Assembly: GCF_001427105.1 (NCBI RefSeq)
Contig: NZ_LMGI01000001.1
Location: 1,054,001 to 1,118,000, forward strand
Source of the DNA: Sphingopyxis sp. Root154
Lineage (GTDB): Bacteria; Pseudomonadota; Alphaproteobacteria; Sphingomonadales; Sphingomonadaceae
Reading direction: 5' to 3'
DNA length: 64,000 nucleotides
The notes below the pieces were generated by a model. That model was not told the DNA's origin. It worked only from the letters and a program-made list of their open reading frames with translations, and searched no databases. Both the position numbers and the translations under genes were made by a program. This document shows positions 1 to 64,000 of the stretch, piece by piece. Each line of letters starts with the position of its first letter. The stretch's first letter is position 1.

Positions 1-1007
1 TGGTTGACGCCATAGAGGCGTTCGAGCCGCTTGGTCGGGATATCGTGCGTCACCGATCCGTCGACCCAGCGCCGGTCGGGCTGGTACGGGATGCGCTCGC
101 CCCGGTCGTCGCGCGCCATCAGCATCACCGGCGGGAAGACGCCGGGCACGGCGCACGACGCGAGCACCGCTTCGCGGATCAGCACGTTGGGCGCGGTAAT
201 CGCGTTGAGCAGGCGGCCGTTCTGATGCTTTTCGGCCGGCGCGACCGAGACGTTGAGGTGGCGGCCGCTGACCTCATAGGCTTCCTGAAAGGTCAGGTCG
301 GGGATCAGGTCGGCAAGGCGTTCGCGCACCTCGTCGGGCGCGAGGCGCCTTTGTTCGGGGTCGCGGTCGGGATTGGCGAGGCGGTTGCTTTCGAGGAAGG
401 CGCCGATGTCGGCGTTCTTGCGCGTACAGACGATTGCGGCGACGATCGAGCCGCCGCTCGCGCCCGACATGATCGCGGGCAGCACGCCTTCTTCCCACAA
501 AGCCTTCACCACGCCGATGTGGAAGAAGAGGAAGCTGCCCGAACCCGAAAGCAGCAGCGCCGAGCGGCCGTAGCAATGCTGCGCGCGGCGGAAGAAGTCG
601 CGCTTTTCCTCGCGGGTGATGCTGCGCGACGCGCCGATCTTGCCCAATGAGGCGACGACCTCGGCGACATAATCCTCGACCAGCTTTTTCGTGCCGAAGC
701 GCGCCTTTTGATAGAGGCGCTCGTGCCCCATGCCGTCGATATTGCCGTGAATGCCTTCGTTGAGGACGAAGAGCAGCCCCTTGACGTCACCCGCCGCCGA
801 CAGCTTGCGCAGCTTTTCGAGCCGCGCGCGGATCGCCTTGTAATCGAAATGCTTGCTTTCGTCGGCGTCGCGCCACGCCTGCAGCCCCGATTTCCGGTCA
901 TGTTCGCGCGCAGCGTTGCTCCATGCGGCATAATCGGGCGCGGTCACCAGATCGCGGTCGGCGCTGAGCGTCGGGGTGAAAAGCATTCGGTAATCCTGCG
1001 AGAGCAT
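1..1007 (-). CDS. Patatin-like phospholipase, DUF3336 type (C-terminus off the left edge)
   Basis: Serine acyl hydrolase expected to release fatty acids from glycerolipids or neutral lipids. Reading leftwards from ATG at 1007, an N-terminal block of about 150 residues, as in patatin lipases with DUF3336, precedes the patatin core. A Gly-rich oxyanion stretch (LLLSGSGSFLFF) is followed by the nucleophile elbow GASGGS (bases 447-464, about residue 183). The catalytic Asp is in WVDGS near base 60, so both members of the Ser-Asp dyad are inside the window. Only the C-terminal end is missing. Its start lies 3 bases beyond the stop of the upstream WS/DGAT gene, so the two are almost certainly co-transcribed. 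The pairing suggests lipase and synthase of a storage-lipid cycle, which is inference. Confidence 0.88.
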   Translation of the reverse strand, partial: MLSQDYRMLFTPTLSADRDLVTAPDYAAWSNAAREHDRKSGLQAWRDADESKHFDYKAIRARLEKLRKLSAAGDVKGLLFVLNEGIHGNIDGMGHERLYQKARFGTKKLVEDYVAEVVASLGKIGASRSITREEKRDFFRRAQHCYGRSALLLSGSGSFLFFHIGVVKALWEEGVLPAIMSGASGGSIVAAIVCTRKNADIGAFLESNRLANPDRDPEQRRLAPDEVRERLADLIPDLTFQEAYEVSGRHLNVSVAPAEKHQNGRLLNAITAPNVLIREAVLASCAVPGVFPPVMLMARDDRGERIPYQPDRRWVDGSVTHDIPTKRLERLYGVN

Positions 1008-1010
1008 GGT

Positions 1011-2567
1011 CTATTTTTTACGAGTCTTGCCGGTTGCGTTCGCTTTAGCAACCGGTTTCACCCTGTCCTTCGCAGCAGGTTTTGGAGCGGCTTTCGGTTT
1101 CGGCTTGGGCTTGGCCGCGGGTTTCGGCGTTGCCGTAGCGGCTTTGGGCTTTTCGTCCTTCGGCACCGCGGCCATCAGGTCGGCAAAACTTTCGTCGATA
1201 CATTCGCGGAAAAAGGCGATGTCGGGCATCACCGCGCGTTCGGAGATAAGCGAAAAGGCGATGCGGCCGTTGTAGCTGGGGGTCGCGACGAACAGTCCCA
1301 TATTGTTCGCGAGCGGCGCCATGCCGTGCTGCTGCACGAGCTGCGCGCCCGCGAGGTAGAGCGGCACCTGCGCGCCGGGGACGTTCGAGATGAAGAGGTT
1401 CGTCCCGCGCACCGCGAAGCGTTCGCTGGTCACGAGCCGCGCCACCGCCGCCATCGTTGCGCCCGGAATATGCTGTGACAGGTCGGTCATGATGCGTGCG
1501 CTGACTCCCGCCTTCGCCTCCTTCGCCTCGGCCGTATAGTCGCGAACCGCCGCGAGCCGTTCGAGCGGATCGGCGATGTCGGTGCGGATCGGCACGCTCA
1601 TCGCCGACACCTGATTGCCCGGTTTCGATGCCTTGCCGCCCTTCCCGCGCAAGTTGATCGGCGCGACCGCGACGAGGCTGTCCTTCGGCAATTCCTTGTG
1701 CTTCGCGAGATATTTCCTGAGCGCCCCGCCAACGGTGGTGAGCACGACGTCGTTGACCGTCGCGCCGGGCACCTTCTTGCGGATCTCGGCGACATCGGCG
1801 AGCGCCACCGTCGTCGCGTCGAACATCTTGTGCGGGCCGACGGGCACGTTGAAGCGCGTTTCGGGGACGCCCGCGGTCATGCCACCCTCGGCTATCGACT
1901 TGCGCGCCGACGAGATGATCGCAGGCGACATCTTTATCAGCGCGTTCATGAACTTGACCGGCGACTGCATCGACGCCGACCAGGCGCGCGAGAGCGTTTC
2001 GGTGCTCGACGGCGCCTTGCCCAGCTCCTCGACCGGCGGCGGCTCGGCAATCGCGGGCGTGCCCTTCGCATCGATGTCGCTCATCGCGATAAAGGCATGC
2101 GCGCCCGAGGCACCATCGACTGCGGCATGGTGGACGCGGTGGAGCATCGCGAAGCTGCCCTTCGGAATGCCCGGAATCCGGTCGAGCCCTTCGATGATGT
2201 AAATGTCCCAGAGCGGGCGGTTCATATCCATCGGCTTCGAGAACCAGCGCGCGACCGCGATGCAGAATTGCCGCCAGTCGCCCGGCTCGGGCAGCCGCGC
2301 GTGGCTCATATGCGCTTCGATGTCGAAATGCTCGTCCTCGACCCAATAGGGATGGTCCATGTCGAACGGCAGGCGGTGGAGCCGGCGCTTGAACAAGGGC
2401 GAGGTGTGAACGCGGCTTTCGACGTGGCGGATAATATCCTTGAAGCGCACGAAGCCGCCGGGCGCAGTCGAGGGGTCGTAGATATAGACCCCCATGATGT
2501 GCGTCAGATTGTTCGCGGTCTGCGTGTAGAGGAACTGGGCGTCCTGCGCGCTGAGCTGTTTTAGCAT
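1011..2567 (-). CDS. Wax ester synthase/diacylglycerol acyltransferase (WS/DGAT)
   Basis: Transfers acyl groups from acyl-CoA to diacylglycerol or fatty alcohol, making triacylglycerol or wax esters at the membrane or lipid body. The 518 residues carry the family's catalytic motif HHxxxDG (HHAAVDG, residues 146-152), the N-terminal block LSAQDAQFLY typical of WS/DGAT, and a C-terminal half with NVPGAQVPLYLAG. Length is slightly above the usual 450-480 because the last ~50 residues form a Lys/Ala/Pro-rich tail resembling histone H1. The gene is co-directional with the patatin (3-base gap) and downstream of two glycerolipid acyltransferase genes. The tail is unusual for this family; whether it binds DNA or anionic membrane is unknown. 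Confidence 0.93.
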   Translation of the reverse strand: MLKQLSAQDAQFLYTQTANNLTHIMGVYIYDPSTAPGGFVRFKDIIRHVESRVHTSPLFKRRLHRLPFDMDHPYWVEDEHFDIEAHMSHARLPEPGDWRQFCIAVARWFSKPMDMNRPLWDIYIIEGLDRIPGIPKGSFAMLHRVHHAAVDGASGAHAFIAMSDIDAKGTPAIAEPPPVEELGKAPSSTETLSRAWSASMQSPVKFMNALIKMSPAIISSARKSIAEGGMTAGVPETRFNVPVGPHKMFDATTVALADVAEIRKKVPGATVNDVVLTTVGGALRKYLAKHKELPKDSLVAVAPINLRGKGGKASKPGNQVSAMSVPIRTDIADPLERLAAVRDYTAEAKEAKAGVSARIMTDLSQHIPGATMAAVARLVTSERFAVRGTNLFISNVPGAQVPLYLAGAQLVQQHGMAPLANNMGLFVATPSYNGRIAFSLISERAVMPDIAFFRECIDESFADLMAAVPKDEKPKAATATPKPAAKPKPKPKAAPKPAAKDRVKPVAKANATGKTRKK

Positions 2568-2588
2568 GTCGGGTTCCTTCTACCGTGC

Positions 2589-2673
2589 CGTCATTGCGAG
2601 GAGCCGAAGGCGACGCGGCAATCCAAAGTAGGCGTAAACCGCTCTGGATTGCTTCGCTACGCTCGCAATGACG
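2589..2673. repeat. Inverted-repeat (REP-like) intergenic element
   Basis: Outer arms CGTCATTGCGAG (2589-2600) and CTCGCAATGACG (2662-2673) are exact reverse complements, and an inner pair GCAATCCA (2618-2625) and TGGATTGC (2645-2652) is also exact. The 85-base element lies between the PlsB-like and WS/DGAT genes, both on the minus strand, and would form a long hairpin in their transcript. Elements of this style are frequent between genes in sphingomonads (from memory). A short open frame across it is not a gene. Confidence 0.85.
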
Positions 2674-2692
2674 AAAATCGGATAACGCACGT

Positions 2693-5032
2693 TCATTCTC
2701 CGGCGCCCGGCAACCGATCGGCCAGCGCCACTGTCGACAGGCGCATCGTTTCCATGACGTTGGCCAACCCCCGCAGTTCCATCAGCAGCGCACGGCGCGC
2801 GGCGAGGTTCACCGGCGTCGCCTCCTCCGCGAGCCCCATATGGCGCATCAGCGAAAGGCCGTTGGCAAAGAGCAATTTCCCGATCGCCGCCTCGCTGCTG
2901 ATCCGGCGAAGCAGATAGGCCTGCCGGCCTTCGACGAGCGCTGCGTCGAGCAGCGCCTTTTCATCGACGACATCACCGGGCTTGGCGCGCGCGAGCTGTT
3001 CGGCGACGACCGAATAGGCCTCGGCGAAGGGCAGCAATATCGCGTGGCCGACGACGGGTTGGCAGCGGCGGAGAAGCTGCGCGATACCGCGATCGCCGCT
3101 CGCGAGGCGGCGGTCCCATACGGGATCGATGCGTGTCAGCTCTGCCTCGATCGCGGCACGATGCTCGTCGCGTGGCGGATAGAAGAATTCGAATTTGAAC
3201 AGGTCGCGCAGGCGATCGATCTTCGCCCAGAAGGCCGCGGTCGCATCGCCGCTGTCGCCATCGCGGAGTTCGAACAGCGCGAGCTCGATCATCGCGCGAT
3301 CGAGGAAATGATGTGCGATGATGTTGCGGTAATAGCTCGCCATCGGATGTTTGGCGGGGTCGATCGAATAGACATTCTCGCTGCCCGCTTCGTAGCGCGT
3401 CAGCAGGCCGCTCTCGACGAGCGTGTCGACGGTCGCGGAGAGCGCGCTGTCGTCGCCGCTTTCGAGCTCGCTGCTGAGGCGGATGCAGCGCGCGCGCGCC
3501 CAGTTGGTCACTGCACCGATCGCGCCGAGCAGTTCGGCGGCAGTCGCGCCGCGCGGCGCCATGCCGAGCAGGATCAGGCACATCACCGAGGTGACCGTCA
3601 GCGGCGTGACGCGGTTCGCCTCGACCGCAACCGCAAAGGCGATCGTTTCGAGCGCGCGCTTGTCGTCGGGGCCTGGGGCCTCGTCGATCACGACGGGATT
3701 GCCGATGTCGAGCCGGATGCGGCCCGAGGGCTCCTTCAGGCTCTTCATATAGCCGAGAAACCACGACAGGCTCTCGGGCTTCTTGTTTCGCCCGGTCTGC
3801 TCGGCGGCATATTCCTCGACGTCGCGGATCAGGTCGAAGCTGGTGACGAAGGGCACGAAATGCACATCGCGCGTCCCGGTCGCGTGCGCCGCGTCGAGGA
3901 CATATTTCATCAGGCCATATTTGGGGGGCATCAGCTTGCCGAGCCGCGAGCGCGTCCCTTCGAACGCCCACGACAGCGGGAAGCGCTTGGCGAGCAGCCA
4001 GGCGATATAGTGGCGCAGCACGAGCTTGTAGACCGGTTGGTCCTGGAAGCTCCGCCGAATGAAGATCATCCCCGAGCGGCGGAAAAATTCGCCCATCACC
4101 GCGAAGTCGAGATTGGCGCCGCCGAAGCTGTGCAGCATCGGCATGTCGTTTTCATAAGTGAGCCGGCTGGGCGTCGCGCCGTCGATATAGGTCTTGTGCG
4201 TGAAGAGGATCGCGGTCGGATGCTCACGCAGGATCGAACGCAGCCGTGCGAGTTCGGCGGCGTCGACCTCCATCTCGGGCGCGTAGCCGCCGAACATCAT
4301 CCGATCGAGACGCGCGCGAAGATCGAGAAAAAGCGCCGAAGGCCGCGCGATGACCTCCTTCATCAACGGCCGCGCCTCGCGGAAAAGTTCGGCGACCGGG
4401 CGGCCCGTCGCCTCGGACAATTCGGCAAGCGCGGAGCGGAATTTGGGGCTGGTGCGCAGCCCGTCGGAGACGAAGCGCGGCACCTTGTAGCGCGTGCCGC
4501 GGATACCGCGTTCGGCGACGTCGAGGGCAAGCGAGGCCTGCCGCGCGACGAAGCCCGCGAATTCGGGGCTATCGGTTCCTTCGCCGTCGCCGCCGCCGGT
4601 CTGCTGGCAGAAACGGTCGCGGAGCGCGTCGAGCGTCGCCGCCTCGCCCACCAAAATCTGCGCGCGACGGCGGTCGCGAAGCAGGATCAGCCGCGAGCGG
4701 AGCGGCCCGGGATGCCGCGGATCACCGAAGATCAGGTGGCGGAATTTGAGCGCGCGGTCCTTGTCGAACCCCGGAATGCGCCACGCGACGCGCAGCGGCA
4801 CGACCAGCCGCGACGGCGCGCCGCCAAGCCGCGCCTGCAGCACGTCTACGGGCAGCGCATGATCGCCATCCTCGATGTCGAGGCTGGCCCATGCCGGCTC
4901 GTCATCGCCGCTCGTCGAATGCATCCAGTCGAGCAACAAGCGCCGTTCGACCCCGTTGCGCGCGTCGATGATATAGAGCCGGTCGGCCGCCTGCTCCGTC
5001 ACGATCGGGGTGCGGGGCGTTCCGTCGGCCAC
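2693..5032 (-). CDS. Glycerol-3-phosphate 1-O-acyltransferase, PlsB-like
   Basis: Catalyses the first acylation of glycerol-3-phosphate to lysophosphatidate. The 779 residues match the long PlsB class. The acyltransferase signature HX4D is at H279-K-T-Y-I-D284, followed by block II (GGANLDF...FIRRSF, about 304-329) and block III AFEGTRSR (356-363). The N-terminal ~230 residues hold no motif I recognise. The start ATG at 5032 is 3 bases from the stop of the HAD-PlsC gene, so the two successive acylation steps are encoded back to back. The actinobacterial neutral-lipid pathway has a similar gene set, so a role in triacylglycerol rather than only phospholipid synthesis is plausible. Confidence 0.9.
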   Translation of the reverse strand: MADGTPRTPIVTEQAADRLYIIDARNGVERRLLLDWMHSTSGDDEPAWASLDIEDGDHALPVDVLQARLGGAPSRLVVPLRVAWRIPGFDKDRALKFRHLIFGDPRHPGPLRSRLILLRDRRRAQILVGEAATLDALRDRFCQQTGGGDGEGTDSPEFAGFVARQASLALDVAERGIRGTRYKVPRFVSDGLRTSPKFRSALAELSEATGRPVAELFREARPLMKEVIARPSALFLDLRARLDRMMFGGYAPEMEVDAAELARLRSILREHPTAILFTHKTYIDGATPSRLTYENDMPMLHSFGGANLDFAVMGEFFRRSGMIFIRRSFQDQPVYKLVLRHYIAWLLAKRFPLSWAFEGTRSRLGKLMPPKYGLMKYVLDAAHATGTRDVHFVPFVTSFDLIRDVEEYAAEQTGRNKKPESLSWFLGYMKSLKEPSGRIRLDIGNPVVIDEAPGPDDKRALETIAFAVAVEANRVTPLTVTSVMCLILLGMAPRGATAAELLGAIGAVTNWARARCIRLSSELESGDDSALSATVDTLVESGLLTRYEAGSENVYSIDPAKHPMASYYRNIIAHHFLDRAMIELALFELRDGDSGDATAAFWAKIDRLRDLFKFEFFYPPRDEHRAAIEAELTRIDPVWDRRLASGDRGIAQLLRRCQPVVGHAILLPFAEAYSVVAEQLARAKPGDVVDEKALLDAALVEGRQAYLLRRISSEAAIGKLLFANGLSLMRHMGLAEEATPVNLAARRALLMELRGLANVMETMRLSTVALADRLPGAGE

Positions 5033-5035
5033 CGC

Positions 5036-6628
5036 TTAGCCGGTCTTTCCCTTGGCGGCCGCAGGCTTTTTGGCGGGGGCCTTTTTCTTTGCGGTGGGCT
5101 TTTTCGCGGCTGCCTTTTTCGGCTTGGCCTTTTCGGTCTTGGCTTCGGGCGGCGCGGCCCCGGGCGCGGGCTCTTTCGCCACCGATTCCGCGACGCTTTC
5201 CTCGGGCTGGCCGAGCGTGCGGAGGAACATGTTGCGGACGTCGCGGACATGCGTGTTGATCGTCCGCGGGCTCCATTTCGACGTGTCGACCGGCGGCAGC
5301 ACGGTGACGCGCACCGTCGCGGGGCGCATCACGAACTCGTTCTTCGGCGCGACGTCCGTGGCATTATGAATCACGATCGGTACAATCGGCACCCCGGCCT
5401 GCATCGCGAGATGGAAGGCGCCCTTCTTGAACGGTTCGAGCTTCGGCGTCAGGCTGCGCGTGCCCTCGGGCGAGATGCAGATCGACTTGCCCTCGATCTT
5501 GATCGCGTCGACCAGCGGCTCCATGGCCTTGATCGCGCTCTTGCCGTCAGCGCGGTCGACGAAGACGGTGCCGCCCCATTCCATCAGCTTGCCGAGGATG
5601 GGGATGTCCTTGATCTCTTTCTTGCCCACCCCGCCCATGTCGCGGCGGATGAGCTTGGCGAGGATCATGACGTCCGCCTTGCTCTGGTGGTTGAAGATGA
5701 AGACGCACGGGCGCGAGGACCAGAGATGCTTCTCCTCCTCGACCTCCAGTTCGACGCCGGTGATCGCGGTCGCGAAATCGCCGAACAGCCCGATCGAGAA
5801 ATTCGCCGCCTCGCGCTGCGAACGGGTGAGCGCCCAGATCGGCAGCCCCGCGGCGAAAGCACCGACGAGCGAGCCGGTGGCGTAGATGGTACGCGTATAA
5901 TCGACCCAGCTCGGCGTCCCGCGGCTCGCAAAGCGCTGCACCGGCCAGCCATTTTCTTCGGCAATGGCCTTGAGTTTCAGATTGGGGTTGAGCGGGCGCG
6001 GTTTGCCCACGCGCTCCAAGAGTTCGATATCGTCGTCGCTGTCCGAATAGAAAAAGCTCTGGTCGAGATCGAGGCCATATTCGGCGGCAAGTTCCTCGGC
6101 CGCGAGCACCTTGCCTTCGCCGAAGCAGAGCGGGCGGATGATCTCCCCGGTGAAGACGCCATCCTCGATCTCATAGGCCGAGCATTTGATATCCTCGATG
6201 CCGAGGTCGCGCGCGGTCGGTTCGATCTGGTAGATCGTCGCCGAGGAGATAATCGCGACGCGGTGGCCCTTGGCCTGATGCGCCTCGATGATCGCGCGCG
6301 TCTCGGGATAGATCTTGCGCGCGATATGCTTCTTGTAGAGTTCCTCGCCGAACTCGATGAAGCTTTCCTCGTCGACGCCGCGCATGAATTTCGCGGCGCC
6401 CGACATCAGCCCCGAAAAACCGATCGTGCCGAGGCTGTGCTGCGCAACGACCTGCGCGGTCTCCGCAATCTCCTCGACCGACATTTCGCGGCGCTGGAAT
6501 TTCTCGCGCAGCATCGCGGTCGCGGAATAGCCCGAGATGATCGTGCCGTCGAAATCGAACAGCGCGGCGATATGCGACCCCGGCTCCGACGCCAGAACTT
6601 CGTCCAAATGCGGTTGCGGCCTCGGCAC
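5036..6628 (-). CDS. HAD-IB phosphatase fused to 1-acylglycerol-3-phosphate acyltransferase (PlsC-like)
   Basis: Two-domain enzyme of 530 residues. The N-terminal HAD-IB phosphatase shows motif I FDFDGT (D25/D27), a motif II ISS near 127-129 and the acidic motif SDSDDD (195-200). The C-terminal PlsC domain has NHQSKAD (HX4D, H314/D319), FVDR (356-359) and PEGTRS (387-392). It could make phosphatidate and, through the HAD domain, dephosphorylate a phosphorylated lipid or intermediate; the HAD substrate is not known. Residues ~480-530 form a Lys/Ala/Pro tail like that on the WS/DGAT. The ATG at 6628 fits the HAD motif lying near residue 25. It is the first gene of the lipid operon. Confidence 0.9.
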   Translation of the reverse strand: MPRPQPHLDEVLASEPGSHIAALFDFDGTIISGYSATAMLREKFQRREMSVEEIAETAQVVAQHSLGTIGFSGLMSGAAKFMRGVDEESFIEFGEELYKKHIARKIYPETRAIIEAHQAKGHRVAIISSATIYQIEPTARDLGIEDIKCSAYEIEDGVFTGEIIRPLCFGEGKVLAAEELAAEYGLDLDQSFFYSDSDDDIELLERVGKPRPLNPNLKLKAIAEENGWPVQRFASRGTPSWVDYTRTIYATGSLVGAFAAGLPIWALTRSQREAANFSIGLFGDFATAITGVELEVEEEKHLWSSRPCVFIFNHQSKADVMILAKLIRRDMGGVGKKEIKDIPILGKLMEWGGTVFVDRADGKSAIKAMEPLVDAIKIEGKSICISPEGTRSLTPKLEPFKKGAFHLAMQAGVPIVPIVIHNATDVAPKNEFVMRPATVRVTVLPPVDTSKWSPRTINTHVRDVRNMFLRTLGQPEESVAESVAKEPAPGAAPPEAKTEKAKPKKAAAKKPTAKKKAPAKKPAAAKGKTG

Positions 6629-6696
6629 GCCTGTCTCCCCACCAACGGCTATATTGCCGCCTTATCCCTGCACAGTGACAGGTAAAATGGGGTTAA

Positions 6697-7320
6697 TCAA
6701 TGGCGTGAAAGTGCGGCGGCCTCGCGCGCCAACGTCTCGATTTTTGCAGGGTCGAGCGTCCCCGAGGGGACGACCCAGCTGCCGCCGACGCACAGCACCG
6801 CTTCAAGCGCGAGCCAGTCGGGCGCGGTCGCGAGGCTGATGCCGCCGGTCGGACAGAAGCGCGCCTGACCGAAGGGGCCTGCGAGCGCCTTCAGCGCCGG
6901 GATGCCGCCGCTGGTCGCCGCGGGGAAGAATTTGAAGCGGTCGAGACCGAGATCCATGCCGCGCATGATGTCGCCAGCGTTGGCGGTGCCGGGGAGGAAG
7001 GGAATGCCGCTAGCGACCGCGGCCTTGCCTAGATTGTCGGTCAGGCCGGGCGAGACGATGAATTCAGCGCCCGCGGCGATCGCGCCCTTGAGCATTGCGG
7101 GGTCGAGCACCGTGCCCGCGCCGACGACCGCACCCTTGACGCTTTTCATCGCGGCGATCGCGTCGAGCGCGGCGGGGGTGCGCAAGGTGACTTCCAGCAC
7201 GGTCAGCCCGCCCGCGACGAGCGCCTCGGCCATCGGCACCGCGTCCTCGACGCGGTCGATGACGATCACCGGGATGACGGGCGCGAGGCGCATGATCTGG
7301 TCGATGCTTTTGTCGGTCAT
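6697..7320 (-). CDS. eda: 2-dehydro-3-deoxy-6-phosphogluconate (KDPG) aldolase
   Basis: Cleaves KDPG to pyruvate and glyceraldehyde-3-phosphate, the last Entner-Doudoroff step. The 207 residues carry the Schiff-base lysine in RFKFFPA, the glutamate in LEVTLRT, and the phosphate loop PTGGIS. The start is ATG 7320 (MTDKSIDQ). An in-frame extension upstream to 7374 only translates the inverted repeat at 7331-7410, so the longer start is rejected. It lies downstream of edd in the same direction with the repeat between them, so expression relative to edd may be modulated by that hairpin. Confidence 0.95.
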   Translation of the reverse strand: MTDKSIDQIMRLAPVIPVIVIDRVEDAVPMAEALVAGGLTVLEVTLRTPAALDAIAAMKSVKGAVVGAGTVLDPAMLKGAIAAGAEFIVSPGLTDNLGKAAVASGIPFLPGTANAGDIMRGMDLGLDRFKFFPAATSGGIPALKALAGPFGQARFCPTGGISLATAPDWLALEAVLCVGGSWVVPSGTLDPAKIETLAREAAALSRH

Positions 7321-7330
7321 TTCAATTCCT

Positions 7331-7410
7331 TCGTCGCCCCCGCGAAGGCGGGGGCCGCTATCAGTGTTGCGCATGGTTGCCAGCGGCCCCCGCCTTCGCG
7401 GGGGCGACGA
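7331..7410. repeat. Perfect 29-bp inverted repeat between edd and eda
   Basis: The arms at 7331-7359 and 7382-7410 are exact reverse complements over 29 bases, with core CGCCCCCGCGAAGGCGGGGG and a 22-base spacer. The right arm ends one base before the edd stop codon. In the edd-eda transcript this would be a very stable hairpin without a T-run. It may be a mobile repeat remnant, an mRNA-stabilising element or both. Its sequence is unrelated to the element at 2589-2673. Confidence 0.88.
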
Positions 7411-7411
7411 G

Positions 7412-9253
7412 CTAGATTACCGTTTCCATCGCCGCGAGGATCGCCGACCCACCCTTTTCGGCTTCGTCGGCATGGTGGCGGAACAAGGCGAACAGCTCGC
7501 GGCCAACGCCGACAGCGGGCGGCGGCGGGACCGCGGCGGTGCGTGCGGACCAAATGGCGGGATCGACGAGCGCGAGCACCTCCCCCTTGCGCGCACAGAC
7601 GCGGACAATGTCGCCGTCGACGAGAAAGGCGAGCGGGCCGCTCACCCCATCCGTGCCCGGCAAGGCTTCGGGCGAGAGGTGGATGACCGCGGGAACCTTG
7701 CCGCTCGCGCCCGACATGCGGCCATCGGTGAGCAGCGCAACGCGGAAACCCTTGTCCTGCAGCACGCCGAGCGCCGGCGTCAGCTTGTGGAGTTCGGGCA
7801 TCCCGTTGGCACGCGGCCCCTGGAAGCGCACAACGACGACGACATCGCGTTCGAGCTCGCCCGCCTTGAATGCGGTCAGCACCTGGTTCTGGTCGTCGAA
7901 GATCCGGCACGGCGCCTCGATCGTCCAGCGATCCTCGACAACCGCGCTGGTCTTGATGATCGCGCGGCCGAGATTGCCCGCGAGCAGGCGCATCCCGCCG
8001 TCAGGCGAGAAAGGCGCAGCGACGGGGCGCAGCATCGTGTCGTCACGGCTTGTCGTGGGTGCTGCCTGCCAGTGAAGTTCGTCGTCGACCAGCACCGGCT
8101 CCGACGCATAATCGGCCATCGTCCCGCCGACGGTGAGCACATCGCCGTGGAGCAAGCCTGCCCCCAGCAATTCGCGCACGACATAGCCGATCCCGCCCGC
8201 CGCATGGAAATTGTTCACGTCGCCCGCGCCGTTCGGATAGACGCGCGCGAGCAGCGGCACCGCGTGACTCAGCTCGTCGAAATCCTGCCAGTCGATGATG
8301 ATCCCCGCCGCGCGCGCGATCGCGGGCAGATGGATCGCGTGATTCGTCGATCCGCCGGTCGCGAGCAGGCCGATCGCGGCGTTGACGATCGCCTTCTCGT
8401 CCACGCAGCGCGACAGCGGACGGTAATCGTCGCCGTCCCAGCCGATCTCTGCCACGCGGTGTGTCGCGGTGCGCGTCAGTTCCTGACGCAGCTTGGTGCC
8501 GGGGTTCGTGAAGGCGCTGCCGGGGACGTGCAGCCCCATCAGTTCCATCATCATCTGGTTCGAATTCGCGGTGCCATAGAAGGTGCAAGTGCCCGCGCCA
8601 TGATAGCTCGCGGCCTCGGCCTCGAGCAGCTGATCGCGGGTCGCCTTGCCCTCAGCATAAAGCTGGCGGACGCGCTGCTTTTCCTTGTTCGCAAGGCCCG
8701 ACGGCATCGGGCCCGCGGGGATCAGGATCTGCGGCAGATGGCCGAAACGCAGCGCGCCGATCAGCAGGCCCGGGACGATCTTGTCGCAGATGCCAAGCAG
8801 CAGCGCGCTCTCGAACATTGCGTGGCTCAATGCGATCACCGTGCCCTGCGCGATATTGTCGCGGCTGAACAGCGACAGGTCCATGCCCGCCTGCCCCTGC
8901 GTCACGCCGTCGCACATCGCGGGGACGCCGCCCGCGACCTGCGCGGTGGCGCCGACTTCGCGCGCGAAGAGTTTGATCTGTTCGGGGTAGCGGCCGTACG
9001 GCTGATGCGCCGAGAGCATGTCGTTATAGCTGGTGACGATGCCGATGTTCATCTCGGCGCCCGACCGGATCGCGGGCTTGTCCTCGCCCGACGCGGCAAA
9101 GCCATGCGCAAGATTGCCGCACGACAGGTTGCCGCGATTGGTGCCCGCCTCGCGCTGGCGATCCATCAGGCCGAGATAGGCCGCACGGCGCGGCGCGCTG
9201 CGCTCGATGATGCGGTCGGTAACCTTAGCGATTACGGGGTTCAGATCAGTCAT
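7412..9253 (-). CDS. edd: Phosphogluconate dehydratase
   Basis: Iron-sulfur dehydratase converting 6-phosphogluconate to KDPG. The 613 residues are the usual length for Edd and align throughout with the IlvD/Edd family. Visible Fe-S ligand regions are [15 protein letters not shown] and [25 protein letters not shown] and [10 protein letters not shown] are further family signatures. ATG at 9253 overlaps the zwf stop (9246-9248), so translation is probably coupled to zwf. No 6-phosphogluconolactonase (pgl) or glucokinase gene is present in this operon. Confidence 0.97.
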
Positions 9254-10709
9254 GCCAGCTCGCTCCGTCGCGTTCGATGAGCGCGATTGCGCTCGACGGG
9301 CCCCAGCTTCCCGCGGTGTAATTCTGCGGCGCCATATCGACCTCGGCCCAGGCGTCGCGGATCGAGTCGATCCACTGCCACTGCGCCTCGACCTCGTCGC
9401 GGCGCACGAACAAGGTCTGGTCGCCCTCGATGAAATCGAGCAGCAGGCGCTCGTAGGCGATGCGTCGCCGCTCGCCCGCGAAGCTGTGCGAGAGCGAGAC
9501 GTCCATCGTCACCTCTTTCAGCTTCACGCCGTCGCGGTCGAGCCCGGGCTGCTTCGCCATCACCTTGACCCGGATATTCTCTTCGGGCTGCAGGTTGATG
9601 ATCATGCTGTTCGCATCGAGCTTGCCCGCGCCAACGCGCGCGAAGATATTGTGCGGCACCGGCTTGAACTGGATCAGCACCTCCGACTTGCGCTGCGGCA
9701 TCCGCTTGCCGGTACGCAGATAAAAGGGCACGCCCTTCCAGCGCCAATTGTCGATATAGGCCTTCAGCGCCACGAAGGTTTCGGTGTTCGACGGATTGCC
9801 GAGTTCGTCGGCGTAACCCGCAACGGCACCGCCGTTAACCGCGCCGCTGGTATATTGCCCTTTGACGCTGTGCGCCTTCACGTCGGCCGCCGTCATCTTG
9901 CGCAAGCTGCGCAGCAGCTTGACCTTCTCGTCGCGCACCGCGGTCGACGACACGCTCGACGGCGGCTCCATCGCGATGATCGCGAGCAGCTGAAGCATAT
10001 GGTTCTGGACCATGTCCTTCAGCGCGCCGACGCCGTCATAATAGGACACGCGGCCCTCGAGGCCGACGGTTTCGGCGACGGTGATCTGGACATGGTCGAT
10101 CGCCTGCGCGTTCCACAGCGGTTCGAACAACATATTGGCAAATCGCAGCGCGAGCAGGTTCTGCACCGTTTCCTTGCCGAGATAATGGTCGATGCGGAAG
10201 ACGCGGTCCTCGGCAAAGGCATCGCCGACCTGCGCATTGACGTCGCGCGACGAGGTGAGGTCGTGACCGATCGGCTTTTCCATCGCAATGCGGCACTCGG
10301 CGCAGGCGATGCCCGCTGCATTTAGGCCCTGCGCGATCGGCCCGAACATCGACGGCGGGGTCGAGAGATAGACGCCGATCGGGCGGGCCATGCGGCCAGC
10401 GAGCAGCGCCGCGAGTTCGTCATAACCCGTGCCCGCGCCGGCATCGATCGCGCAATAGTCGATCCGCGCGAGGAAGGCCGCGACGCCCGCCTCTTCGACG
10501 CGGTCGGCGGGCAGATGCTCGGTCAGCGCATCGCGGACTTGCTGTTGGAACGCCGCGCGGTCCATCTTCGACCGCCCCGATCCGATGATCGTCAGCGCGT
10601 CGGCGAGCAGCCCGTCGAGGTGAAGATTGTAGAGCGAGGGAAAGAGCATGCGCTGCGCGAGGTCGCCCGTCGCGCCGAACAGCACCAATGTTTCGACTTT
10701 CACGCTCAC
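9246..10709 (-). CDS. zwf: Glucose-6-phosphate 1-dehydrogenase
   Basis: Oxidises glucose-6-phosphate to 6-phosphogluconolactone with NAD(P)+. The 487 residues have the Rossmann motif [10 protein letters not shown] near the N-terminus and the active-site signature RIDHYLGKE. It is the first gene of a zwf-edd-eda operon, which makes the Entner-Doudoroff route the likely main path for glucose. The start ATG at 10709 faces glpD across 125 bases, so the two transcripts diverge from a shared control region. Confidence 0.97.
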
Positions 10710-10834
10710 ATTCGTCCCCTAGATATATCGCCCGAGAATTGGCGGATGCGCCGCCCGAATGCAACGCGCATACGTAGGCCGCATACGATGTCTTCACTTG
10801 GCAAATCCGACAACGCTGCCATAGGGATTTCATC

Positions 10835-12385
10835 ATGCCTGACAGCGCCATACCCTATGATGTCATCGTCGTCGGCGGCGGCGTCAACGGTGCCGGCGTG
10901 GCGCGTGACGCCGCGGGGCGCGGGGCGCGCGTGCTGCTGCTCGAAGCGGGCGATCTCGCGCAGGGCACGTCGTCGAAATCGACCAAGCTGATCCACGGCG
11001 GGCTGCGTTACCTCGAACATTATGAATTCCGGCTCGTCCGCGAGGCGCTGAAGGAACGCGAGATACTGTGGGGCATCGCGCCGCACATCATCCGCCCGCT
11101 GCGCTTTGTCCTGCCGCACCGGCCGGGGCTGCGGCCGCGCTGGCTGCTGCGGCTCGGGCTCTTCCTCTACGATCATATTGGCGGCCGCAAGAAGCTGCCC
11201 GCGACGCGCTCGGTCGACCTGCGCCGCCACGCTGCGGGCGGGCCGCTGCAACCGCAATATGTTCACGGCTTCGAATATTCGGACGGCTGGGCCGACGATG
11301 CGCGGCTGGTCGCGCTCAACGCGCGCGATGCGGCTGACCGCGGAGCGCGCGTTCGCACGCGGACGCGCGCCGAAATGCTGCGCTGCGAGGATGGCCTGTG
11401 GGTCGTCGATGCACGCGACGATCAGGGGCATCAGTATCGCTTCTCCGGCCGGAGCGTCGTGAATGCGGCGGGGCCCGCGGTGCTCGACCTGCTCAAACGC
11501 GCCGACGCCGAACCCGACCATCAGATGCGGTTGGTGCGCGGCTCGCATATCGTCGTGCGCAAGCTGTTCGAGCATGACTATGCCTATTTCTTCCAGCTTC
11601 CCGACGGGCGCATCTTCTTCGCCATTCCCTATGAGCGCGATTTCACGCTGATCGGAACGACCGATCAGGATCATGACGGACCGGCGAGCGAAGCCACAGC
11701 AAGCGACGAGGAAATCGCGTATCTGTGCGAAGGCGCGAGCCTTTATTTCCGCGAGCCGATCACGCCCGCCGACGTCGTCTGGACCTATTCGGGCGTGCGG
11801 CCGCTGATCGAGGACGGTTCGGGCCGACCCGAAGCCGCGACGCGCGGATACCGCATCGACCTCGACAGGGCCGAGGGCGCGCCGCTGCTCACCATCTATG
11901 GCGGCAAGATCACAAGCTACCGCCATGTCGCCGAGGCCGCCGTCGATGAGCTTGTCCATCATGTTCCGGCGCTGTCGGCCAAGCACTGGACCGCAAAGGC
12001 GCCGCTCCCCGGCGGCAACTTCCCGACGAACGGCGTGGCGGCGCTCAAGGCTGAATATAGGCTTTCCTATCCCTTCCTGACGGCGGCGACGGTCGACCGC
12101 ATCGCCCGCGCCTATGGCACCGATGCGCAGGCGTGGCTCGGGCAGGCCGACGGTTGGGACGCACTCGGCGGCGAGATCGCGCATGGGCTGAGCGTGGCGG
12201 AACTGCGCTGGATGGCGATGCGCGAATGGGCGCGCACCACCGACGATGTCCTTTGGCGGCGCAGCAAGCTAGGGCTGCATTTCACACCCGCGGAAACCGA
12301 GCGTCTCGCGGGTCCTGTCGAACGCCTCGCTGCTGAAGCGCGGCAGTCCGACGTCGAATTTTTCGACGACGAACGAACCCGCTAG
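10835..12385 (+). CDS. glpD: Aerobic glycerol-3-phosphate dehydrogenase (FAD)
   Basis: Membrane-associated flavoenzyme oxidising glycerol-3-phosphate to dihydroxyacetone phosphate and passing electrons to quinone. The 516 residues start with the FAD dinucleotide fold VVGGGVNGAGVARDAAGRG, followed by the family block KSTKLIHGGLRYLE and the C-terminal DAO domain (YGGKITSYRHVAEAAVD). ATG 10835 sits 10 residues before the fold, as usual. No glpK or glpF is adjacent. It could drain the glycerol backbone freed by lipolysis at the lipid locus upstream, but that link is only suggestive. Confidence 0.95.
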   Translation: MPDSAIPYDVIVVGGGVNGAGVARDAAGRGARVLLLEAGDLAQGTSSKSTKLIHGGLRYLEHYEFRLVREALKEREILWGIAPHIIRPLRFVLPHRPGLRPRWLLRLGLFLYDHIGGRKKLPATRSVDLRRHAAGGPLQPQYVHGFEYSDGWADDARLVALNARDAADRGARVRTRTRAEMLRCEDGLWVVDARDDQGHQYRFSGRSVVNAAGPAVLDLLKRADAEPDHQMRLVRGSHIVVRKLFEHDYAYFFQLPDGRIFFAIPYERDFTLIGTTDQDHDGPASEATASDEEIAYLCEGASLYFREPITPADVVWTYSGVRPLIEDGSGRPEAATRGYRIDLDRAEGAPLLTIYGGKITSYRHVAEAAVDELVHHVPALSAKHWTAKAPLPGGNFPTNGVAALKAEYRLSYPFLTAATVDRIARAYGTDAQAWLGQADGWDALGGEIAHGLSVAELRWMAMREWARTTDDVLWRRSKLGLHFTPAETERLAGPVERLAAEARQSDVEFFDDERTR

Positions 12386-12394
12386 ATCCTGACC

Positions 12395-13054
12395 CTAATC
12401 CGCGCCGAACTGCTCGGCGAGCTTGGCGCGCCTTACCTTCCACGTTTCGGCGAGCACGGGCACGTCGCGGAGCGCGCGCAGGTCCGCCGGGCGATCCTTC
12501 GCCTCGCCGCCGATCAGCAAGGCGAACAGCGATGCCAGCGGCCAGTCGGGATAGCGCCGCTCGACAAGCTCCAATGCATCGCCCGCACGCACCTGACCGG
12601 GTTCGACCACACGGTAATACCAGCCCGTCCGCCGCGTCTTGACCACCTGCGCCATCACGCCCTTGGTTCCAAAGCGATGATCGAGTTTCCAGCACGGCTG
12701 GCGCGCCTGCGTCACTTCGACGAGCGCGGAGCCGAGGCGGAAGCGGTCGCCGAGGAAGACATTCTGCTCGTCGAGGCCCGCGGTCGAGATATTCTCGCCG
12801 AACGCGCCCGGTGCATCGAGCAGCGGCGCATCGCCCAGATACCCTCGCCACCAGTCATAATGATCGGCGGGATAATGATGGATCGCCTTGTCGATGCCGC
12901 CATGCACCGTACGGTCGGCCTGCTCGTCGCCCGCGAGGCCCATCGCACCGACGGCGACTACATCCGCCACCGGCAGCTTGCCGATGGCGCTGGGTTCGTC
13001 GCCCCGAAAGGGCTGTGACTTGCCAAGGAGGACAGCGAGAATCGGTGTTTCCAT
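12395..13054 (-). CDS. MOSC domain protein, YiiM-like
   Basis: The MOSC domain is a sulfur-carrier fold related to the C-terminus of Moco sulfurase; YiiM relatives take part in molybdenum-cofactor-dependent reduction of N-hydroxylated compounds. The 219 residues have GDEQADRTVHGGIDKAIHHY (residues ~43-62), AFGENI, and the conserved cysteine in RQPCWKL followed by the C-terminal three-alpha extension of the YiiM group. It is convergent with glpD with a 9-base gap. The specific substrate is not evident. The nearby fdhD, mobA and FdhF-like genes make a Moco link plausible. Confidence 0.85.
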   Translation of the reverse strand: METPILAVLLGKSQPFRGDEPSAIGKLPVADVVAVGAMGLAGDEQADRTVHGGIDKAIHHYPADHYDWWRGYLGDAPLLDAPGAFGENISTAGLDEQNVFLGDRFRLGSALVEVTQARQPCWKLDHRFGTKGVMAQVVKTRRTGWYYRVVEPGQVRAGDALELVERRYPDWPLASLFALLIGGEAKDRPADLRALRDVPVLAETWKVRRAKLAEQFGAD

Positions 13055-13094
13055 GCCGTCGATTGCATAGACCCCGCCGCCGAAATGGCAATCG

Positions 13095-14258
13095 TCAGAC
13101 CTGCGCGAGCGCGGGGACAGCGCGTTGCCGCGATGCCAGCACGATCACGAGACCCGCAACCGCCATCACCGCGCCCGCGATCGACACCGCGGGAAAACCG
13201 AGGCCGAGGCCGATCACCCCGCCGCCGACCGCAGCACCGATGGCATTACCAAGGTTGAACGCGCCGATATTGACCGCCGAGGCGAGATTGGGCGCATCGG
13301 ACGCCGCCTCCATCACGCGCATCTGGAGCGGCGGGACGATGGCGAAGGTCGCGACGCCCCACAGGAAGATCGTGACGGCCGCCGCGATGGGCGAATACAT
13401 CGTCACCGCGAACAGGAGCAGCATCGCCGCGAGCCCGCTGAGCGAGACGATCAGCGTGCGGTCGATCGAGCGGTCGGCATACACCCCGCCGAGCCAGTTG
13501 CCTGCGGTGAGGCCGAGGCCGTAGATCACCAGCATCGCGGTCACGAACAGGGTCCCTGCCCCCGTCGCTTCGGTCAGGATCGGGGCGATATAGGTGAAGA
13601 CGGTGAACATCGCGGCCGAACCGATCGCGGTGAGCGCCAATGCGACGAGCACCTCGCGGCGCTTCAGCACGCCCAGTTCGGCGAGCATGTTGCCGCCCTC
13701 GGCGCGCGGGATGTCGGGAAGCGCAAAGCGAAGCGCGAACATCGTGATCAGGCCCCATATCGCAATCGCGCCGAACGCGGTACGCCAGCCGAAGGTCTCG
13801 CCGACCCATGGCGCGAGCGGCACGCCGATGACATTGGCGAGCGTCAGCCCCATGAACATTGCCGCGACCGCGCTCGCTCGCTTTTCGGGCGCGACGAGGC
13901 TCGCAGCGACGACCGAGCCGACGCCGAAGAAGGCGCCGTGGTTCAAGGAGGTGATCACGCGCGCGACCATCAACGTCGTGTAATCGCCCGCGACGGCGGA
14001 GAGGAAATTGCCGAGCGTGAAGATCGCCATCAGGCCGATCAGCAAGGTCCGCCGGTTCATCCGCGCGGTGGTAAGTGTCATCAGCGGCGCGCCGATCAGC
14101 ACGCCGAGCGCGTAGGCCGAGACGAGCAGCCCGGCGGCGGGGATCGACACGCCCAGCCCTTCGGCCATGTCGGGGAGTAGCCCCATCGGGGCGAATTCGG
14201 TGATGCCGATGCCGAAGGCACCCGTCGCAAGCGCGAGGAGGGGAAAGTTGATCTTCAT
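13095..14258 (-). CDS. MFS transporter, drug/sugar efflux type
   Basis: Inner-membrane antiporter of 387 residues with about 12 hydrophobic segments and the loop-2 signature region GAPLMTLTTARMNRRTLL, characteristic of the DHA1 efflux group (AraJ/YdhP relatives). GITEFAPMGLLPDMAEGL near the N-terminus is a recurring pattern in that subgroup. Substrate cannot be read from sequence. It lies 14 bases downstream of the aldo/keto reductase stop, so the two are probably one transcript, controlled by the divergent LysR gene. Confidence 0.85.
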   Translation of the reverse strand: MKINFPLLALATGAFGIGITEFAPMGLLPDMAEGLGVSIPAAGLLVSAYALGVLIGAPLMTLTTARMNRRTLLIGLMAIFTLGNFLSAVAGDYTTLMVARVITSLNHGAFFGVGSVVAASLVAPEKRASAVAAMFMGLTLANVIGVPLAPWVGETFGWRTAFGAIAIWGLITMFALRFALPDIPRAEGGNMLAELGVLKRREVLVALALTAIGSAAMFTVFTYIAPILTEATGAGTLFVTAMLVIYGLGLTAGNWLGGVYADRSIDRTLIVSLSGLAAMLLLFAVTMYSPIAAAVTIFLWGVATFAIVPPLQMRVMEAASDAPNLASAVNIGAFNLGNAIGAAVGGGVIGLGLGFPAVSIAGAVMAVAGLVIVLASRQRAVPALAQV

Positions 14259-14272
14259 GGGAGAGAATCCTG

Positions 14273-15307
14273 TCAGACGAGCGGCGGGTTCAGCCGGGCG
14301 AAACCCGCCTGCTGCCGATATGGCGTGTGCGGATAGGGCGGCAGCACGTCGCTCGCGGCGTCGAGCGCGGCGATCTGTTCGGCGGTGAGCGCCCAGCCGA
14401 CGGCGCCAAGATTCTGGCGCAGCTGTTCCTCGTTGCGCGCGCCGATGATCACCGATGACACGGTCGGGCGCCGGAGCAGCCAGTTGATCGCAATCTGCGG
14501 CACAGTCTTGCCGGTTTCGGCTGCGATCATTTCGAGCGCGTCAACGACGCGATAGAGCAACTCATCGGTCACCGGCGGGGCGAACTGTTCGGTTTCGTGC
14601 AGGCGGCTGCCCGCGGGAACGGGGCGGTCGCGTCCGATCTTGCCGGTCAGGCGGCCCCAGCCGAGCGGGCTCCACACCAGCGCGCCGACGCCCTGATCGG
14701 CGGCGAGCGGCATCAGGTCGGCCTCATAAGCGCGGCCGATCAGCGAATAATAGACCTGGTGCGCGACGAAGCGCGGCGTGCCGAGACGGTCAGCGGCGGC
14801 CTGCGCCTTCATGAGCTGCCAGCCCGGATAGTTGGAGACGCCGGCGTAACGGAGCTTGCCCGCGGCGATCAGCGTAGCGAGCGTGTCCATCAGTTCTTCA
14901 ACCGGGGTCGAGGCGTCGAAGGCGTGAAGTTGCAAGAGGTCGATATGGTCGGTGCCAAGCCGCCGCAGCGCATCCTCGACCGCGCGGACCAACCGGCTGC
15001 GCGAGGCGCCCCAGTCCTGTGGGCCATCGCCCATCGGCAGCCCGGTTTTAGTCGAGATCAGCACCGCATCGCGGCGCCCCTTGATCGCTTCGCCCAATAT
15101 CTCCTCGGACGCGCCGTTCGAATAGACGTCGGCGGTATCGAACAACGTCACCCCGGCGTCGAGACTGATGTTGATCAGCCGCCGCGCCTCGGTCGCGTCG
15201 CTCGTGCCCCATGCGCTGAACAGCGGTCCCTGCCCGCCAAACGTCCCGGTGCCGAAGCTCAAGGCCGGAACACGAAGGCCCGACGATCCCAACTGGCGAT
15301 ATTCCAT
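14273..15307 (-). CDS. Aldo/keto reductase
   Basis: NADPH-dependent reductase of the (alpha/beta)8 AKR superfamily, 344 residues. The catalytic tetrad is visible: Asp and Tyr in DTADVYSNG, Lys in ISTKTG and His in LLQLHAFD. The cofactor end has GARNEEQLRQNL. MEYRQLGSSGLRVP is a typical AKR N-terminus, supporting ATG 15307. It is divergent from a LysR regulator (89-base gap) and followed by an MFS exporter, which suggests an inducible detoxification or carbonyl-reduction unit. Confidence 0.93.
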   Translation of the reverse strand: MEYRQLGSSGLRVPALSFGTGTFGGQGPLFSAWGTSDATEARRLINISLDAGVTLFDTADVYSNGASEEILGEAIKGRRDAVLISTKTGLPMGDGPQDWGASRSRLVRAVEDALRRLGTDHIDLLQLHAFDASTPVEELMDTLATLIAAGKLRYAGVSNYPGWQLMKAQAAADRLGTPRFVAHQVYYSLIGRAYEADLMPLAADQGVGALVWSPLGWGRLTGKIGRDRPVPAGSRLHETEQFAPPVTDELLYRVVDALEMIAAETGKTVPQIAINWLLRRPTVSSVIIGARNEEQLRQNLGAVGWALTAEQIAALDAASDVLPPYPHTPYRQQAGFARLNPPLV

Positions 15308-15396
15308 GATCCTGCCCTTTCATTTGCGATGTTGAGGCATAGATGGACGCGCAAGCCCGCACGCAGTAGCGTCCCCAAAAGCGAAGGATTTTTGAT

Positions 15397-16311
15397 ATGA
15401 ACGCAAAGATCGCCGAAACGAGCGACCGGGCGCGCGCGATGGAAGTCTTTACCGTCGCGGTCGCCGAGGGCAGTTTTTCCGCCGCCGGCCGCTGCCTGGG
15501 GCTCACCCCGTCGGCGGTTAGCCGCACGATCGACCGTATCGAAGCGCGGCTGGGCGTCCGCCTGTTGCTGCGCTCGACCCGCGCGCTCGCGCTCACTGCC
15601 GAAGGCGAGGCCTATCTGCGCGCCGCGCGGCGCATTCTCGCCGATCTGGACGATGCCGAACAGGCGATCGCCGATCAGGGCGCGCCGCGCGGGCGGCTGC
15701 GCGTCAGCGCGGCGCAGGCGCACGGGCGGCTCAGCATCGTGCCTTTGCTTGGCGACTTCGTCCGCCTGCATCCGCATATCCTTGTCGACATCAGCCTCGC
15801 CGACCGGCTCGTCGACCTCGCCACGGGCCAGGCCGATGTGGCTATCCGCTTTGGCCCGCTCGCCGACAGCCTGCTTACCGCGCGCAAGCTCGGCGAAAGC
15901 CGCCGCGTCATCATTGCTTCACCCGCCTATCTGGCAGCGCATGGCACACCGCTCGTGCCCGAAGATCTGCACGGGCATAATTGCCTGAACTTCAACTTCC
16001 GCCGCGCCGAACCGACCTGGCCGTTTCGCGACGGCGACCGTGAATTCGCCCTTTCGGTGCAAGGCAATATCGAAGCGAACAATGGCGAGACGCTTGGACA
16101 GCTTGCCGCCGCGGGCGTCGGCATCGCACGTGTCGGTGCATTCAGCATCGCCGACCAGATCGCGAGCGGCGCGCTCGTCCCGATACTGGAGGACTATAAT
16201 CCGGGCGATGTCGAGGCGATCCACGCGGTGTTTGCCGGCGGCGCGAACACCCCGGCGCGGGTGCGCGTGTTTGTCGATTTCCTTGCCGAACGGCTCGGCC
16301 GTGCCGGTTGA
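15397..16311 (+). CDS. LysR-family transcriptional regulator
   Basis: DNA-binding regulator of 304 residues. The N-terminal winged HTH shows the LysR pattern (FTVAVAEGSFSAAGRCLGLTPSAV followed by RIEARLGVRLLLRSTRALALT), with a helix linker and a C-terminal periplasmic-binding-like effector domain (ADVAIRFGPLADS, about 145-157). It is divergently transcribed from the aldo/keto reductase-MFS pair and is the natural candidate to control them. The inducer is unknown. Confidence 0.92.
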   Translation: MNAKIAETSDRARAMEVFTVAVAEGSFSAAGRCLGLTPSAVSRTIDRIEARLGVRLLLRSTRALALTAEGEAYLRAARRILADLDDAEQAIADQGAPRGRLRVSAAQAHGRLSIVPLLGDFVRLHPHILVDISLADRLVDLATGQADVAIRFGPLADSLLTARKLGESRRVIIASPAYLAAHGTPLVPEDLHGHNCLNFNFRRAEPTWPFRDGDREFALSVQGNIEANNGETLGQLAAAGVGIARVGAFSIADQIASGALVPILEDYNPGDVEAIHAVFAGGANTPARVRVFVDFLAERLGRAG

Positions 16312-16326
16312 GACAGGCGAGCGCGG

Positions 16327-17148
16327 ATGCGGTACGGTGCGAACATGAACCAAGAGATGATCGACCTTCCGGTCCGGCGACTGGGCCTCGCCGAGCCCGG
16401 CGATGCAGCGCTGACCCGTAGCATTGCCATCGAGGCGCCGGTTTCGATCGAGGTCGGCGGCATCGGCTATGCGGTGATGATGGCGACCCCGGCCGATCTC
16501 GATGACTATGCCGTCGGCTTTGCGCTCGGCGAGGGGCTGGTCGAAACTGCCGATCAGATCGGGCGGATCGACGCGCACCCGATCGAAGGCGGCTGGGCGG
16601 TACGCATCTGGTTACCGCCCGAGCGCAACGCGATCGCGCTCGAACGCGCGCGCAAGCGCGTCAGCGAAAGCAGCTGCGGCCTCTGCGGGATCGAGAATAT
16701 CGAGCAGGTGCTGCGGCCGCTGTCGCCCGTGACCGCGCGCATCACAACCGACCGCGCCGCCATCGCGGCGGCGCTCGCGGCGCTGCACGATCATCAGCCG
16801 CTCGGTCGGGCGACGGGCGCAGTCCACGCCGCCGCCTTCTGCTCGCCCGCGGGCGAGATCCTGCTCGCACGCGAGGATGTCGGACGGCACAATGCGCTCG
16901 ACAAGCTGATCGGCGCCTTGGCGCGCGCGGGTATCGATCCCTCCTCCGGCTTCATTCTGCTGTCGGCGCGGTGCAGCTATGAGCTGGTCGAAAAGACGGT
17001 TCGCGCAGGCTGCCCGATGCTCGTCACCATCTCGGCACCGACCAGCCTTGCGGCCGAACGCGCGGTGCAGGCGGGGCTGACGCTCGTGACGCTGGCGCGG
17101 GCCGATTCGGCGCTGGTCGTCAGCGATCCGCACGGGATGATCGCGTGA
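16327..17148 (+). CDS. fdhD: Formate dehydrogenase accessory sulfurtransferase FdhD
   Basis: Carries sulfur from a cysteine desulfurase to the molybdenum cofactor, which FdhF-type enzymes need for activity. The 273 residues contain the key cysteine pair CGLCG (C117/C120) and the downstream blocks GAVHAAAFC and EDVGRHNALDKLIG. ATG 16327 is chosen over 16345 because GACAGGCGAG lies 5-15 bases upstream of it. It follows the LysR gene by 15 bases and overlaps mobA by 4 bases (GTGA). The likely client is the FdhF/YdeP-type enzyme at 18290-20563. Confidence 0.95.
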   Translation: MRYGANMNQEMIDLPVRRLGLAEPGDAALTRSIAIEAPVSIEVGGIGYAVMMATPADLDDYAVGFALGEGLVETADQIGRIDAHPIEGGWAVRIWLPPERNAIALERARKRVSESSCGLCGIENIEQVLRPLSPVTARITTDRAAIAAALAALHDHQPLGRATGAVHAAAFCSPAGEILLAREDVGRHNALDKLIGALARAGIDPSSGFILLSARCSYELVEKTVRAGCPMLVTISAPTSLAAERAVQAGLTLVTLARADSALVVSDPHGMIA

Positions 17149-17654
17149 GGACGCTCGGCGCGGTTCTCGCGGGCGGGCGGTCGAGCCGCTTCGGGTCGGA
17201 CAAGGCGCTCGCGATGCTGGATGGGCGGACCTTGCTCGACCATGCGCTGGCGGCGCTGCGCCCGCATTGCGATGCCGTGGTCGTTGTCGGTCGGGACGAA
17301 GTCGCCGACTGGCCGCGCCTCGACATGGGCCCGCTCGGCGGCATGGCGGGGGCCTTTATCCATGCTGCGGATCAGGGCTTCGATCGGGTGCTGACGGCGC
17401 CGGTCGATTGCGTGCGCCTGCCCGACGATCTTCGCGCGCTTCTAGAACCGGCGCCGGCCTTTCTCGAGACACAGCCGGTGATCGGTCTCTGGCCGGTTGC
17501 CTCGATCGACGACCTGCGGGCCATCCTGGAGGACGGACGCGACCTTGCGGTCCGGGCCTATGCCCGCCGGATCGGCGCGCGGGCGGTCTCCAGCGATTTC
17601 GTGCCGCCGAACATCAATAGCACCGTCGACCTCGATCGGCTGGCGGGGTCATGA
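17145..17654 (+). CDS. mobA: Molybdenum cofactor guanylyltransferase
   Basis: Attaches GMP to molybdopterin to form the bis-MGD cofactor used by DMSO-reductase-family enzymes. The 169 residues begin with the nucleotidyltransferase signature LAGGRSSRFGSDKAL and keep DMGPLGGMAGA and TAPVDCVRLP; the protein is somewhat shorter than E. coli MobA. The GTG start overlaps the fdhD stop, so the two are translationally coupled. Its 3' end overlaps the convergent DUF1345 gene by 6 bases. Confidence 0.93.
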   Translation: MRTLGAVLAGGRSSRFGSDKALAMLDGRTLLDHALAALRPHCDAVVVVGRDEVADWPRLDMGPLGGMAGAFIHAADQGFDRVLTAPVDCVRLPDDLRALLEPAPAFLETQPVIGLWPVASIDDLRAILEDGRDLAVRAYARRIGARAVSSDFVPPNINSTVDLDRLAGS

Positions 17655-18281
17655 TCCACCAATAGCGTTTACCGTGAACGCCAAAATGCCCATGTTGAAG
17701 ATAAACGCCGCCATGCAGTGGCCGAGCACGACGCGCCGCATATGCGCGCCCGATATCGTGACGTCCGACGTCTGGAAGGTCATGCCGAGGGTGAAGGCAA
17801 AATAGAGGAAGTCCCAGTAACCGGGTTCATGCACCCCCGGCACCTCGATCCCCGCGCGGTCGCGTCCGTCCTTCTGCAGATAATAGAGATGCGCATAGTG
17901 GAGCGTGAAGACGATGTTCGCGAAGAGCCACGCGAGCGCGAGCGTCGCGATGATCAGTATGACGTCGCAGCGGCCCAGCTTGCCCGGGCTCGCGATCAGC
18001 GTCCCCACGGCGAACAGGATGACGAGCGACAGCAGCACGGTGATGGCGAGCAGGCCGACGCGGTTCGCGTCGTTGAATTCGGCGCGGCGGCGCATCTGGT
18101 CGGCGTCGGCACGCAGCAGCGGCATCACCGTGCAAAGAAAGACGAAGGCTGCGACGTCGAAGCCGATCAGGAACGCGGCGCGCGGGTCGATATGCGATGC
18201 CAGCGCCGCTCCCATCGCGGCGGCCAGCACGAACGCAAAGATAAGGAAACGAACGGGCGCGATATGTTTGCCGACGGCCAT
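17649..18281 (-). CDS. DUF1345 integral membrane protein
   Basis: The 210 residues contain five or six hydrophobic segments and the DUF1345 hallmark GYWDFLYFAFTLGMTFQTSD, resembling an ion-channel pore loop. Function is not established. It is co-directional with the FdhF-like gene upstream (8-base gap), so they probably share a transcript. Confidence 0.85.
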   Translation of the reverse strand: MAVGKHIAPVRFLIFAFVLAAAMGAALASHIDPRAAFLIGFDVAAFVFLCTVMPLLRADADQMRRRAEFNDANRVGLLAITVLLSLVILFAVGTLIASPGKLGRCDVILIIATLALAWLFANIVFTLHYAHLYYLQKDGRDRAGIEVPGVHEPGYWDFLYFAFTLGMTFQTSDVTISGAHMRRVVLGHCMAAFIFNMGILAFTVNAIGGS

Positions 18282-18289
18282 CGGCGGCG

Positions 18290-20563
18290 TCAGTCCGCGG
18301 CCCGGACGACGCGCACCGGGATCGACTTGGCGGCAGGACAGCCGCTTGTCCTGTCGTAATGGGCCAGCGGCAGCAGCGGGTTGAGCTCGGGATAATAGCC
18401 CGCGACCGAGCCGCGCGACATCGGATAGTCGAGGATCGTCAGCCCCTCTACCCGACGCACGATGCCGTCGGCGCTGATCGTTTCGAGCGCGACCTTCGTT
18501 CCCGCCTCCAGCCCGCGCGCCGCGATATCGTCGGCGTTCATGAACAGGACCATGCGGTCGTTATACACGCCGCGATAGCGGTCGTTGTAGCTGTAGATCG
18601 TCGTGTTGAACTGGTCGTGCGAGCGGACGGTCGCAAGCCGCAGCATGTCGGGATCGGCAACCGGCGCGTTGACCGCTAGCCCCGGCAGGATCAGGAAATT
18701 GGCCTTGCCGTTCGGCGTCGCCCACACGCGGCGGCGCGGCGGAATGTCGAGGTGAAAGCCCATCGGCGCCTTGATGCGCTCCGAAAAATCGCTGTATATT
18801 TCGGGATATACCGCGGCGATCTTGTCGCGGATGAGGTCATAATCGTCGATATAGCTGGCCCAATCGACCTTGCTGTCGGGCAATGTCGCCATCGCCATGC
18901 GGCAGACGATCTCGGTCTCGGACATCAGATGCTCGCTCGCGGGTTCGAGCACGCCGCGCGACGCGGTGACGTTCGACATCGAATCCTCGATCGTGACGAA
19001 CTGCTCGCCCGCCGCGGTTTCGATGCGTTCGGAACGCGCGACGACGGGCAGGATCAGCGCGTCGCGGCCATGAACGAGATGCCCGCGATTGAGCTTGGTC
19101 GCGATCCCGACGGTCAGGTCGAGTTTGCGCATCGCTTCGTAGGAGCGATCGGTATCGGGCACCGCGCGAACGAAATTGCCGCCGAGGCCGATGAACACCT
19201 TCGCGGTGCCCGCCATCATCGCCTCGACCGATTCGATGCTGTGATGGCCGTCCGCGCGCGGAGGTTCGAAGCCGAAGACATCGCGAACCTTGTCGAGATA
19301 GGCCGGACTCGGTTTCTCGTCGATCCCGACGGTGCGGTCGCCCTGCACGTTCGAATGGCCGCGGATCGGCGAGATGCCCGCCCCTGGCTTGCCGTAATTG
19401 CCCTTGAGCAACAGGATATTCGCGATCTGCTGGACCAGCTGCGACCCCTGCTGATGCTGGGTCACACCCATGCCGTAACAGATGATCGTCGCCTTCGATC
19501 GGATATAGATTTCAGCGCAGCGACGGATCTGCGCCTCGTCGATCCCCGCCGCGGCAACGAGGTCGGGCCAGTGCTGCGCCTCGATATCGGCCTTCAGTTC
19601 GGCGAAACCCGACGTATGCTCGGCAATGAAGGCGTGATCGAGTACGATCTCGCCCGCCGCCTCGCGTTCGAACATGGCCTTCATCATGCCCTTTAAGAGC
19701 GCGAGGTCGCCGCCGATCCTGATATGCACGAACTCGCTGGTGACTTCGGTCGAACCGAAAGTCGCCATCTGGACGATGTCCTGCGGCTCGGTGAAGCGAA
19801 CCAATGCGCGTTCGGGCATCGGGTTGACCGCGACGATCGGCACCCCGCGCTTGCGCGCCTCGACCAGCGGCGTCATCATTCGCGGCGCGTTGGTGCCGGC
19901 ATTATGCCCGATCAGGAAGATCGCCTCGGCGTGCTCGAAATCGTCGAGGATCACCGTGCCCTTGCCGACCCCGATCGAATGCGGCAGCCCGCGGCTCGTC
20001 GGTTCGTGGCACATGTTCGAACAGTCGGGGAAATTATTGGTGCCAAATTCGCGCACGAAGATCGAATAGAGGAACGCCGTCTCGTTCGCGGTGCGGCCCG
20101 AGGTGTAGAATTCGGCCTCGTGCGGGCTGGCAAGCGCGCGGAGGTGCGCGCCGATCAGCGCGAAGGCGTCGTCCCAGCTCACCGGCACATAATGATCGGT
20201 CACGGCGTCATAACGCATCGGCTCGGTCAGCCGCCCCTGCATCTCCAGCCAATAATCCGACTGTTCAATCAGGCGGGTCACGCTGTGCTGCGCAAAAAAT
20301 TCGCGCGTCACGCGGAACTTCGTCGCCTCGTGCGCGAGCGCCTTCGCGCCATTTTCGCAAAATTCGAGCTTCTTGGTGCAACTGGCGTCGGGAAAGGCGC
20401 AGCTCGGGCATTTGAAGCCGCCCGGCTGGTTCATCGACAGCAACGCACGCGATCCCTTGGTAACGACGCTTTGCTCGAGCAGCACCTTCGCGGTCGCGGC
20501 GGCCGCGCCCCAGCCGCCGGCGGGGCTGTTGTAGGATTTGTACCGGGGTCTATCGTCAGCCAT
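18290..20563 (-). CDS. FdhF/YdeP-family molybdopterin oxidoreductase
   Basis: A 757-residue member of the DMSO-reductase superfamily, subgroup YdeP/FdhF, which binds bis-MGD. The N-terminal block GGFKCPSCAFPD with FCENGAKALAHEAT identifies the subgroup; GHNAGTNAPRMMTPL and GANFVRAVPDTD-like blocks (GLGGNFVRAVPDTD) follow, and the C-terminal MGD-binding domain begins near RLATVRSHDQFNTTIYSYND. No selenocysteine is indicated. YdeP has been linked to acid resistance in enterics, but substrates of this subgroup remain poorly known. Start ATG 20563 (MADDRPRYK) is preferred over the in-frame 20614. fdhD and mobA, 0.6-2 kb away, supply its cofactor maturation. Confidence 0.9.
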   Translation of the reverse strand: MADDRPRYKSYNSPAGGWGAAAATAKVLLEQSVVTKGSRALLSMNQPGGFKCPSCAFPDASCTKKLEFCENGAKALAHEATKFRVTREFFAQHSVTRLIEQSDYWLEMQGRLTEPMRYDAVTDHYVPVSWDDAFALIGAHLRALASPHEAEFYTSGRTANETAFLYSIFVREFGTNNFPDCSNMCHEPTSRGLPHSIGVGKGTVILDDFEHAEAIFLIGHNAGTNAPRMMTPLVEARKRGVPIVAVNPMPERALVRFTEPQDIVQMATFGSTEVTSEFVHIRIGGDLALLKGMMKAMFEREAAGEIVLDHAFIAEHTSGFAELKADIEAQHWPDLVAAAGIDEAQIRRCAEIYIRSKATIICYGMGVTQHQQGSQLVQQIANILLLKGNYGKPGAGISPIRGHSNVQGDRTVGIDEKPSPAYLDKVRDVFGFEPPRADGHHSIESVEAMMAGTAKVFIGLGGNFVRAVPDTDRSYEAMRKLDLTVGIATKLNRGHLVHGRDALILPVVARSERIETAAGEQFVTIEDSMSNVTASRGVLEPASEHLMSETEIVCRMAMATLPDSKVDWASYIDDYDLIRDKIAAVYPEIYSDFSERIKAPMGFHLDIPPRRRVWATPNGKANFLILPGLAVNAPVADPDMLRLATVRSHDQFNTTIYSYNDRYRGVYNDRMVLFMNADDIAARGLEAGTKVALETISADGIVRRVEGLTILDYPMSRGSVAGYYPELNPLLPLAHYDRTSGCPAAKSIPVRVVRAAD

Positions 20564-20644
20564 CGCCGCCCGATTAAAGCATAGCGACCCCGGCATATCC
20601 ATCGCTCTTTGCATGCGCCCGTCGCCGTTTCCATTGCGCCAAAG

Positions 20645-21727
20645 TCATCCGTCGTCCCGCTCCAGTGCGGACGACAATTCGGCGGCCAGCGCCGCGACGA
20701 GATCGGCCGCCGCCATGGCGCGGGCGAACGGCGCGCCCTGCCCGGCCCATTGCGCGCCATATCCATATTCGCCGCGCGCCCTGGCGGCGGCGTTCAGCGC
20801 TTTGCCGAGATCGTAGGCAATCGGATAGGCCGGAATGGCGGCGGGGACGATGTCGGCATCGAGCGCGGCGAAATTGTTCGCCAATATCCGCGCCGGCCGT
20901 CCCGATACCGCGCGCACCATCGCCGTTCGATGGGCCGCATCGCTGGCGAGCGCCGCGCGGTATCCCGCATCGGCGAGGCTCTCGTCGCTGGCAAGAAAGG
21001 CGGTGCCGAGCTGTGCCGCCGCGGCACCGAGCCGCAGCGCCGCCGCGACACCCGCGCCGTCCATGATGCCGCCTGCCGCGATCACCGGCAGGTCGACCGC
21101 GCCAACGAGCTGGCGAACCAGCGCGGCCGTACCGAGCCGATCGTCGGGCGCGTCGGGGTCGAAGGCACTGCGATGCCCACCCGCCTCCCATCCCTGCGCA
21201 ACCACCGCGTCGACTCCGGCAGCCGCGACGGCCCGGGCCTCGGCGAGATTTGTCGCCGAGGCGAACAGGACGATACCGGCATCACGCAGCGCACCGATCG
21301 CCTCCGCCGGCGGCAGGCCGAAATGGAAGCTCACAACCGCGGGCCGTTCGGCAACGAGCATTCGCAGCATCGCGTCGTCGGTGACGAAGCTCTGGTAGAT
21401 TTCGGAAAGATGGTCGGGCGGCGCGGCGCCATATTCGCCGAACAGGTCGCGGAAGCGATCGATCCACGCGCGTTCGACGCTGCCATTTGCGACCGCCGGG
21501 CGATGGCAGAAGAGATTGACGTTGAAAGGCCGCCGGGTCCGCTCACGGACCGAGGCGATCATCGCCAGCGCCCCGCCCGCGTCGGTCGCGCCGACGGCGA
21601 TCGAACCGAGTGCGCCGGCTTCGCTAACCGCGGCGGCCATGGCGGGCGATGAGACACCCGCCATCGGCGCCTGGATGATCGGCAATTCGATGCCAAGCAG
21701 CTGGCGTAGAAGGCGGTTGGTCATCAT
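20645..21727 (-). CDS. Nitronate monooxygenase (FMN, 2-nitropropane dioxygenase family)
   Basis: Flavoprotein of 360 residues oxidising toxic nitronates or propionate-3-nitronate. Evidence is the N-terminal IQAPMAGVSSPAMAAAVSEAGALG, VNLFCHRPA, and the FMN/active-site block QGWEAGGHRSAF, followed by IAAGGIMDGAGVAAALRLGAAA for phosphate binding. ATG 21727 is four residues before the conserved fold. It stands alone between the FdhF-like gene and tRNA-Arg. Confidence 0.9.
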   Translation of the reverse strand: MMTNRLLRQLLGIELPIIQAPMAGVSSPAMAAAVSEAGALGSIAVGATDAGGALAMIASVRERTRRPFNVNLFCHRPAVANGSVERAWIDRFRDLFGEYGAAPPDHLSEIYQSFVTDDAMLRMLVAERPAVVSFHFGLPPAEAIGALRDAGIVLFASATNLAEARAVAAAGVDAVVAQGWEAGGHRSAFDPDAPDDRLGTAALVRQLVGAVDLPVIAAGGIMDGAGVAAALRLGAAAAQLGTAFLASDESLADAGYRAALASDAAHRTAMVRAVSGRPARILANNFAALDADIVPAAIPAYPIAYDLGKALNAAARARGEYGYGAQWAGQGAPFARAMAAADLVAALAAELSSALERDDG

Positions 21728-21864
21728 CGTCTCCGAGGTTGAGCATATCTGATCGGCCGCGCCGGCAGGGTGAGCATATCGTGCGGCGCCGGCGGGACCG
21801 CCCTCGTCGAGTGCCGCGCAGGCCCTTCAGCCTGGGTCGGCGATAGCCGACATGCAAACAGGAA

Positions 21865-21941
21865 TGGCGCGCCCGGCAGGATTCGAACCTGCGACCACCC
21901 GCTTAGAAGGCGGGTGCTCTATCCAGCTGAGCTACGGGCGC
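21865..21941 (-). tRNA. tRNA-Arg, anticodon TCT
   Basis: A 77-base cloverleaf on the minus strand. The acceptor stem GCGCCCG (21935-21941) pairs with CGGGCGC, discriminator G (21868) and an encoded CCA (21865-21867). The anticodon stem ACCCGC/GCGGGT encloses loop CTTCTAA, giving TCT, which reads AGA. The T arm has the standard GGTTCGAATCC. No integrase or duplicated 3' end is nearby, so it is not marked as an attachment site. Confidence 0.97.
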
Positions 21942-22012
21942 GCAGCGTTGCTTGCGTCGCGCGGCGAATAGCGTGGTTTGCGTAGGCTGCAAAGCGGGTT
22001 AAGCAGCGGCCG

Positions 22013-22801
22013 ATGATCGATTCCGACACCCCGCCCGCCAAACCCGCCCATGTCAGCGCCGCGAGCATCCGGCATTTTCGCTATTATGACCTCGTAATGG
22101 CGGCATTCGTTGCGGTCCTGCTGCTCAGCAACATCATCGGCGCATCGAAATTGTCGACAGTCGGCGGCTTCACCTTTGGCGCGGGCATTCTGTTCTTCCC
22201 AGTCAGCTATGTGATCGGCGACGTGTTGACCGAAGTCTATGGTTATGCGCGCGCGCGCCGCGTGATCTGGGCCGGGTTCGGTGCGCTGCTGTTCATGGCG
22301 GTGATGAGCTGGGTCGTGCTCGCGATGCCGCCCGCACAGGACTGGTGGTGCAGCGGCGCCGACGCGCTGACGCTCAAGGCGGGCGAAGCCGGCGGGACGG
22401 GTCCGGTGTGCCAGGCAAGCTACGAAAGCGTGTTCGGCAGCGCGTGGCGCATCGTCCTCGCCTCGATGGCGGCTTTCTGGGCCGGCGAGTTCGTGAACAG
22501 CTATGTACTTGCGCGGATGAAGCTGGCGACGGGCGGGCGTTTTCTGTGGATGCGCACGATCGGGTCGACTGTCGTCGGACAGGGTATCGACAGCCTGATC
22601 TTCTATCCCATCGCCTTCCTCGGCATCTGGGAAACCGAGCAGGTGCTGCTCGTCCTGACCACGAACTGGGCGATGAAGGTCGCCTGGGAAGCCGCGCTGA
22701 CCCCGGCAACCTATCTGGTGGTGGGGGCGTTGAAGCGGCGCGAAGGTGTCGATGTGTTCGACGAAGGCACCGATTTCAATCCATTCGGCGCCAAGGTTTG
22801 A
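22013..22801 (+). CDS. yhhQ: Queuosine-precursor transporter YhhQ (VUT family)
   Basis: Inner-membrane ECF-like importer for 7-deazaguanine precursors such as preQ0/preQ1, feeding queuosine synthesis. The 262 residues have six or more hydrophobic stretches and the family motifs LLLSNIIGASK, FFPVSYVIGDVLTEVYGY and a late segment GQGIDSLIFYPIAFLG. Its ATG follows the tRNA gene by 71 bases. No que biosynthesis genes are in the window, so import is likely the relevant role. Confidence 0.92.
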   Translation: MIDSDTPPAKPAHVSAASIRHFRYYDLVMAAFVAVLLLSNIIGASKLSTVGGFTFGAGILFFPVSYVIGDVLTEVYGYARARRVIWAGFGALLFMAVMSWVVLAMPPAQDWWCSGADALTLKAGEAGGTGPVCQASYESVFGSAWRIVLASMAAFWAGEFVNSYVLARMKLATGGRFLWMRTIGSTVVGQGIDSLIFYPIAFLGIWETEQVLLVLTTNWAMKVAWEAALTPATYLVVGALKRREGVDVFDEGTDFNPFGAKV

Positions 22802-22805
22802 CCGC

Positions 22806-23264
22806 ATGACTTTAATCGAGATCGCCTCGCTGTTCGAGGCGCGAAAAGTGTCGGTCATCGATGCGACGGGCCTCGATAAGGATGCGTTGCACATTTATTT
22901 CGGGCTGACCGTGTTTCTTGCGGTGCGACTTGCCTGGCGCTGGCGCGGCGGATGGGTCGTCGCGTGGCTTGTGGTCCTCGCCATGGCGTGCGGCGGCGAG
23001 TGGCTCGACGTGACGGCCGAACTCAGCCGCTCGGCGATCCAGCCCGATGCAGCGCATTGGCACGATATCTGGAATACGATGTTCTGGCCGACGGTCTTGC
23101 TGCTGTTCGGGCGGTGGCTGGAGCCCCCTTTCAACACTTCGGCGATCGTCGCGTACAGCGACGACGCACCGGTATCCTTTCACGGGAAAGCGGACGCAGG
23201 CTTTGCCGGCGAAGCGCCCTTGCGCTCAGGCGAGTACGCCGAGCGCCGCCTCGAACAGGCGTAG
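22806..23264 (+). CDS. Small membrane protein, unknown function
   Basis: A 152-residue frame starting 4 bases after yhhQ. Residues ~30-62 and ~84-102 are hydrophobic ([32 protein letters not shown]-like, [14 protein letters not shown]), so two or three membrane segments are likely; [11 protein letters not shown] recalls VanZ-like proteins. The last ~45 residues look much less protein-like and the frame overlaps the convergent purQ end by 39 bases, so the natural C-terminus may have been altered by a frameshift. I do not recognise a family with confidence. Confidence 0.6.
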
Positions 23265-23891
23265 CCCGTCGGTGCCGCCGTGCGCGCGGTCGATCGCGCG
23301 TTCGGGGTGCGGCATCATGCCCAGGACATTACCCGCATCGTTGAGCACGCCCGCGATATCGCGCGCCGATCCGTTGACGGGGTCGGCATAGCGGAACGCG
23401 ACGCGCCCCTCGCCTTCGATACGGTCGAGCGTCGCCGCGTCGGCGAAATAATTGCCGTCGTGGTGCGCGACGGGGATGTTGATCTCCTCACCCGCGCTAT
23501 AGCTCGCGGTGAACAGCGACTGGCTGTTTTCGACCTTGAGCGGCACGGTGCGGCAGACGAAATTGAGCCCGGCGTTGCGCATCAGCGCGCCCGGCAGCAG
23601 CAGCGCCTCGGTCAGCACCTGAAATCCGTTGCACACGCCGAGCACCGGTACGCCGCGCCCCGCGGCATCGGCAACGCTGCGAAGAATCGGCGACCGCGCG
23701 GCCATCGCGCCCGAGCGCAGATAGTCGCCATAGGAAAAGCCGCCGGGCAGCGCGATGAAATCGGTGCCGTCGGGCAGTTCGGTCTCGCGGTGCCACACCA
23801 TCGCGGGCGCACGGCCGGCGACCTGTTCCAGCGCGATCGCCATGTCGCGATCGCAGTTGGAGCCCGGAAAGACGATGACGGCGGTCTTCAT
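23226..23891 (-). CDS. purQ: Phosphoribosylformylglycinamidine synthase, glutaminase subunit PurQ
   Basis: Class I glutamine amidotransferase supplying ammonia to the PurLQS complex in purine synthesis. The 221 residues carry the nucleophile in GVCNGFQVL and the His/Glu pair in PHPERA, with N-terminus [12 protein letters not shown] characteristic of PurQ. The ATG at 23889-23891 is chosen because the frame upstream of it is not purQ-like. It is 14 bases downstream of purS. purL is not in the window. Confidence 0.97.
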
Positions 23892-23905
23892 GGCGTGCGC
23901 TCCCT

Positions 23906-24136
23906 TTACGGACGTTCGATGCGGTAGTTTTCGATCACCGTGTTCGCGAGCAGCTTGGCGCACATCGCGTCGAGGTCGGCGTCGCTGGTGCCGTCGGCGA
24001 CATCCAGCTCGATGAAACGGCCGGCGCGGACGTCCGCCACACCGCCGAAACCGAGACCCTCGAGCGCATGATGGATCGCCTTGCCCTGCGGATCGAGCAC
24101 CCCCGGCTTGAGCGTCACATAGACATTCACTTTCAT
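23906..24136 (-). CDS. purS: Phosphoribosylformylglycinamidine synthase subunit PurS
   Basis: Small structural subunit (76 residues) bridging PurL and PurQ. The sequence [20 protein letters not shown] and the C-terminal [13 protein letters not shown] are diagnostic of PurS. It precedes purQ in one operon and diverges from bfd across a 193-base region containing three Fur-like boxes. Confidence 0.96.
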
Positions 24137-24253
24137 GGGGGCGGACCTTTGCTTTTGGCGGGCGGGGAAGATGGGCGCGCCTATGCCCGCGAATCACTTT
24201 GGGGGCAAGGGGCGGCGGGCCGCCCGGCACCCGAAAAATGCCGCTGTTCGGAT

Positions 24254-24268
24254 TGCGAACCAGTCGCA
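24254..24268. promoter_or_regulatory. Fur-like box 1 upstream of bfd
   Basis: TGCGAACCAGTCGCA has the 7-1-7 layout with outer arms TGCGA/TCGCA. It is one of three related boxes before bfd and could also influence purS, 118 bases away on the other side. Confidence 0.6.
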
Positions 24269-24277
24269 TTTTCCTGT

Positions 24278-24292
24278 TGCGAATCGCTCGCA
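24278..24292. promoter_or_regulatory. Fur-like box 2 upstream of bfd
   Basis: TGCGAATCGCTCGCA repeats the TGCGA/TCGCA arms exactly 24 bases after box 1, so both lie on a similar face of the helix. The left half TGCGAAT matches the left half of the stronger box at 25176. Confidence 0.65.
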
Positions 24293-24313
24293 CTATCCCT
24301 ACATCGCTCTTGT

Positions 24314-24328
24314 TGAGAAGGATTCGCA
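24314..24328. promoter_or_regulatory. Fur-like box 3 overlapping the bfd ribosome-binding site
   Basis: TGAGAAGGATTCGCA follows the Fur 7-1-7 pattern (TG..AA...ATT..CA). It ends one base before the bfd start codon and contains the only Shine-Dalgarno candidate (GAGAAGGA), so a bound repressor would block the gene start itself. Confidence 0.55.
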
Positions 24329-24329
24329 C

Positions 24330-24503
24330 ATGGTCGTCTGTGTCTGCAACGCAATAAGAGAAAGCCAGCTGCGCGATGTTGCGCGCGATGGCCAATTGCG
24401 GTGCGCCAAAGCCGCCTATGCGCAACTGGGTCGCAAACCCAAGTGCGGACAGTGCCTGCCTTTCGCTCGCAATATCATCAGCGACGTCGCCGCGACCGCC
24501 TGA
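24330..24503 (+). CDS. bfd: Bacterioferritin-associated ferredoxin
   Basis: A 57-residue [2Fe-2S] protein that reduces bacterioferritin so that stored iron is released. The four cluster cysteines are C4, C6, C39 and C42 (MVVCVCN and KCGQC), the BFD-like spacing. ATG 24330 is chosen because the cluster cysteines begin at residue 4, as in other Bfd proteins. It is 101 bases upstream of bfr, which has its own promoter. The upstream boxes fit induction under iron starvation, when iron must be mobilised. Confidence 0.95.
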
Positions 24504-24532
24504 TTTTTCTTGGTTTTCCGCCATTTTTGACC

Positions 24533-24562
24533 TTGGCCTGATGGGGTCGGGGCGCGTATAAT
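24533..24562 (+). promoter_or_regulatory. Promoter of bfr
   Basis: A perfect -10 TATAAT (24557-24562) with a -35 TTGGCC (24533-24538) and an 18-base spacer, placed 43 bases before the bfr start. No Fur-like box overlaps it, so bfr is probably transcribed separately from bfd. Confidence 0.65.
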
Positions 24563-24604
24563 GCGCTCATTCCATTCCAAGATAAAAATGACAGGACTGA
24601 CACC

Positions 24605-25087
24605 ATGAAGGGCGACGAAAAGGTCATCGATTTTCTGAACGAGGCGCTCAAGAACGAGCTGACCGCGATCAACCAATATTGGCTGCACTATCGCATGCTC
24701 GACAATTGGGGCGTTGCCCGCCTCGCCGCGTTCGAACGCGAAGAGTCGATCGACGAGATGAAGCACGCCGACAAGCTGGCCGATCGCATCCTCTTCCTCG
24801 GCGGCCTCCCCAATTTCCAGATGCTCGGACGCCTCCGCGTCGGCGAGACGGTAGAGGAAATCCTGAAGGCCGACCTCGCGCTTGAGGAAGAAGCTATCCC
24901 GCAGCTCAAGGACGCGATCGCCCATTCGGAAAGCGTGCGCGACTATGTCAGCCGCGACCTGTTCGCCGACATTCTCGAAAGCGAAGAGCATCACGTCGAC
25001 GAGCTGGAAAAGCAGTTCGAGATGATCGAGCGCATGGGCATCGAAAATTATATCCAGCTCCAGTCGAAGCCCGCGGGCAACGATTGA
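24605..25087 (+). CDS. bfr: Bacterioferritin
   Basis: Haem-containing iron-storage protein forming a 24-subunit shell. The 160 residues match E. coli Bfr in register. The haem-ligand Met52 (DEMKHAD) is present, and so are all ferroxidase residues: E18, E51, H54, E94, E127 and H130. It is thus the catalytic haem-binding form, not a degenerate partner subunit. CAGGA lies about 9 bases before the ATG. It follows bfd, its electron donor, and ends before a terminator at 25139-25166. Confidence 0.97.
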   Translation: MKGDEKVIDFLNEALKNELTAINQYWLHYRMLDNWGVARLAAFEREESIDEMKHADKLADRILFLGGLPNFQMLGRLRVGETVEEILKADLALEEEAIPQLKDAIAHSESVRDYVSRDLFADILESEEHHVDELEKQFEMIERMGIENYIQLQSKPAGND

Positions 25088-25138
25088 CAGTGATTCGGCG
25101 GTCGCTGGGCGACGTCCACACCCTAAGCCGTTGATAAG

Positions 25139-25166
25139 AGAGGCGCTTTCGAGCGTCTCTTTTTTC
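25139..25166 (+). terminator. Terminator of bfr
   Basis: Imperfect hairpin GAGA(GG)CGCT-TTCG-AGCGTCTC followed by a run of six T, ending about 10 bases before the next Fur-type box. Confidence 0.75.
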
Positions 25167-25175
25167 GCTTGTATT

Positions 25176-25190
25176 TGCGAATAATTCTCA
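25176..25190 (+). promoter_or_regulatory. Strong Fur-type box downstream of bfr
   Basis: TGCGAATAATTCTCA fits the Fur 7-1-7 consensus at every fixed position (TG..AAT.ATT..CA) and continues as CAATAGC, like many tandem Fur sites. It lies after the bfr terminator, so it belongs to the next transcript. That transcript would meet the hairpin at 25216-25267 about 25 bases on. Confidence 0.7.
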
Positions 25191-25215
25191 ATAGCAAGGT
25201 GGGGCAGTCCCCTCC

Positions 25216-25267
25216 TGCCGGCCGCGCAACTTAAAGCTGCGCTTTAAAGCGGCCGGCATCTTTTTCG
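25216..25267 (+). terminator. Long terminator-like hairpin with T-run
   Basis: Outer arms TGCCGGCCGC (25216-25225) and GCGGCCGGCA (25249-25258) pair perfectly; inner arms TTAAAGC (25231-25237) and GCTTTAA (25241-25247) extend the stem. TCTTTTTC follows at once. It could end a short Fur-controlled RNA or act as a leader hairpin for the gene at 25313. Confidence 0.7.
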
Positions 25268-25312
25268 AAAACGGGAACGGACGGACTGCATGGGCCGGGA
25301 GAAACGAACCTC

Positions 25313-25732
25313 ATGCAAAGCAGCGAGCTGATCCGCCAATTGACCGAGCAGCCGCTGGTGCGCGATTTGTCGGTCGAAGCGGCGCAGGCGGTCCTTGCGC
25401 TTCGATATTGTATCCTTTGCCGTCGCGGCGAACGCGACCCGATGCCCGAACTCGAACGGCGCTGGGGCAATATCCTTGCCGCGCGGCGCTATCGGCTGGT
25501 GGTCGAGGCGATCGGCCATGTCTGGCCCGAACCCTTTGCCGTTGCCCCGCCCTGCTGCCCACGCGTCAGCTTCGACGAAGCGCTGCTCGCCGCGATCGTG
25601 GGCGCCGCCTCACGCGGGGACCGTGTCCATTTCGACTGGCTGACTGCCGAGATGCTCGGCGGCGATGCGCGCGAGATGCTGTTCGTCGCGCTCGAGAATT
25701 TCATCCGAGCCCGCGCGCCCGGACGGGTCTAG
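25313..25732 (+). CDS. Unknown 139-residue protein with CxxC motif
   Basis: I do not recognise the family. The protein is predicted cytosolic, without signal peptide or membrane segment, and mixed alpha/beta in composition. It has a CILC pair near residue 35 and a CC pair near residue 82, which could bind metal or form disulfides. GGGAG about 12 bases before ATG 25313 is a possible Shine-Dalgarno. High GC3 supports real coding. A Fur-type box lies ~125 bases upstream, with a terminator-like hairpin in between, so an iron-related role is only a guess. Confidence 0.65.
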   Translation: MQSSELIRQLTEQPLVRDLSVEAAQAVLALRYCILCRRGERDPMPELERRWGNILAARRYRLVVEAIGHVWPEPFAVAPPCCPRVSFDEALLAAIVGAASRGDRVHFDWLTAEMLGGDAREMLFVALENFIRARAPGRV

Positions 25733-25778
25733 CGCGGGCTGCTTTGGGGCGGACAGCTGTCGCTGTCTTCACCCATCT

Positions 25779-25853
25779 CGTCACCACCGACTTGATCCGG
25801 GCTCTAGGCAACCGACGGTAGTCATGGATCCCGGATCAAGTCCGGGGTGACGA
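25779..25853. repeat. Imperfect inverted repeat downstream of the 139-residue gene
   Basis: Left arm from 25779 (TCGTCACCACCGACTTGATC) and right arm ending 25853 (GATCAAGTCCGGGGTGACGA) pair over about 26 bases with a few mismatches. It is of the GTCACCCCGGACTTGATCCGGG type that recurs between genes in sphingomonads (from memory). It lies in the 162-base gap between two convergent genes, where I see nothing else. Confidence 0.75.
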
Positions 25854-25894
25854 TAAGAGAGGGTCCACATCTTCGAATGCGACCTTTCTCCTGT

Positions 25895-26476
25895 CTAGTC
25901 GTCAGCAGCGGGCCCGGCGATCAGAAAACCCTGCTTGCACACCGGGCTGTCATCGCCCGCCAGACAGTCCGACCAGCGATACAGCTTCTCGATACGGATG
26001 GTGGGACCGTCCGACCCGCCGCCGCCCATACCGATATATTGTTTGCCCGTGACCTCACCGATGATCGTGACATTCGTGTGCGCTTCCACGAGTTCTTTGT
26101 CGTAAACGCCCGACCCGCAGGCGACGAACGTCTGATAGGTCGGTTGCGGACTCCAGCTCGGCTCTCCATAATCGCCGCTCCGCGCGAAGAGGATTGTCAG
26201 GCATGGTCCGTCGATGCCGTAGACGCCGCCGGCCCAGCGCACGCGCTTGCCGATATGTCGCTCCTCGAGCGCCGCGTCGGGCATCAGCGGGGCGACCTCC
26301 GCCGTCGTCAGAACTTCGATCTCCCGCACGAACTCGGCGCGCCCGTCGGTCGCAAATGGCTTCGCCTCCGAGGGCTGGCCCCAGGCGGCGGAGGAGCACA
26401 GCACAAGCGACGCGCCGAAAAGCGATGCCGCCCCGATGGCGCGCGAACCGATCGAATTTCCGGTCATGCCCGGCAC
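25895..26476 (-). CDS. Secreted protein resembling the Slp outer-membrane family
   Basis: A 193-residue exported protein. A hydrophobic stretch at ~14-32 ends at AWGQ, a likely signal-peptidase I site. The body contains HIGKRVRWAGGVYGI, TNVTIIGEVTGKQ and IRIEKLYRW, which parallel the GxxVRWGG, G.V.G and LYLW elements of Slp (starvation lipoprotein) proteins. True Slp proteins are lipoproteins; here LVLCSS lacks a small residue before Cys, so a lipobox is doubtful. Three later cysteines may form disulfides. It lies 13 bases downstream of the M16 peptidase gene. Confidence 0.6.
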   Translation of the reverse strand: MPGMTGNSIGSRAIGAASLFGASLVLCSSAAWGQPSEAKPFATDGRAEFVREIEVLTTAEVAPLMPDAALEERHIGKRVRWAGGVYGIDGPCLTILFARSGDYGEPSWSPQPTYQTFVACGSGVYDKELVEAHTNVTIIGEVTGKQYIGMGGGGSDGPTIRIEKLYRWSDCLAGDDSPVCKQGFLIAGPAADD

Positions 26477-26489
26477 CTCCCGCGGCCCG

Positions 26490-29384
26490 CTATTTGCCCG
26501 CCTTGTCGCTAACCGCCTTGATCACCAGTGCCTTGTCATCGACCAGATAGCGCTTCGCGAGCGCCTGCAACTCGGCCGACGTCGCGGCTTCGACCACGCC
26601 GATCCCCTTGCGGCTGCGGTCGAGGCGATCGGCGTGGCTCGTGGCTTCGGCGACATAGTTCAGCCAATAGGCGTTCTCGCGCCGCGACTTCACCATCGCT
26701 TCGAGCAGCGGCTTGCGCGCGCGGTCGAGCAGGTCGGGATCGACGGGCTTGTCGCGCAGTTCCTTCGCGATCGCGAAGATCGCGGCGCGCGTCGTCGCGA
26801 GATCCTTATAGTCGACATTGCTGGCGGCGAAGAGATGGCCGTAGCCGGGGAATTCGTCGGACAGGCTTGCGGCGGCGCCCGGGCTGTAGCTTTCGCCCAG
26901 CTTTTCGCGCAGCTCCTCGGTCAGCATCAGCTGCATGGCGCGCGACAGAAGGGTGAGCTGCATCGCCTCGGCGAGATCGCTGTCGTCGCGCGCCGGCCAA
27001 TAGACGCGCAGCTCGGCCTGTTCGGCGGGTCCCTTGTGGATCAGCGTACGCTCGCTGCGGTCGGTCGCGAACTGGCGGATGCGCGCATCGGTGCGTGGAT
27101 CGAATGCCGCCCGCCGCTCGGGCAATGCCCCGAACGTGGCCGCAATCGCATCGATCGCCGCCTGCTCGTTGATGTCGCCGACGACGCCAACCTCGATCGC
27201 GCCATGCGCAAAGCTGTCGGCGACGACGGGCTTCAGCTGCGCCCAATCGAGTGCCATCAGCTTCTCGAGTGGCGGCGTTTGCGAGCGCGGATCATCGTTG
27301 GCGAGGATGCCGCCGACGTCGCGGCCGAGCACCGCCGCCGGGGTCGCGTCGTTCGCGGCATATTGTTGCGGCAGCACGCGGCGGATCAGCGCGAGGCCGT
27401 CGGGGCGGTAGCCGGGATGCGTCAGGAACGCCGCGAGCAGCTTCGCCTGCAACGCAAAATCCTCGGGCGAGGTCAGCGCGCTGCCGCCAAAGGCATCGGT
27501 GCCCGCCCCGAAGCTCGGGCTCACCGTCTTGCCCGCGAGCACCGAGCGCAGTTCGTCGACGCTGTGCGCCTCGAGCCCGCCGAGAACCATCGACCCCGCG
27601 AGCGAGACCTTGGTCGGATCGTCGCGCGTCGCGAGCAAATTGCCGCCATCGACGCGGAGCGACAGCATGACCTTGTCCTTCTGGAAATCGGTCGTCTTGA
27701 TGTTGAGCATGACATTATTCGCGAAGCGGATGCGGCGGATGCCGAGATCGTCGACACGCTCGTCGCCGACGATTTTTCCGGGGGTGCCGAAACTGTCGTA
27801 TGCGAAGGCGGCGTTCGCAGCCTCGGCCGGCGCCGCGACGGCAACCTGCGTCGACGCGCGCAGGCTGGCGAGGATCGCTTCCGTGCCGCCCTCGAGCGGT
27901 TTCTTCGCCGTTACGCGCGCGAGTGGTGCGCTGAGGCCATCCATGCGCTTCTGGAACGCCGCGGTGACCGCGACGGCGGTCAGCGACGATGCCGCAGCCT
28001 CGAACAGCGTCTGCGAGGTTTCGGGCCGGACGAGGACGAAGTCGCCCTCGGCCGCCGAGATCAGCGCGTCGGCGAGACCGTCGCTGCGCCGCGTTGTCAC
28101 ACCGGCAACGGCATTTTTGAGCGCGGTGCGGCGGTTCGCGAGCTGTTCGTCGACTTCGGCCTGGGTAAAGCCATGTTCAACGGCGCGGCGCTGCTCCTGT
28201 TCGGCGAGCGCGAGCGCTTCCTTCCACGCGCCTTCCTTGGCGACCGCGCCGACGGTGATCTGGTCGAATGTCTTCCAGCCCTCGGCGTCGCTGAAATAGC
28301 CCGTCAGGATCGGCGAATCCTCGTTCAGTGCGATCTTGGCGAGCCGGCGGCTGACGATCGCCTCGCCGACATCCTCGGCGAGCTTGCGCGCGCGTTTCGC
28401 CTTGGTATCGGGCTCGTCGACCCACGGTTTGAAGCTCGCGATCGTCACCGAATCCTGGATCGCCGGATCGACGAAGTCGTCGGCCGCCGCGGCGCGCTGG
28501 TAATCGACATTGCCGATTTCGGGGTCGGCGCCCGCGGGACCGATGCCCTTCCAGTCGGCAAAGCGCGCCTTGATCTTCGCCTCGACCGCCGCGGGGTCGA
28601 AATCGCCGACCATCACCAGCGTTGCGCGTTCGGGACGGTAGTAGCGGTCGTAGAGATCGCGGAGCCGCGAAGCGGGTGCGGTCCTGATCACCTCCTCGGT
28701 GCCGACCGGGATGCGGTTCGCGACATTCATCCCCTTCATCTGGAAATCGAGCTGGTCGATCAGACTGCGCAGCTGATAGGTGTCGCGCGCGCGCCGTTCG
28801 GACAGGATGATGCCGCGCTCGCGGTCGACCGCGGCGGGATCGATGGTCAGATTGCCGCCCGTCTCGCGCATCAGCATCAGCCCGGTGTCGATCAGATCGT
28901 CCGACGCGTTCGGCAGGTCGAGCTTGTAGATCGTCTCGTCGAAGCCGGTCGAAGCGTTGGTATCGGCGCCGAATGCCAGCCCCTTGCGCTCGAGCAGCTT
29001 GATCATCTCGCCCTCGGGCACATTGGTCGATCCGTTGAATGCCATATGTTCGAGGAAGTGCGCGAGGCCGCGCTGATCGTCGGCCTCGGCAAAGCTGCCG
29101 ACGGCGAAGCGCATGCGCAGGACGACGCTGTCCTTGGGCGTGCTGTTTTTGAGCAGCGCATATTTCATCCCGCTGGGCAGCACGCCGAAGATGATGTTCG
29201 GATCGACCGGCACGTCGCTCGCCGCGAAGTTCCACGCCTTGGCGGCGTCGCTCTGCGGATTGACCGCCACGGGCGCCGCAACCTTTGCGGGTGCTTCCCT
29301 GGCCCAGGCCGGGGCAGTGCTGGCGATAAGGAAGACGAGGGGTGACAGCGCGGTCGAAGCACGCCAGACAAAGGATTTGGTCAT
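26490..29384 (-). CDS. M16 (pitrilysin-like) zinc metallopeptidase
   Basis: A 964-residue periplasmic or outer-membrane-facing peptidase with an N-terminal signal peptide ending near AWA (26-28). The first M16 domain has the inverted zinc motif HFLEH (H109, E112, H113) and the downstream acidic block ERGIILSE. The second, non-catalytic half begins around residue 560 and closes the crypt as usual for two-domain M16 enzymes. The substrate is unknown. Same strand as the Slp-like gene, so probably one transcript. Confidence 0.93.
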   Translation of the reverse strand: MTKSFVWRASTALSPLVFLIASTAPAWAREAPAKVAAPVAVNPQSDAAKAWNFAASDVPVDPNIIFGVLPSGMKYALLKNSTPKDSVVLRMRFAVGSFAEADDQRGLAHFLEHMAFNGSTNVPEGEMIKLLERKGLAFGADTNASTGFDETIYKLDLPNASDDLIDTGLMLMRETGGNLTIDPAAVDRERGIILSERRARDTYQLRSLIDQLDFQMKGMNVANRIPVGTEEVIRTAPASRLRDLYDRYYRPERATLVMVGDFDPAAVEAKIKARFADWKGIGPAGADPEIGNVDYQRAAAADDFVDPAIQDSVTIASFKPWVDEPDTKAKRARKLAEDVGEAIVSRRLAKIALNEDSPILTGYFSDAEGWKTFDQITVGAVAKEGAWKEALALAEQEQRRAVEHGFTQAEVDEQLANRRTALKNAVAGVTTRRSDGLADALISAAEGDFVLVRPETSQTLFEAAASSLTAVAVTAAFQKRMDGLSAPLARVTAKKPLEGGTEAILASLRASTQVAVAAPAEAANAAFAYDSFGTPGKIVGDERVDDLGIRRIRFANNVMLNIKTTDFQKDKVMLSLRVDGGNLLATRDDPTKVSLAGSMVLGGLEAHSVDELRSVLAGKTVSPSFGAGTDAFGGSALTSPEDFALQAKLLAAFLTHPGYRPDGLALIRRVLPQQYAANDATPAAVLGRDVGGILANDDPRSQTPPLEKLMALDWAQLKPVVADSFAHGAIEVGVVGDINEQAAIDAIAATFGALPERRAAFDPRTDARIRQFATDRSERTLIHKGPAEQAELRVYWPARDDSDLAEAMQLTLLSRAMQLMLTEELREKLGESYSPGAAASLSDEFPGYGHLFAASNVDYKDLATTRAAIFAIAKELRDKPVDPDLLDRARKPLLEAMVKSRRENAYWLNYVAEATSHADRLDRSRKGIGVVEAATSAELQALAKRYLVDDKALVIKAVSDKAGK

Positions 29385-29426
29385 ATGTACGATGTGGCCA
29401 CCGCCCTTCGGGCGGTCAAGCCAGTG

Positions 29427-30572
29427 TTACGCGACCCGGCCGATGCTTTCGACAGACGACGTCTTCTCGCGGTCGGCGGCTTTTGCGGCATAGAGCGCGC
29501 GGTCGGCGACCTCGAGCAATTTGCGCGCGCTGTCGCCATGCTCGGGCCAGCTGGCGGTGCCGATGCCCGCACCGACGCCGATCGAACGGCCGCCGATGCG
29601 GTAGGGCGCGGCGAGCGCGGCGAGAACATGGTCGGCGAGCGAGGTTTTGAGCAATATCGACCCGGCGGGCACGAGGATCGCGAACTCGTCGCCGCCCTGC
29701 CGCGCGACTACCGCGTGATCGCCGCACGCGCGGCGCAGGCGCTCGGCGAGTTCGCACAAGACGCCGTCGCCGATCGCATGGCCGTGCTGATCGTTGATCG
29801 GTTTGAAGCCGTTGAGGTCGAGCAGCGCGATCGCGAACGGGTTGGCGGCGTCGCCCTTCGCAATCTCTTCGTCGAGCCGCATGTCGAACTCGCGGCGATT
29901 GGCGAGGCCCGTCAGCGGATCGGTGTGCGCAAGGTCGCGCATCTGATGCTGAAGCTGGAGCAGGTCGATCAACTGGTCGTGCTGCTGAAGGATCATACGC
30001 AGGAGGAAGATCGTCGCGACGACAAGGCTGGTGCCCGCGGCGATTTCGGGCGGATTGCCCGAGGTCAGCATCAGGAACGAGATCGGTACCAGCCCGATGA
30101 GCAGGTTGATGAAGGTCGCAAGGCGGATCGACGACAGGCAATAGGCGGTCGCGAGCGAGCCCATCGCCATAATCATCGCATAATAGCTATGTGTCGCGGG
30201 CGACGCGGCGAGCCAGTTGATCACCGTCCAGGCGCTGCACATCGCGCCCGTCGTCCCCGACAGCCACATCGATTCTTTGATCATCCGCCGTGCGCGGCGC
30301 AGGCTCATCCGCCGGCCGCGATTGTGCATCAGGAAGACGAAGCCGAGCAGGCCGATGATCGCGAGTGTGACCGGGAAACCGATACGAACGATCGGGTGAA
30401 CCGTATCGACGCCAGCATAGATAGCGGTCGGGGTTGTCGCCGCCAGCATCAGGAACAGCATCGGGGTCAGCGTTTCGACGCGATTGGCGCGCAGCAAGGC
30501 GACATCGTCCCGAATCGCGTCCGGAATCGGCGGAAAAAAGCGCATGCGCAGCCAGTGATAGACCCCCGTCAT
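29427..30572 (-). CDS. Membrane-bound GGDEF diguanylate cyclase
   Basis: Makes cyclic di-GMP. Residues ~35-195 contain five or six hydrophobic segments (an MHYT/7TM-like sensor of unknown type), followed by the GGDEF domain: DPLTGLANRREFD (218-230), LDLNGFKPINDQHGH (251-264) and the active-site GGDEF at 293-297. The residues before it (ACGDHAVVARQ) do not show a clear RxxD inhibitory site at the usual position, so product inhibition may be absent. It diverges from the lipoxygenase gene across 159 bases. Confidence 0.92.
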   Translation of the reverse strand: MTGVYHWLRMRFFPPIPDAIRDDVALLRANRVETLTPMLFLMLAATTPTAIYAGVDTVHPIVRIGFPVTLAIIGLLGFVFLMHNRGRRMSLRRARRMIKESMWLSGTTGAMCSAWTVINWLAASPATHSYYAMIMAMGSLATAYCLSSIRLATFINLLIGLVPISFLMLTSGNPPEIAAGTSLVVATIFLLRMILQQHDQLIDLLQLQHQMRDLAHTDPLTGLANRREFDMRLDEEIAKGDAANPFAIALLDLNGFKPINDQHGHAIGDGVLCELAERLRRACGDHAVVARQGGDEFAILVPAGSILLKTSLADHVLAALAAPYRIGGRSIGVGAGIGTASWPEHGDSARKLLEVADRALYAAKAADREKTSSVESIGRVA

Positions 30573-30731
30573 AGGGCGGGGATAGCAAGGCCGAGTAAAG
30601 CAGGGGTTAAGGAATGAAAGCTTGTCTTATCACTTACCTAACGGCCTCGTACGGGCGCATGGCTTGCGAAATATTAACCATGTTTGGCGATAGCGACCGG
30701 CGAATTTGTCGCGCCCGACAGGAGCCACGCC

Positions 30732-32720
30732 ATGTCTTATCCGATGCCGCCGTTAACTTCGCCTACCGCTGCGCCGACCGTGCCGATGCCGGCAAGCGAC
30801 CCGACGCTGCCACAGAAAGACGCGCCCGCCCAGCAGGCGGCCCGCGCCGCGCAGCTGACCGCGACGCAGGCCGTTTATACTTGGACGACCGACGTCCCGA
30901 CCTTGCCCGGCGTGCCGCTCGCGACCAGCGTGCCGAAAAATGACGAGCCGACGATCGCCTGGTTCGTGATCCTGATCGGCGTCGGGCTGGGCATCGTGCG
31001 CAACGCACTGACGGTGAAGCTCGGCGGCGTCGACAAGGGTGAGCTCGACAGCCCGCGCGCCGAATATGAAGCCGCTCTCGCCGAATGCGACGCGATCGAA
31101 GCGTCCGCGGCGAAGATTGCGGTCGACCATGGCGTGCATACCGGCGGCAATATTTTCGAGCGCATCGTGGGCGACGTCGAAAACGCCGTCGCCGCCGCCG
31201 AGCGCGATGCGCATGTCGCGCTGCTTCAGGGTTACAAGGACCGGCTCGAAGAGCTGATGAAGGTCGAGGACGCCGACGGGCTCGGCAGCAAGACGGTGCG
31301 CAGCATCGAGGCGTATCGCGCGCTGTTCGCGACGATGCCCGTGCCGGGCGTCAGCTATATGTTCCAGGACGACAGCACCTTCGCGCGGCTGCGCGTCCAG
31401 GGTCCGAACTGCATGCTGATCACCGCAGTCGGCGATGCCCTGCCCGCCAATTTCCCGCTGAGCGCCGCCAAATATAGCGCGGTGGTGAATGGCGACACGC
31501 TGGGCGCCGCGCTTGCCGACGGGCGCCTCTTCCTGCTCGACTACCAACCGCTCGAAGTGCTCGAACCCGGCACCTATGGCTCTCTGGCCAAATATGCATG
31601 GCAGCCGATAGCGCTCTTCGCGGTGCCGCCGGGCGGGTCGTCGCTAATTCCAGTCGCTATCCAATGCGGGCAGAACCCGATCGACCATGCGATCTTCACC
31701 CCCTCGCTCGTCGCCGACAAGCTATGGGGATGGGAAATGGCGAAGTTCGTCGTGCAGGTCGCCGACGGCAATTATCACGAGCTGTTCGCGCACCTCGCGC
31801 GCACGCATCTGGTAATCGAGGCTTTTGCCGTCGCAACGCACCGCCACCTCGCCGAAGTCCACCCGATCTGGGCGCTGCTCGTCCCGCATTTCGAGGGGAC
31901 GCTGTTCATCAACGAACAGGCGGCGACCTCGCTGATCGCGGCAAACGGCCCGATCGACCATATTTTCGCGGGCACGATCACGTCGAGCCAGCTCGCCGCG
32001 GTCGACGCGCGGCTGGCCTTCGACTTCTATGGCAAGATGCCGCACGCCGACTTTTCCGCGCGTGGGGTGGGCGTGGACTCGGCGCTCGCCGATTATCCAT
32101 ACCGCGACGATGCGCTGCTCGTGTGGGACGCGATCCACGAATGGGCGCGGCAATATGTCGACCTTTATTATGCGCATGACGCCGATGTCGTCGCCGACAC
32201 CGAGCTCACGGCCTGGGCGGCGTGCCTTGCGGGCGAAGCAAAGATCAAGGGCTTCGGGCCGGTCACGACGCGCGCGCAGCTTGCCGAAATCTGCACAATG
32301 GTGATGTTCACCGCGAGCGCGCAGCATGCCGCGGTCAACTTCCCGCAAAAGGACATCATGGCGTTCGCCCCCGCGGTCACCGGCGCGGGCTGGCAGGCGG
32401 CGCCCAACGGACAGCGCGGTCACGACAAAGCGGGCTGGCTCGCGATGATGCCGCCGATGGCGCTTGCGCTCGAGCAACTCAACGTGCTCGAACTGCTGGG
32501 GTCGGTGCATTACCGGCCGCTCGGCGATTACCGCAGCAACGCCTTTCCCTATCCTTTGTGGTTCCAGGATCCGCGCGTGACGGGGACCGAAGGGCCGCTC
32601 GCCTGGTTCCAGGCGGCATTGCAGGGCGTCGAGGAGGAGATCGCGACGCGCAATGCGGAGCGGATGCAGCCCTACCCCTATTTGCAGCCGAGCCTGATCC
32701 CGACGAGTATCAACATCTGA
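30732..32720 (+). CDS. Iron lipoxygenase
   Basis: Dioxygenase inserting O2 into polyunsaturated fatty acids to give hydroperoxides; rare in bacteria. With ATG 30732 (GACAGGAG 7 bases upstream) the protein has 662 residues. All five iron ligands of the family are present: H354 and H359 (HLARTH), H532 and N536 (QHAAVNF), and the C-terminal Ile662 (TSINI). The plant/animal blocks AFAVATHRHLAEVHPI and LLVPHFEGT follow the first ligands. By position, A404 (SLIAANG) matches the Coffa-site alanine that favours S products, which is inference. There is no classical signal peptide; the first 70 residues are Pro/Ala-rich and residues 75-92 are hydrophobic, so membrane association is possible. No PLAT domain is seen. 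Confidence 0.93.
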   Translation: MSYPMPPLTSPTAAPTVPMPASDPTLPQKDAPAQQAARAAQLTATQAVYTWTTDVPTLPGVPLATSVPKNDEPTIAWFVILIGVGLGIVRNALTVKLGGVDKGELDSPRAEYEAALAECDAIEASAAKIAVDHGVHTGGNIFERIVGDVENAVAAAERDAHVALLQGYKDRLEELMKVEDADGLGSKTVRSIEAYRALFATMPVPGVSYMFQDDSTFARLRVQGPNCMLITAVGDALPANFPLSAAKYSAVVNGDTLGAALADGRLFLLDYQPLEVLEPGTYGSLAKYAWQPIALFAVPPGGSSLIPVAIQCGQNPIDHAIFTPSLVADKLWGWEMAKFVVQVADGNYHELFAHLARTHLVIEAFAVATHRHLAEVHPIWALLVPHFEGTLFINEQAATSLIAANGPIDHIFAGTITSSQLAAVDARLAFDFYGKMPHADFSARGVGVDSALADYPYRDDALLVWDAIHEWARQYVDLYYAHDADVVADTELTAWAACLAGEAKIKGFGPVTTRAQLAEICTMVMFTASAQHAAVNFPQKDIMAFAPAVTGAGWQAAPNGQRGHDKAGWLAMMPPMALALEQLNVLELLGSVHYRPLGDYRSNAFPYPLWFQDPRVTGTEGPLAWFQAALQGVEEEIATRNAERMQPYPYLQPSLIPTSINI

Positions 32721-32733
32721 CGATCAAGAGCAA

Positions 32734-32780
32734 GGGCGGCGGGCCATTCCGCAATTGGATGGCCCGCCGCCCATTTTCTG
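32734..32780. terminator. Terminator between the lipoxygenase and sterol-desaturase genes
   Basis: Perfect 14-bp stem GGGCGGCGGGCCAT (32734-32747) with ATGGCCCGCCGCCC (32759-32772), an 11-base loop, then ATTTTCTG. It separates two convergent genes and probably serves the lipoxygenase. Confidence 0.8.
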
Positions 32781-32783
32781 TCC

Positions 32784-33572
32784 TCAGGCTGCCTTTTCGG
32801 CCTTGCGCCGGAACGGATGAAGCAGTTGCGACGGGTAGGATGACGGCATTTTTTCGTCGATGCCATAACGCGCCGGGAGTGTCCCGTGCGTCATATTCGC
32901 AGTGCCGAACAGCAGGTCCCAGAAGGACAGTTGGGCGCCGAAATTCCGGTTCCAGGCTTCGGGATGGTCGGCATGGTGCCAATGGTGGAATTCGGGCGAC
33001 GCGATCAGCCAGCGTAGCGGCCCGATGTTGACGCGGACATTGGCGTGCAAAAGCAGTGTATGCCACTGGTAGATAAGCGAGAAGATGAGGATCGATTCCG
33101 CCGTGAAACCGAGTGCGAAACAGGGAATGAGCGACGCGCCCTTGGTCAATATCTGATCGACCGGATGGATGCGATGCGCCGCCAGCCAGTCAAGATCTTC
33201 GATGCTGTGGTGCACCGCATGAAAACGCCAGAGCAGCGGCACGCTGTGAAAGAGACGGTGAAAAGTATAAAAGAGCAGATCGGCGACGACGATCAGTTCG
33301 ATCACCTGCAACCATAAAGGTTGGTCCGCGACCATTGCCCGGAAAACGCCCGGCACGAAGCGTTCGCCGAGCACCATCGCCAGCACGATGATCGCAACCA
33401 GGCCAATGCCGATCGGAACGCGGTTGACGATGAAATAGATGGTATCGGTGACCCACGCCGGGCGGAACATGCGCTGTTCCCTGCGTCGCGGCAGTAGCCG
33501 CTCGAGCGGCAGGAACAACAGCGCGACGAGAAGCAGATTCTGGACGTCGATAAAGCCGAAGAGGAAATCCAT
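32784..33572 (-). CDS. Sterol desaturase/fatty acid hydroxylase family protein
   Basis: Di-iron integral-membrane oxygenase of 262 residues. The His boxes are visible in order: HRLFH, HAVHH and, near the C-terminus, HHWHH, with four hydrophobic segments around them. This family hydroxylates or desaturates lipids such as sterols, carotenoids and sphingoid bases; the substrate here is not predictable. It shares a transcript with the methyltransferase-like gene upstream (14-base gap) and is convergent with the lipoxygenase. Confidence 0.9.
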   Translation of the reverse strand: MDFLFGFIDVQNLLLVALLFLPLERLLPRRREQRMFRPAWVTDTIYFIVNRVPIGIGLVAIIVLAMVLGERFVPGVFRAMVADQPLWLQVIELIVVADLLFYTFHRLFHSVPLLWRFHAVHHSIEDLDWLAAHRIHPVDQILTKGASLIPCFALGFTAESILIFSLIYQWHTLLLHANVRVNIGPLRWLIASPEFHHWHHADHPEAWNRNFGAQLSFWDLLFGTANMTHGTLPARYGIDEKMPSSYPSQLLHPFRRKAEKAA

Positions 33573-33586
33573 CCGCGTGGTCCCGA

Positions 33587-34225
33587 TCAGAAGACGAAGG
33601 GGATCAGCCGGTAACGCACCTTCCGGCTCATGTCCTGATAGGCGGGATCGGCCATCAGCACGCGTTCCTCGGCCATGATCCGCGCGATATTGAGCCCGAG
33701 TGCAAGGCTATAGACCGCGAGGTTCCACCAATTCGGGCCGCTAAGCAGAAAACCGATGTGGGTGAGCGTGTAGCCCGCGTACATGGGGTGACGTACGACG
33801 CGATACGGGCCGCTGACCTTCACCCCGCGGTTCGCGGCGATGACGCCGAAGCTGCGCCGCAGCGTGAATTTGGCGTAAAGCTGGAACATTATGCCCGCGA
33901 TGATCAGGAAACCGCAAAAGGCGAGCGGCGCCAGCGGGTTGTCGCTCGGCGCGATGACGAGCATCGCGGCGAGCGTGCCGCCGAACCCCAGCGCCCAGTC
34001 GAGCGGGCGGAGCGAGATGTCGTTGGTCGACCGGCGGAACAGGACGAAGAAGACCACGCAGCCCTCAGCGAGCAGCAGCAGCCAGTTCTGGTAATGCCCG
34101 TCAATCGCCGACGGGACGAGCCGCGCCGCCAGCGTCGCCAGCAGAAGGACGACGACGACTTTTTCCAAAAGGTCCCAATGGACGACGCTTGTCGCCGGTT
34201 GCGTCTTGCCGTCCGAAACGCTCAT
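33587..34225 (-). CDS. Isoprenylcysteine carboxyl methyltransferase-family membrane protein
   Basis: A 212-residue membrane protein with five hydrophobic segments and the ICMT/PEMT signature GPYRVVRHPMYAGY followed by the C-terminal EERVLMADPAYQDM. Members methylate lipids or prenylated compounds with S-adenosylmethionine. Substrates of bacterial members are mostly unknown. The gene order (this gene, then the desaturase-family gene) suggests both act on one lipid, which is inference. Confidence 0.85.
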   Translation of the reverse strand: MSVSDGKTQPATSVVHWDLLEKVVVVLLLATLAARLVPSAIDGHYQNWLLLLAEGCVVFFVLFRRSTNDISLRPLDWALGFGGTLAAMLVIAPSDNPLAPLAFCGFLIIAGIMFQLYAKFTLRRSFGVIAANRGVKVSGPYRVVRHPMYAGYTLTHIGFLLSGPNWWNLAVYSLALGLNIARIMAEERVLMADPAYQDMSRKVRYRLIPFVF

Positions 34226-34317
34226 GATGTCCTATCCCCACTAGATCAGGAGGATCGGATAGCGCCCGGATGGTTACCAACCGGATAATTTCGGGGATCT
34301 ATCGCCCCGGCGCGGGC

Positions 34318-35097
34318 TTATTTGTCGCGTTTTTTCCGATGGCTCTCAAGGTCGAGCACGGCATTCTCGCCGCCCTCGGGCAGCAGGCCCAGCCGGCGCG
34401 CGACTTCCTGATAGGCCTCGACCTCGCCGCCGAGGTCGCGGCGGAAGCGGTCCTTGTCGAGCTTTTCGTTCGTCGTCATGTCCCACAGGCGGCAGCCGTC
34501 GGGGCTGATCTCGTCGGCGAGGATGATGCGGCTGAAGTCGCCTTCGTAAAGGCGGCCGAACTCGAGCTTGAAGTCGACGAGGCGGATGCCGACCGCGGCG
34601 AACATGCCGCTCATGAAGTCGTTGATGCGGATCGCCATGTCCTGAATGTCGTGAAGCTCGTCCTGGCTGCACCAGTTGAAGCAGGCGATATGCTCCTCGG
34701 CGACGAGTGGGTCGCCGAGCGCGTCGTCCTTGTAGCAATATTCGATCAGCGTGCGGGGAAGCTGCGTCCCTTCCTCGATGCCGAGGCGCTTCGACAGCGT
34801 GCCCGCGGCGACGTTGCGCACGATCACTTCGATCGGCACGATCTCGACCTGGCGGATCAGCTGCTCGCGCATGTTGAGGCGGCGGATGAAATGGTGCGGC
34901 ACGCCGATATTGCCGAGCAGCGTGAAGACATGCTCCGAAATCCGGTTATTGAGCACGCCCTTGCCGCTGATCGTGCCCTTTTTCTGGGCGTTGAACGCGG
35001 TCGCGTCGTCCTTGAAATACTGGATCAGCGTGCCCGGTTCGGGCCCCTCGTACAGGATCTTCGCTTTGCCTTCGTAAATCTGGCGGCGACGGGACAT
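34318..35097 (-). CDS. purC: SAICAR synthetase
   Basis: Phosphoribosylaminoimidazole-succinocarboxamide synthase of purine biosynthesis. The 259 residues begin [16 protein letters not shown], with the ATP loop [16 protein letters not shown] and [10 protein letters not shown] in the middle. Start ATG 35097 is chosen because the in-frame extension to 35220 lacks similarity to PurC. purS and purQ lie about 10 kb away in the same orientation. Confidence 0.97.
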
Positions 35098-35232
35098 GGC
35101 GTGCAAACTTTCTGTCGGAACCAAATGAATGACCCCGGCAAAGCGACTCAGACGGAGGCGCGGCGCCGGGGCGGTTGGGCGCCCTATAGCGGCAAAGGTC
35201 GGGCGCGTCATCCCCGGCATCGCACCCGATGA

Positions 35233-35248
35233 TTTACGTTTACGTCAA
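35233..35248 (+). promoter_or_regulatory. LiuR-like operator upstream of the crotonase gene
   Basis: TTTACGTTTACGTCAA closely resembles the MerR-family LiuR site described for acyl-CoA and branched-chain amino acid degradation genes (recalled consensus TTTACGTTTACGTAAA type). It is 62 bases before the crotonase ATG, a promoter-proximal position. No MerR gene is in the window. Confidence 0.55.
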
Positions 35249-35310
35249 CTAGAGCTTGCACTCCTCCGCCTCGCTTGCGACGCTGCTCCCAAAGCCAAGG
35301 AGAGAGATGG

Positions 35311-36234
35311 ATGAGCTTCGACCAGATTCGCCTCGACCGCCACGAGGGCATCGCGCTGCTGACGCTGCACCGCCCCGACCGGATGAACGCCTTTACCACC
35401 CAGATGATGCTGGAGATTGTCGCCGCGCTCGACGAATGCGACGCCGACGACGGCGTGCGCGCGGTGATCTTCACCGGATCGGGCGACCGCGCTTATTGTG
35501 CCGGAGCGGATCTCGGCCAGGGCGCCGCGACCTTCGATTACGACAAGCGCACCGACAAGGCGGCGCTGCTACCCGACGGCATGGCGGCAAGCCCTGTCGC
35601 CGAGGACGGCACGATCGACTGGTCGCACCCGCTGATCCGCGATTCGGGCGGGCGCGTTTCGATGCGCATTTTCGACAGCAAGAAGCCCGTATTAGGAGCG
35701 ATCAACGGCGCCGCGGTCGGCATCGGCGCGACGATGACGCTGTCGATGGACGCTCGGCTCGCGAGCGAGACGGCGCGCTATGGCTTCGTCTTTGCGCGGC
35801 GCGGGATCGTGCCCGAGGCGGCGTCGAGCTGGTTCCTGCCGCGGCTGGTCGGCATCCAGAATGCGGTCGACTGGTGCTATTCGGGGCGGCTGATCGACGC
35901 CGCCGAAGCGCATAAAAAGGGCCTCGTGCAATCGGTCCACGCCCCCGGCGAACTCGTCGACGCCGCGATCGCCAAGGCGCGCGAGCTGACCGATCACAGC
36001 GCGCCGGTATCGGTCGCGCTCACCCGCCATATGCTGTGGCGGATGCTCGGGGCGCCGCACCCGATGAGCGCGCACCGCTGGGACAGCCGCGCGATCTTTG
36101 CGCGCGGCCGCAGCGCCGATGCTGCCGAGGGTGTATCCAGCTTCCTCGAAAAGCGCCCCGCGAACTTCACCGTCAGCGTCGCGGATGATTATCCGTGGTT
36201 CGCCGAGTTCGAGGACACCCCGCCCTATAGCTGA
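35311..36234 (+). CDS. Enoyl-CoA hydratase/isomerase (crotonase) family protein
   Basis: Acts on acyl-CoA in beta-oxidation or amino-acid breakdown. The 307 residues have GSGDRAYCAGADL for the first oxyanion region, and the second block INGAAVGIGATMTLSMDARLAS with the acidic catalytic site in FARRGIVPEAASS. It is longer than the usual ~260 residues, with extra sequence at ~85-115. AAGGAGAGA lies just before ATG 35311, ruling out the upstream in-frame ATG at 35275. The operator-like motif at 35233 suggests control with other acyl-CoA genes. Confidence 0.92.
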   Translation: MSFDQIRLDRHEGIALLTLHRPDRMNAFTTQMMLEIVAALDECDADDGVRAVIFTGSGDRAYCAGADLGQGAATFDYDKRTDKAALLPDGMAASPVAEDGTIDWSHPLIRDSGGRVSMRIFDSKKPVLGAINGAAVGIGATMTLSMDARLASETARYGFVFARRGIVPEAASSWFLPRLVGIQNAVDWCYSGRLIDAAEAHKKGLVQSVHAPGELVDAAIAKARELTDHSAPVSVALTRHMLWRMLGAPHPMSAHRWDSRAIFARGRSADAAEGVSSFLEKRPANFTVSVADDYPWFAEFEDTPPYS

Positions 36235-36434
36235 CCGCGGGGCCGGAACCAGGGCCGGAAGAACATGTAGAGGCCCGAGAATATCAGCAGGAAGAGCGGC
36301 GGCAGCGGCAGATAATAGACCCACTGGGCGGGCTCCTGCCCTGCCCCGAGCATCACGAAAATCGCGAGGACTATCCCCGAGAAGAGGAGCGATACCCAGC
36401 GGTGAAACTGCCGGATCCACAGGTTCCAGTTCAT
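36225..36434 (-). CDS. Small membrane protein, unknown function
   Basis: A 69-residue protein with two hydrophobic segments (about 13-32 and 38-60) and a basic C-terminus (FFRPWFRPRG). Its N-terminus WIRQFHRWVSLLFSG recalls the start of PepSY-type membrane proteins. It lies 21 bases downstream of the AHSA1 gene and probably belongs to the ArsR operon. Its end overlaps the convergent crotonase gene by 10 bases. Confidence 0.7.
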   Translation of the reverse strand: MNWNLWIRQFHRWVSLLFSGIVLAIFVMLGAGQEPAQWVYYLPLPPLFLLIFSGLYMFFRPWFRPRGQL

Positions 36435-36455
36435 AAGATTCTCCCTGTTTGATTG

Positions 36456-36884
36456 TCAGTCGAGCCTGGCCACGACCTTTTCCAGATTTTCGAGATGGAT
36501 GCGCCAGCCGCCCTTGGCGCCGCCGAAGGCCTGCTTCTGGTCGGGGCGGAAACCGACCTGCTCCATGCGCAGCAGCGTTCCGGCCGCGGTCGGTTCGAGC
36601 GTGAAGGTGACGACGCTGTCCAGCGCGTAGGCCGGATCATCGTGCGTGGTATTCCAAGCGTAGGACAGCGTCCGCCCCGGTTCGACAGCGAGGATTTCAC
36701 AATCGACATAGCCCCAGTCGCCCCGCAGCTGGAACCGGTGGCCGAGGTCGAGGCCGAAGTCGTTCTTCATCAGCCATGCCTCGATCAGATGCTGCTGCGT
36801 CAGCGCGCGCCAGAGCTTTTCAGGCGGATGCGGGATTTCGCGCTCGACGGTTACGGTGCGCACATCGGTGTCAGTGTCGGTCAT
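36456..36884 (-). CDS. SRPBCC/AHSA1-domain protein
   Basis: A 142-residue START-like fold protein of the Aha1 C-terminal type. Evidence is REIPHPPEKLWRALTQQHLIEAWL at the N-terminus and the closing GGWRIHLENLEKVVARLD. It overlaps the ArsR gene by 4 bases (ATGA), the common ArsR-AHSA1 pair in proteobacteria. Ligand and function are unknown; such pairs are thought to sense and bind small hydrophobic molecules. Confidence 0.87.
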   Translation of the reverse strand: MTDTDTDVRTVTVEREIPHPPEKLWRALTQQHLIEAWLMKNDFGLDLGHRFQLRGDWGYVDCEILAVEPGRTLSYAWNTTHDDPAYALDSVVTFTLEPTAAGTLLRMEQVGFRPDQKQAFGGAKGGWRIHLENLEKVVARLD

Positions 36885-37207
36885 TGATCCATCCTTTTGA
36901 GCAAATCTTCCAAATCGTCGAACCTCGCCTCCCAGAAGCGGTTCATGCGGCCGGTCCAGTCGACCAGCGGTGCGAGCGCGCTTTGCTGCGCGCTATAGTG
37001 CGTCTGGCGCCCCTCGTGCCGGTCGAGCACCAGCCCTGCCTGTTTGAGGATGCCGAGATGTTTCGACACCGCGGGCTGCGAAATGCCCGCGCCCGCGGTG
37101 AGCGCGCCGACCGTCTGCTCGCCGTCCAGGCAGAGCCGTTCGAACAGCGCGCGCCGGCTGGGATCGGCGAGCGCCTTAAAGAGAAGATCGGGCGAGGGTT
37201 GCGTCAT
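36881..37207 (-). CDS. ArsR-family transcriptional regulator
   Basis: A 108-residue winged-helix repressor: ALADPSRRALFERL, then the HTH ISQPAVSKHLGILKQAGLV and the wing DRHEGRQTHYSA. No metal-binding CxC is present, so it is not an arsenic or cadmium sensor; it fits the SdpR-like/AHSA1-linked branch. It likely represses its own operon through the palindrome at 37239-37256. Confidence 0.93.
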   Translation of the reverse strand: MTQPSPDLLFKALADPSRRALFERLCLDGEQTVGALTAGAGISQPAVSKHLGILKQAGLVLDRHEGRQTHYSAQQSALAPLVDWTGRMNRFWEARFDDLEDLLKRMDQ

Positions 37208-37238
37208 AATTCATAACTCACTGGCTATATGTTTTCTC

Positions 37239-37256
37239 ATAACCATATAGTTATGG
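37239..37256. promoter_or_regulatory. ArsR operator palindrome
   Basis: CATAAC-CATATA-GTTATG has perfect 6-bp arms, in an AT-rich patch that contrasts with the GC-rich surroundings. It begins 31 bases beyond the ArsR start codon, and a second partial CATAAC half-site is at 37213-37218. It matches the ATAAC/GTTAT-type sites of this ArsR branch. Confidence 0.65.
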
Positions 37257-37336
37257 ATGTCAAGCGCCGCCATTGCGGCGGCCGTGCCGCCCATCGGATG
37301 CTGGAGCCGGCGTTTGCCTTCTGGCTAGATAGCGGA

Positions 37337-37810
37337 ATGAAACCTCCGGGCTCGCCTTCCGTCCACCCTTCGCGCCGCATCGTCTGCGCCGGGATGCTGG
37401 CGGGCCTGACCCTCCCGTCCATTGCAATTGCGAGGCCCGTCATGCCCAATCGCACGATCAACCCGACCGGCGTCTCTTATGCGCAGGCGCATCTTGTCGA
37501 AGCGCCGACGCGCTGGCTGTTCGTCAGCGGCCAGATTCCGGTCGACGAAAAGGATCGGGTGCCTGCGGACTTCGAGGAACAGTGCCGGCTCGTCTGGCGC
37601 AATGTCGAAAAACAGCTTCATGCCGGCGGGATGACCTTGCAGGATCTGGCCAAGGTCACCGTCTTCCTGTCGGACCGCCGCTATCGCGAGGCGAATTACA
37701 AGGTAAGACACGAGGTGCTGGGCGGCCATTCGCCCGCGCTGACGATCATCATCGCTGACATCTATGACGAGGCATGGCTGCTCGAGATCGAGGCGATCGC
37801 CGCCGCCTAA
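37337..37810 (+). CDS. RidA/YjgF-family protein with apparent export signal
   Basis: RidA proteins hydrolyse reactive enamines and imines. The conserved core (NRTINPTGVSYAQAH, FVSGQIPVDEKDRVPADFEEQC, KVTVFLSDRRYREAN) starts near 37442. From ATG 37337 there is an N-terminal extension with PSRRIVCAGMLAGLTLPSIA, a Tat-like or Sec signal pattern, so a periplasmic form is likely. An ATG at 37442 would give a plain cytosolic protein. A still longer frame from 37229 overlaps the ArsR operator and is rejected. The conserved C-terminal arginine and glutamate of active RidA are not both obvious. Confidence 0.75.
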   Translation: MKPPGSPSVHPSRRIVCAGMLAGLTLPSIAIARPVMPNRTINPTGVSYAQAHLVEAPTRWLFVSGQIPVDEKDRVPADFEEQCRLVWRNVEKQLHAGGMTLQDLAKVTVFLSDRRYREANYKVRHEVLGGHSPALTIIIADIYDEAWLLEIEAIAAA

Positions 37811-37819
37811 CGATCCCTG

Positions 37820-38236
37820 TTATCGATCCTTGTCGCGTTTCAGGATCAGCGCGGTGGTCGTATCCTCGACCCCCGCGATCAGCGCGATCCGGTCGCGCGC
37901 CGCGTTGAGCCCGGCCGCATCGACTGCCTCGATCTCGACGAGCAGGTCGATCTCGCCGCTGAGCGAATAGCAGCGCGCAACCTCCGCCATGCCGGTGACG
38001 GCCGCGACGATGTCGGGCGAGGGCGTGCGCGCGAGCCGCAGTTGCAGGATCGCCGCGATGCCGCCCTCGTCGACGATGCGCGCGTGATAGCCGCCGATCG
38101 TCCCTGCGGCTTCCAGCTTCGACAATCGTTCGCGCACCGAACTGCGCGCGAGACCCACGGTCGCCGCGATCGTCTTCAGTGGCAGGCGGGCATTGCCGCG
38201 CAACATTGCCACGATTTGCCGGTCGATCGCGTCCAT
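37820..38236 (-). CDS. Lrp/AsnC-family transcriptional regulator
   Basis: A 138-residue amino-acid-responsive regulator. The N-terminal HTH is DRQIVAMLRGNARLPLKTIAATVGLARSSVRERLSKLEAAG, cited here only by its start, and the C-terminal RAM/ACT-like domain includes GEIDLLVEIEAVDA. ATG 38236, preceded by GGAGAGGA, is chosen over the in-frame 38467. It diverges from the PD40 lipoprotein gene across 115 bases and may regulate it or the convergent RidA gene; this is not shown. Confidence 0.9.
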   Translation of the reverse strand: MDAIDRQIVAMLRGNARLPLKTIAATVGLARSSVRERLSKLEAAGTIGGYHARIVDEGGIAAILQLRLARTPSPDIVAAVTGMAEVARCYSLSGEIDLLVEIEAVDAAGLNAARDRIALIAGVEDTTTALILKRDKDR

Positions 38237-38351
38237 ATCCTCTCCCCGCCGCCCTTTTGGCGCCGCCACCGCCAATCGGACGATGGCCAAGCGCTTGCAG
38301 TCCGGCAAAATTAATCGCGCTTCTGCTAACCTCTTGCCGGAGAGAAAGTCC

Positions 38352-39254
38352 ATGATGTTTGCCCGCCGCGCTCCCGCATTGCTCTCGCTCGCCGCGCTCG
38401 CTGGATGCACCGCGGCGGCGGAGAGCCCGGTGCCGGCCACCGCGACGCTATGGACCCCCGCCGCCATCTCGGGGCCGGGCTATGAATCCTCACCGACCTT
38501 CACCCCCGACGGACGGACGATGATCTACCTCGCCGCTGACAAGGATTTTCGGAACTACCGGCTGATGCAGTCGCAGTGCGAGAATGGCGCATGGGGCAAG
38601 CCCGTTCCGCCACGCTTTGCGATGCCGCTGCCGGTGATCGAGGCCGACCCTTTCGTCACCTCCGACGGCGAGCGGCTCTATTATATCTCATCGCGGCACG
38701 CGCCCGCGAAGGAGGACTTCGACATCTGGTATGTCGAGCGCATCGCGGGTGGCGGCTGGGGCGAACCGCAGCGCCTGCCCGAACCGGTCAACTCGCCCGC
38801 AGCCGAGCTGCTGCCCCGCACCGACGCCGCTGGCAGGCTCTACTTCGGCTCGAGCCGCGCGGGCAGTGCGGGCGGCGGCGACATCTATGTCGCGACCGAA
38901 GTCCGGCCGGGCGAATGGACGGTCGCAAACCTTGGCCCGCCGGTCAGCGCCGGAGCCTATGAGTATGAAGCGGAGATTTCGCGTGACGGAAAGACGATGA
39001 TCACCGTGTCCGATCGCGGCGATCGCTCGCATCTCTACCGCTATCGCCGCGAGGGCGAACGCTGGGTCGAGGCCGGGCGCATTCCGGCCGATCCCGCCCA
39101 GTTCCAGGTCGGTCCGCTGCTGTCGCCGAAGAGCGACCGGCTGCTCTTCGCGCAGCGGCACGGCGAGCTGTCGGGCGAGATGTTCCTGATCGACCTGGTG
39201 CCCGAACCCGACCGGTCGTGGCCGCCGACGTGCGGCGATCAGGCGGCGTTATAG
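38352..39254 (+). CDS. PD40/TolB-like beta-propeller lipoprotein
   Basis: A 300-residue exported protein. A signal peptide ends in the lipobox LAGC (Cys19 counting from ATG 38352), so it is probably an outer-membrane or periplasmic lipoprotein. The body carries repeated WD40-like PD40 blocks, for example SPTFTPDGRTMIYLAAD, FVTSDGERLYYIS and EISRDGKTMITVSD. Role unknown; such propellers act as binding scaffolds. It overlaps the convergent PhoD gene end by 16 bases. Confidence 0.85.
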   Translation: MMFARRAPALLSLAALAGCTAAAESPVPATATLWTPAAISGPGYESSPTFTPDGRTMIYLAADKDFRNYRLMQSQCENGAWGKPVPPRFAMPLPVIEADPFVTSDGERLYYISSRHAPAKEDFDIWYVERIAGGGWGEPQRLPEPVNSPAAELLPRTDAAGRLYFGSSRAGSAGGGDIYVATEVRPGEWTVANLGPPVSAGAYEYEAEISRDGKTMITVSDRGDRSHLYRYRREGERWVEAGRIPADPAQFQVGPLLSPKSDRLLFAQRHGELSGEMFLIDLVPEPDRSWPPTCGDQAAL

Positions 39255-40870
39255 ACGCGCCGCCCGCGCTCCGCGGTCATGCTGTGCGTATTCTTCAGTG
39301 CGAGCGAACGCGCGCGGATTGTTTCGACACTGTGCCAGTTCGCGGTCACCCGCTCGGGCGAGAATTGCACGGTCACATAGCCGCGATCCTCGGTGTTCGC
39401 CCATTTGAGCTGCGGCGACGAGCGGCGCAGCGCCGTCACGCGCGCGTTGTCGGCCACGCCCTTGATATAGCTTTCATACCCCGGGGAAGTAACGCTCTGC
39501 CCCGCAATCTCGATTCCCGCCGGCCGGCCGTCCTCAGCGAGGTCGAAGGCCCAGGCATTGTGCGTGTCGCCGGTCAGCGTGACGAGGTCGGCGTCGGCGC
39601 GCTGCGCCGCAGCGAGCAGGCGCGATCGCGCAGCGGGATAGCCGTCCCACGCGTCTAGGTTGAGCGGCAGGCCCGCCTTGGCCGCAAGCTGGCCCGCGTC
39701 GACCCGGCGGCGGACATAGTCAGGCTGTTCGCCCGCGAACCAGTCGCGCGTCTCGGGTGGCGTAAAGAGCGTGCCCATCACGACCTGCTGCGCGCAGACC
39801 TGCCAGCGCGTTCCCGCCCTTGTCGATGCGGCGAGCCCGTCGAACAGCCATTTCTCCTGCTCCGCGCCGAGCATCTGGCGCGCCGCGTCGCGGTAGCCGG
39901 TTTCGGCAAACTGCTTGAGCTTCGCCGCGGCGTCGCCGCCGCCCGCGATAATCTCGTCGATCTCGAACTGCCGGTCGCGCGCGGTCACGCGCGTTTCGGG
40001 GAGGAAGATCGTCGCGAGGTCGCCAGCCTGATATTGGCGCCAGCGCGAGTCGGAGACGGGCATCCACTCGCGATAGGCGCGTTCGGCGGCGGCCATGCGC
40101 GTCACCCAGTCGCCTTCGCCCTCGTTGTGATTTTCGGCGCCACCCTTCCACACGTCGTTCGCGAATTCATGGTCGTCCCACTGGGCGATCATCGGGAACA
40201 GCTGGTGCAGCTTCTGCAGGTCGGGATCGGCGCGATAGGCCGCATAGCGAAGGCGATAATCGGCAAGCGCGACGATCTCGTGCGCGGGCTGGATCTCGCG
40301 TCCCGGAAGCGCCTGCTTCGCCGAGGGATAGTCGCCGGGGGGATATTCGTAGAGATAGTCGCCGACATGCGCGACGAGGTCGATGTCGCCGCGCGCCGCC
40401 GCATGGCCATAGGCATTGAACCAGCCGAACGGCATGTTCGAGCAGGAGAAGAGCGCAAGATTGAACGCCTTGGTCGAGCCCTGCGGCAAGGTGCGCGTGC
40501 GGCCGGTCACCGACCTGGTGCCGTCGGGCGCGATAAAGCGATAATGATACCAGCGGCCGGGCTTCAGCCCGTCGACGACCAGCTTTGCGGTATGATCGCG
40601 TTCACCCGCCGCGACGACGCTGCCGCCCGCGACGACCTTGGCGAAATCCGCGCTTTCCGACAATTCGGCGGTCAGCGTCGCATCGCTCGCCGCAGCATAG
40701 CGAGTCCACAGCAGCACCGAATTCGGCGCCGGCTCGCCGCTCGCGACGCCATGGGTAAAGCCCTGCGCCATCATCGCGCGCGCGGCGCCCGGCAGCGACA
40801 GCGCCGCCAGCCCGACGGTGCCAAGTTTGATCAGATGACGCCGGTCGATCTCGCCCCAATGATGATGCAT
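39239..40870 (-). CDS. PhoD-family alkaline phosphatase/phosphodiesterase
   Basis: Exported phosphatase of 543 residues. The N-terminus has the Tat motif DRRHLIKLG and a hydrophobic stretch ending in GAARA. The mature part starts with the PhoD N-domain (FTHGVASGEPAPNSVLLWTR); metal ligands are in LFSCSNMPFGW, HVGDYLYEY, QWDDHEFANDVW and the late VTLTGDTHNAWAFD. PhoD enzymes cleave phosphodiesters and phosphomonoesters with Ca2+/Fe3+. No Pho box was searched for in detail. Confidence 0.93.
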   Translation of the reverse strand: MHHHWGEIDRRHLIKLGTVGLAALSLPGAARAMMAQGFTHGVASGEPAPNSVLLWTRYAAASDATLTAELSESADFAKVVAGGSVVAAGERDHTAKLVVDGLKPGRWYHYRFIAPDGTRSVTGRTRTLPQGSTKAFNLALFSCSNMPFGWFNAYGHAAARGDIDLVAHVGDYLYEYPPGDYPSAKQALPGREIQPAHEIVALADYRLRYAAYRADPDLQKLHQLFPMIAQWDDHEFANDVWKGGAENHNEGEGDWVTRMAAAERAYREWMPVSDSRWRQYQAGDLATIFLPETRVTARDRQFEIDEIIAGGGDAAAKLKQFAETGYRDAARQMLGAEQEKWLFDGLAASTRAGTRWQVCAQQVVMGTLFTPPETRDWFAGEQPDYVRRRVDAGQLAAKAGLPLNLDAWDGYPAARSRLLAAAQRADADLVTLTGDTHNAWAFDLAEDGRPAGIEIAGQSVTSPGYESYIKGVADNARVTALRRSSPQLKWANTEDRGYVTVQFSPERVTANWHSVETIRARSLALKNTHSMTAERGRRVYNAA

Positions 40871-40927
40871 CGCGAATCTCCTCCTCTTTGGCCGGGTCTT
40901 TGCCCCGCCTTTGTGACGATTCGGGTG

Positions 40928-42052
40928 CTATCCCATCACCCCGAGCGCGAGCAGCAGGAGCATGAACATGACGACCGCATGCAGACTGAAAAAGAGAAGC
41001 AAGGTCGCGCGAACAAGGGCGCCGAGCCGTGACGAACGATAGGCGCCGCGCAGCTGCCGATACATATGAAAGGGCACATAGAGCATCGCGAACGCCGTCG
41101 CGACATCGCCGAATATCGTCAGGTTTAGCAAGCGCACAACAACGAACAACAGCAGCATGAAGCTGATCGAATAAGTGACAAAGACGAAATGGTCGTAGGT
41201 GTGAAAGCGGCGGCTGAACGGAAAGAGCAGCCACATGAAGGGCAGTGACAGCGGGATCAGCGCCCATGCGAATTTATAGGCGTTCGCCTGCAGTTTGTAG
41301 AATATGAGCGCGGGGTTCGCGATCGCCTTTTCCAACCCATGGTCGATGAACGGCACACCGGTGTTGACCCTGGTGCGCGAGACGAACTCGACGCTGGTCA
41401 TCACCTGCCTGGCGGGATTTTCAAGCACCGGCGGCCCCGTGTCGCGCTCATTTTTACTCAGGCGTCGTGCCACGCCGAGATAGTCGGCGCTCTTCTGAAG
41501 CGTTTCGCGCTCCTCCTCCAGTAATCGCCGCTCGGTGGCAGGCAGGCTCTTGTCGGCGAGCCGTACATCGATGCGATCGGCTTCCTCATGGAAACTTTCC
41601 TTAAGCGCGTTCGATCGCGTCTGCTCGGCCGCGGCCTTGGCGATTCCCTCGCCCACCCCACCGCCGCTGCCGACGATCGCGAGCACCGCGTAGGTTAGGA
41701 ACACCGCGAACAGGAACAACGCGAGCGGCGAGATGAAACGCGCGCGCTCGCCATGGATATAGCGCCGCGTCAGGTCGCCCGGCCGCCAGCTGAGCAAAGG
41801 CAGCGTGTTCCAGACCTTGCCTTCGAAATGGAAGATCGCATGAACCAGATCGTGCCCGATCGCACCAAAGCTCCGATGCACGTCAGCGCGCTGGCCGCAA
41901 TAATGGCAGTGCGAGCCCGCCAGGCTGGTGCCGCAGTTGAGACAGCGCGCGGGCGCATCACCGCTCGCCGTTCCGCCATGACGCGGCTCGACCGCATGCC
42001 CTGCCAACCCTGCGGTCACCGCCGCCCCGATGCCTTCGATGTCCCCGCTCAT
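40928..42052 (-). CDS. DUF3667 membrane protein with zinc ribbon
   Basis: The 374 residues have an N-terminal zinc ribbon CLNCG...HCHYCGQRA, then FHFEGKVWNTLPLLSWRPG with ERARFISPLALFLFAVFL, which define DUF3667. Five hydrophobic segments lie mostly in the C-terminal half, with a charged coiled region between (about 150-210). Function unknown. ATG 42052 is preferred to 42088 because it lies closer to the conserved domain and next to a GGCAGGG stretch. Confidence 0.85.
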   Translation of the reverse strand: MSGDIEGIGAAVTAGLAGHAVEPRHGGTASGDAPARCLNCGTSLAGSHCHYCGQRADVHRSFGAIGHDLVHAIFHFEGKVWNTLPLLSWRPGDLTRRYIHGERARFISPLALFLFAVFLTYAVLAIVGSGGGVGEGIAKAAAEQTRSNALKESFHEEADRIDVRLADKSLPATERRLLEEERETLQKSADYLGVARRLSKNERDTGPPVLENPARQVMTSVEFVSRTRVNTGVPFIDHGLEKAIANPALIFYKLQANAYKFAWALIPLSLPFMWLLFPFSRRFHTYDHFVFVTYSISFMLLLFVVVRLLNLTIFGDVATAFAMLYVPFHMYRQLRGAYRSSRLGALVRATLLLFFSLHAVVMFMLLLLALGVMG

Positions 42053-42131
42053 GGCGCCCTGCCTAAAGGCGCGCGACGCAGGGTGCAACGGGACTTTCGG
42101 GGGTCACGTAAAACGTGATAGTGGCAGCGCC

Positions 42132-43418
42132 ATGAACGCCGAAGCCCTCACCGCCCCGCCGATGCCCGGCGATGTCGCCGCCCTGATCGCCGACATGGGT
42201 GCGCGCGCGCGCGCCGCGTCGAAGCTGCTCGCGCTGGCGGCGGCGGCCGACAAGGCGGCGGGACTGGTTGCGGCGGCGGCGCAGATTCGCTGGCGGGCGG
42301 CGGATATTCTTGCCGCCAATGCCGAGGATATGGCCGTGGGACAGAAGAACGGCCTGTCGGGCGCGATGCTCGACCGGCTGCGGCTCGACGAGGGACGGCT
42401 TGCCGCGATCGCCGATGCTATCGACGATGTGGCCGCGCTGCCCGATCCGTCGGGCGCCGAAATCGACCGTGTGACGCGGCCGAACGGGCTGGTGCTGAGC
42501 CGCGTGCGGGTGCCGCTTGGCGTCGTCGGCATCATCTATGAAAGCCGCCCCAATGTGACCGCCGATGCGGCGGCGCTCGGGCTGATGTCGGGCAACGCCG
42601 TGATCCTGCGCGGCGGCAGCGAGGCTGTGCATTCGAACCGCGCGCTTCATGCCGCGTTCGCCGCGGGGCTGGTCGAGGCGGGGCTGCCCGCCGATGCGGT
42701 GCAGCTCGTGCCGACGCAGGACCGCGCCGCGGTCGGCGCGATGCTGCGCGCGCAGGGGCTGATCGACATCATCATCCCGCGCGGCGGCAAGGGCCTCGTC
42801 GCGCGCGTGCAGGACGAGGCGCGCGTGCCCGTGCTCGCGCATCTCGACGGGATCAACCATCTCTATATCGACGGCGCCGCCGATCCCGCGAAAGCGGTCG
42901 AACTCGCAGTCAACGCCAAGATGCGCCGCACCGGCGTCTGCGGCGCAACCGAGACGATCCTGATCGACCGCGCCTATCCCGCGCCGCTCGCGATCGTCGA
43001 CGCGCTGGTCAAGGCAGGCTGCGAAGTGCGCGGCGACAAGGCGGTTGCGGCGCTAAGCCCGCATGTCGATGCCGCGTCGGCGGGCGACTGGGACACCGAA
43101 TATCTCGACGCGATCGTCTCGATCGCGATGGTCGACGGCCTATCCGGCGCGCTCGCGCATATCGACGCGCATTCGAGCAAGCATACCGACGCGATCGTCA
43201 CCGAGGATGCCGCCGCCGCCGACCGCTTCCTGACCGGTGTCGACAGCGCGATCGTGATGCACAACGCTTCGACGCAGTTCGCCGACGGTGGCGAATTCGG
43301 CCTCGGCGCCGAAATCGGCATCGCCACAGGACGCTTGCATGCGCGGGGACCGGTCGCGCTAGAGGGGCTGACGACGTATAAATGGCTGGTGCGCGGCACG
43401 GGACAGGTCCGGCCTTGA
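42132..43418 (+). CDS. proA: Glutamate-5-semialdehyde dehydrogenase (gamma-glutamyl phosphate reductase)
   Basis: Second step of proline synthesis, reducing gamma-glutamyl phosphate. The 428 residues show VPLGVVGIIYESRPNVTAD, the catalytic cysteine in RRTGVCGATET, and the C-terminal GEFGLGAEIGIATGRLHARGP. ATG 42132 fits the usual ProA N-terminus. It heads a run of conserved genes; proB is not adjacent in the window. Confidence 0.97.
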   Translation: MNAEALTAPPMPGDVAALIADMGARARAASKLLALAAAADKAAGLVAAAAQIRWRAADILAANAEDMAVGQKNGLSGAMLDRLRLDEGRLAAIADAIDDVAALPDPSGAEIDRVTRPNGLVLSRVRVPLGVVGIIYESRPNVTADAAALGLMSGNAVILRGGSEAVHSNRALHAAFAAGLVEAGLPADAVQLVPTQDRAAVGAMLRAQGLIDIIIPRGGKGLVARVQDEARVPVLAHLDGINHLYIDGAADPAKAVELAVNAKMRRTGVCGATETILIDRAYPAPLAIVDALVKAGCEVRGDKAVAALSPHVDAASAGDWDTEYLDAIVSIAMVDGLSGALAHIDAHSSKHTDAIVTEDAAAADRFLTGVDSAIVMHNASTQFADGGEFGLGAEIGIATGRLHARGPVALEGLTTYKWLVRGTGQVRP

Positions 43419-44041
43419 ACTCCGACCAGCGCTGCAAAAAGGCGAGATGGTTTCGCTGGTCGCTGGCCTTCTTGCTGATTGCAGTCACGCCTTTTCTGTG
43501 GCTCCTCTCGCGCGATGCGTTTCTCATGCTGCGTGCCAGCGACGGCGAAGGCGAAGTGGCGGCGCGCGGGATACTGGTCGAGCGCTTCCAACAAACCATC
43601 GAGAACTCGAAGGTCGCTCGCAATACGCGAACGCCCATGCGCCTTACGATGCTTCTCGATCCCGACTGTTTTATCATTGATGGAGCAAGGCTTCGCGTCA
43701 GCGCTACACCACCGACCGCATCCAGTCTGCGTGAAGGCAAATTGCCATCATTCGACGAACTCTTCTTCGAGCATCGATCCTTGGCTGAGCGGCAAACCGC
43801 AAAGTTCGCAGCATACAAGAATATCTCGGAAAACTTTTCGACGGGGGAGCTTTCCCTGTTCAACGCCTGCATGGCGGCGACCCCTTTTGCCGCATGGTGT
43901 GAAGAACGCGTAGCCGCGCGACTGGATCACGGATACGATCGGGCGCTCGCCGACGTAACGGCCTTCTTCGGCACCAAACTCCCGCTGGCTCATGAAAAAG
44001 GCCGTTATTGCTACACGATGCCAGCTCGGATCGGCGAGTGA
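43415..44041 (+). CDS. Membrane-anchored unknown protein inserted between proA and nadD
   Basis: I do not recognise the family. A TTG at 43415 overlaps the proA stop (TTGA) and gives 208 residues; an ATG at 43382 would overlap proA by 37 bases. The N-terminus has basic residues then one hydrophobic segment (WSLAFLLIAVTPFLWLL), so a single-pass, mostly periplasmic protein is likely. The C-terminal part has several cysteines (NACMAATPFAAWCEER, GRYCYTM). Third codon positions are clearly less GC-rich than in the flanking genes, which hints at foreign origin. Confidence 0.7.
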   Translation: MNSDQRCKKARWFRWSLAFLLIAVTPFLWLLSRDAFLMLRASDGEGEVAARGILVERFQQTIENSKVARNTRTPMRLTMLLDPDCFIIDGARLRVSATPPTASSLREGKLPSFDELFFEHRSLAERQTAKFAAYKNISENFSTGELSLFNACMAATPFAAWCEERVAARLDHGYDRALADVTAFFGTKLPLAHEKGRYCYTMPARIGE

Positions 44042-44048
44042 AACGCCC

Positions 44049-44702
44049 ATGATCCCCACCGGCCTCCTCGGCGGCAGCTTCAATCCCGCGCATGGCGGGC
44101 ATCGCGCGATCAGTTTGAATGCGATCGACGCGCTCGGCCTCGACGAGCTGTGGTGGCTGGTGTCGCCGGGCAATCCGCTGAAGCCCAAGGCGGGCATGGC
44201 ATCGCTCCCCGCGCGCCTCGGCTCGGCGCAGCGCGCGGCGCGGCGGTCGCCGATTCGCGCGACCGCGATCGAGGCCGAACTCGGCACGCGATACACGATC
44301 GATACGCTCAAAAAGCTTGTCCAACGTTACCCGAACCGGCAGTTTATCTGGATCATGGGGGCCGACAATTTGGTCCAGCTGCCCCAATGGCGCGACTGGC
44401 GGGGGATCGCGCGACTCATGCCGATTGCGGTTATCGCGCGTCCGGGCTATAATGACCGCGCCCACGCAAGACGTGCGATGGGTTGGCTTCGGCGCTTCGT
44501 CCGGCCCGCGGACCAGAAATTACATTGGACGGACTGGAGACCGCCCGCCCTCGTGTTCCTGCGATTTTCGCCCGATGTGCGATCCGCAACTGCGATACGG
44601 CAGGCCAACCCCCGCTGGTTCGAACGCTATGAAGGCCGCGCCTTGCGCGACCCGCTGACGCGTTCGCGGCTTGTGGACACGAACAGGAAAGGACGCATTT
44701 GA
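44049..44702 (+). CDS. nadD: Nicotinate-nucleotide adenylyltransferase
   Basis: Joins nicotinate mononucleotide with ATP to form deamido-NAD. The 217 residues have the nucleotidyltransferase motif GGSFNPAHGGHRAIS, the loop VSPGNPLKPK and the second motif block FIWIMGADNLVQLPQWRDW. ATG 44049 is chosen since the frame upstream lacks family sequence. Its stop overlaps the TTG start of rsfS. Confidence 0.95.
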   Translation: MIPTGLLGGSFNPAHGGHRAISLNAIDALGLDELWWLVSPGNPLKPKAGMASLPARLGSAQRAARRSPIRATAIEAELGTRYTIDTLKKLVQRYPNRQFIWIMGADNLVQLPQWRDWRGIARLMPIAVIARPGYNDRAHARRAMGWLRRFVRPADQKLHWTDWRPPALVFLRFSPDVRSATAIRQANPRWFERYEGRALRDPLTRSRLVDTNRKGRI

Positions 44703-45097
44703 TCTCCGCAACCCAGGATGCCGCCAATGGCGCCGCATCCGCCAACGACAATGTGGACACGCTCCACGCACTGATCCTCCACCAGCTGGATGAGGACCAG
44801 GCCCAGGAAACCATTTCCATCCCGCTTGCCGGCAAAAGCAGCATCGCCGATCATATGGTGATCGCGAGCGGCCGGTCGACGCGCCATGTCTCGGCCATTG
44901 CCGAGAAACTGGCACAGCGGATCAAGCAGGAAGCGGGCCGCCAGGTTCGCGTCGAAGGACTGCCCAATGCCGATTGGGTGCTGCTCGATGCGGGCGATGT
45001 CATCGTCCACCTGTTCCGTCCCGAGGTGCGCAGCTTCTATAACCTCGAGCGCATGTGGTCGTTCGGCGACGCGCCGCCGGTTACTGCTGCAAATTGA
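44699..45097 (+). CDS. rsfS: Ribosome silencing factor RsfS
   Basis: Binds ribosomal protein L14 and blocks subunit joining when nutrients are short. The 132 residues carry IADHMVIASGRSTRHVSAIAEK and the C-terminal GDVIVHLFRPEVRSFYNLERMW, the DUF143 hallmark. The start is TTG 44699, four-base overlap with nadD, preceded by a strong AGGAAAGGA at 44686-44694. nadD-rsfS-rlmH is a widely conserved set. Confidence 0.94.
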   Translation: MISATQDAANGAASANDNVDTLHALILHQLDEDQAQETISIPLAGKSSIADHMVIASGRSTRHVSAIAEKLAQRIKQEAGRQVRVEGLPNADWVLLDAGDVIVHLFRPEVRSFYNLERMWSFGDAPPVTAAN

Positions 45098-45130
45098 CGT
45101 CCGCCCCGCCTACCGGCTAGGCGGACGCTC

Positions 45131-45559
45131 ATGTTGCTGCACATCATCGCGCGCGGGCGCATCGGGCGCGGGCCCGAGGCCGAGCTGGTCGAGCGCTATA
45201 TGAAGCGCGTGACCTGGGCGCAGAAGATTTCGGAGCTTCCCGATACGGGCGGCCGCATGCCCGCCGCGGTGGAGAATAGCCGCACCATCTTGCTCGACGA
45301 GGGCGGCGACCAGATGTCGTCGCTCGAATTTGCCAAATTGCTCGAAAAATGGCGCGACGGCGGGGTGCGCGAGGCGCGCTTCTGCCTCGGCGCCGCCGAT
45401 GGCTTCACGCCCGAGGAGCGCGAGGGCGCCGACAAGGTCATCGCCTTTGGCCGCGCGACCTGGCCGCATCTGATGGCCCGCGCGATGCTCGCCGAGCAAT
45501 TGTGGCGCGCGACGAGCATCGTCGCGAACCACCCCTATCATCGTGAGGGCCGCCAGTGA
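45131..45559 (+). CDS. rlmH: 23S rRNA pseudouridine-1915 N3-methyltransferase
   Basis: SPOUT methyltransferase acting on helix 69 of 23S rRNA. The 142 residues are near the usual 155 and show ILLDEGGDQMSSLEFA, the SAM-binding FCLGAADGF and the terminal NHPYHREGRQ. Its stop overlaps the GTG start of the next gene by 4 bases. Confidence 0.95.
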   Translation: MLLHIIARGRIGRGPEAELVERYMKRVTWAQKISELPDTGGRMPAAVENSRTILLDEGGDQMSSLEFAKLLEKWRDGGVREARFCLGAADGFTPEEREGADKVIAFGRATWPHLMARAMLAEQLWRATSIVANHPYHREGRQ

Positions 45560-46770
45560 GGCGCGCGCTTGCCGCCTTGGCTATCATCGCCGTTTTCGGC
45601 GGCGCGGCGTTTGCGCTGGCGCCTAGCGACGTCTTCGATCCGCAGGCGATTGCGGCGCACGAGCGCACGCAGTTGATCGACGCCAAGCAACAGTCTGCGG
45701 CAGCGATGGCGCGCAGCGCATTGCTCGAAAAACAGGCGGTGGCGGCGGGCAGCGAGGCCGACCGGCTGAAGAAACGCAGCGCCGCGCTCGCCGCACGCAT
45801 CCAGTCGGCCGAGGCCGACATCAGCGCCGGCGAAGCCCGGGTTGCTCTCGTGAGCCGCCGTCTTGGGGGTCAGCGCGCGCGGCTGGCGCAGCAACAACAA
45901 CCCTTGCTCGAACTCGCGGCCTCGCTTCAGCAATTGAGCCGCCAGCCCCCCGTCAGTGTGCTCGCGCAGCCGGGATCGCTGACCGACATGGTGCACGCGC
46001 GCGCGGTGATCGACGCCGCGATGCCGGTGATCGAACGCCGCACCGCCGGGGCACGGCGTGAACTCGGAGCGCTGCAGACGGTGCGGCAGCAGCAGGCGGT
46101 GGCGTTGAAGGCGCTGTCTGCCAGCAAGACGCAGCTCGCGGCGCGCCGCGATGCGCTCACACGGCTCGAAAATGAAGGCCGGCTTCGCTCTCGCGAACTG
46201 ATGAGCAGCGCGCAGCTTGAGGCAGACCGGGCGCTTGGGCTCGGTGAAAAGGCGCGCGACATCGTCGACCTGATGGATTCGCTCGAAGCCGATGGCGCGG
46301 TGCGTGCCGAACTCGCGAAGCTCGCCGGCCCGCTACCGCGCCCGCGCAATCCCGCGGGCAGCGTCACCAGTGCCGCGCCGCTCGCCGCGGAGGAAGCCGA
46401 ATTGGCAGAGGGCGCCTATCGCCTGCCCGTCGTCGGACGCATCGTCGCGGGGCTTGGCGAGGTTAACGAAAGCGGCGTCCGATCGCGCGGCGTCACCATC
46501 GCGGCGCGCCCGGGCGGGCAGGTGGTCGCCCCCGCCCCGGGGCGCGTCGGATTTGCCGGCGATTATCGCGGCTATGGAAAGATCGTGATCATCGACCATG
46601 GCGGCGGCTGGGTGTCGCTGCTTACCGGCATGATCGCGCTGTCGGTCGGAGTCGGCGATACGGTGGACGCAGGGGCGCCGATCGGCCGCGCGGGGTCGGA
46701 CGACAGCCGCATCACCGTCGAGCTCCGCCGTGCCGGCCGTCCCGTCGACATTGTCGCGATGATCGGCTGA
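45556..46770 (+). CDS. EnvC-like murein hydrolase activator with degenerate LytM domain
   Basis: Periplasmic protein of 404 residues. A signal peptide (about 1-22) is followed by a long coiled-coil rich in Ala, Glu, Arg and Gln (about 35-240), and a C-terminal LytM/M23 domain. The expected zinc ligands are gone: the first His/Asp site reads SRGVTIAARPG and the HLHFE strand reads RITVELRRAG, while the structural DHGGGWVSLL remains. So it should activate amidases in cell separation rather than cut murein, as EnvC does. GTG start 45556 overlaps rlmH. Confidence 0.88.
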   Translation: MRRALAALAIIAVFGGAAFALAPSDVFDPQAIAAHERTQLIDAKQQSAAAMARSALLEKQAVAAGSEADRLKKRSAALAARIQSAEADISAGEARVALVSRRLGGQRARLAQQQQPLLELAASLQQLSRQPPVSVLAQPGSLTDMVHARAVIDAAMPVIERRTAGARRELGALQTVRQQQAVALKALSASKTQLAARRDALTRLENEGRLRSRELMSSAQLEADRALGLGEKARDIVDLMDSLEADGAVRAELAKLAGPLPRPRNPAGSVTSAAPLAAEEAELAEGAYRLPVVGRIVAGLGEVNESGVRSRGVTIAARPGGQVVAPAPGRVGFAGDYRGYGKIVIIDHGGGWVSLLTGMIALSVGVGDTVDAGAPIGRAGSDDSRITVELRRAGRPVDIVAMIG

Positions 46771-46904
46771 GCGGTACCGTTAATCGCCCGTTCGGCCGCT
46801 GTCTCGCATAGGGATGCACCGCTTGACGCCCGCAGATTTGCGTAGGAGGATGGCGTGCCGGGGATTATAAGGCGGGATTGTTCTCGCGTGACTGAAAGAC
46901 GCCC

Positions 46905-48317
46905 ATGACCGAATCGACCAAGACCGCCGTGTCCGGAACCTCTTCGTCCCCACGGCGCCGCTTCGCCTTGTGGCAGGGCGCCGCCGCGCTCTCGACGCTG
47001 GCGCTCGTTCCGCTCGCGACCGGCGCGATGGCGACCGTCGATTCGAAGACGCAGGAAGAAATTTCGCGCTTCATGGACGTCTATCTCGAGGTCAAATCCA
47101 ACTATGTCGAACCGGTCGACGATTCGAAGCTGATCGAAGGCGCGATCAACGGCATGCTCGCCAGCCTCGACCCGCATTCGGGCTATCTCGACGCGCGCGG
47201 CTTTTCGAACCTGCGCACGCAGACCGATGGCGAATATGGCGGGCTGGGCCTGTCGGTGACGATGGAAGACGGCGTGGTGAAGGTCATCGCGCCGACCGCC
47301 GACACCCCGGCCGACAAGGCGGGGATCAAGGCGGGCGATTATATCACGCACATCAACAAGGAACTGATTTTCGGCCTGACGCTCGACGAGGCGGTCGAAC
47401 AGATGCGCGGGCGTCCGGGCACCGAGATCGGGATCACCGTCGTCCGCGAAGGCCAGGACAAGCCGATCGAAATGACGCTGACGCGCGAAATCATCGACCT
47501 GAAGCCCGTGAAGTGGGAAGTCAGCGGCGATGTCGGCGTGCTCACCGTGACCAGCTTCTCGGCCGACGCGACGACCGACCTCAAGGCCGCGATGATGGCG
47601 GTTGAAAAATCGCTCGGCAAGAAACCGCGCGGCTGGATCCTCGACCTCCGCTCGAACCCCGGCGGGCTGCTCGACGAAGCCGTCGGGATCAGCGACCTGT
47701 TCCTCGAACGCGGCGAGATCGTTTCGCAGCGCGGCCGCAAGAAGGGCGATATCGAACGCTATTTCGCCGAACCCGGCGACCTCGCCGGCGGCGCGCCGGT
47801 CGTCGTGCTGATCGACTCGGGATCGGCCTCCGCCTCCGAAATCGTCGCGGGCGCGTTGCAAGACCAGCACCGCGCGGTCGTGATGGGCGAACGCAGCTTC
47901 GGCAAGGGATCGGTGCAGACCGTCCTGCCGCTGACCGACACCACCGCGCTGCGCCTGACCACCGCGCGTTATTACACGCCGTCGGGCCGCAGCGTGCAGG
48001 AAGGCGGGATCGAACCCGATATCCGCGTGCCGCAAATTTCGGATCCTGACTATGCCTCGCGGCCGAAGTTCCGCGAGAGCGACCTGCGCCGCCACCTCGT
48101 CAACGAAAAGAAGGTCGACAACGGCCTGCTCGAAAAAGACGAAAAGGCCGATCCGCGCTTCACCGCGACCGCCGCCGACCTGAAAGCGAAGGGCATCGAG
48201 GACTTCCAGCTGCATTATGCGCTGCAGACGATCGGGCGTATCAACCCGATGGCACCGCGCATGGCGCAGGGCAGCAAGCCGCCGGTCAAGCCCGCCAAGC
48301 CGACCGCACGCAACTAA
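46905..48317 (+). CDS. ctpA: S41 C-terminal processing peptidase (CtpA-like)
   Basis: Periplasmic serine protease with a Ser/Lys dyad that trims envelope proteins and is linked to murein enzyme turnover. The 470 residues have an N-terminal signal/anchor (about 18-45), a PDZ domain (about 105-190) and the S41 core. The nucleophile is S309 in GSASASE and the base is K334 in GERSFGKGSVQ, at the 25-residue spacing seen in Prc. The last ~20 residues are Lys/Pro-rich. It follows the EnvC-like gene by 134 bases, a pairing conserved in alphaproteobacteria. Confidence 0.95.
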   Translation: MTESTKTAVSGTSSSPRRRFALWQGAAALSTLALVPLATGAMATVDSKTQEEISRFMDVYLEVKSNYVEPVDDSKLIEGAINGMLASLDPHSGYLDARGFSNLRTQTDGEYGGLGLSVTMEDGVVKVIAPTADTPADKAGIKAGDYITHINKELIFGLTLDEAVEQMRGRPGTEIGITVVREGQDKPIEMTLTREIIDLKPVKWEVSGDVGVLTVTSFSADATTDLKAAMMAVEKSLGKKPRGWILDLRSNPGGLLDEAVGISDLFLERGEIVSQRGRKKGDIERYFAEPGDLAGGAPVVVLIDSGSASASEIVAGALQDQHRAVVMGERSFGKGSVQTVLPLTDTTALRLTTARYYTPSGRSVQEGGIEPDIRVPQISDPDYASRPKFRESDLRRHLVNEKKVDNGLLEKDEKADPRFTATAADLKAKGIEDFQLHYALQTIGRINPMAPRMAQGSKPPVKPAKPTARN

Positions 48318-48329
48318 GGGGCGCGGGGC

Positions 48330-48812
48330 ATGCTGAACTCGCGGCTTTCCGCGCCCGTCGTCGCGTTTCTCGCGCCGCTCCTGCTCTACGGCGGCGCGCT
48401 CGTGTCGCAATATGGCTTTGGCCTGCACCCGTGTGAGATGTGTTACTGGCAGCGCTGGCCGCATCAGGCTGCAATCCTCTTCGCGCTGCTCGCGCTGCTG
48501 CTGCGCCACAACGACAAGGCGATGCGTGCGCTCACCCTTCTCGCGGCGGTCGCGATCGCGGTGAGCGGCGCGATCGGCATCTTTCACGCCGGGGTCGAAT
48601 ATGGCTTCTGGGAAGGCGTCACGACCTGCGCGACCGGCGCTGCGGGCCCCGTGTCGCTCGATTCGATCATGAACGCGCCGCTGATCCGCTGCGACACCGC
48701 GCAGTGGACGTTGCTGGGCATCTCGCTCGCGGGTTTCAACGCAATCTTCTCGCTGGGCGCGGCCGCGTTCGTCTTGACCTTGCTGCGCCGGAAGACCACA
48801 TCGGCGGCATGA
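48330..48812 (+). CDS. Disulfide bond formation protein B family
   Basis: Inner-membrane quinone reductase reoxidising DsbA-type thiol oxidases. The 160 residues have four hydrophobic segments, the first redox pair in LHPCEMCYWQRWPH and a second pair of cysteines (TTCATG and IRCDTAQW) in the periplasmic loop. It follows ctpA by 12 bases and overlaps coq7 by 4 bases (ATGA). Confidence 0.93.
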   Translation: MLNSRLSAPVVAFLAPLLLYGGALVSQYGFGLHPCEMCYWQRWPHQAAILFALLALLLRHNDKAMRALTLLAAVAIAVSGAIGIFHAGVEYGFWEGVTTCATGAAGPVSLDSIMNAPLIRCDTAQWTLLGISLAGFNAIFSLGAAAFVLTLLRRKTTSAA

Positions 48813-49324
48813 GGAACAAGCGCACCGCATCGATGATCCGCGTCGACCAGGCGGGCGAATATGGCGCAACGCGCATCTACGCCGGCCAACTCGCGGTGAT
48901 GGGCGACCGCCACCCGATGGCGCGCGAGATCGCGCATATGGCCGAACAGGAAGAGCGGCATCGCAAATTCTTCGACGACATGATCGCCAGGCGCGGTGTG
49001 CGCCCGACCGCGCTCCAGCCTTTCTGGAGCGTCGCGGGCTTTGCATTGGGCGCAGTGACCGCCGCGATGGGCCCACGCGCCGCGATGGCGTGCACCGCCG
49101 CGGTCGAGACCGAGATCGATCGTCATTACCAGCACCAGCTCGACGAACTGGGCGACAGCGATCCCGAACTCAGCGCCGCGGTCGACGAATTCCGCGCCGA
49201 GGAACTGGAGCATAAGGAAGCCGCGCTTGCGGCGGGTGCCGAGAGCGCGCCCGGTTACCCGGTCCTGAGCTTTGCGATCCGCGCGGGCTGCCGTGCAGCC
49301 ATCGCGCTGTCGAAACGTATCTGA
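48809..49324 (+). CDS. coq7: Demethoxyubiquinone hydroxylase (Coq7 family)
   Basis: Di-iron enzyme for the C6 hydroxylation in ubiquinone synthesis. The 171 residues hold the ligand motifs in order: DQAGEYGATRIY, EQEERHRKFF, VETEIDRHYQHQ and FRAEELEHKEAAL. ATG 48809 overlaps the dsbB-like stop. Quinone synthesis beside a quinone-dependent DsbB is a sensible neighbour pair but may be chance. Confidence 0.94.
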   Translation: MRNKRTASMIRVDQAGEYGATRIYAGQLAVMGDRHPMAREIAHMAEQEERHRKFFDDMIARRGVRPTALQPFWSVAGFALGAVTAAMGPRAAMACTAAVETEIDRHYQHQLDELGDSDPELSAAVDEFRAEELEHKEAALAAGAESAPGYPVLSFAIRAGCRAAIALSKRI

Positions 49325-49403
49325 TAGAATAACCGCCGGCGCCGTTCACGACGGATGCAGGTAGCGGCTGCCATGCCGCCCGAAACGACAAAGGAAGATC
49401 GAG

Positions 49404-50009
49404 ATGACCCGCCTCCCCCTGTTCGCGCTGATCCTCGCCGGCAGCGCCGCCGCCCTGCCCGCTGCGGCACAGCAAACCGTGGTCGAGGGCGAAAAGGTCA
49501 ATCAGGTCGTCGTCTACGGCGACGACCAATGCCCCAAAGGGGCAGCTGACGAAATTCTGGTCTGCGCGAAGCTTCCCGAAACCGAACGCTATCGCGTTCC
49601 AGAGATGCTCCGCGGCAATCCGCTGGACGTCCGCAACGAAGCCTGGGCGAACAAGGTTGTTGCGGTCGAACGCATTGGCCGCTTTGGCACCGACAGCTGC
49701 TCGCCCACCGGCCTCGGTGGCTTCACCGGCTGTACGCAGGCGCTGGTCGCCGGCGCGAAGGCCGAACGCCAGGCGGCGAACAAGACCGACTGGCAGACGA
49801 TGATCGCCGACGAACGCGCCAAGCGCATCGCGGGCATCGACTCCGCGTCGGACGAAGTCGAAGCCGCGGTGGTCGCCGAGGAACGCGCGCTCGCCGAACG
49901 GCAAAAGGCGGCCGAGGAGCTCGAGCGTCAGGCAAGCGGCCAGGCTCCCGCGCCGACCGCCCCTGACGAAGCCGACGCACAGCCGCTGCCGACCCCGCCG
50001 AAAAACTAA
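49404..50009 (+). CDS. Secreted protein, unknown function
   Basis: The 201 residues begin with a clear signal peptide (LFALILAGSAAALPAAAQQ). The mature part has CPKGAADEILVCAKLPETERYRVPE, a pattern I associate with small sphingomonad secreted proteins, a second Cys pair in DSCSPTGLGGFTGC, then a charged helix (about 130-175) and a Pro-rich end. No enzymatic motif is visible. It stands alone between coq7 and the convergent S9 peptidase. Confidence 0.8.
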   Translation: MTRLPLFALILAGSAAALPAAAQQTVVEGEKVNQVVVYGDDQCPKGAADEILVCAKLPETERYRVPEMLRGNPLDVRNEAWANKVVAVERIGRFGTDSCSPTGLGGFTGCTQALVAGAKAERQAANKTDWQTMIADERAKRIAGIDSASDEVEAAVVAEERALAERQKAAEELERQASGQAPAPTAPDEADAQPLPTPPKN

Positions 50010-50065
50010 GCCGGCTTTCCGGCGAGCGGTCGCGCCCGGCATTCGCCGGAGGGTGACACCCGCCG

Positions 50066-52003
50066 TCAGTTTAACAGATATGTTTGCCAGAAGAGCAGCG
50101 AAGACCAGAATGTGTAGTCCACATTCTCCTTCTTGCCCCACTGGTGCCCCTCGTTCGTCGCCACCAGATGCCAGGCGGTGCCGCCCCCCTTGCGCACCGC
50201 GGCCACGACCTGATCCGCTTCGGACGCAGGCACGCGCGGGTCGTTGGCGCCGGTGACGACAAACAACGGTTTGCGGATGTCGGCAACGCGCGTGAGCGGC
50301 GAGATTTCCGTCAGCTTCCGGCGCTGCGCGGGATCGCGCTCGTCGCCATATTCGACGCGGCGCAGATCGCGGCGATATTCCTGCGTATTCTCCAGGAAGG
50401 TCACGAAGTCGGAGATGGCGACGACGCAGAGGTTCGCGCGCAGCTTGTCGGCGAAATGCGTCGCGGCGGCGTAGCACATATAACCGCCATAGCTGCGCCC
50501 GGTCAGGCCGAAGCGCGACGCGTCGAGCCGCGTGTCCTTGGCGAGGACATCGAGGAACACCCCCATGTCCTTGACGCTGTCCTCGCGCTTGAACGGCCCG
50601 TTGTCGAGCCCGACGAAGCGCTTGCCATAACCGGTCGAGCCGCGGACGTTCGGGTAGAAATAGGCGACCCCCAGCTCATTGACGATATAGTTGGTGCTGC
50701 CGAGATATTCGGGGCGCCACTGGCTTTCCGGCCCGCCGTGGACATGCATGATCAGCGGCCGTTTGCCTGGAAATTTCGCAGGATCGGGGCGATAGAGAAA
50801 GCCCGACATCTCGGTGCCGTCAAAACTCTTGATGCTGACCAGCTCGGGTTCGATGTTGCGCGCGACGTTCAGTCCGCCGGTTTCGCTCTGCGTCCAGCGC
50901 GTCACGGCGAGCGTTTCGGGGTCAATGCTATAGGCATCGGCCGCGCTGCGCGCCGACGTGAAACCGATGCCGATCGCGCCCCACGGTGCGATATCTATAT
51001 GCCCTATGACGCCCGCGGGCAGCGCATCGACCGTGCGCGCCCGGCCGCTCGCGACGTCGAGCACGCGCAGCCGGCTCACGCCCGCCTCATTGACCGCATA
51101 GGCGATGAATCGTCCGTCGCCCGAGATGTCGAATGCCTCGACATCCCATTTTTCCGCCGGGCCGCGCGGCGTGAAGGCGCCGGTCCCGGGATCGAGCGTG
51201 CCGAGGCGCTGCACGTCGCTGCCGGCGTCGCTCGCCACCCAGATCGTGCCGTCGGGCGCGAAGGAGGCGCCGCTGAAAGCGATCTCCTTTGCGTGATTGC
51301 CGACCGGCATCATCTTTCCGCTCGCAAGGTCGAGACGGAACAGATCGGTCTTTTCGACCGACGCCGAGCGCTGGACGAGCGCCCAGCTCTTGTCGGGCGC
51401 GAAACCTGCGACCGACCAGCCGTTGCTGTCGACCTGCCCGGCCAGCCGTGCCGACGCGGGGTCGCGCGGGTTCATGACATAAATATCATTGTCGCGGCCG
51501 TTACGGCGGGTCGAAGTGAACGCGACGAGGCTGCCGTCCTTGCTCCACGCGTCGAGCGAATTGCGGCTCTTGCCGTCGGTCAGCATCGTCAGCCGGCCAT
51601 CCTTTATCGCGAAAATCTGATAAAATTCGCTGCCGCCGATGTCCTTTTCGATCAGCATCACATCGCCGGTCCCGGGCGACCAGCCGCCATGCGAAACCGG
51701 TTCGGCCTCGAAGGTCAGCTGCTCGCGCGCGCCGAGCGGCCGCGTGACGCGGTGAAGCTGTGCCGTGTTACCGAAACGCGTCGCGATGAGCATCGACCGG
51801 TCTGCGGGGTTCCAGCCGACGAAGGCTGCGGTGCGATATTCGAGATAGGGCCGGGTTGCCGCCGCCAGCACCGCGGGCACTTCGGGCACACCGTCGGCGA
51901 CAAGCGCGGCGGGCTTCGGTTCGGCGGCCGGCGCCTCTTCCCCGGCGGCCAGCGCAGGGGCAAAGGGCAAGGCAAGGGCGGCCAGAACGGCGAGATGACG
52001 CAT
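50066..52003 (-). CDS. S9-family serine peptidase (dipeptidyl/acylaminoacyl-peptidase type)
   Basis: Exported prolyl-oligopeptidase-clan enzyme of 645 residues. Signal peptide about 1-20 (ending APALA), a seven-bladed propeller region (about 50-380), and an alpha/beta-hydrolase domain with the nucleophile in GRSYGGYM, Asp in TGANDPRVP and His in NEGHQWG. It probably works in periplasmic peptide use. Not paralogous in detail to the second S9 enzyme at 57874. Confidence 0.93.
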   Translation of the reverse strand: MRHLAVLAALALPFAPALAAGEEAPAAEPKPAALVADGVPEVPAVLAAATRPYLEYRTAAFVGWNPADRSMLIATRFGNTAQLHRVTRPLGAREQLTFEAEPVSHGGWSPGTGDVMLIEKDIGGSEFYQIFAIKDGRLTMLTDGKSRNSLDAWSKDGSLVAFTSTRRNGRDNDIYVMNPRDPASARLAGQVDSNGWSVAGFAPDKSWALVQRSASVEKTDLFRLDLASGKMMPVGNHAKEIAFSGASFAPDGTIWVASDAGSDVQRLGTLDPGTGAFTPRGPAEKWDVEAFDISGDGRFIAYAVNEAGVSRLRVLDVASGRARTVDALPAGVIGHIDIAPWGAIGIGFTSARSAADAYSIDPETLAVTRWTQSETGGLNVARNIEPELVSIKSFDGTEMSGFLYRPDPAKFPGKRPLIMHVHGGPESQWRPEYLGSTNYIVNELGVAYFYPNVRGSTGYGKRFVGLDNGPFKREDSVKDMGVFLDVLAKDTRLDASRFGLTGRSYGGYMCYAAATHFADKLRANLCVVAISDFVTFLENTQEYRRDLRRVEYGDERDPAQRRKLTEISPLTRVADIRKPLFVVTGANDPRVPASEADQVVAAVRKGGGTAWHLVATNEGHQWGKKENVDYTFWSSLLFWQTYLLN

Positions 52004-52299
52004 GATAGATTTCCCCGGTTTCCTGGAATGGACGGATAGGACCTAGACGCTACCGCCGCCTGCTCCGGAAGCAAGTCGACCAACCGCAGACCCGGCTCGA
52101 CCATTGACCGCATTTATGAGCCGATAAGGCGATGAATATGGCCGTTTTTGCAGTATTTTTGCAGTCTAGCGCGATTCAGTTGCGAATCCGCGCCGAACCG
52201 AGTGCAAAAATTAACGAATCGCTGGCAAGCTGTCTTGACTTGGGAATTTTTGGGGCAAAACGTGCGGTTCTGGGAATCGCCAGCCTAGGGGGCTGTAAC

Positions 52300-52698
52300 A
52301 TGGCATCAGCATTTGGACCGCGCCTATGGAGGCGCACGACCGTCAGTGTGCCGCCGGCACGGAGTCTCGGTCGCCGAATGACGTGGCACGCCGCCGCCGC
52401 GCTCCTCGCTTTTGCCGCCTTGCAGATCTGGCTCGTGATGAGCGCGGTCGCCGCCGGGGCGCCGTCTGCTTTCATCGTCGTGGCGTTGATCATGCTCCTC
52501 GTGCTCGCCCTGCCCGTCGCGCGCTCGACCGAACGGCACTGGTATCGCCTCAGCCGTCAGGCGCTCGCCAGCTGGGGCCTGCATGCGCGCTTCCGCCGCG
52601 ACGTCCGCCGTCTGTGGGTCGCGGCACTCACGCTGCCCTTCCTGTGGATCAGCGGCGCGATGGCCGCCACCGACGCCATCGCGAAGATCGCGAACTGA
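52300..52698 (+). CDS. Small membrane protein, unknown function
   Basis: The 132 residues have two hydrophobic segments near 30-75 and one near 105-122, with a highly basic N-terminus and a basic stretch WYRLSRQALASWGLHARFRRD between them. ATG 52300, after GGGGG, is preferred over longer in-frame starts because the 296 bases upstream are AT-rich and not GC3-biased. It is followed after 54 bases by pmbA. I do not recognise a family. Confidence 0.65.
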   Translation: MASAFGPRLWRRTTVSVPPARSLGRRMTWHAAAALLAFAALQIWLVMSAVAAGAPSAFIVVALIMLLVLALPVARSTERHWYRLSRQALASWGLHARFRRDVRRLWVAALTLPFLWISGAMAATDAIAKIAN

Positions 52699-52752
52699 CC
52701 CTTTTTCAGCGCTGGTTTTGATTTTTTGCCGCGCGCCGTATAGGGCGCGGCC

Positions 52753-54096
52753 ATGCTGACCGTTTCCGAAGCCCTCGACCGCGCGCAGATGCTGTGCGAC
52801 GCCGCCGCGAAAGCCGGCGCCGATGCCGCCGACGCGCTCTATTATTGCAACGCCGCGACCTCGGTCTCGATGCGGCTCGGCGCGCTCGAGGATGTCGAGC
52901 GGTCCGAGGGGCAGGATATTTCGCTGCGCGTCTTCGTCGGCCAGCGTAGCGCCAGCGTATCGACCGCCGACATGGACGCGGGCGAGCTCGCCAAGCTGGT
53001 CGAGCGCTGCGTTGCGATGGCGCGCGAGGCGCCCGAGGATCCCTATGCCGGGCTCGCGCCCGAAGAGTTGCTGTTCAAGGGTATCATCCCCGATTTCGAC
53101 CTCGACGATAACAGCGAAGCCGACCCCGCCGCGCTGCGCGAAGCGGCGCTCGCGGTCGAAGAAGCGGCGCGCGCCGTCGCGGGCGTGACCAACAGCGAAG
53201 GCGGCAGCGCGAGCCACAGCCGCACGCGCTTCGCGCTCGCGACCAGCCACGGCTTTGCCGGCGGTTACGGTTCGAGCGGCCACAGCCTGTCGGCGAGCGT
53301 CATCGCAGGCGAAGGCGCGAGCATGCAGCGCGATTATGGCTGGCACAGCGCGCATCACCTGACTGACCTCGAAAGCACCGCCGACATCGGCGCCCGTGCT
53401 GGCACCCGCGCCGTCGCGCGGCTGAACCCGGGCAAGGCGCCGAACGGCAAGGTCCCGGTCCTGCTCGACCCGCGGGTCAGCGGCGGCATCGTCGGCCATC
53501 TGCTCGGCGCGATCGCCGGCCCCGCGATCGCACGAGGGACGAGCTTCCTGCTCGGCAAGGAAGACCAGATCTTGTTTGACAGCGGCATCGTCATCCGCGA
53601 CGAGCCGCATCGCCCGCGCGGCCTGCGCAGCCGCGCCTTCGACGGCGAGGGCCTGCCGACCGCCGCGCGCAATCTGGTCGAGGGCGGCAAGATCACCGGC
53701 TGGCTGCTCGACACCGCCTCGGCGAAGCAGCTTGGGCTGGCACCCACCGGCCATGCGAGCCGCGGCGGCGGCGCATCGGGGGTCGGTGCGAGCAACCTGA
53801 ACCTCGCGGCGGGCAGTGTGACGCCTGCGGCGTTAATGGAGGGCATCGCCGACGGCGTTTATATCACCGAACTGATCGGCCACGGCGTCAACGCCGTGAC
53901 CGGCGATTACAGCCGCGGCGCATCGGGTTTCCTGATCAAGGACGGCGTGCTCGCCGGCCCGATCGCCGAATTCACCATCGCGGGCAATCTGATCGACATG
54001 TTCGCGGCGCTGATCCCCGCGAACGACCTCGAATTCCGCCACGGCACCAACGCGCCGACGCTGCGCATCGACGGCATGACCGTCGCGTCGAGCTAG
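52753..54096 (+). CDS. pmbA: TldD/PmbA-family protease subunit PmbA
   Basis: Partner of TldD in a heterodimeric protease that processes modified peptides and antitoxins. The 447 residues align with PmbA: RVFVGQRSASVSTADMD, FVTTSHGFAGGYGSS-like (LATSHGFAGGYGSSGHS), LDPRVSGGIVGHLLGAI and the late DYSRGASGFLIKDG. There is no HExxxH zinc motif, consistent with the PmbA rather than the TldD subunit. tldD is not in the window. Confidence 0.92.
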   Translation: MLTVSEALDRAQMLCDAAAKAGADAADALYYCNAATSVSMRLGALEDVERSEGQDISLRVFVGQRSASVSTADMDAGELAKLVERCVAMAREAPEDPYAGLAPEELLFKGIIPDFDLDDNSEADPAALREAALAVEEAARAVAGVTNSEGGSASHSRTRFALATSHGFAGGYGSSGHSLSASVIAGEGASMQRDYGWHSAHHLTDLESTADIGARAGTRAVARLNPGKAPNGKVPVLLDPRVSGGIVGHLLGAIAGPAIARGTSFLLGKEDQILFDSGIVIRDEPHRPRGLRSRAFDGEGLPTAARNLVEGGKITGWLLDTASAKQLGLAPTGHASRGGGASGVGASNLNLAAGSVTPAALMEGIADGVYITELIGHGVNAVTGDYSRGASGFLIKDGVLAGPIAEFTIAGNLIDMFAALIPANDLEFRHGTNAPTLRIDGMTVASS

Positions 54097-54107
54097 GACC
54101 GGCGCCG

Positions 54108-54899
54108 ATGCCCGGCCGCAACCTCGAAGCCGCGATCGCCGCGACCCGCGAAGTCGGCGACATGGCGATGGCGCGCTGGCGCGGCGAGGGGCAAGCGGTC
54201 AATGTCTGGAACAAGTCGCACGACAATCCGGTCAGCGATGTCGATCTTGCAGTCGACGCGCGGCTGAAGGCGGTGCTCGGCGCGATGGTGCCCGAGGCGG
54301 GATGGCTGTCCGAAGAGACCGCCGATAACGCCGACCGCCTCTCGTGCCGCGCGATGTGGTGCGTCGACCCGATCGACGGCACGCGTGATTTCATCCGCGG
54401 CCGGCCCGGCTGGTGCGTGTCGGTCGCGCTCGTGATCGACGGCACGCCTGAGTTCGGCATCCTATATGCCCCCGCGCTCGACGAATTATGGGTCGCGCAA
54501 AAGGGCCAGGGCGCACTGCTCAATGGCGAAACCCTGCACGCCAGCCGGCGCACGCAGTTCGCGGGTTCGCGCGTCCCCGCCGACACGCTGCCCAAGGTCG
54601 ATAGCGACCTCGTCATCGTCACCAAGCCGAACAGCATTGCATTGCGCATGGCGCTCGTCGCCGATGACCGCGCCGACCTCGTTGCGACGCTGCGCTGGGG
54701 GTTCGAGTGGGACGTCGCAGCCTCGGCGCTGATCGCCAGCGAGGCTGGAGCCACCGTGACCGACGCGTTCGGAGCCCCTTTGCGCTTCAATACCCCGCGC
54801 GCCCAGGCGTTCGGCGTCATCGCTTGCGCCCCCGAAATCCATGCCGCCGTCGTCGACCGCTTGCATGATCGGGCGGTCGCTCTTACATCGCCATCCTGA
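54108..54899 (+). CDS. Inositol monophosphatase-family phosphatase
   Basis: Mg2+/Li+-sensitive phosphatase of 263 residues. The metal-binding motifs are SEETAD, DPIDGTRDFIRG and the late WDVAASALIASEAGATVTD. In this clan the likely roles are CysQ (adenosine 3',5'-bisphosphate), SuhB or HisN (histidinol-phosphate). The sequence alone does not decide. It is 11 bases downstream of pmbA. Confidence 0.9.
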   Translation: MPGRNLEAAIAATREVGDMAMARWRGEGQAVNVWNKSHDNPVSDVDLAVDARLKAVLGAMVPEAGWLSEETADNADRLSCRAMWCVDPIDGTRDFIRGRPGWCVSVALVIDGTPEFGILYAPALDELWVAQKGQGALLNGETLHASRRTQFAGSRVPADTLPKVDSDLVIVTKPNSIALRMALVADDRADLVATLRWGFEWDVAASALIASEAGATVTDAFGAPLRFNTPRAQAFGVIACAPEIHAAVVDRLHDRAVALTSPS

Positions 54900-54934
54900 G
54901 CAATAATCTACGGCCTCAAACCACCGCACTTCGC

Positions 54935-54940
54935 TTGACA
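54935..54940 (+). promoter_or_regulatory. Candidate -35 box for the rpsM operon
   Basis: TTGACA is a perfect -35 element in the 200-base gap before rpsM. The region 16-17 bases downstream (TTAGTT) is a poor -10, so the assignment is tentative. The rest of the gap holds the hairpin at 55056-55077 and nothing else I can identify. Confidence 0.35.
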
Positions 54941-55055
54941 ATCGGGCCGACTCACCTTAGTTGCGCGTCCATTCCGACAGCCTGACCGGACGGCGAAGCG
55001 CCTGCGTGCGCATCGTGGTCCGTTTTTTGCGTTGGAAAATCAGACGCTTTGAGAT

Positions 55056-55077
55056 GGGGCCGATTGCCTACGGCCCC
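55056..55077 (+). other. Leader hairpin before rpsM
   Basis: GGGGCCG (55056-55062) pairs with CGGCCCC (55071-55077) around an 8-base loop, 22 bases before the rpsM start and next to its Shine-Dalgarno GCAGGAG. It could take part in autoregulation of the operon. Confidence 0.55.
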
Positions 55078-55099
55078 GTGGAGCAGGAGAAAGTTACCA

Positions 55100-55468
55100 A
55101 TGGCACGTATTGCGGGCGTCAACTTGCCCACCAACAAGCGCGTAATCATCGCGCTCACCTACATCCACGGCATTGGTCGCAAGAGCGCTGTCGACATCGC
55201 CAACAAGCTGGGCATCGACCACACGCGTCGCGTTCAGGATCTTTCGGATGCCGAAATCCTGCAGATCCGCGAAACGCTCGACGCCGACCACACGGTCGAG
55301 GGTGATCTTCGCCGTAACACGGCGATGAACATCAAGCGCCTGATGGACCTCGCCTGCTATCGCGGCCTGCGTCATCGCAAGGGCCTTCCGGTCCGCGGCC
55401 AGCGCACGCACACCAATGCGCGCACTCGCAAGGGCAAGGCCAAGGCGATCGCCGGTAAGAAGAAGTAA
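55100..55468 (+). CDS. rpsM: 30S ribosomal protein S13
   Basis: Head protein of the small subunit contacting tRNA and the 50S subunit. The 122 residues have [25 protein letters not shown] and the C-terminal [18 protein letters not shown] 55100 follows GGAG by 10 bases. First gene of the alpha operon here. Confidence 0.99.
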
Positions 55469-55474
55469 GGTATG

Positions 55475-55496
55475 AGCGCGTCCGTCCGGGCGCGCT
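55475..55496 (+). other. Hairpin between rpsM and rpsK
   Basis: A 9-bp stem AGCGCGTCC/GGGCGCGCT (one G-T pair) with loop GTCC, starting 7 bases after the rpsM stop. No T-run follows, so it is more likely a processing or stability element than a terminator. Confidence 0.6.
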
Positions 55497-55570
55497 TCCT
55501 TATTTCCCCTGCCGGGGCAGCGGCGCATCGCCCGCCACCGGCCATTCAGGATTTAGGTTAGGAATACATC

Positions 55571-55960
55571 ATGGCTCGTGAACCGCAGCGCCTTCGTCGG
55601 CGCGAACGCAAAAACATCTCGTCGGGCGTGGCCCACGTCAACGCGACCTTCAACAACACGATGATCACCATCACCGACGCGCAGGGCAACGCAATTGCCT
55701 GGTCGAGCGCCGGCATGATGGGCTTCAAGGGAAGCCGCAAGTCGACCCCGTATGCGGCGCAGGTTTGCGCCGAAGACGCCGGCAAGAAGGCCGCCGAACA
55801 TGGCGTCCGTACGCTGGAAGTCGAAGTCAAGGGCCCGGGTGCGGGTCGCGAATCGGCTCTCCGCGCGCTGCAGGCCGTCGGGTTCCACATCACGTCGATC
55901 CGCGACGTGACGCCGATCCCGCACAATGGCGTCCGCCCGGCCAAGCGCCGCCGCGTCTGA
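55571..55960 (+). CDS. rpsK: 30S ribosomal protein S11
   Basis: Platform protein of the small subunit near the mRNA exit. The 129 residues include [35 protein letters not shown] and the end [13 protein letters not shown]. It lies 102 bases after rpsM, a long gap for a ribosomal operon. Confidence 0.99.
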
Positions 55961-55973
55961 CGTCTTTCGGGCA

Positions 55974-55988
55974 CGCTCCGCCGGAGCG
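55974..55988 (+). other. Hairpin between rpsK and rpoA
   Basis: CGCTCC-GCC-GGAGCG, a perfect 6-bp stem 14 bases after the rpsK stop, without a T-run. Confidence 0.5.
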
Positions 55989-56059
55989 CCGCCCGTACAA
56001 AAATCCTCGCTGGACAGGTGGTCGACCCCACTCGTCCCGCCCAAAGCAAAGGGAAATCC

Positions 56060-57118
56060 ATGACTGTCAATATCCGGAACTGGCAGGAATTGAAGAAGCC
56101 CAGCAACCTGGAAATCAAGGCTGGCAGCGACGGCAAGCGCAAGGCGACCTTCGTCGCCGAACCGCTCGAGCGCGGCTTCGGCCTGACGCTCGGCAACGCG
56201 CTGCGCCGCGTGTTGCTCTCGTCGCTCCAGGGTGCGGCTATCACGTCGATCAAGATCGAGAACGTGCTCCACGAATTCTCGAGCCTGACCGGCGTGCGTG
56301 AAGATGTCACCGACATCGTCCTCAACGTGAAGCAGATCGCGCTCAAGATGGAAGGCGAAGGCCCGAAGCGGCTCCAGCTTTCGGCAACCGGTCCCGCGAC
56401 CGTCAAGGCCGGCGACATCATGGTGTCGGGCGACATCAAGGTGATGAACCCGAACCACGTCATCTGCCACCTCGACGACGGTGCGACGCTGAACATGGAA
56501 CTCGTTGCCGACACCGGCAAGGGTTACGTCCCCGCGACCGCCAACCGTCCGATCGACGCGCCGATCGGCCTGATCCCGGTCGACTCGCTCTACTCGCCCG
56601 TGCGCCAGGTCGCCTACAAGGTCGACAATGCCCGCATCGGCCAGGAACTGGACTATGACAAGCTGAACCTGACCGTCGAAACCGACGGCACGATCACCCC
56701 GGAAGACGCCGTCGCTTACGCCGCGCGCATCCTCCAGGACCAGCTCCAGGTCTTCGTCCACTTCGAAGAAGCGATGAATGACAGCGGCCTCATCGGCATG
56801 GCGGCCTCGCCGACCACCGCCGATGAATCGGACGTCAACCAGCTCAACCGCTTCCTTCTCAAGAAGGTCGACGAGCTCGAACTGTCGGTCCGTTCGGCGA
56901 ACTGCCTCAAGAACGACAACATCATCTATATCGGTGATCTCGTTCAGAAGACCGAAGCCGAAATGCTTCGCACGCCGAACTTCGGCCGCAAGTCCTTGAA
57001 CGAAATCAAGGAAGTGCTGTCGTCGATGGGCCTGCGCCTCGGCATGGACATCCCCGGCTGGCCGCCGGAGAATATCGAAGAAATGGCCAAGAAGCTCGAA
57101 CAAGAGCTCCTCGGCTGA
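56060..57118 (+). CDS. rpoA: RNA polymerase alpha subunit
   Basis: The 352 residues comprise the N-terminal assembly domain ([18 protein letters not shown] near 45-62) and the C-terminal DNA/activator-binding domain ([33 protein letters not shown]). ATG 56060 follows GGGAAA. Length is slightly above E. coli's 329, due to a short extension after the CTD as in other alphaproteobacteria. Confidence 0.99.
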
Positions 57119-57127
57119 TCGAGATAG

Positions 57128-57147
57128 CGCCCCGGTTCGCCGGGGCG
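57128..57147 (+). other. UUCG hairpin between rpoA and rplQ
   Basis: CGCCCCGG-TTCG-CCGGGGCG: an 8-bp perfect stem capped by a UUCG tetraloop, 10 bases after the rpoA stop. No T-run follows. Confidence 0.65.
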
Positions 57148-57230
57148 TCATCCAACGGGAATGGGTCGGCCCGCAATCGACCTGGTCTGGGCTACCTCAC
57201 ACGGGCCCTTAACGAACGAAGGAAAGAATT

Positions 57231-57653
57231 ATGCGTCATAAATCGGGTGGCCGGAAGCTTCAGCGCACGAGCGCGCATCGCACGGCCCTGTTCCGCAACA
57301 TGTCGGCTTCGCTCATCAAGCATGAGCAGATCACGACAACCGTCGCCAAGGCGAAGGAACTGCGTCCCTATATCGAAAAGCTGGTGACGCTCGCCAAGCG
57401 CGGTGGCCTTGCCAACCGTCGCCTCGCGAACAGCCGCCTGCTCGACGACACGCAGCTCAAGAAGCTGTTCGACGTCCTGGCCGAGCGCTACAAGGACCGC
57501 AACGGCGGCTACACCCGCGTGATCAAGGCCGGCATCCGCGCCTCGGACGCGGCGACGATGGCGATCATTGAATTCGTCGATCGCGACGTCGATGCCAAGG
57601 GCCAGGACTCGGGTCCCGTCGAACAGTATGACGACGAGCTGGCCGAAGCCTGA
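57231..57653 (+). CDS. rplQ: 50S ribosomal protein L17
   Basis: The 140 residues have [20 protein letters not shown] and [20 protein letters not shown], diagnostic of L17, with an acidic C-terminal extension common in alphaproteobacteria. Last gene of the operon, followed by a terminator. Confidence 0.99.
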
Positions 57654-57677
57654 GCTTCGCGTCTTCGCTAACAGATC

Positions 57678-57715
57678 AAGGGCGGCGTCCGGTGGGACAG
57701 CCGCCCTTTTTCTTT
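57678..57715 (+). terminator. Rho-independent terminator of the alpha operon
   Basis: Stem AAGGGCGGC (57678-57686) with GCCGCCCTT (57700-57708), 13-base loop, then TTTCTTT. Confidence 0.9.
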
Positions 57716-57873
57716 GGGGGTGACAAGTCCGCTTCCCACCCCAAAGCCGACATCCGCATGGATGAAAAGCCGTGCCTGCCGCAGGGACGGGAAAACCCTC
57801 TTGCCCGGCCCTTGCCGATGCCTACATATCGGCGCACGATAATTTCTCCCCAGAACATGAGGATCGCCTTGCC

Positions 57874-60033
57874 ATGTCCCGTAAAGCCCTGTCCGCGCCG
57901 CTGGCGCTGGTTGCCCTTACGATGACCCCGGGCGCAGCAGCGGCGGCCGATGCCGCCGCGACATCGGCGACGTCCAAGGCATTGACCTATCCCGACACCG
58001 CGCGCGGCGACACGGTCGATCCGCAGTTCGGCGTCGGCGTCGCCGACCCGTATCGCTGGCTCGAGGACGATGTGCGTGTCAATCCGAAGGTCGCCGACTG
58101 GGTCGCGGCGCAGAACAAGGTCACCGACAGCTATCTGGAGACGCTGCCGGGCCGCGACACGTTCAGGGAGCGGATGACCGAGCTCTATAATTATGAGCGC
58201 TTCGGACTGCCGACGAAGGCCGGGACGCGCTATTTCTATAGCCGGAACGACGGGCTGCAACCGCAGTCGGTGCTCTATGTCCGCGAAGGGTTGAAGGGCG
58301 AAGGCCGCGTGCTGATCGACCCCAATAGCTGGGCGAAGGACGGTGCGACCGCGCTCGGCGAATGGAACCCGTCGGAGGATGGCAAATATCTTCTCTATTC
58401 GGTGCAGGACGGCGGCACCGACTGGCGCATCGTGCGCGTCAAGGACGTCGCGACCGGGCAGGATCTTCCCGACGAGGTGCGCTGGGTCAAATTCTCGGCG
58501 CTCGACTGGGCGAAGGACGGCAGCGGCTTTTATTATTCGCGCTTCCCAGAGCCCAAAGAGGGTGAAGCGTTCCAGTCATTGAACGAAAATCACAGCGTCT
58601 ATTTCCACACGCTCGGGACGCCGCAAAGCGAAGACGTGCTGATCCACGCCACCCCCGACAAGCCCAAACTCAACAACAGCGCGGTGGTCACCGACGACGG
58701 CCAATATCTGCTCGTCGTCTCGTCCGAAGGGACCGACGAGCGCTATGGCCTGACCCTCCATCCGCTCGGCAAGCGCGGCGCCAAGCCGATCGCCCTCGTC
58801 GACGATTTCGCGAACAACTGGGAGTATGTCACCAACCAGGGCACGCGCTTTACCTTCGTCACCAACCAGGGCGCGCCGCGCGGACGCATTGTGTCGATGG
58901 ACATCAAAAAACCCGCCTCGCTGACACAGCTGGTCGGCGAGAATGAGGCAACGCTGGTCGGCGCATCGCGCGTCGGGGACCGCCTGATCCTCTCCTACCT
59001 GGGTGATGCGAAGTCGGAGGCGCGCATGGTCGCCTTGAACGGCAAGCCAGTCGCCAACATCCGGCTCGCCGACATCGGCGCGGCAAAGGGCTTTGGCGGC
59101 AAGTCGAGCGACCCCGAGACCTTCTATGAATTTTCAAGTTACGCGCGCCCGACGACGATCTACCGCTTCGACACGCAGACCGGGAAGAGCGAGATTTTCG
59201 CCGAACCGAAGCTGACCTTCAAGCCCGCCGACTTCAGTGTCGAACAGCGTTTCTACAAGTCGAAGGATGGCACCGAGGTGCCGATGTTCATTGTAATGAA
59301 GAAGGGTCTCGACCGCAGCAAGGGATCGCCGACGCTGCTGTACGGTTATGGCGGCTTCAACGTTTCGATGACCCCCGGCTTTTCACCTACCAAGCTCGCG
59401 TGGGTCGACAAGGGCGGCGTGCTCGCGATCGCGAACCTCCGCGGTGGCGGCGAATATGGCAAGGCATGGCACGACGCCGGCCGGCTCGACAAGAAGCAGA
59501 ATGTCTTCGACGATTTCATCGCCGCGGGCGAATATCTGATCGCCGAAGGCATCGCGGGCAAAGGCCAGATCGCGATCGAAGGCGGATCAAACGGCGGGCT
59601 GCTCGTCGGCGCGGTGACCAACCAGCGCCCTGACCTGTTCGCCGCGGCGCTGCCGGCGGTCGGGGTGATGGACATGCTGCGCTTCGACCGCTTCACCGCG
59701 GGGCGCTATTGGGTCGACGATTATGGCTATCCGTCGAAGGAAGGCGATTTCAAGAACCTGCTCGCTTATTCGCCGTACCACAATATCAAGGACGGCACCG
59801 CCTATCCTGCGGTATTGGTGACGACCGCCGACACCGACGACCGCGTCGTCCCGGGGCACAGCTTCAAATATACCGCCGCGCTCCAGCATGCGAAGGCGGG
59901 TGACAAGCCGCACCTGATCCGCGTCGAAACGCGCGCCGGACACGGCAGCGGCAAGCCCACCGACAAGATCATCGCCGAGGCGGCCGACAAATATGCCTTC
60001 GCGGCGAAGTGGACCGGGCTGAGCGTCGAATAA
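57874..60033 (+). CDS. Prolyl oligopeptidase (S9A)
   Basis: Cleaves short peptides after proline. The 719 residues start with a signal peptide (about 1-24, ending AAAA), so it is periplasmic. The propeller domain follows YPDTARGDTVDPQFGV...DPYRWLEDD, and the catalytic domain has Ser in EGGSNGGLLVG, Asp in ADTDDRVVPGHSFKY and His in RAGHGSGKP. ATG 57874 is chosen for the signal peptide. The stop overlaps the next start by one base (TAATG). Confidence 0.95.
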   Translation: MSRKALSAPLALVALTMTPGAAAAADAAATSATSKALTYPDTARGDTVDPQFGVGVADPYRWLEDDVRVNPKVADWVAAQNKVTDSYLETLPGRDTFRERMTELYNYERFGLPTKAGTRYFYSRNDGLQPQSVLYVREGLKGEGRVLIDPNSWAKDGATALGEWNPSEDGKYLLYSVQDGGTDWRIVRVKDVATGQDLPDEVRWVKFSALDWAKDGSGFYYSRFPEPKEGEAFQSLNENHSVYFHTLGTPQSEDVLIHATPDKPKLNNSAVVTDDGQYLLVVSSEGTDERYGLTLHPLGKRGAKPIALVDDFANNWEYVTNQGTRFTFVTNQGAPRGRIVSMDIKKPASLTQLVGENEATLVGASRVGDRLILSYLGDAKSEARMVALNGKPVANIRLADIGAAKGFGGKSSDPETFYEFSSYARPTTIYRFDTQTGKSEIFAEPKLTFKPADFSVEQRFYKSKDGTEVPMFIVMKKGLDRSKGSPTLLYGYGGFNVSMTPGFSPTKLAWVDKGGVLAIANLRGGGEYGKAWHDAGRLDKKQNVFDDFIAAGEYLIAEGIAGKGQIAIEGGSNGGLLVGAVTNQRPDLFAAALPAVGVMDMLRFDRFTAGRYWVDDYGYPSKEGDFKNLLAYSPYHNIKDGTAYPAVLVTTADTDDRVVPGHSFKYTAALQHAKAGDKPHLIRVETRAGHGSGKPTDKIIAEAADKYAFAAKWTGLSVE

Positions 60034-60521
60034 TGTCCTATGCCCTGTCCTTCTCCGCGACCGACTCCGCCGAACTCTGGGCCGAGGCGGGCGACGCCGC
60101 GGCGGCGCTCGTCGCGGGCGAGCCCGACGGCATCGCCAATATGGCGAATGTCGCGGCGCTGATCTGGCAGGCGATCCCCGACCTCAACTGGGCGGGCTTC
60201 TATCGCTTCGACGGTCAGGAACTGGTGCTCGGCCCGTTCCAGGGCAAGGCGGCGTGCATCCGCATTCCGCTCGACAAAGGGGTGTGCGGCGCCGCCGCGC
60301 GGCTGCGCGCGACTCAGCGCGTCGACGATGTCCATGCCTTCCCCGGCCATATCGCGTGCGACGCCGACAGCCGCAGCGAACTGGTCGTGCCGGTGATCGC
60401 GAACGACCGACTGGTCGGCGTGCTCGACCTCGACAGCCCGATCCCTGACCGCTTCACCGCCGCCGACCAGGCGGGCGCAGAAGCGCTCGTCGTGCGCATC
60501 GCGACCGCGCTCGCGGCCTGA
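60033..60521 (+). CDS. msrC: Free methionine-(R)-sulfoxide reductase (GAF domain)
   Basis: GAF-fold enzyme reducing free Met-R-sulfoxide. The 162 residues match the family length. The three cysteines C75, C85 and C109 have the spacing 10 and 24, the same as C84/C94/C118 in E. coli fRMsr; motifs NWAGFYRFD, GPFQGKAACIRIP and SELVVPV agree. Translation is coupled to the peptidase gene by TAATG, though the link between the functions is not obvious. Confidence 0.93.
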   Translation: MSYALSFSATDSAELWAEAGDAAAALVAGEPDGIANMANVAALIWQAIPDLNWAGFYRFDGQELVLGPFQGKAACIRIPLDKGVCGAAARLRATQRVDDVHAFPGHIACDADSRSELVVPVIANDRLVGVLDLDSPIPDRFTAADQAGAEALVVRIATALAA

Positions 60522-60636
60522 ATCCCGCCCCAAATCGGGACAGATAAGTCACGGTTAACGGATTCGCGACGAATCGCTAAATTTGCTAACAAACTGTTAA
60601 CCAATCGGTTCGGGCCGGTGGAACAGGGAGTAAGTC

Positions 60637-61458
60637 ATGCGCACGTTCGTGTTGTTGGGAATGGCCGCAGGGTCGTTGTTGCTGGCGGGGCGCGCCGGAG
60701 CCGAACAGCCCGCGCTCGACTATGGTGTTCCCGCCGATCCCGATAGCCGCGTCTACACCGGCTATCCCGACCGCGTACCGAGCGAAGTCGATTATCGCCA
60801 CGTCAACGGCACCTATGACGCCGAGGGCCGCTGGACCGGCACCTGGGACGGTACGTACGAGACATCCGACGGCCGCCGTTACGAAGGCCGTTATGAAGGC
60901 ACGATCGAGGGCCATGGCGCGGGTTACCCGCCGCCGCCCGCCTATGAACCCTACTATCAGGGCGGCTATGACGCCCGTTACGACGAAGAGATGGAACGCC
61001 GCTGTGGCCGGGGGGGCACAGTGGGCGGCGCGGTTGTCGGCGGGCTCGTGGGGGGCATCGCCGGCAACCGCATAGCCGGACGCGGCGATCGCACCGCGGG
61101 CACGCTGATCGGCGCCGGGGTCGGCGCCCTTGCCGGATCGGCGATCGGCAATGCGTCGGACAAGAAGAAGTGCGACGAATATTGGTCAAACCGCACTGTC
61201 CGCTATCGCCATGATGGCGGCAATTATCAGGGTGGATATTATCCCGGCGGCTATTCGACGAGCTATCAATATGGCGGCTATGGCTACGGCTATTACACCC
61301 CTGGCGTCGTCGTCACGACGATCATCAACGGCGCCCCGATCGTCACCGAAACGGTCGAGACGAGCACGCGCACCTATTATGAAAATGTCCCGGTGCGGAA
61401 ACGCTATGTCGCGAAGAAAAAGTGGAAGCCACGGCCTAAGCCGCGCTGCGTCTGCTGA
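60637..61458 (+). CDS. Glycine-zipper 2TM-domain envelope protein
   Basis: The 273 residues have a signal peptide (about 1-22, ending AGA), a Tyr/Gly/Pro-rich stretch (about 25-120), then a glycine-zipper region (about 128-170) with GGAVVGGLVGGIAGNRIAG and IGAGVGALAGSAIG, a Tyr/Gly-rich segment and a Lys/Arg-rich end. Rickettsia 17-kDa-antigen-like glycine zippers insert in membranes; no lipobox is present. The gene stands alone with a terminator after it. Confidence 0.85.
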   Translation: MRTFVLLGMAAGSLLLAGRAGAEQPALDYGVPADPDSRVYTGYPDRVPSEVDYRHVNGTYDAEGRWTGTWDGTYETSDGRRYEGRYEGTIEGHGAGYPPPPAYEPYYQGGYDARYDEEMERRCGRGGTVGGAVVGGLVGGIAGNRIAGRGDRTAGTLIGAGVGALAGSAIGNASDKKKCDEYWSNRTVRYRHDGGNYQGGYYPGGYSTSYQYGGYGYGYYTPGVVVTTIINGAPIVTETVETSTRTYYENVPVRKRYVAKKKWKPRPKPRCVC

Positions 61459-61495
61459 TACCCAGGAACAGGTCTGGTCACCTATAACTGGTCCC

Positions 61496-61530
61496 AAGGC
61501 CCGTCATCCGTTCGGATGGCGGGCCTTTCC
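61496..61530 (+). terminator. Terminator after the glycine-zipper gene
   Basis: AAGGCCCGTCATCC pairs with GGATGGCGGGCCTT (one G-T) around loop GTTC; the T-run is short. Confidence 0.65.
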
Positions 61531-61651
61531 ATATCGGGACTCGGCTCGCCGCGCGCCGGCCACGGTTCAGCGGCGCGAAAGCATCGCGCGCGTAGGGCGG
61601 TGACATTGCGGGCTGGACCATCCTGAGCCCGCCGAAGGGGAGTTTCCCTCG

Positions 61652-62188
61652 ATGCGTAAATTGACCAGCATCACCACCGCGGCGGCGATCGTCCTGACCT
61701 CGGTCGGCCTCAGCGCCGTCCCCGCCGAAGCGCGCGGGCGCCATCATGGCGGCTGGGGTTATCGCGACCGCAACCATATCAGCACCGGAGAGGTGCTCGG
61801 CGGGCTGCTCGTCATCGGCACGATCGCCGCGATCGCGAGCTCGGTGGGCAAGGACAAGCGCGAACGCGCGCCCGATTATCGTTACGAGCCGCCCTATCGC
61901 GGCGACGACCAGCGGCTGGAGGTGCCGCGTTACGAACCCGATGCACCGAATGACATCACACCCGGCGCCTATGGCCGCGGCGAGGCCGAAAGCCGCGCCG
62001 CCGACGCGTGCAGCTGGGCGGTCGAGGGCGAGATGGGCGACGACGCCCGCGTCGACAGCATCACCGGGACCGAACCGAATAACGGCGGCTGGTACGTCAC
62101 CGGCACCGCTTCGCGCCTCGGCGGCGAGGTGAGCAGCTTTGGCTGCAGCTACCGCAACGGCCGCGTCGTCGACGTCAATTTTGGCTGA
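61652..62188 (+). CDS. Secreted protein, paralogue of the next gene (copy 1)
   Basis: The 178 residues start with a signal peptide ending SAVPAEA. A short hydrophobic glycine-containing helix ISTGEVLGGLLVIGTIAAI (about 43-61) is followed by a charged Tyr/Arg/Pro linker and a C-terminal domain with ADACSWAVEGE...GTASRLGGEVSSFGCSYRNGRVVDVNFG, whose two cysteines probably pair. Same plan as the protein at 62371-62913. Function unknown. Confidence 0.82.
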   Translation: MRKLTSITTAAAIVLTSVGLSAVPAEARGRHHGGWGYRDRNHISTGEVLGGLLVIGTIAAIASSVGKDKRERAPDYRYEPPYRGDDQRLEVPRYEPDAPNDITPGAYGRGEAESRAADACSWAVEGEMGDDARVDSITGTEPNNGGWYVTGTASRLGGEVSSFGCSYRNGRVVDVNFG

Positions 62189-62210
62189 CGCTATTCAACG
62201 ACCGGTAAAC

Positions 62211-62243
62211 GGCCTCTCGCCCATGGCGAGGGGCCTTTTCTTT
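62211..62243 (+). terminator. Terminator after paralogue copy 1
   Basis: GGCCTCTCGCC-CAT-GGCGAGGGGCC followed by TTTTCTTT. Confidence 0.88.
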
Positions 62244-62370
62244 ATGAACGCCAGCGAAACCAAGTCTGAACCCCAGATAAGCAGCGGGTTCAGCGCCTTG
62301 TCACAGCCGAATCGGTAAACAGTCTCCAACAGGCCGCGACGCTGCCGCCTGCGCTTAAGGAGACCGAACC

Positions 62371-62913
62371 ATGGCTATCAAGACCACCCTGACCAAGGCC
62401 GCAATTGGTGCGGCCACCGCCGGCGCGATGCTGATGAGCGCCGCCCCCGCGGTCGCGCGCGATCGCTATGACCGCGACGGGATCAGCGCGGGCGAAATCA
62501 TCGCCGGCGCCGTCGTGATCGGCGGCCTCGCCGCGATCCTGTCGAGCGGCGACAACGACCGCTATGATCGTTACGACCGCGACGCCCGTTACGACGATCG
62601 CTATCGCGGCCGCTATGACGATGCCCGCTACGGCTATGGCTATGACTATAACCGCTATGGCAACAGCCGCAGCGCGGTCAGCCAGTGCGTCAATTCGGTC
62701 GAGCGCGGCAGCCGCCGCTATGGCCGTATCGACGTGACCGAGGTGACGAGCATCGACCGCAAGCGTGACGGTTACCGCGTCAAGGGCCGCGTCATCGTCC
62801 GCGACGGTTATGGCGGCCGCTGGGGCCGCGGCGGATCGTACGACAAGGGCAAGTTCACCTGCGAGATTCGCTATGGACGCGTCCAGGACATCCGCTTCTC
62901 GGGCCTCGGCTAA
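62371..62913 (+). CDS. Secreted protein, paralogue of the previous gene (copy 2)
   Basis: The 180 residues share the layout of copy 1: signal peptide ending AVAR, the helix ISAGEIIAGAVVIGGLAAIL (about 30-49), a long Asp/Arg/Tyr repeat region (DRYDRYDRDARYDDRYRGRY), and a C-terminal domain with QCVNSVERGSRRYGR and FTCEIRYGRVQDIRF. The middle is a low-complexity DR(Y) expansion. Cell-envelope role likely, function unknown. Confidence 0.82.
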   Translation: MAIKTTLTKAAIGAATAGAMLMSAAPAVARDRYDRDGISAGEIIAGAVVIGGLAAILSSGDNDRYDRYDRDARYDDRYRGRYDDARYGYGYDYNRYGNSRSAVSQCVNSVERGSRRYGRIDVTEVTSIDRKRDGYRVKGRVIVRDGYGGRWGRGGSYDKGKFTCEIRYGRVQDIRFSGLG

Positions 62914-62916
62914 CCG

Positions 62917-62950
62917 TTAAAGCCCCTCTCCTTTAGGGGAGGGGCTTTAA
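62917..62950 (+). terminator. Terminator after paralogue copy 2
   Basis: TTAAAGCCCCTCTCC and GGGGAGGGGCTTTAA form a long, nearly perfect stem with a short CTTTA loop. Confidence 0.8.
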
Positions 62951-62980
62951 CTTTGTTCGCGTTGGAAGGCATGAGGCGGC

Positions 62981-63386
62981 ATGATTAAACAGAGCCTGCT
63001 CGCCGTACTGCTGCTCACCGCGGCCTTCGCGAAAGATGAAAGCCCGCCGCCGACCGGCGCGGCTGAAGGCCACGCCAAGGAACAGAATTGGCAGGTCGCG
63101 GCTGCTCAACAACGATATCGTCGACGGCATTCACGGCACCGATGGCTTGATCGTCGCGGGCGCGTCCGCGTGTTAAGTCCGCGTGTTAAGGACGCTGCCG
63201 CCTGTCGGCTGTACTGGCGCCGCGCCGACGCAACGACTGGTCCGGCCGCCGGGTCGTCCCGTCGGATGCTACGAGGTCGTGTTGTCCGGTGCGATCGTCG
63301 ACGATAATTTCTTTGTTGTTTCAGCGCTTTCCGTAGACGGCAGCGAAAGCATCGTCACTTTTGACGGGCTGCCGCCGGCGCAATAA
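62981..63386 (+). pseudogene. Broken gene for a small secreted protein
   Basis: ATG 62981 opens a signal-peptide-like start (MIKQSLLAVLLLTAAFA) with normal GC3 to about 63095. From there the good GC3 signal moves to another frame (RLLNNDIVDGIHGTDGLIVA), which meets TAA at 63174 and then continues in the same frame (VLRTLPPVGCTG...GCYEVVLSGAIVDDNFFVVS) to the stop at 63384-63386. So one frameshift and one stop break a protein of about 130 residues. The stop lies inside a 13-bp tandem duplication (63164-63189). A sequencing error cannot be excluded for the frameshift. Confidence 0.6.
63164..63189. repeat. 13-bp tandem duplication inside the broken gene
   Basis: GTCCGCGTGTTAA occurs twice head to tail, at 63164-63176 and 63177-63189, without a mismatch, which suggests a recent slippage event. 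Confidence 0.9.
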
Positions 63387-63488
63387 TTACCGAACACGCT
63401 ATACGAAAATTTACCTTCTGCCTTTACGACTATCTGCGGACCACAATATCGGCCGGCGTGGGGGTCGGGCGACAGAGATGAGTCGCGC

Positions 63489-63944
63489 ATGTCCAGTCCC
63501 GAGGCTTCCCCTGCCTCATCCGTTTCTCCCGACAAACGCCAGCGGCGTCAGTCGCGCCTGGTAAAGGGCGCGCTTGCCTGCACGCGACTCGGGCAATTCG
63601 ATGTAACGATCCGCAACGTGTCCGAAACCGGTATCGGCGGACAGGGGCCCGTCGCCCTTAATATCGGCGAGCGAATCACGGTGTTTCTGCCAGGTCACGA
63701 CCCGATGCTGGGCACCGTCCGCTGGGTGGTCGACAAAAGATTTGGCATCGAAACCGACCGGACGATCGACACGACATTGCTCCGCGCCGCGCACGGCGGG
63801 GCGGCTCCGGCGACCCATGCCGTCCCCTCGGGCTTCGAGATCGTCCCACCCCCCAGCGCTCCCGCACGCCGGCCCGGCCTCGTCCTCGGCGCTGCCCAGC
63901 CGGCGCACTCCGGCCGCAGCGTGTGGCAAGGCAAACGGCAGTGA
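63489..63944 (+). CDS. PilZ-domain protein
   Basis: The 151 residues form a stand-alone PilZ domain, a cyclic di-GMP receptor. The binding residues are visible: RQRRQSR (RxxxR) near 19-25 and the NVSETGIGG motif (D/NxSxxG) near 44-52, followed by the beta-strand block GERITVFLPG...GTVRWVVDKRFGIE. The C-terminal ~45 residues are Pro/Ala-rich. It could respond to the GGDEF enzyme at 29427-30572, but the two are unlinked. The 56 bases after it to the window end show nothing. Confidence 0.88.
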   Translation: MSSPEASPASSVSPDKRQRRQSRLVKGALACTRLGQFDVTIRNVSETGIGGQGPVALNIGERITVFLPGHDPMLGTVRWVVDKRFGIETDRTIDTTLLRAAHGGAAPATHAVPSGFEIVPPPSAPARRPGLVLGAAQPAHSGRSVWQGKRQ

Positions 63945-64000
63945 AGCAGTTTGGCGTTGGGGGCGGTGAGCTAATGTTTCTAACATCCGTTGTTCCCGCG

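Follow-up and report, generated by a model that had tools for sequence, protein, structure and literature searches.

The window, that is, the whole 64,000-nucleotide stretch of Sphingopyxis sp. Root154 DNA analysed here, carries a gene for an iron lipoxygenase (LOX) with the following features.

30720 to 30724, plus strand: ribosome-binding-site-like AGGAG, with a 7-base spacer to the ATG at 30732
30732 to 32720, plus strand: iron lipoxygenase of 662 residues, from the open reading frame list, PF00305 and phmmer
31791 to 31808, plus strand: iron ligands H354 (31791-31793) and H359 (31806-31808), kept in 41/41 aligned relatives
31920 to 31922, plus strand: Coffa-site alanine A397, Ala in 41/41 relatives and opposite a Gly in 5lc8
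32325 to 32339, plus strand: iron ligands H532 (32325-32327) and N536 (32337-32339), kept in 41/41 relatives
32715 to 32717, plus strand: C-terminal iron ligand I662, in 40/41 relatives, with one gap
32734 to 32772, plus strand: intrinsic-terminator-like hairpin of 16 pairs 3' of LOX, from a hairpin scan

The LOX reading frame matches PF00305 with an E-value of 4.9e-59 and 200.9 bits, compared to a curated cut-off of 23.6. This is the sole Pfam match at E 0.001, and no PLAT domain was found. The closest solved relative is Pseudomonas aeruginosa LoxA (4g32, 4rpe, 5ir5 and 5lc8), which likewise lacks PLAT and aligns with residues 23-662 at a phmmer E-value of 1e-156 and 525 bits, followed by 8x8f, 5med (presumably from Cyanothece), the animal ALOX enzymes and soybean LOX. 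A fragment search of the solved chains placed A397 opposite an alanine in 4g32 and 4rpe, in line with the Coffa-site alanine of the wild-type LoxA chains, and opposite a glycine in 5lc8, which we take to be the LoxA Coffa mutant A420G. Alanine at the Coffa site leads to S products. In an alignment of 41 LOX sequences, from which L103 and L108 were left out as their frames are not cleanly readable, alanine occupies position 397 throughout and position 404 in 19/41. The frame of L103 (genome G305) has one in-frame TAG and is perhaps a decayed copy. An AlphaFold model of LOX was poor (mean pLDDT of 62 with 27 rows) and was left out of the evidence.

An earlier sequence-only reading of this DNA had described a complete lipoxygenase frame with an ATG at 30732, the five iron ligands listed above and no PLAT domain, all of which the present comparison bears out; its choice of A404, the residue number in human ALOX15, as the Coffa residue was wrong, as A397 aligns with the LoxA position. 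Its prediction of an active enzyme from the ligand set is well supported, and the sequence makes it very likely that LOX encodes an active iron lipoxygenase. Because AGGAG precedes the gene and a terminator-like hairpin follows it (the scanned 2.6 kb holds four such sites versus 2.0 expected), LOX looks like a single-gene transcript; a consensus scan of 30400-33000 found no sigma-70-like promoter.

As an enzyme, LOX belongs to a known kind, with a characterised 9S-lipoxygenase already in the genus. According to the available portions of the sources, an arachidonate 9S-lipoxygenase of S. macrogoltabida has been characterised (Kim et al. 2022, doi 10.1016/j.bbalip.2021.159091), and kinetics on polyunsaturated fatty acids (PUFAs) are tabulated for the double-oxygenating 9S-LOX of that species (PMC12152530). 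The link to Sphingopyxis made by the earlier reading is right at the genus level. Since the genus is the same and the double-oxygenating 9S enzyme has recorded PUFA kinetics, LOX is probably its ortholog, as matched by genus and enzyme type.

Hydropathy analysis confirmed the hydrophobic segment proposed at residues 75-92, with a peak at 75-93 that is distant from the start and sits within the LoxA-aligned part. The description of the N-terminus as unusual was overstated, as LoxA aligns from residue 23 onwards, straight through this segment. LoxA has a signal sequence, whereas hydropathy and inspection by eye, with assumed starts, revealed none in LOX or its readable relatives. The scan flagged 7/69 rows, of which L030 and L101 are mis-anchored, and L077, L079, L098, L015 and L105 are flagged upstream of the assumed start; L119 and L120 offered no stretch that could be used, and the frames of L103 and L108 were unreadable. 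By the same two approaches, LOX is predicted to be most likely cytoplasmic.

The source genome (4.73 Mb in 5 contigs) contains one LOX, compared to 0/14 in the control genomes. Some LOX was found in 24/397 genomes of the family sample and, besides the source genome, in 3/384 genomes of the class sample, of which two are distant and one is marginal. The view that lipoxygenases are sparse in bacteria therefore holds for the class sample but fails within Sphingopyxis, where LOX is present in 36/80 genomes. Across 39 loci, the identity to LOX is 75-94% in Sphingopyxis, 68-72% in Erythrobacter/Porphyrobacter and their kin, and 55-60% in Sphingorhabdus, Parasphingorhabdus and further Sphingomonadales, with one metagenome-assembled genome at 52%. 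Carriage by a plasmid or phage was set aside, with LOX sitting on a 1.22-Mb contig; no relatives were found in phage records, and those on plasmids are distant (<60% identity, 8 records). In one of the plasmid cases, NZ_CP089607.1 of Rhodococcus qingshengii (L149), a LOX of 42% identity directly follows an acyl-ACP thioesterase-domain gene and possibly belongs to a different lipid operon. A second LOX type of 33% identity is present in G132 (L119) and at G203:C45 (L120), has no neighbouring diguanylate cyclase and shows a twin-arginine-like N-terminus by eye; G203 has both LOX types.

On the other side of LOX, a divergent gene encodes a membrane diguanylate cyclase (DGC), from which it is separated by a short intergenic region with two conserved boxes.

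29427 to 30572, minus strand: divergent diguanylate cyclase of 381 residues with six long N-terminal helices and a GGDEF domain, motif GGDEF intact
30573 to 30731, no strand: 159-bp region between the divergent starts of LOX and DGC, from the open reading frame coordinates
30595 to 30612, no strand: DGC-proximal CtrA-like box GTAAAGCAGGGGTTAAGG (TAAA-N7-TTAA), from the N7 motif counts
30673 to 30681, no strand: LOX-proximal CtrA half-site-like box ATTAACCAT, from a conserved block

The most informative feature of the LOX locus, which the earlier reading passed over, is the head-to-head DGC together with the intergenic boxes. Among 71 unique LOX loci, of which the two 33% types (G132 and G203:C45) and two contig-edge loci (L026 and L030) were dropped, DGC is head-to-head with LOX in 62 of the 67 testable ones (LOX identity of at least 49.5%), counts that are not independent as the loci are related and some of the 71 are near-copies. 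Among the matches listed, the pairing holds by coordinates in 36/36 LOX-bearing Sphingopyxis genomes, and in 23/23 genomes with this LOX type, spanning 12 genera, of the 397-genome family sample, for which four DGC candidates were scored per genome. All 61 complete partner DGCs keep the GG[D/E]EF motif.

The order M16, DGC, LOX, purC is common to most Sphingopyxis loci, and since synteny within the genus is conserved, a linkage could not be deduced from the Sphingopyxis counts by themselves. General synteny as the cause is unsupported across genera: in 35 hand-picked representative loci, not counting out-of-frame reading frames that overlap LOX or DGC, LOX occurs in 35 and DGC in 28, compared to 9 for the next real family and at most 7 for the rest. 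A Fisher test of LOX versus DGC within the genus gave 4e-12 among the matches listed, ignoring relatedness. The LOX and DGC distances, for which 38 of the 62 partner DGCs were aligned, correlate at 0.93 over 36 loci, a value equalled in 0/2000 permutations. This correlation fits co-inheritance, though plain vertical descent gives the same, and it does not by itself show function. Overall, a functional link between LOX and DGC appears likely.

Alignment of 27 Sphingopyxis regions revealed two conserved blocks, GTAAA-N-CA-NNN-GTTAAGG by DGC and ATTAACCAT by LOX. In the available text of two reports, the published full CtrA site is TTAA-N7-TTAA and the half site is TTAACCAT (PMC6180460, PMC3692519), and one of the two warns that a CtrA site need not mean regulation. 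The Sphingopyxis LOX-side box is a half site, and in the DGC-side site TAAA replaces the first TTAA. The 64-kb window contains a single TTAACCAT, located between LOX and DGC; on its own it means little, as 24/100 shuffles hold at least one. Counted over 61 paired loci (all 62 except L101, at 49.5% identity), whose regions are related and not independent, TTAACC is present in 32/32 Sphingopyxis and 27/29 other LOX-DGC regions, compared to shuffled means of 2.8 and 3.2, which amounts to 59/61 versus an expectation of about 6. The N7 box (T[TA]AA-N7-TTAA, either orientation) is present in 32/32 Sphingopyxis and 16/29 other regions, compared to shuffled values of 0.3 and 0.4, and is missing in the remaining 13/29 from other genera. 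The source genome encodes two DUF1153 proteins, from what we take to be the family that includes the CtrA inhibitor SciP, and among the control genomes this family is found in 1/14, Caulobacter. From these sequence patterns, CtrA is the candidate binder of the boxes, and its regulation of both LOX and DGC is reasonably likely.

The exceptions to the pairing are five unpaired loci. Four of them form one Erythrobacter/Porphyrobacter clade (support 100/100) among paired relatives, and the fifth, L040, stands apart: DGC is missing both next to LOX and, as an ortholog, from the whole genome, and the 200 bp upstream of LOX lack TTAACC. The four Erythrobacter-type genomes keep a DGC elsewhere at 55-57% identity, the copy in G849 truncated by the end of its contig, and TTAACC remains on the LOX side in 4/4 of these unpaired loci. 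The relocated DGCs keep the N7 box in 4/4 places of 3 genomes, among those with readable upstream DNA. At L151, L152, L153 and L156, in Erythrobacter-type genomes, the box reads TAAA-N7-TTAA, and by eye the neighbouring gene is phospholipase D/cardiolipin synthase-like; G846 has two relocated-type DGC copies. The base of the LOX tree is unclean, as the two 33% types attach, by a very long branch (4.97), to an open fork within the set of paired loci.

DGC also exists without LOX. It is kept at an identity of at least 71% in at least 13/44 LOX-less Sphingopyxis genomes, a count that does not include G434, where DGC is in two fragments, and of the 39 best-scoring DGC places across the family sample, 16 lack an adjacent LOX. 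Twelve LOX-less Sphingopyxis loci were compared (G456, at a contig end, is absent from the set). The flanking M16 and purC genes and the DGC-side N7 box remain in 12/12, and no LOX remnant was detected in any of the 12 (tblastn, E 1e-3). Five of them (L129, L130, L131, L132 and L134) still have TTAACC where the LOX promoter would lie, and this leftover LOX-side box suggests that LOX was lost here, and not that it was gained in the other genomes. Eight further loci without LOX, whose DGC is more distant (35-55% identity), were also compared, one of them (G345) from the same genus; the N7 box is present in three.

Two further genes follow LOX in the window.

32784 to 33572, minus strand: fatty-acid-hydroxylase-family gene, possible accessory, from Pfam and neighbourhood comparison
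33587 to 34225, minus strand: PEMT/ICMT-like methyltransferase, possible accessory, from Pfam and neighbourhood comparison

Among the matches listed, this gene pair follows either LOX or DGC and is also found beside a DGC without LOX (the window, L006, L013, L028, L131, L132 and L136). The hydroxylase was set aside as a core part, as it adjoins LOX-DGC in some genomes only and in two arrangements. Another conserved reading frame lies beside DGC in L033, L034, L036-L038, L111 and L112 and elsewhere in the L032 and L120 loci; by eye, it is acyl-CoA synthetase-like in L120.

The lipoxygenase of P. aeruginosa offers a comparison beyond the enzyme itself. In the accessible parts of one report, loxA lies in an operon with PA1168 and is not described beside a DGC, in contrast to the Sphingopyxis LOX, which is paired with DGC and CtrA-like boxes; the same parts state that loxA is induced in biofilm, and that a compound interfering with c-di-GMP signalling lowers PA1168-loxA transcription (PMC8271024). 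As an expression result from another species, this is compatible, by analogy, with LOX being tied to the c-di-GMP state. P. aeruginosa ImcA (8wcn), a six-transmembrane DGC, has low identity to the Sphingopyxis DGC and answers to an iron-sensing partner, with no lipid input described in the available portion of its account. In the VIA-align alignment of DGC, most rows besides ImcA cover mainly the GGDEF domain and little of the membrane domain. Excerpts of a further report state that oxylipins made by the P. aeruginosa diol synthase change motility and promote biofilm, and its authors place c-di-GMP downstream (PMC5155153). That system differs in its enzyme and in its substrate, oleic acid, and these excerpts mention neither a lipoxygenase nor a paired DGC gene; by analogy, it indicates that settlement can respond to bacterial oxylipins, there made by an enzyme other than LOX. 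In the open-licence literature on lipoxygenase, c-di-GMP and CtrA, as far as its text was available, no account of the LOX-DGC pair was found. A study comparing c-di-GMP genes across five orders of Alphaproteobacteria does not mention lipoxygenase in its main text, and the accessible text of papers that treat lipoxygenase together with diguanylate cyclase or GGDEF yielded only a reference, the loxA expression result, a gene-table row and plant genes.

Where the substrate comes from was addressed by searching the source genome for PUFA synthesis, as the earlier reading had suggested. The search found no PfaA-type PUFA synthase, the best score being 131 bits versus a cut-off of 1010, and three PF00487 desaturase-family genes, all above the Pfam cut-off and far below every NCBIfam cut-off, with arginine hydroxylase as the best model for two and a DesA-family desaturase for the third. 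Because there is neither a PfaA-type synthase nor a near-cut-off NCBIfam desaturase match, the PUFA substrate is probably imported.

Altogether, we lean slightly towards a CtrA-co-regulated module of lipid oxidation and c-di-GMP signalling, composed of LOX and the six-helix membrane DGC. In this module, a cytoplasmic, LoxA-related LOX would oxygenate free PUFA, with algae, plants and debris as the most likely sources. Expression of LOX and DGC would start from the short region between the two divergent genes, where each has a CtrA-type box of its own, so that the two proteins would be made in the same motility or cell-cycle state. The fatty acid oxygenated by LOX, as a hydroperoxide or the corresponding alcohol, or its effect on the membrane might then tune DGC through its membrane domain, and an encounter with polyunsaturated lipid would change c-di-GMP and hence the choice to swim or settle. 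Action of an oxylipin on DGC is a tentative part of this proposal, and its direct sensing is speculative. The complete oxylipin-to-c-di-GMP circuit, in which a LOX product is read by the membrane DGC, both genes are switched by CtrA and the output governs settling at or leaving an algal or plant lipid source, is a doubtful extension.

It is possible, though not probable, that LOX and DGC share nothing beyond the control region, as two CtrA-regulon genes behind a promoter that is costly to split, with LOX serving lipid use or detoxification, DGC serving motility control, and the products acting separately. The two separate boxes, one per gene, would fit such an arrangement, as would the DGC box that stays in all 12 LOX-less Sphingopyxis loci compared, and the Erythrobacter-type clade, in which LOX and DGC are unlinked and both alive, each with its own box. 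However, a mere shared promoter leaves unexplained why a DGC ortholog persists in all four genomes with the broken linkage, and why, among the matches listed, none of the 36 LOX-bearing Sphingopyxis genomes lacks DGC.

Two other roles place the substrate differently. An exported enzyme that oxygenates host lipids and disturbs host signalling is suggested by LoxA, the closest solved relative, which in the available part of its description has a signal sequence, resides mainly in the periplasm with a secreted fraction, and has host lipids as its proposed target (PMC11011848). The named relatives of LOX are instead Sphingopyxis, Erythrobacter/Porphyrobacter and Sphingorhabdus-type records, and the host-lipid attack raised by the sequence-only reading is weakened because neither LOX nor its relatives show a signal peptide after the likely start by hydropathy and eye; we regard this role as very improbable and the earlier suggestion as not supported. 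A membrane-repair or redox enzyme acting on self-made PUFA is also unlikely, if less so: the three PF00487 genes would offer a starting point for such synthesis, but their NCBIfam scores and that of the best PfaA candidate argue against it.

The preferred reading, a module of LOX and DGC under common CtrA control, bears on what bacterial lipoxygenases are for, as the pairing hints at a possible purpose. With a partner conserved in 12 genera, among the matches listed, and a shared control region, the role of LOX becomes directly testable. The module would further suggest a signal to which a six-helix DGC could respond, and would place a metabolic candidate gene in the CtrA network.
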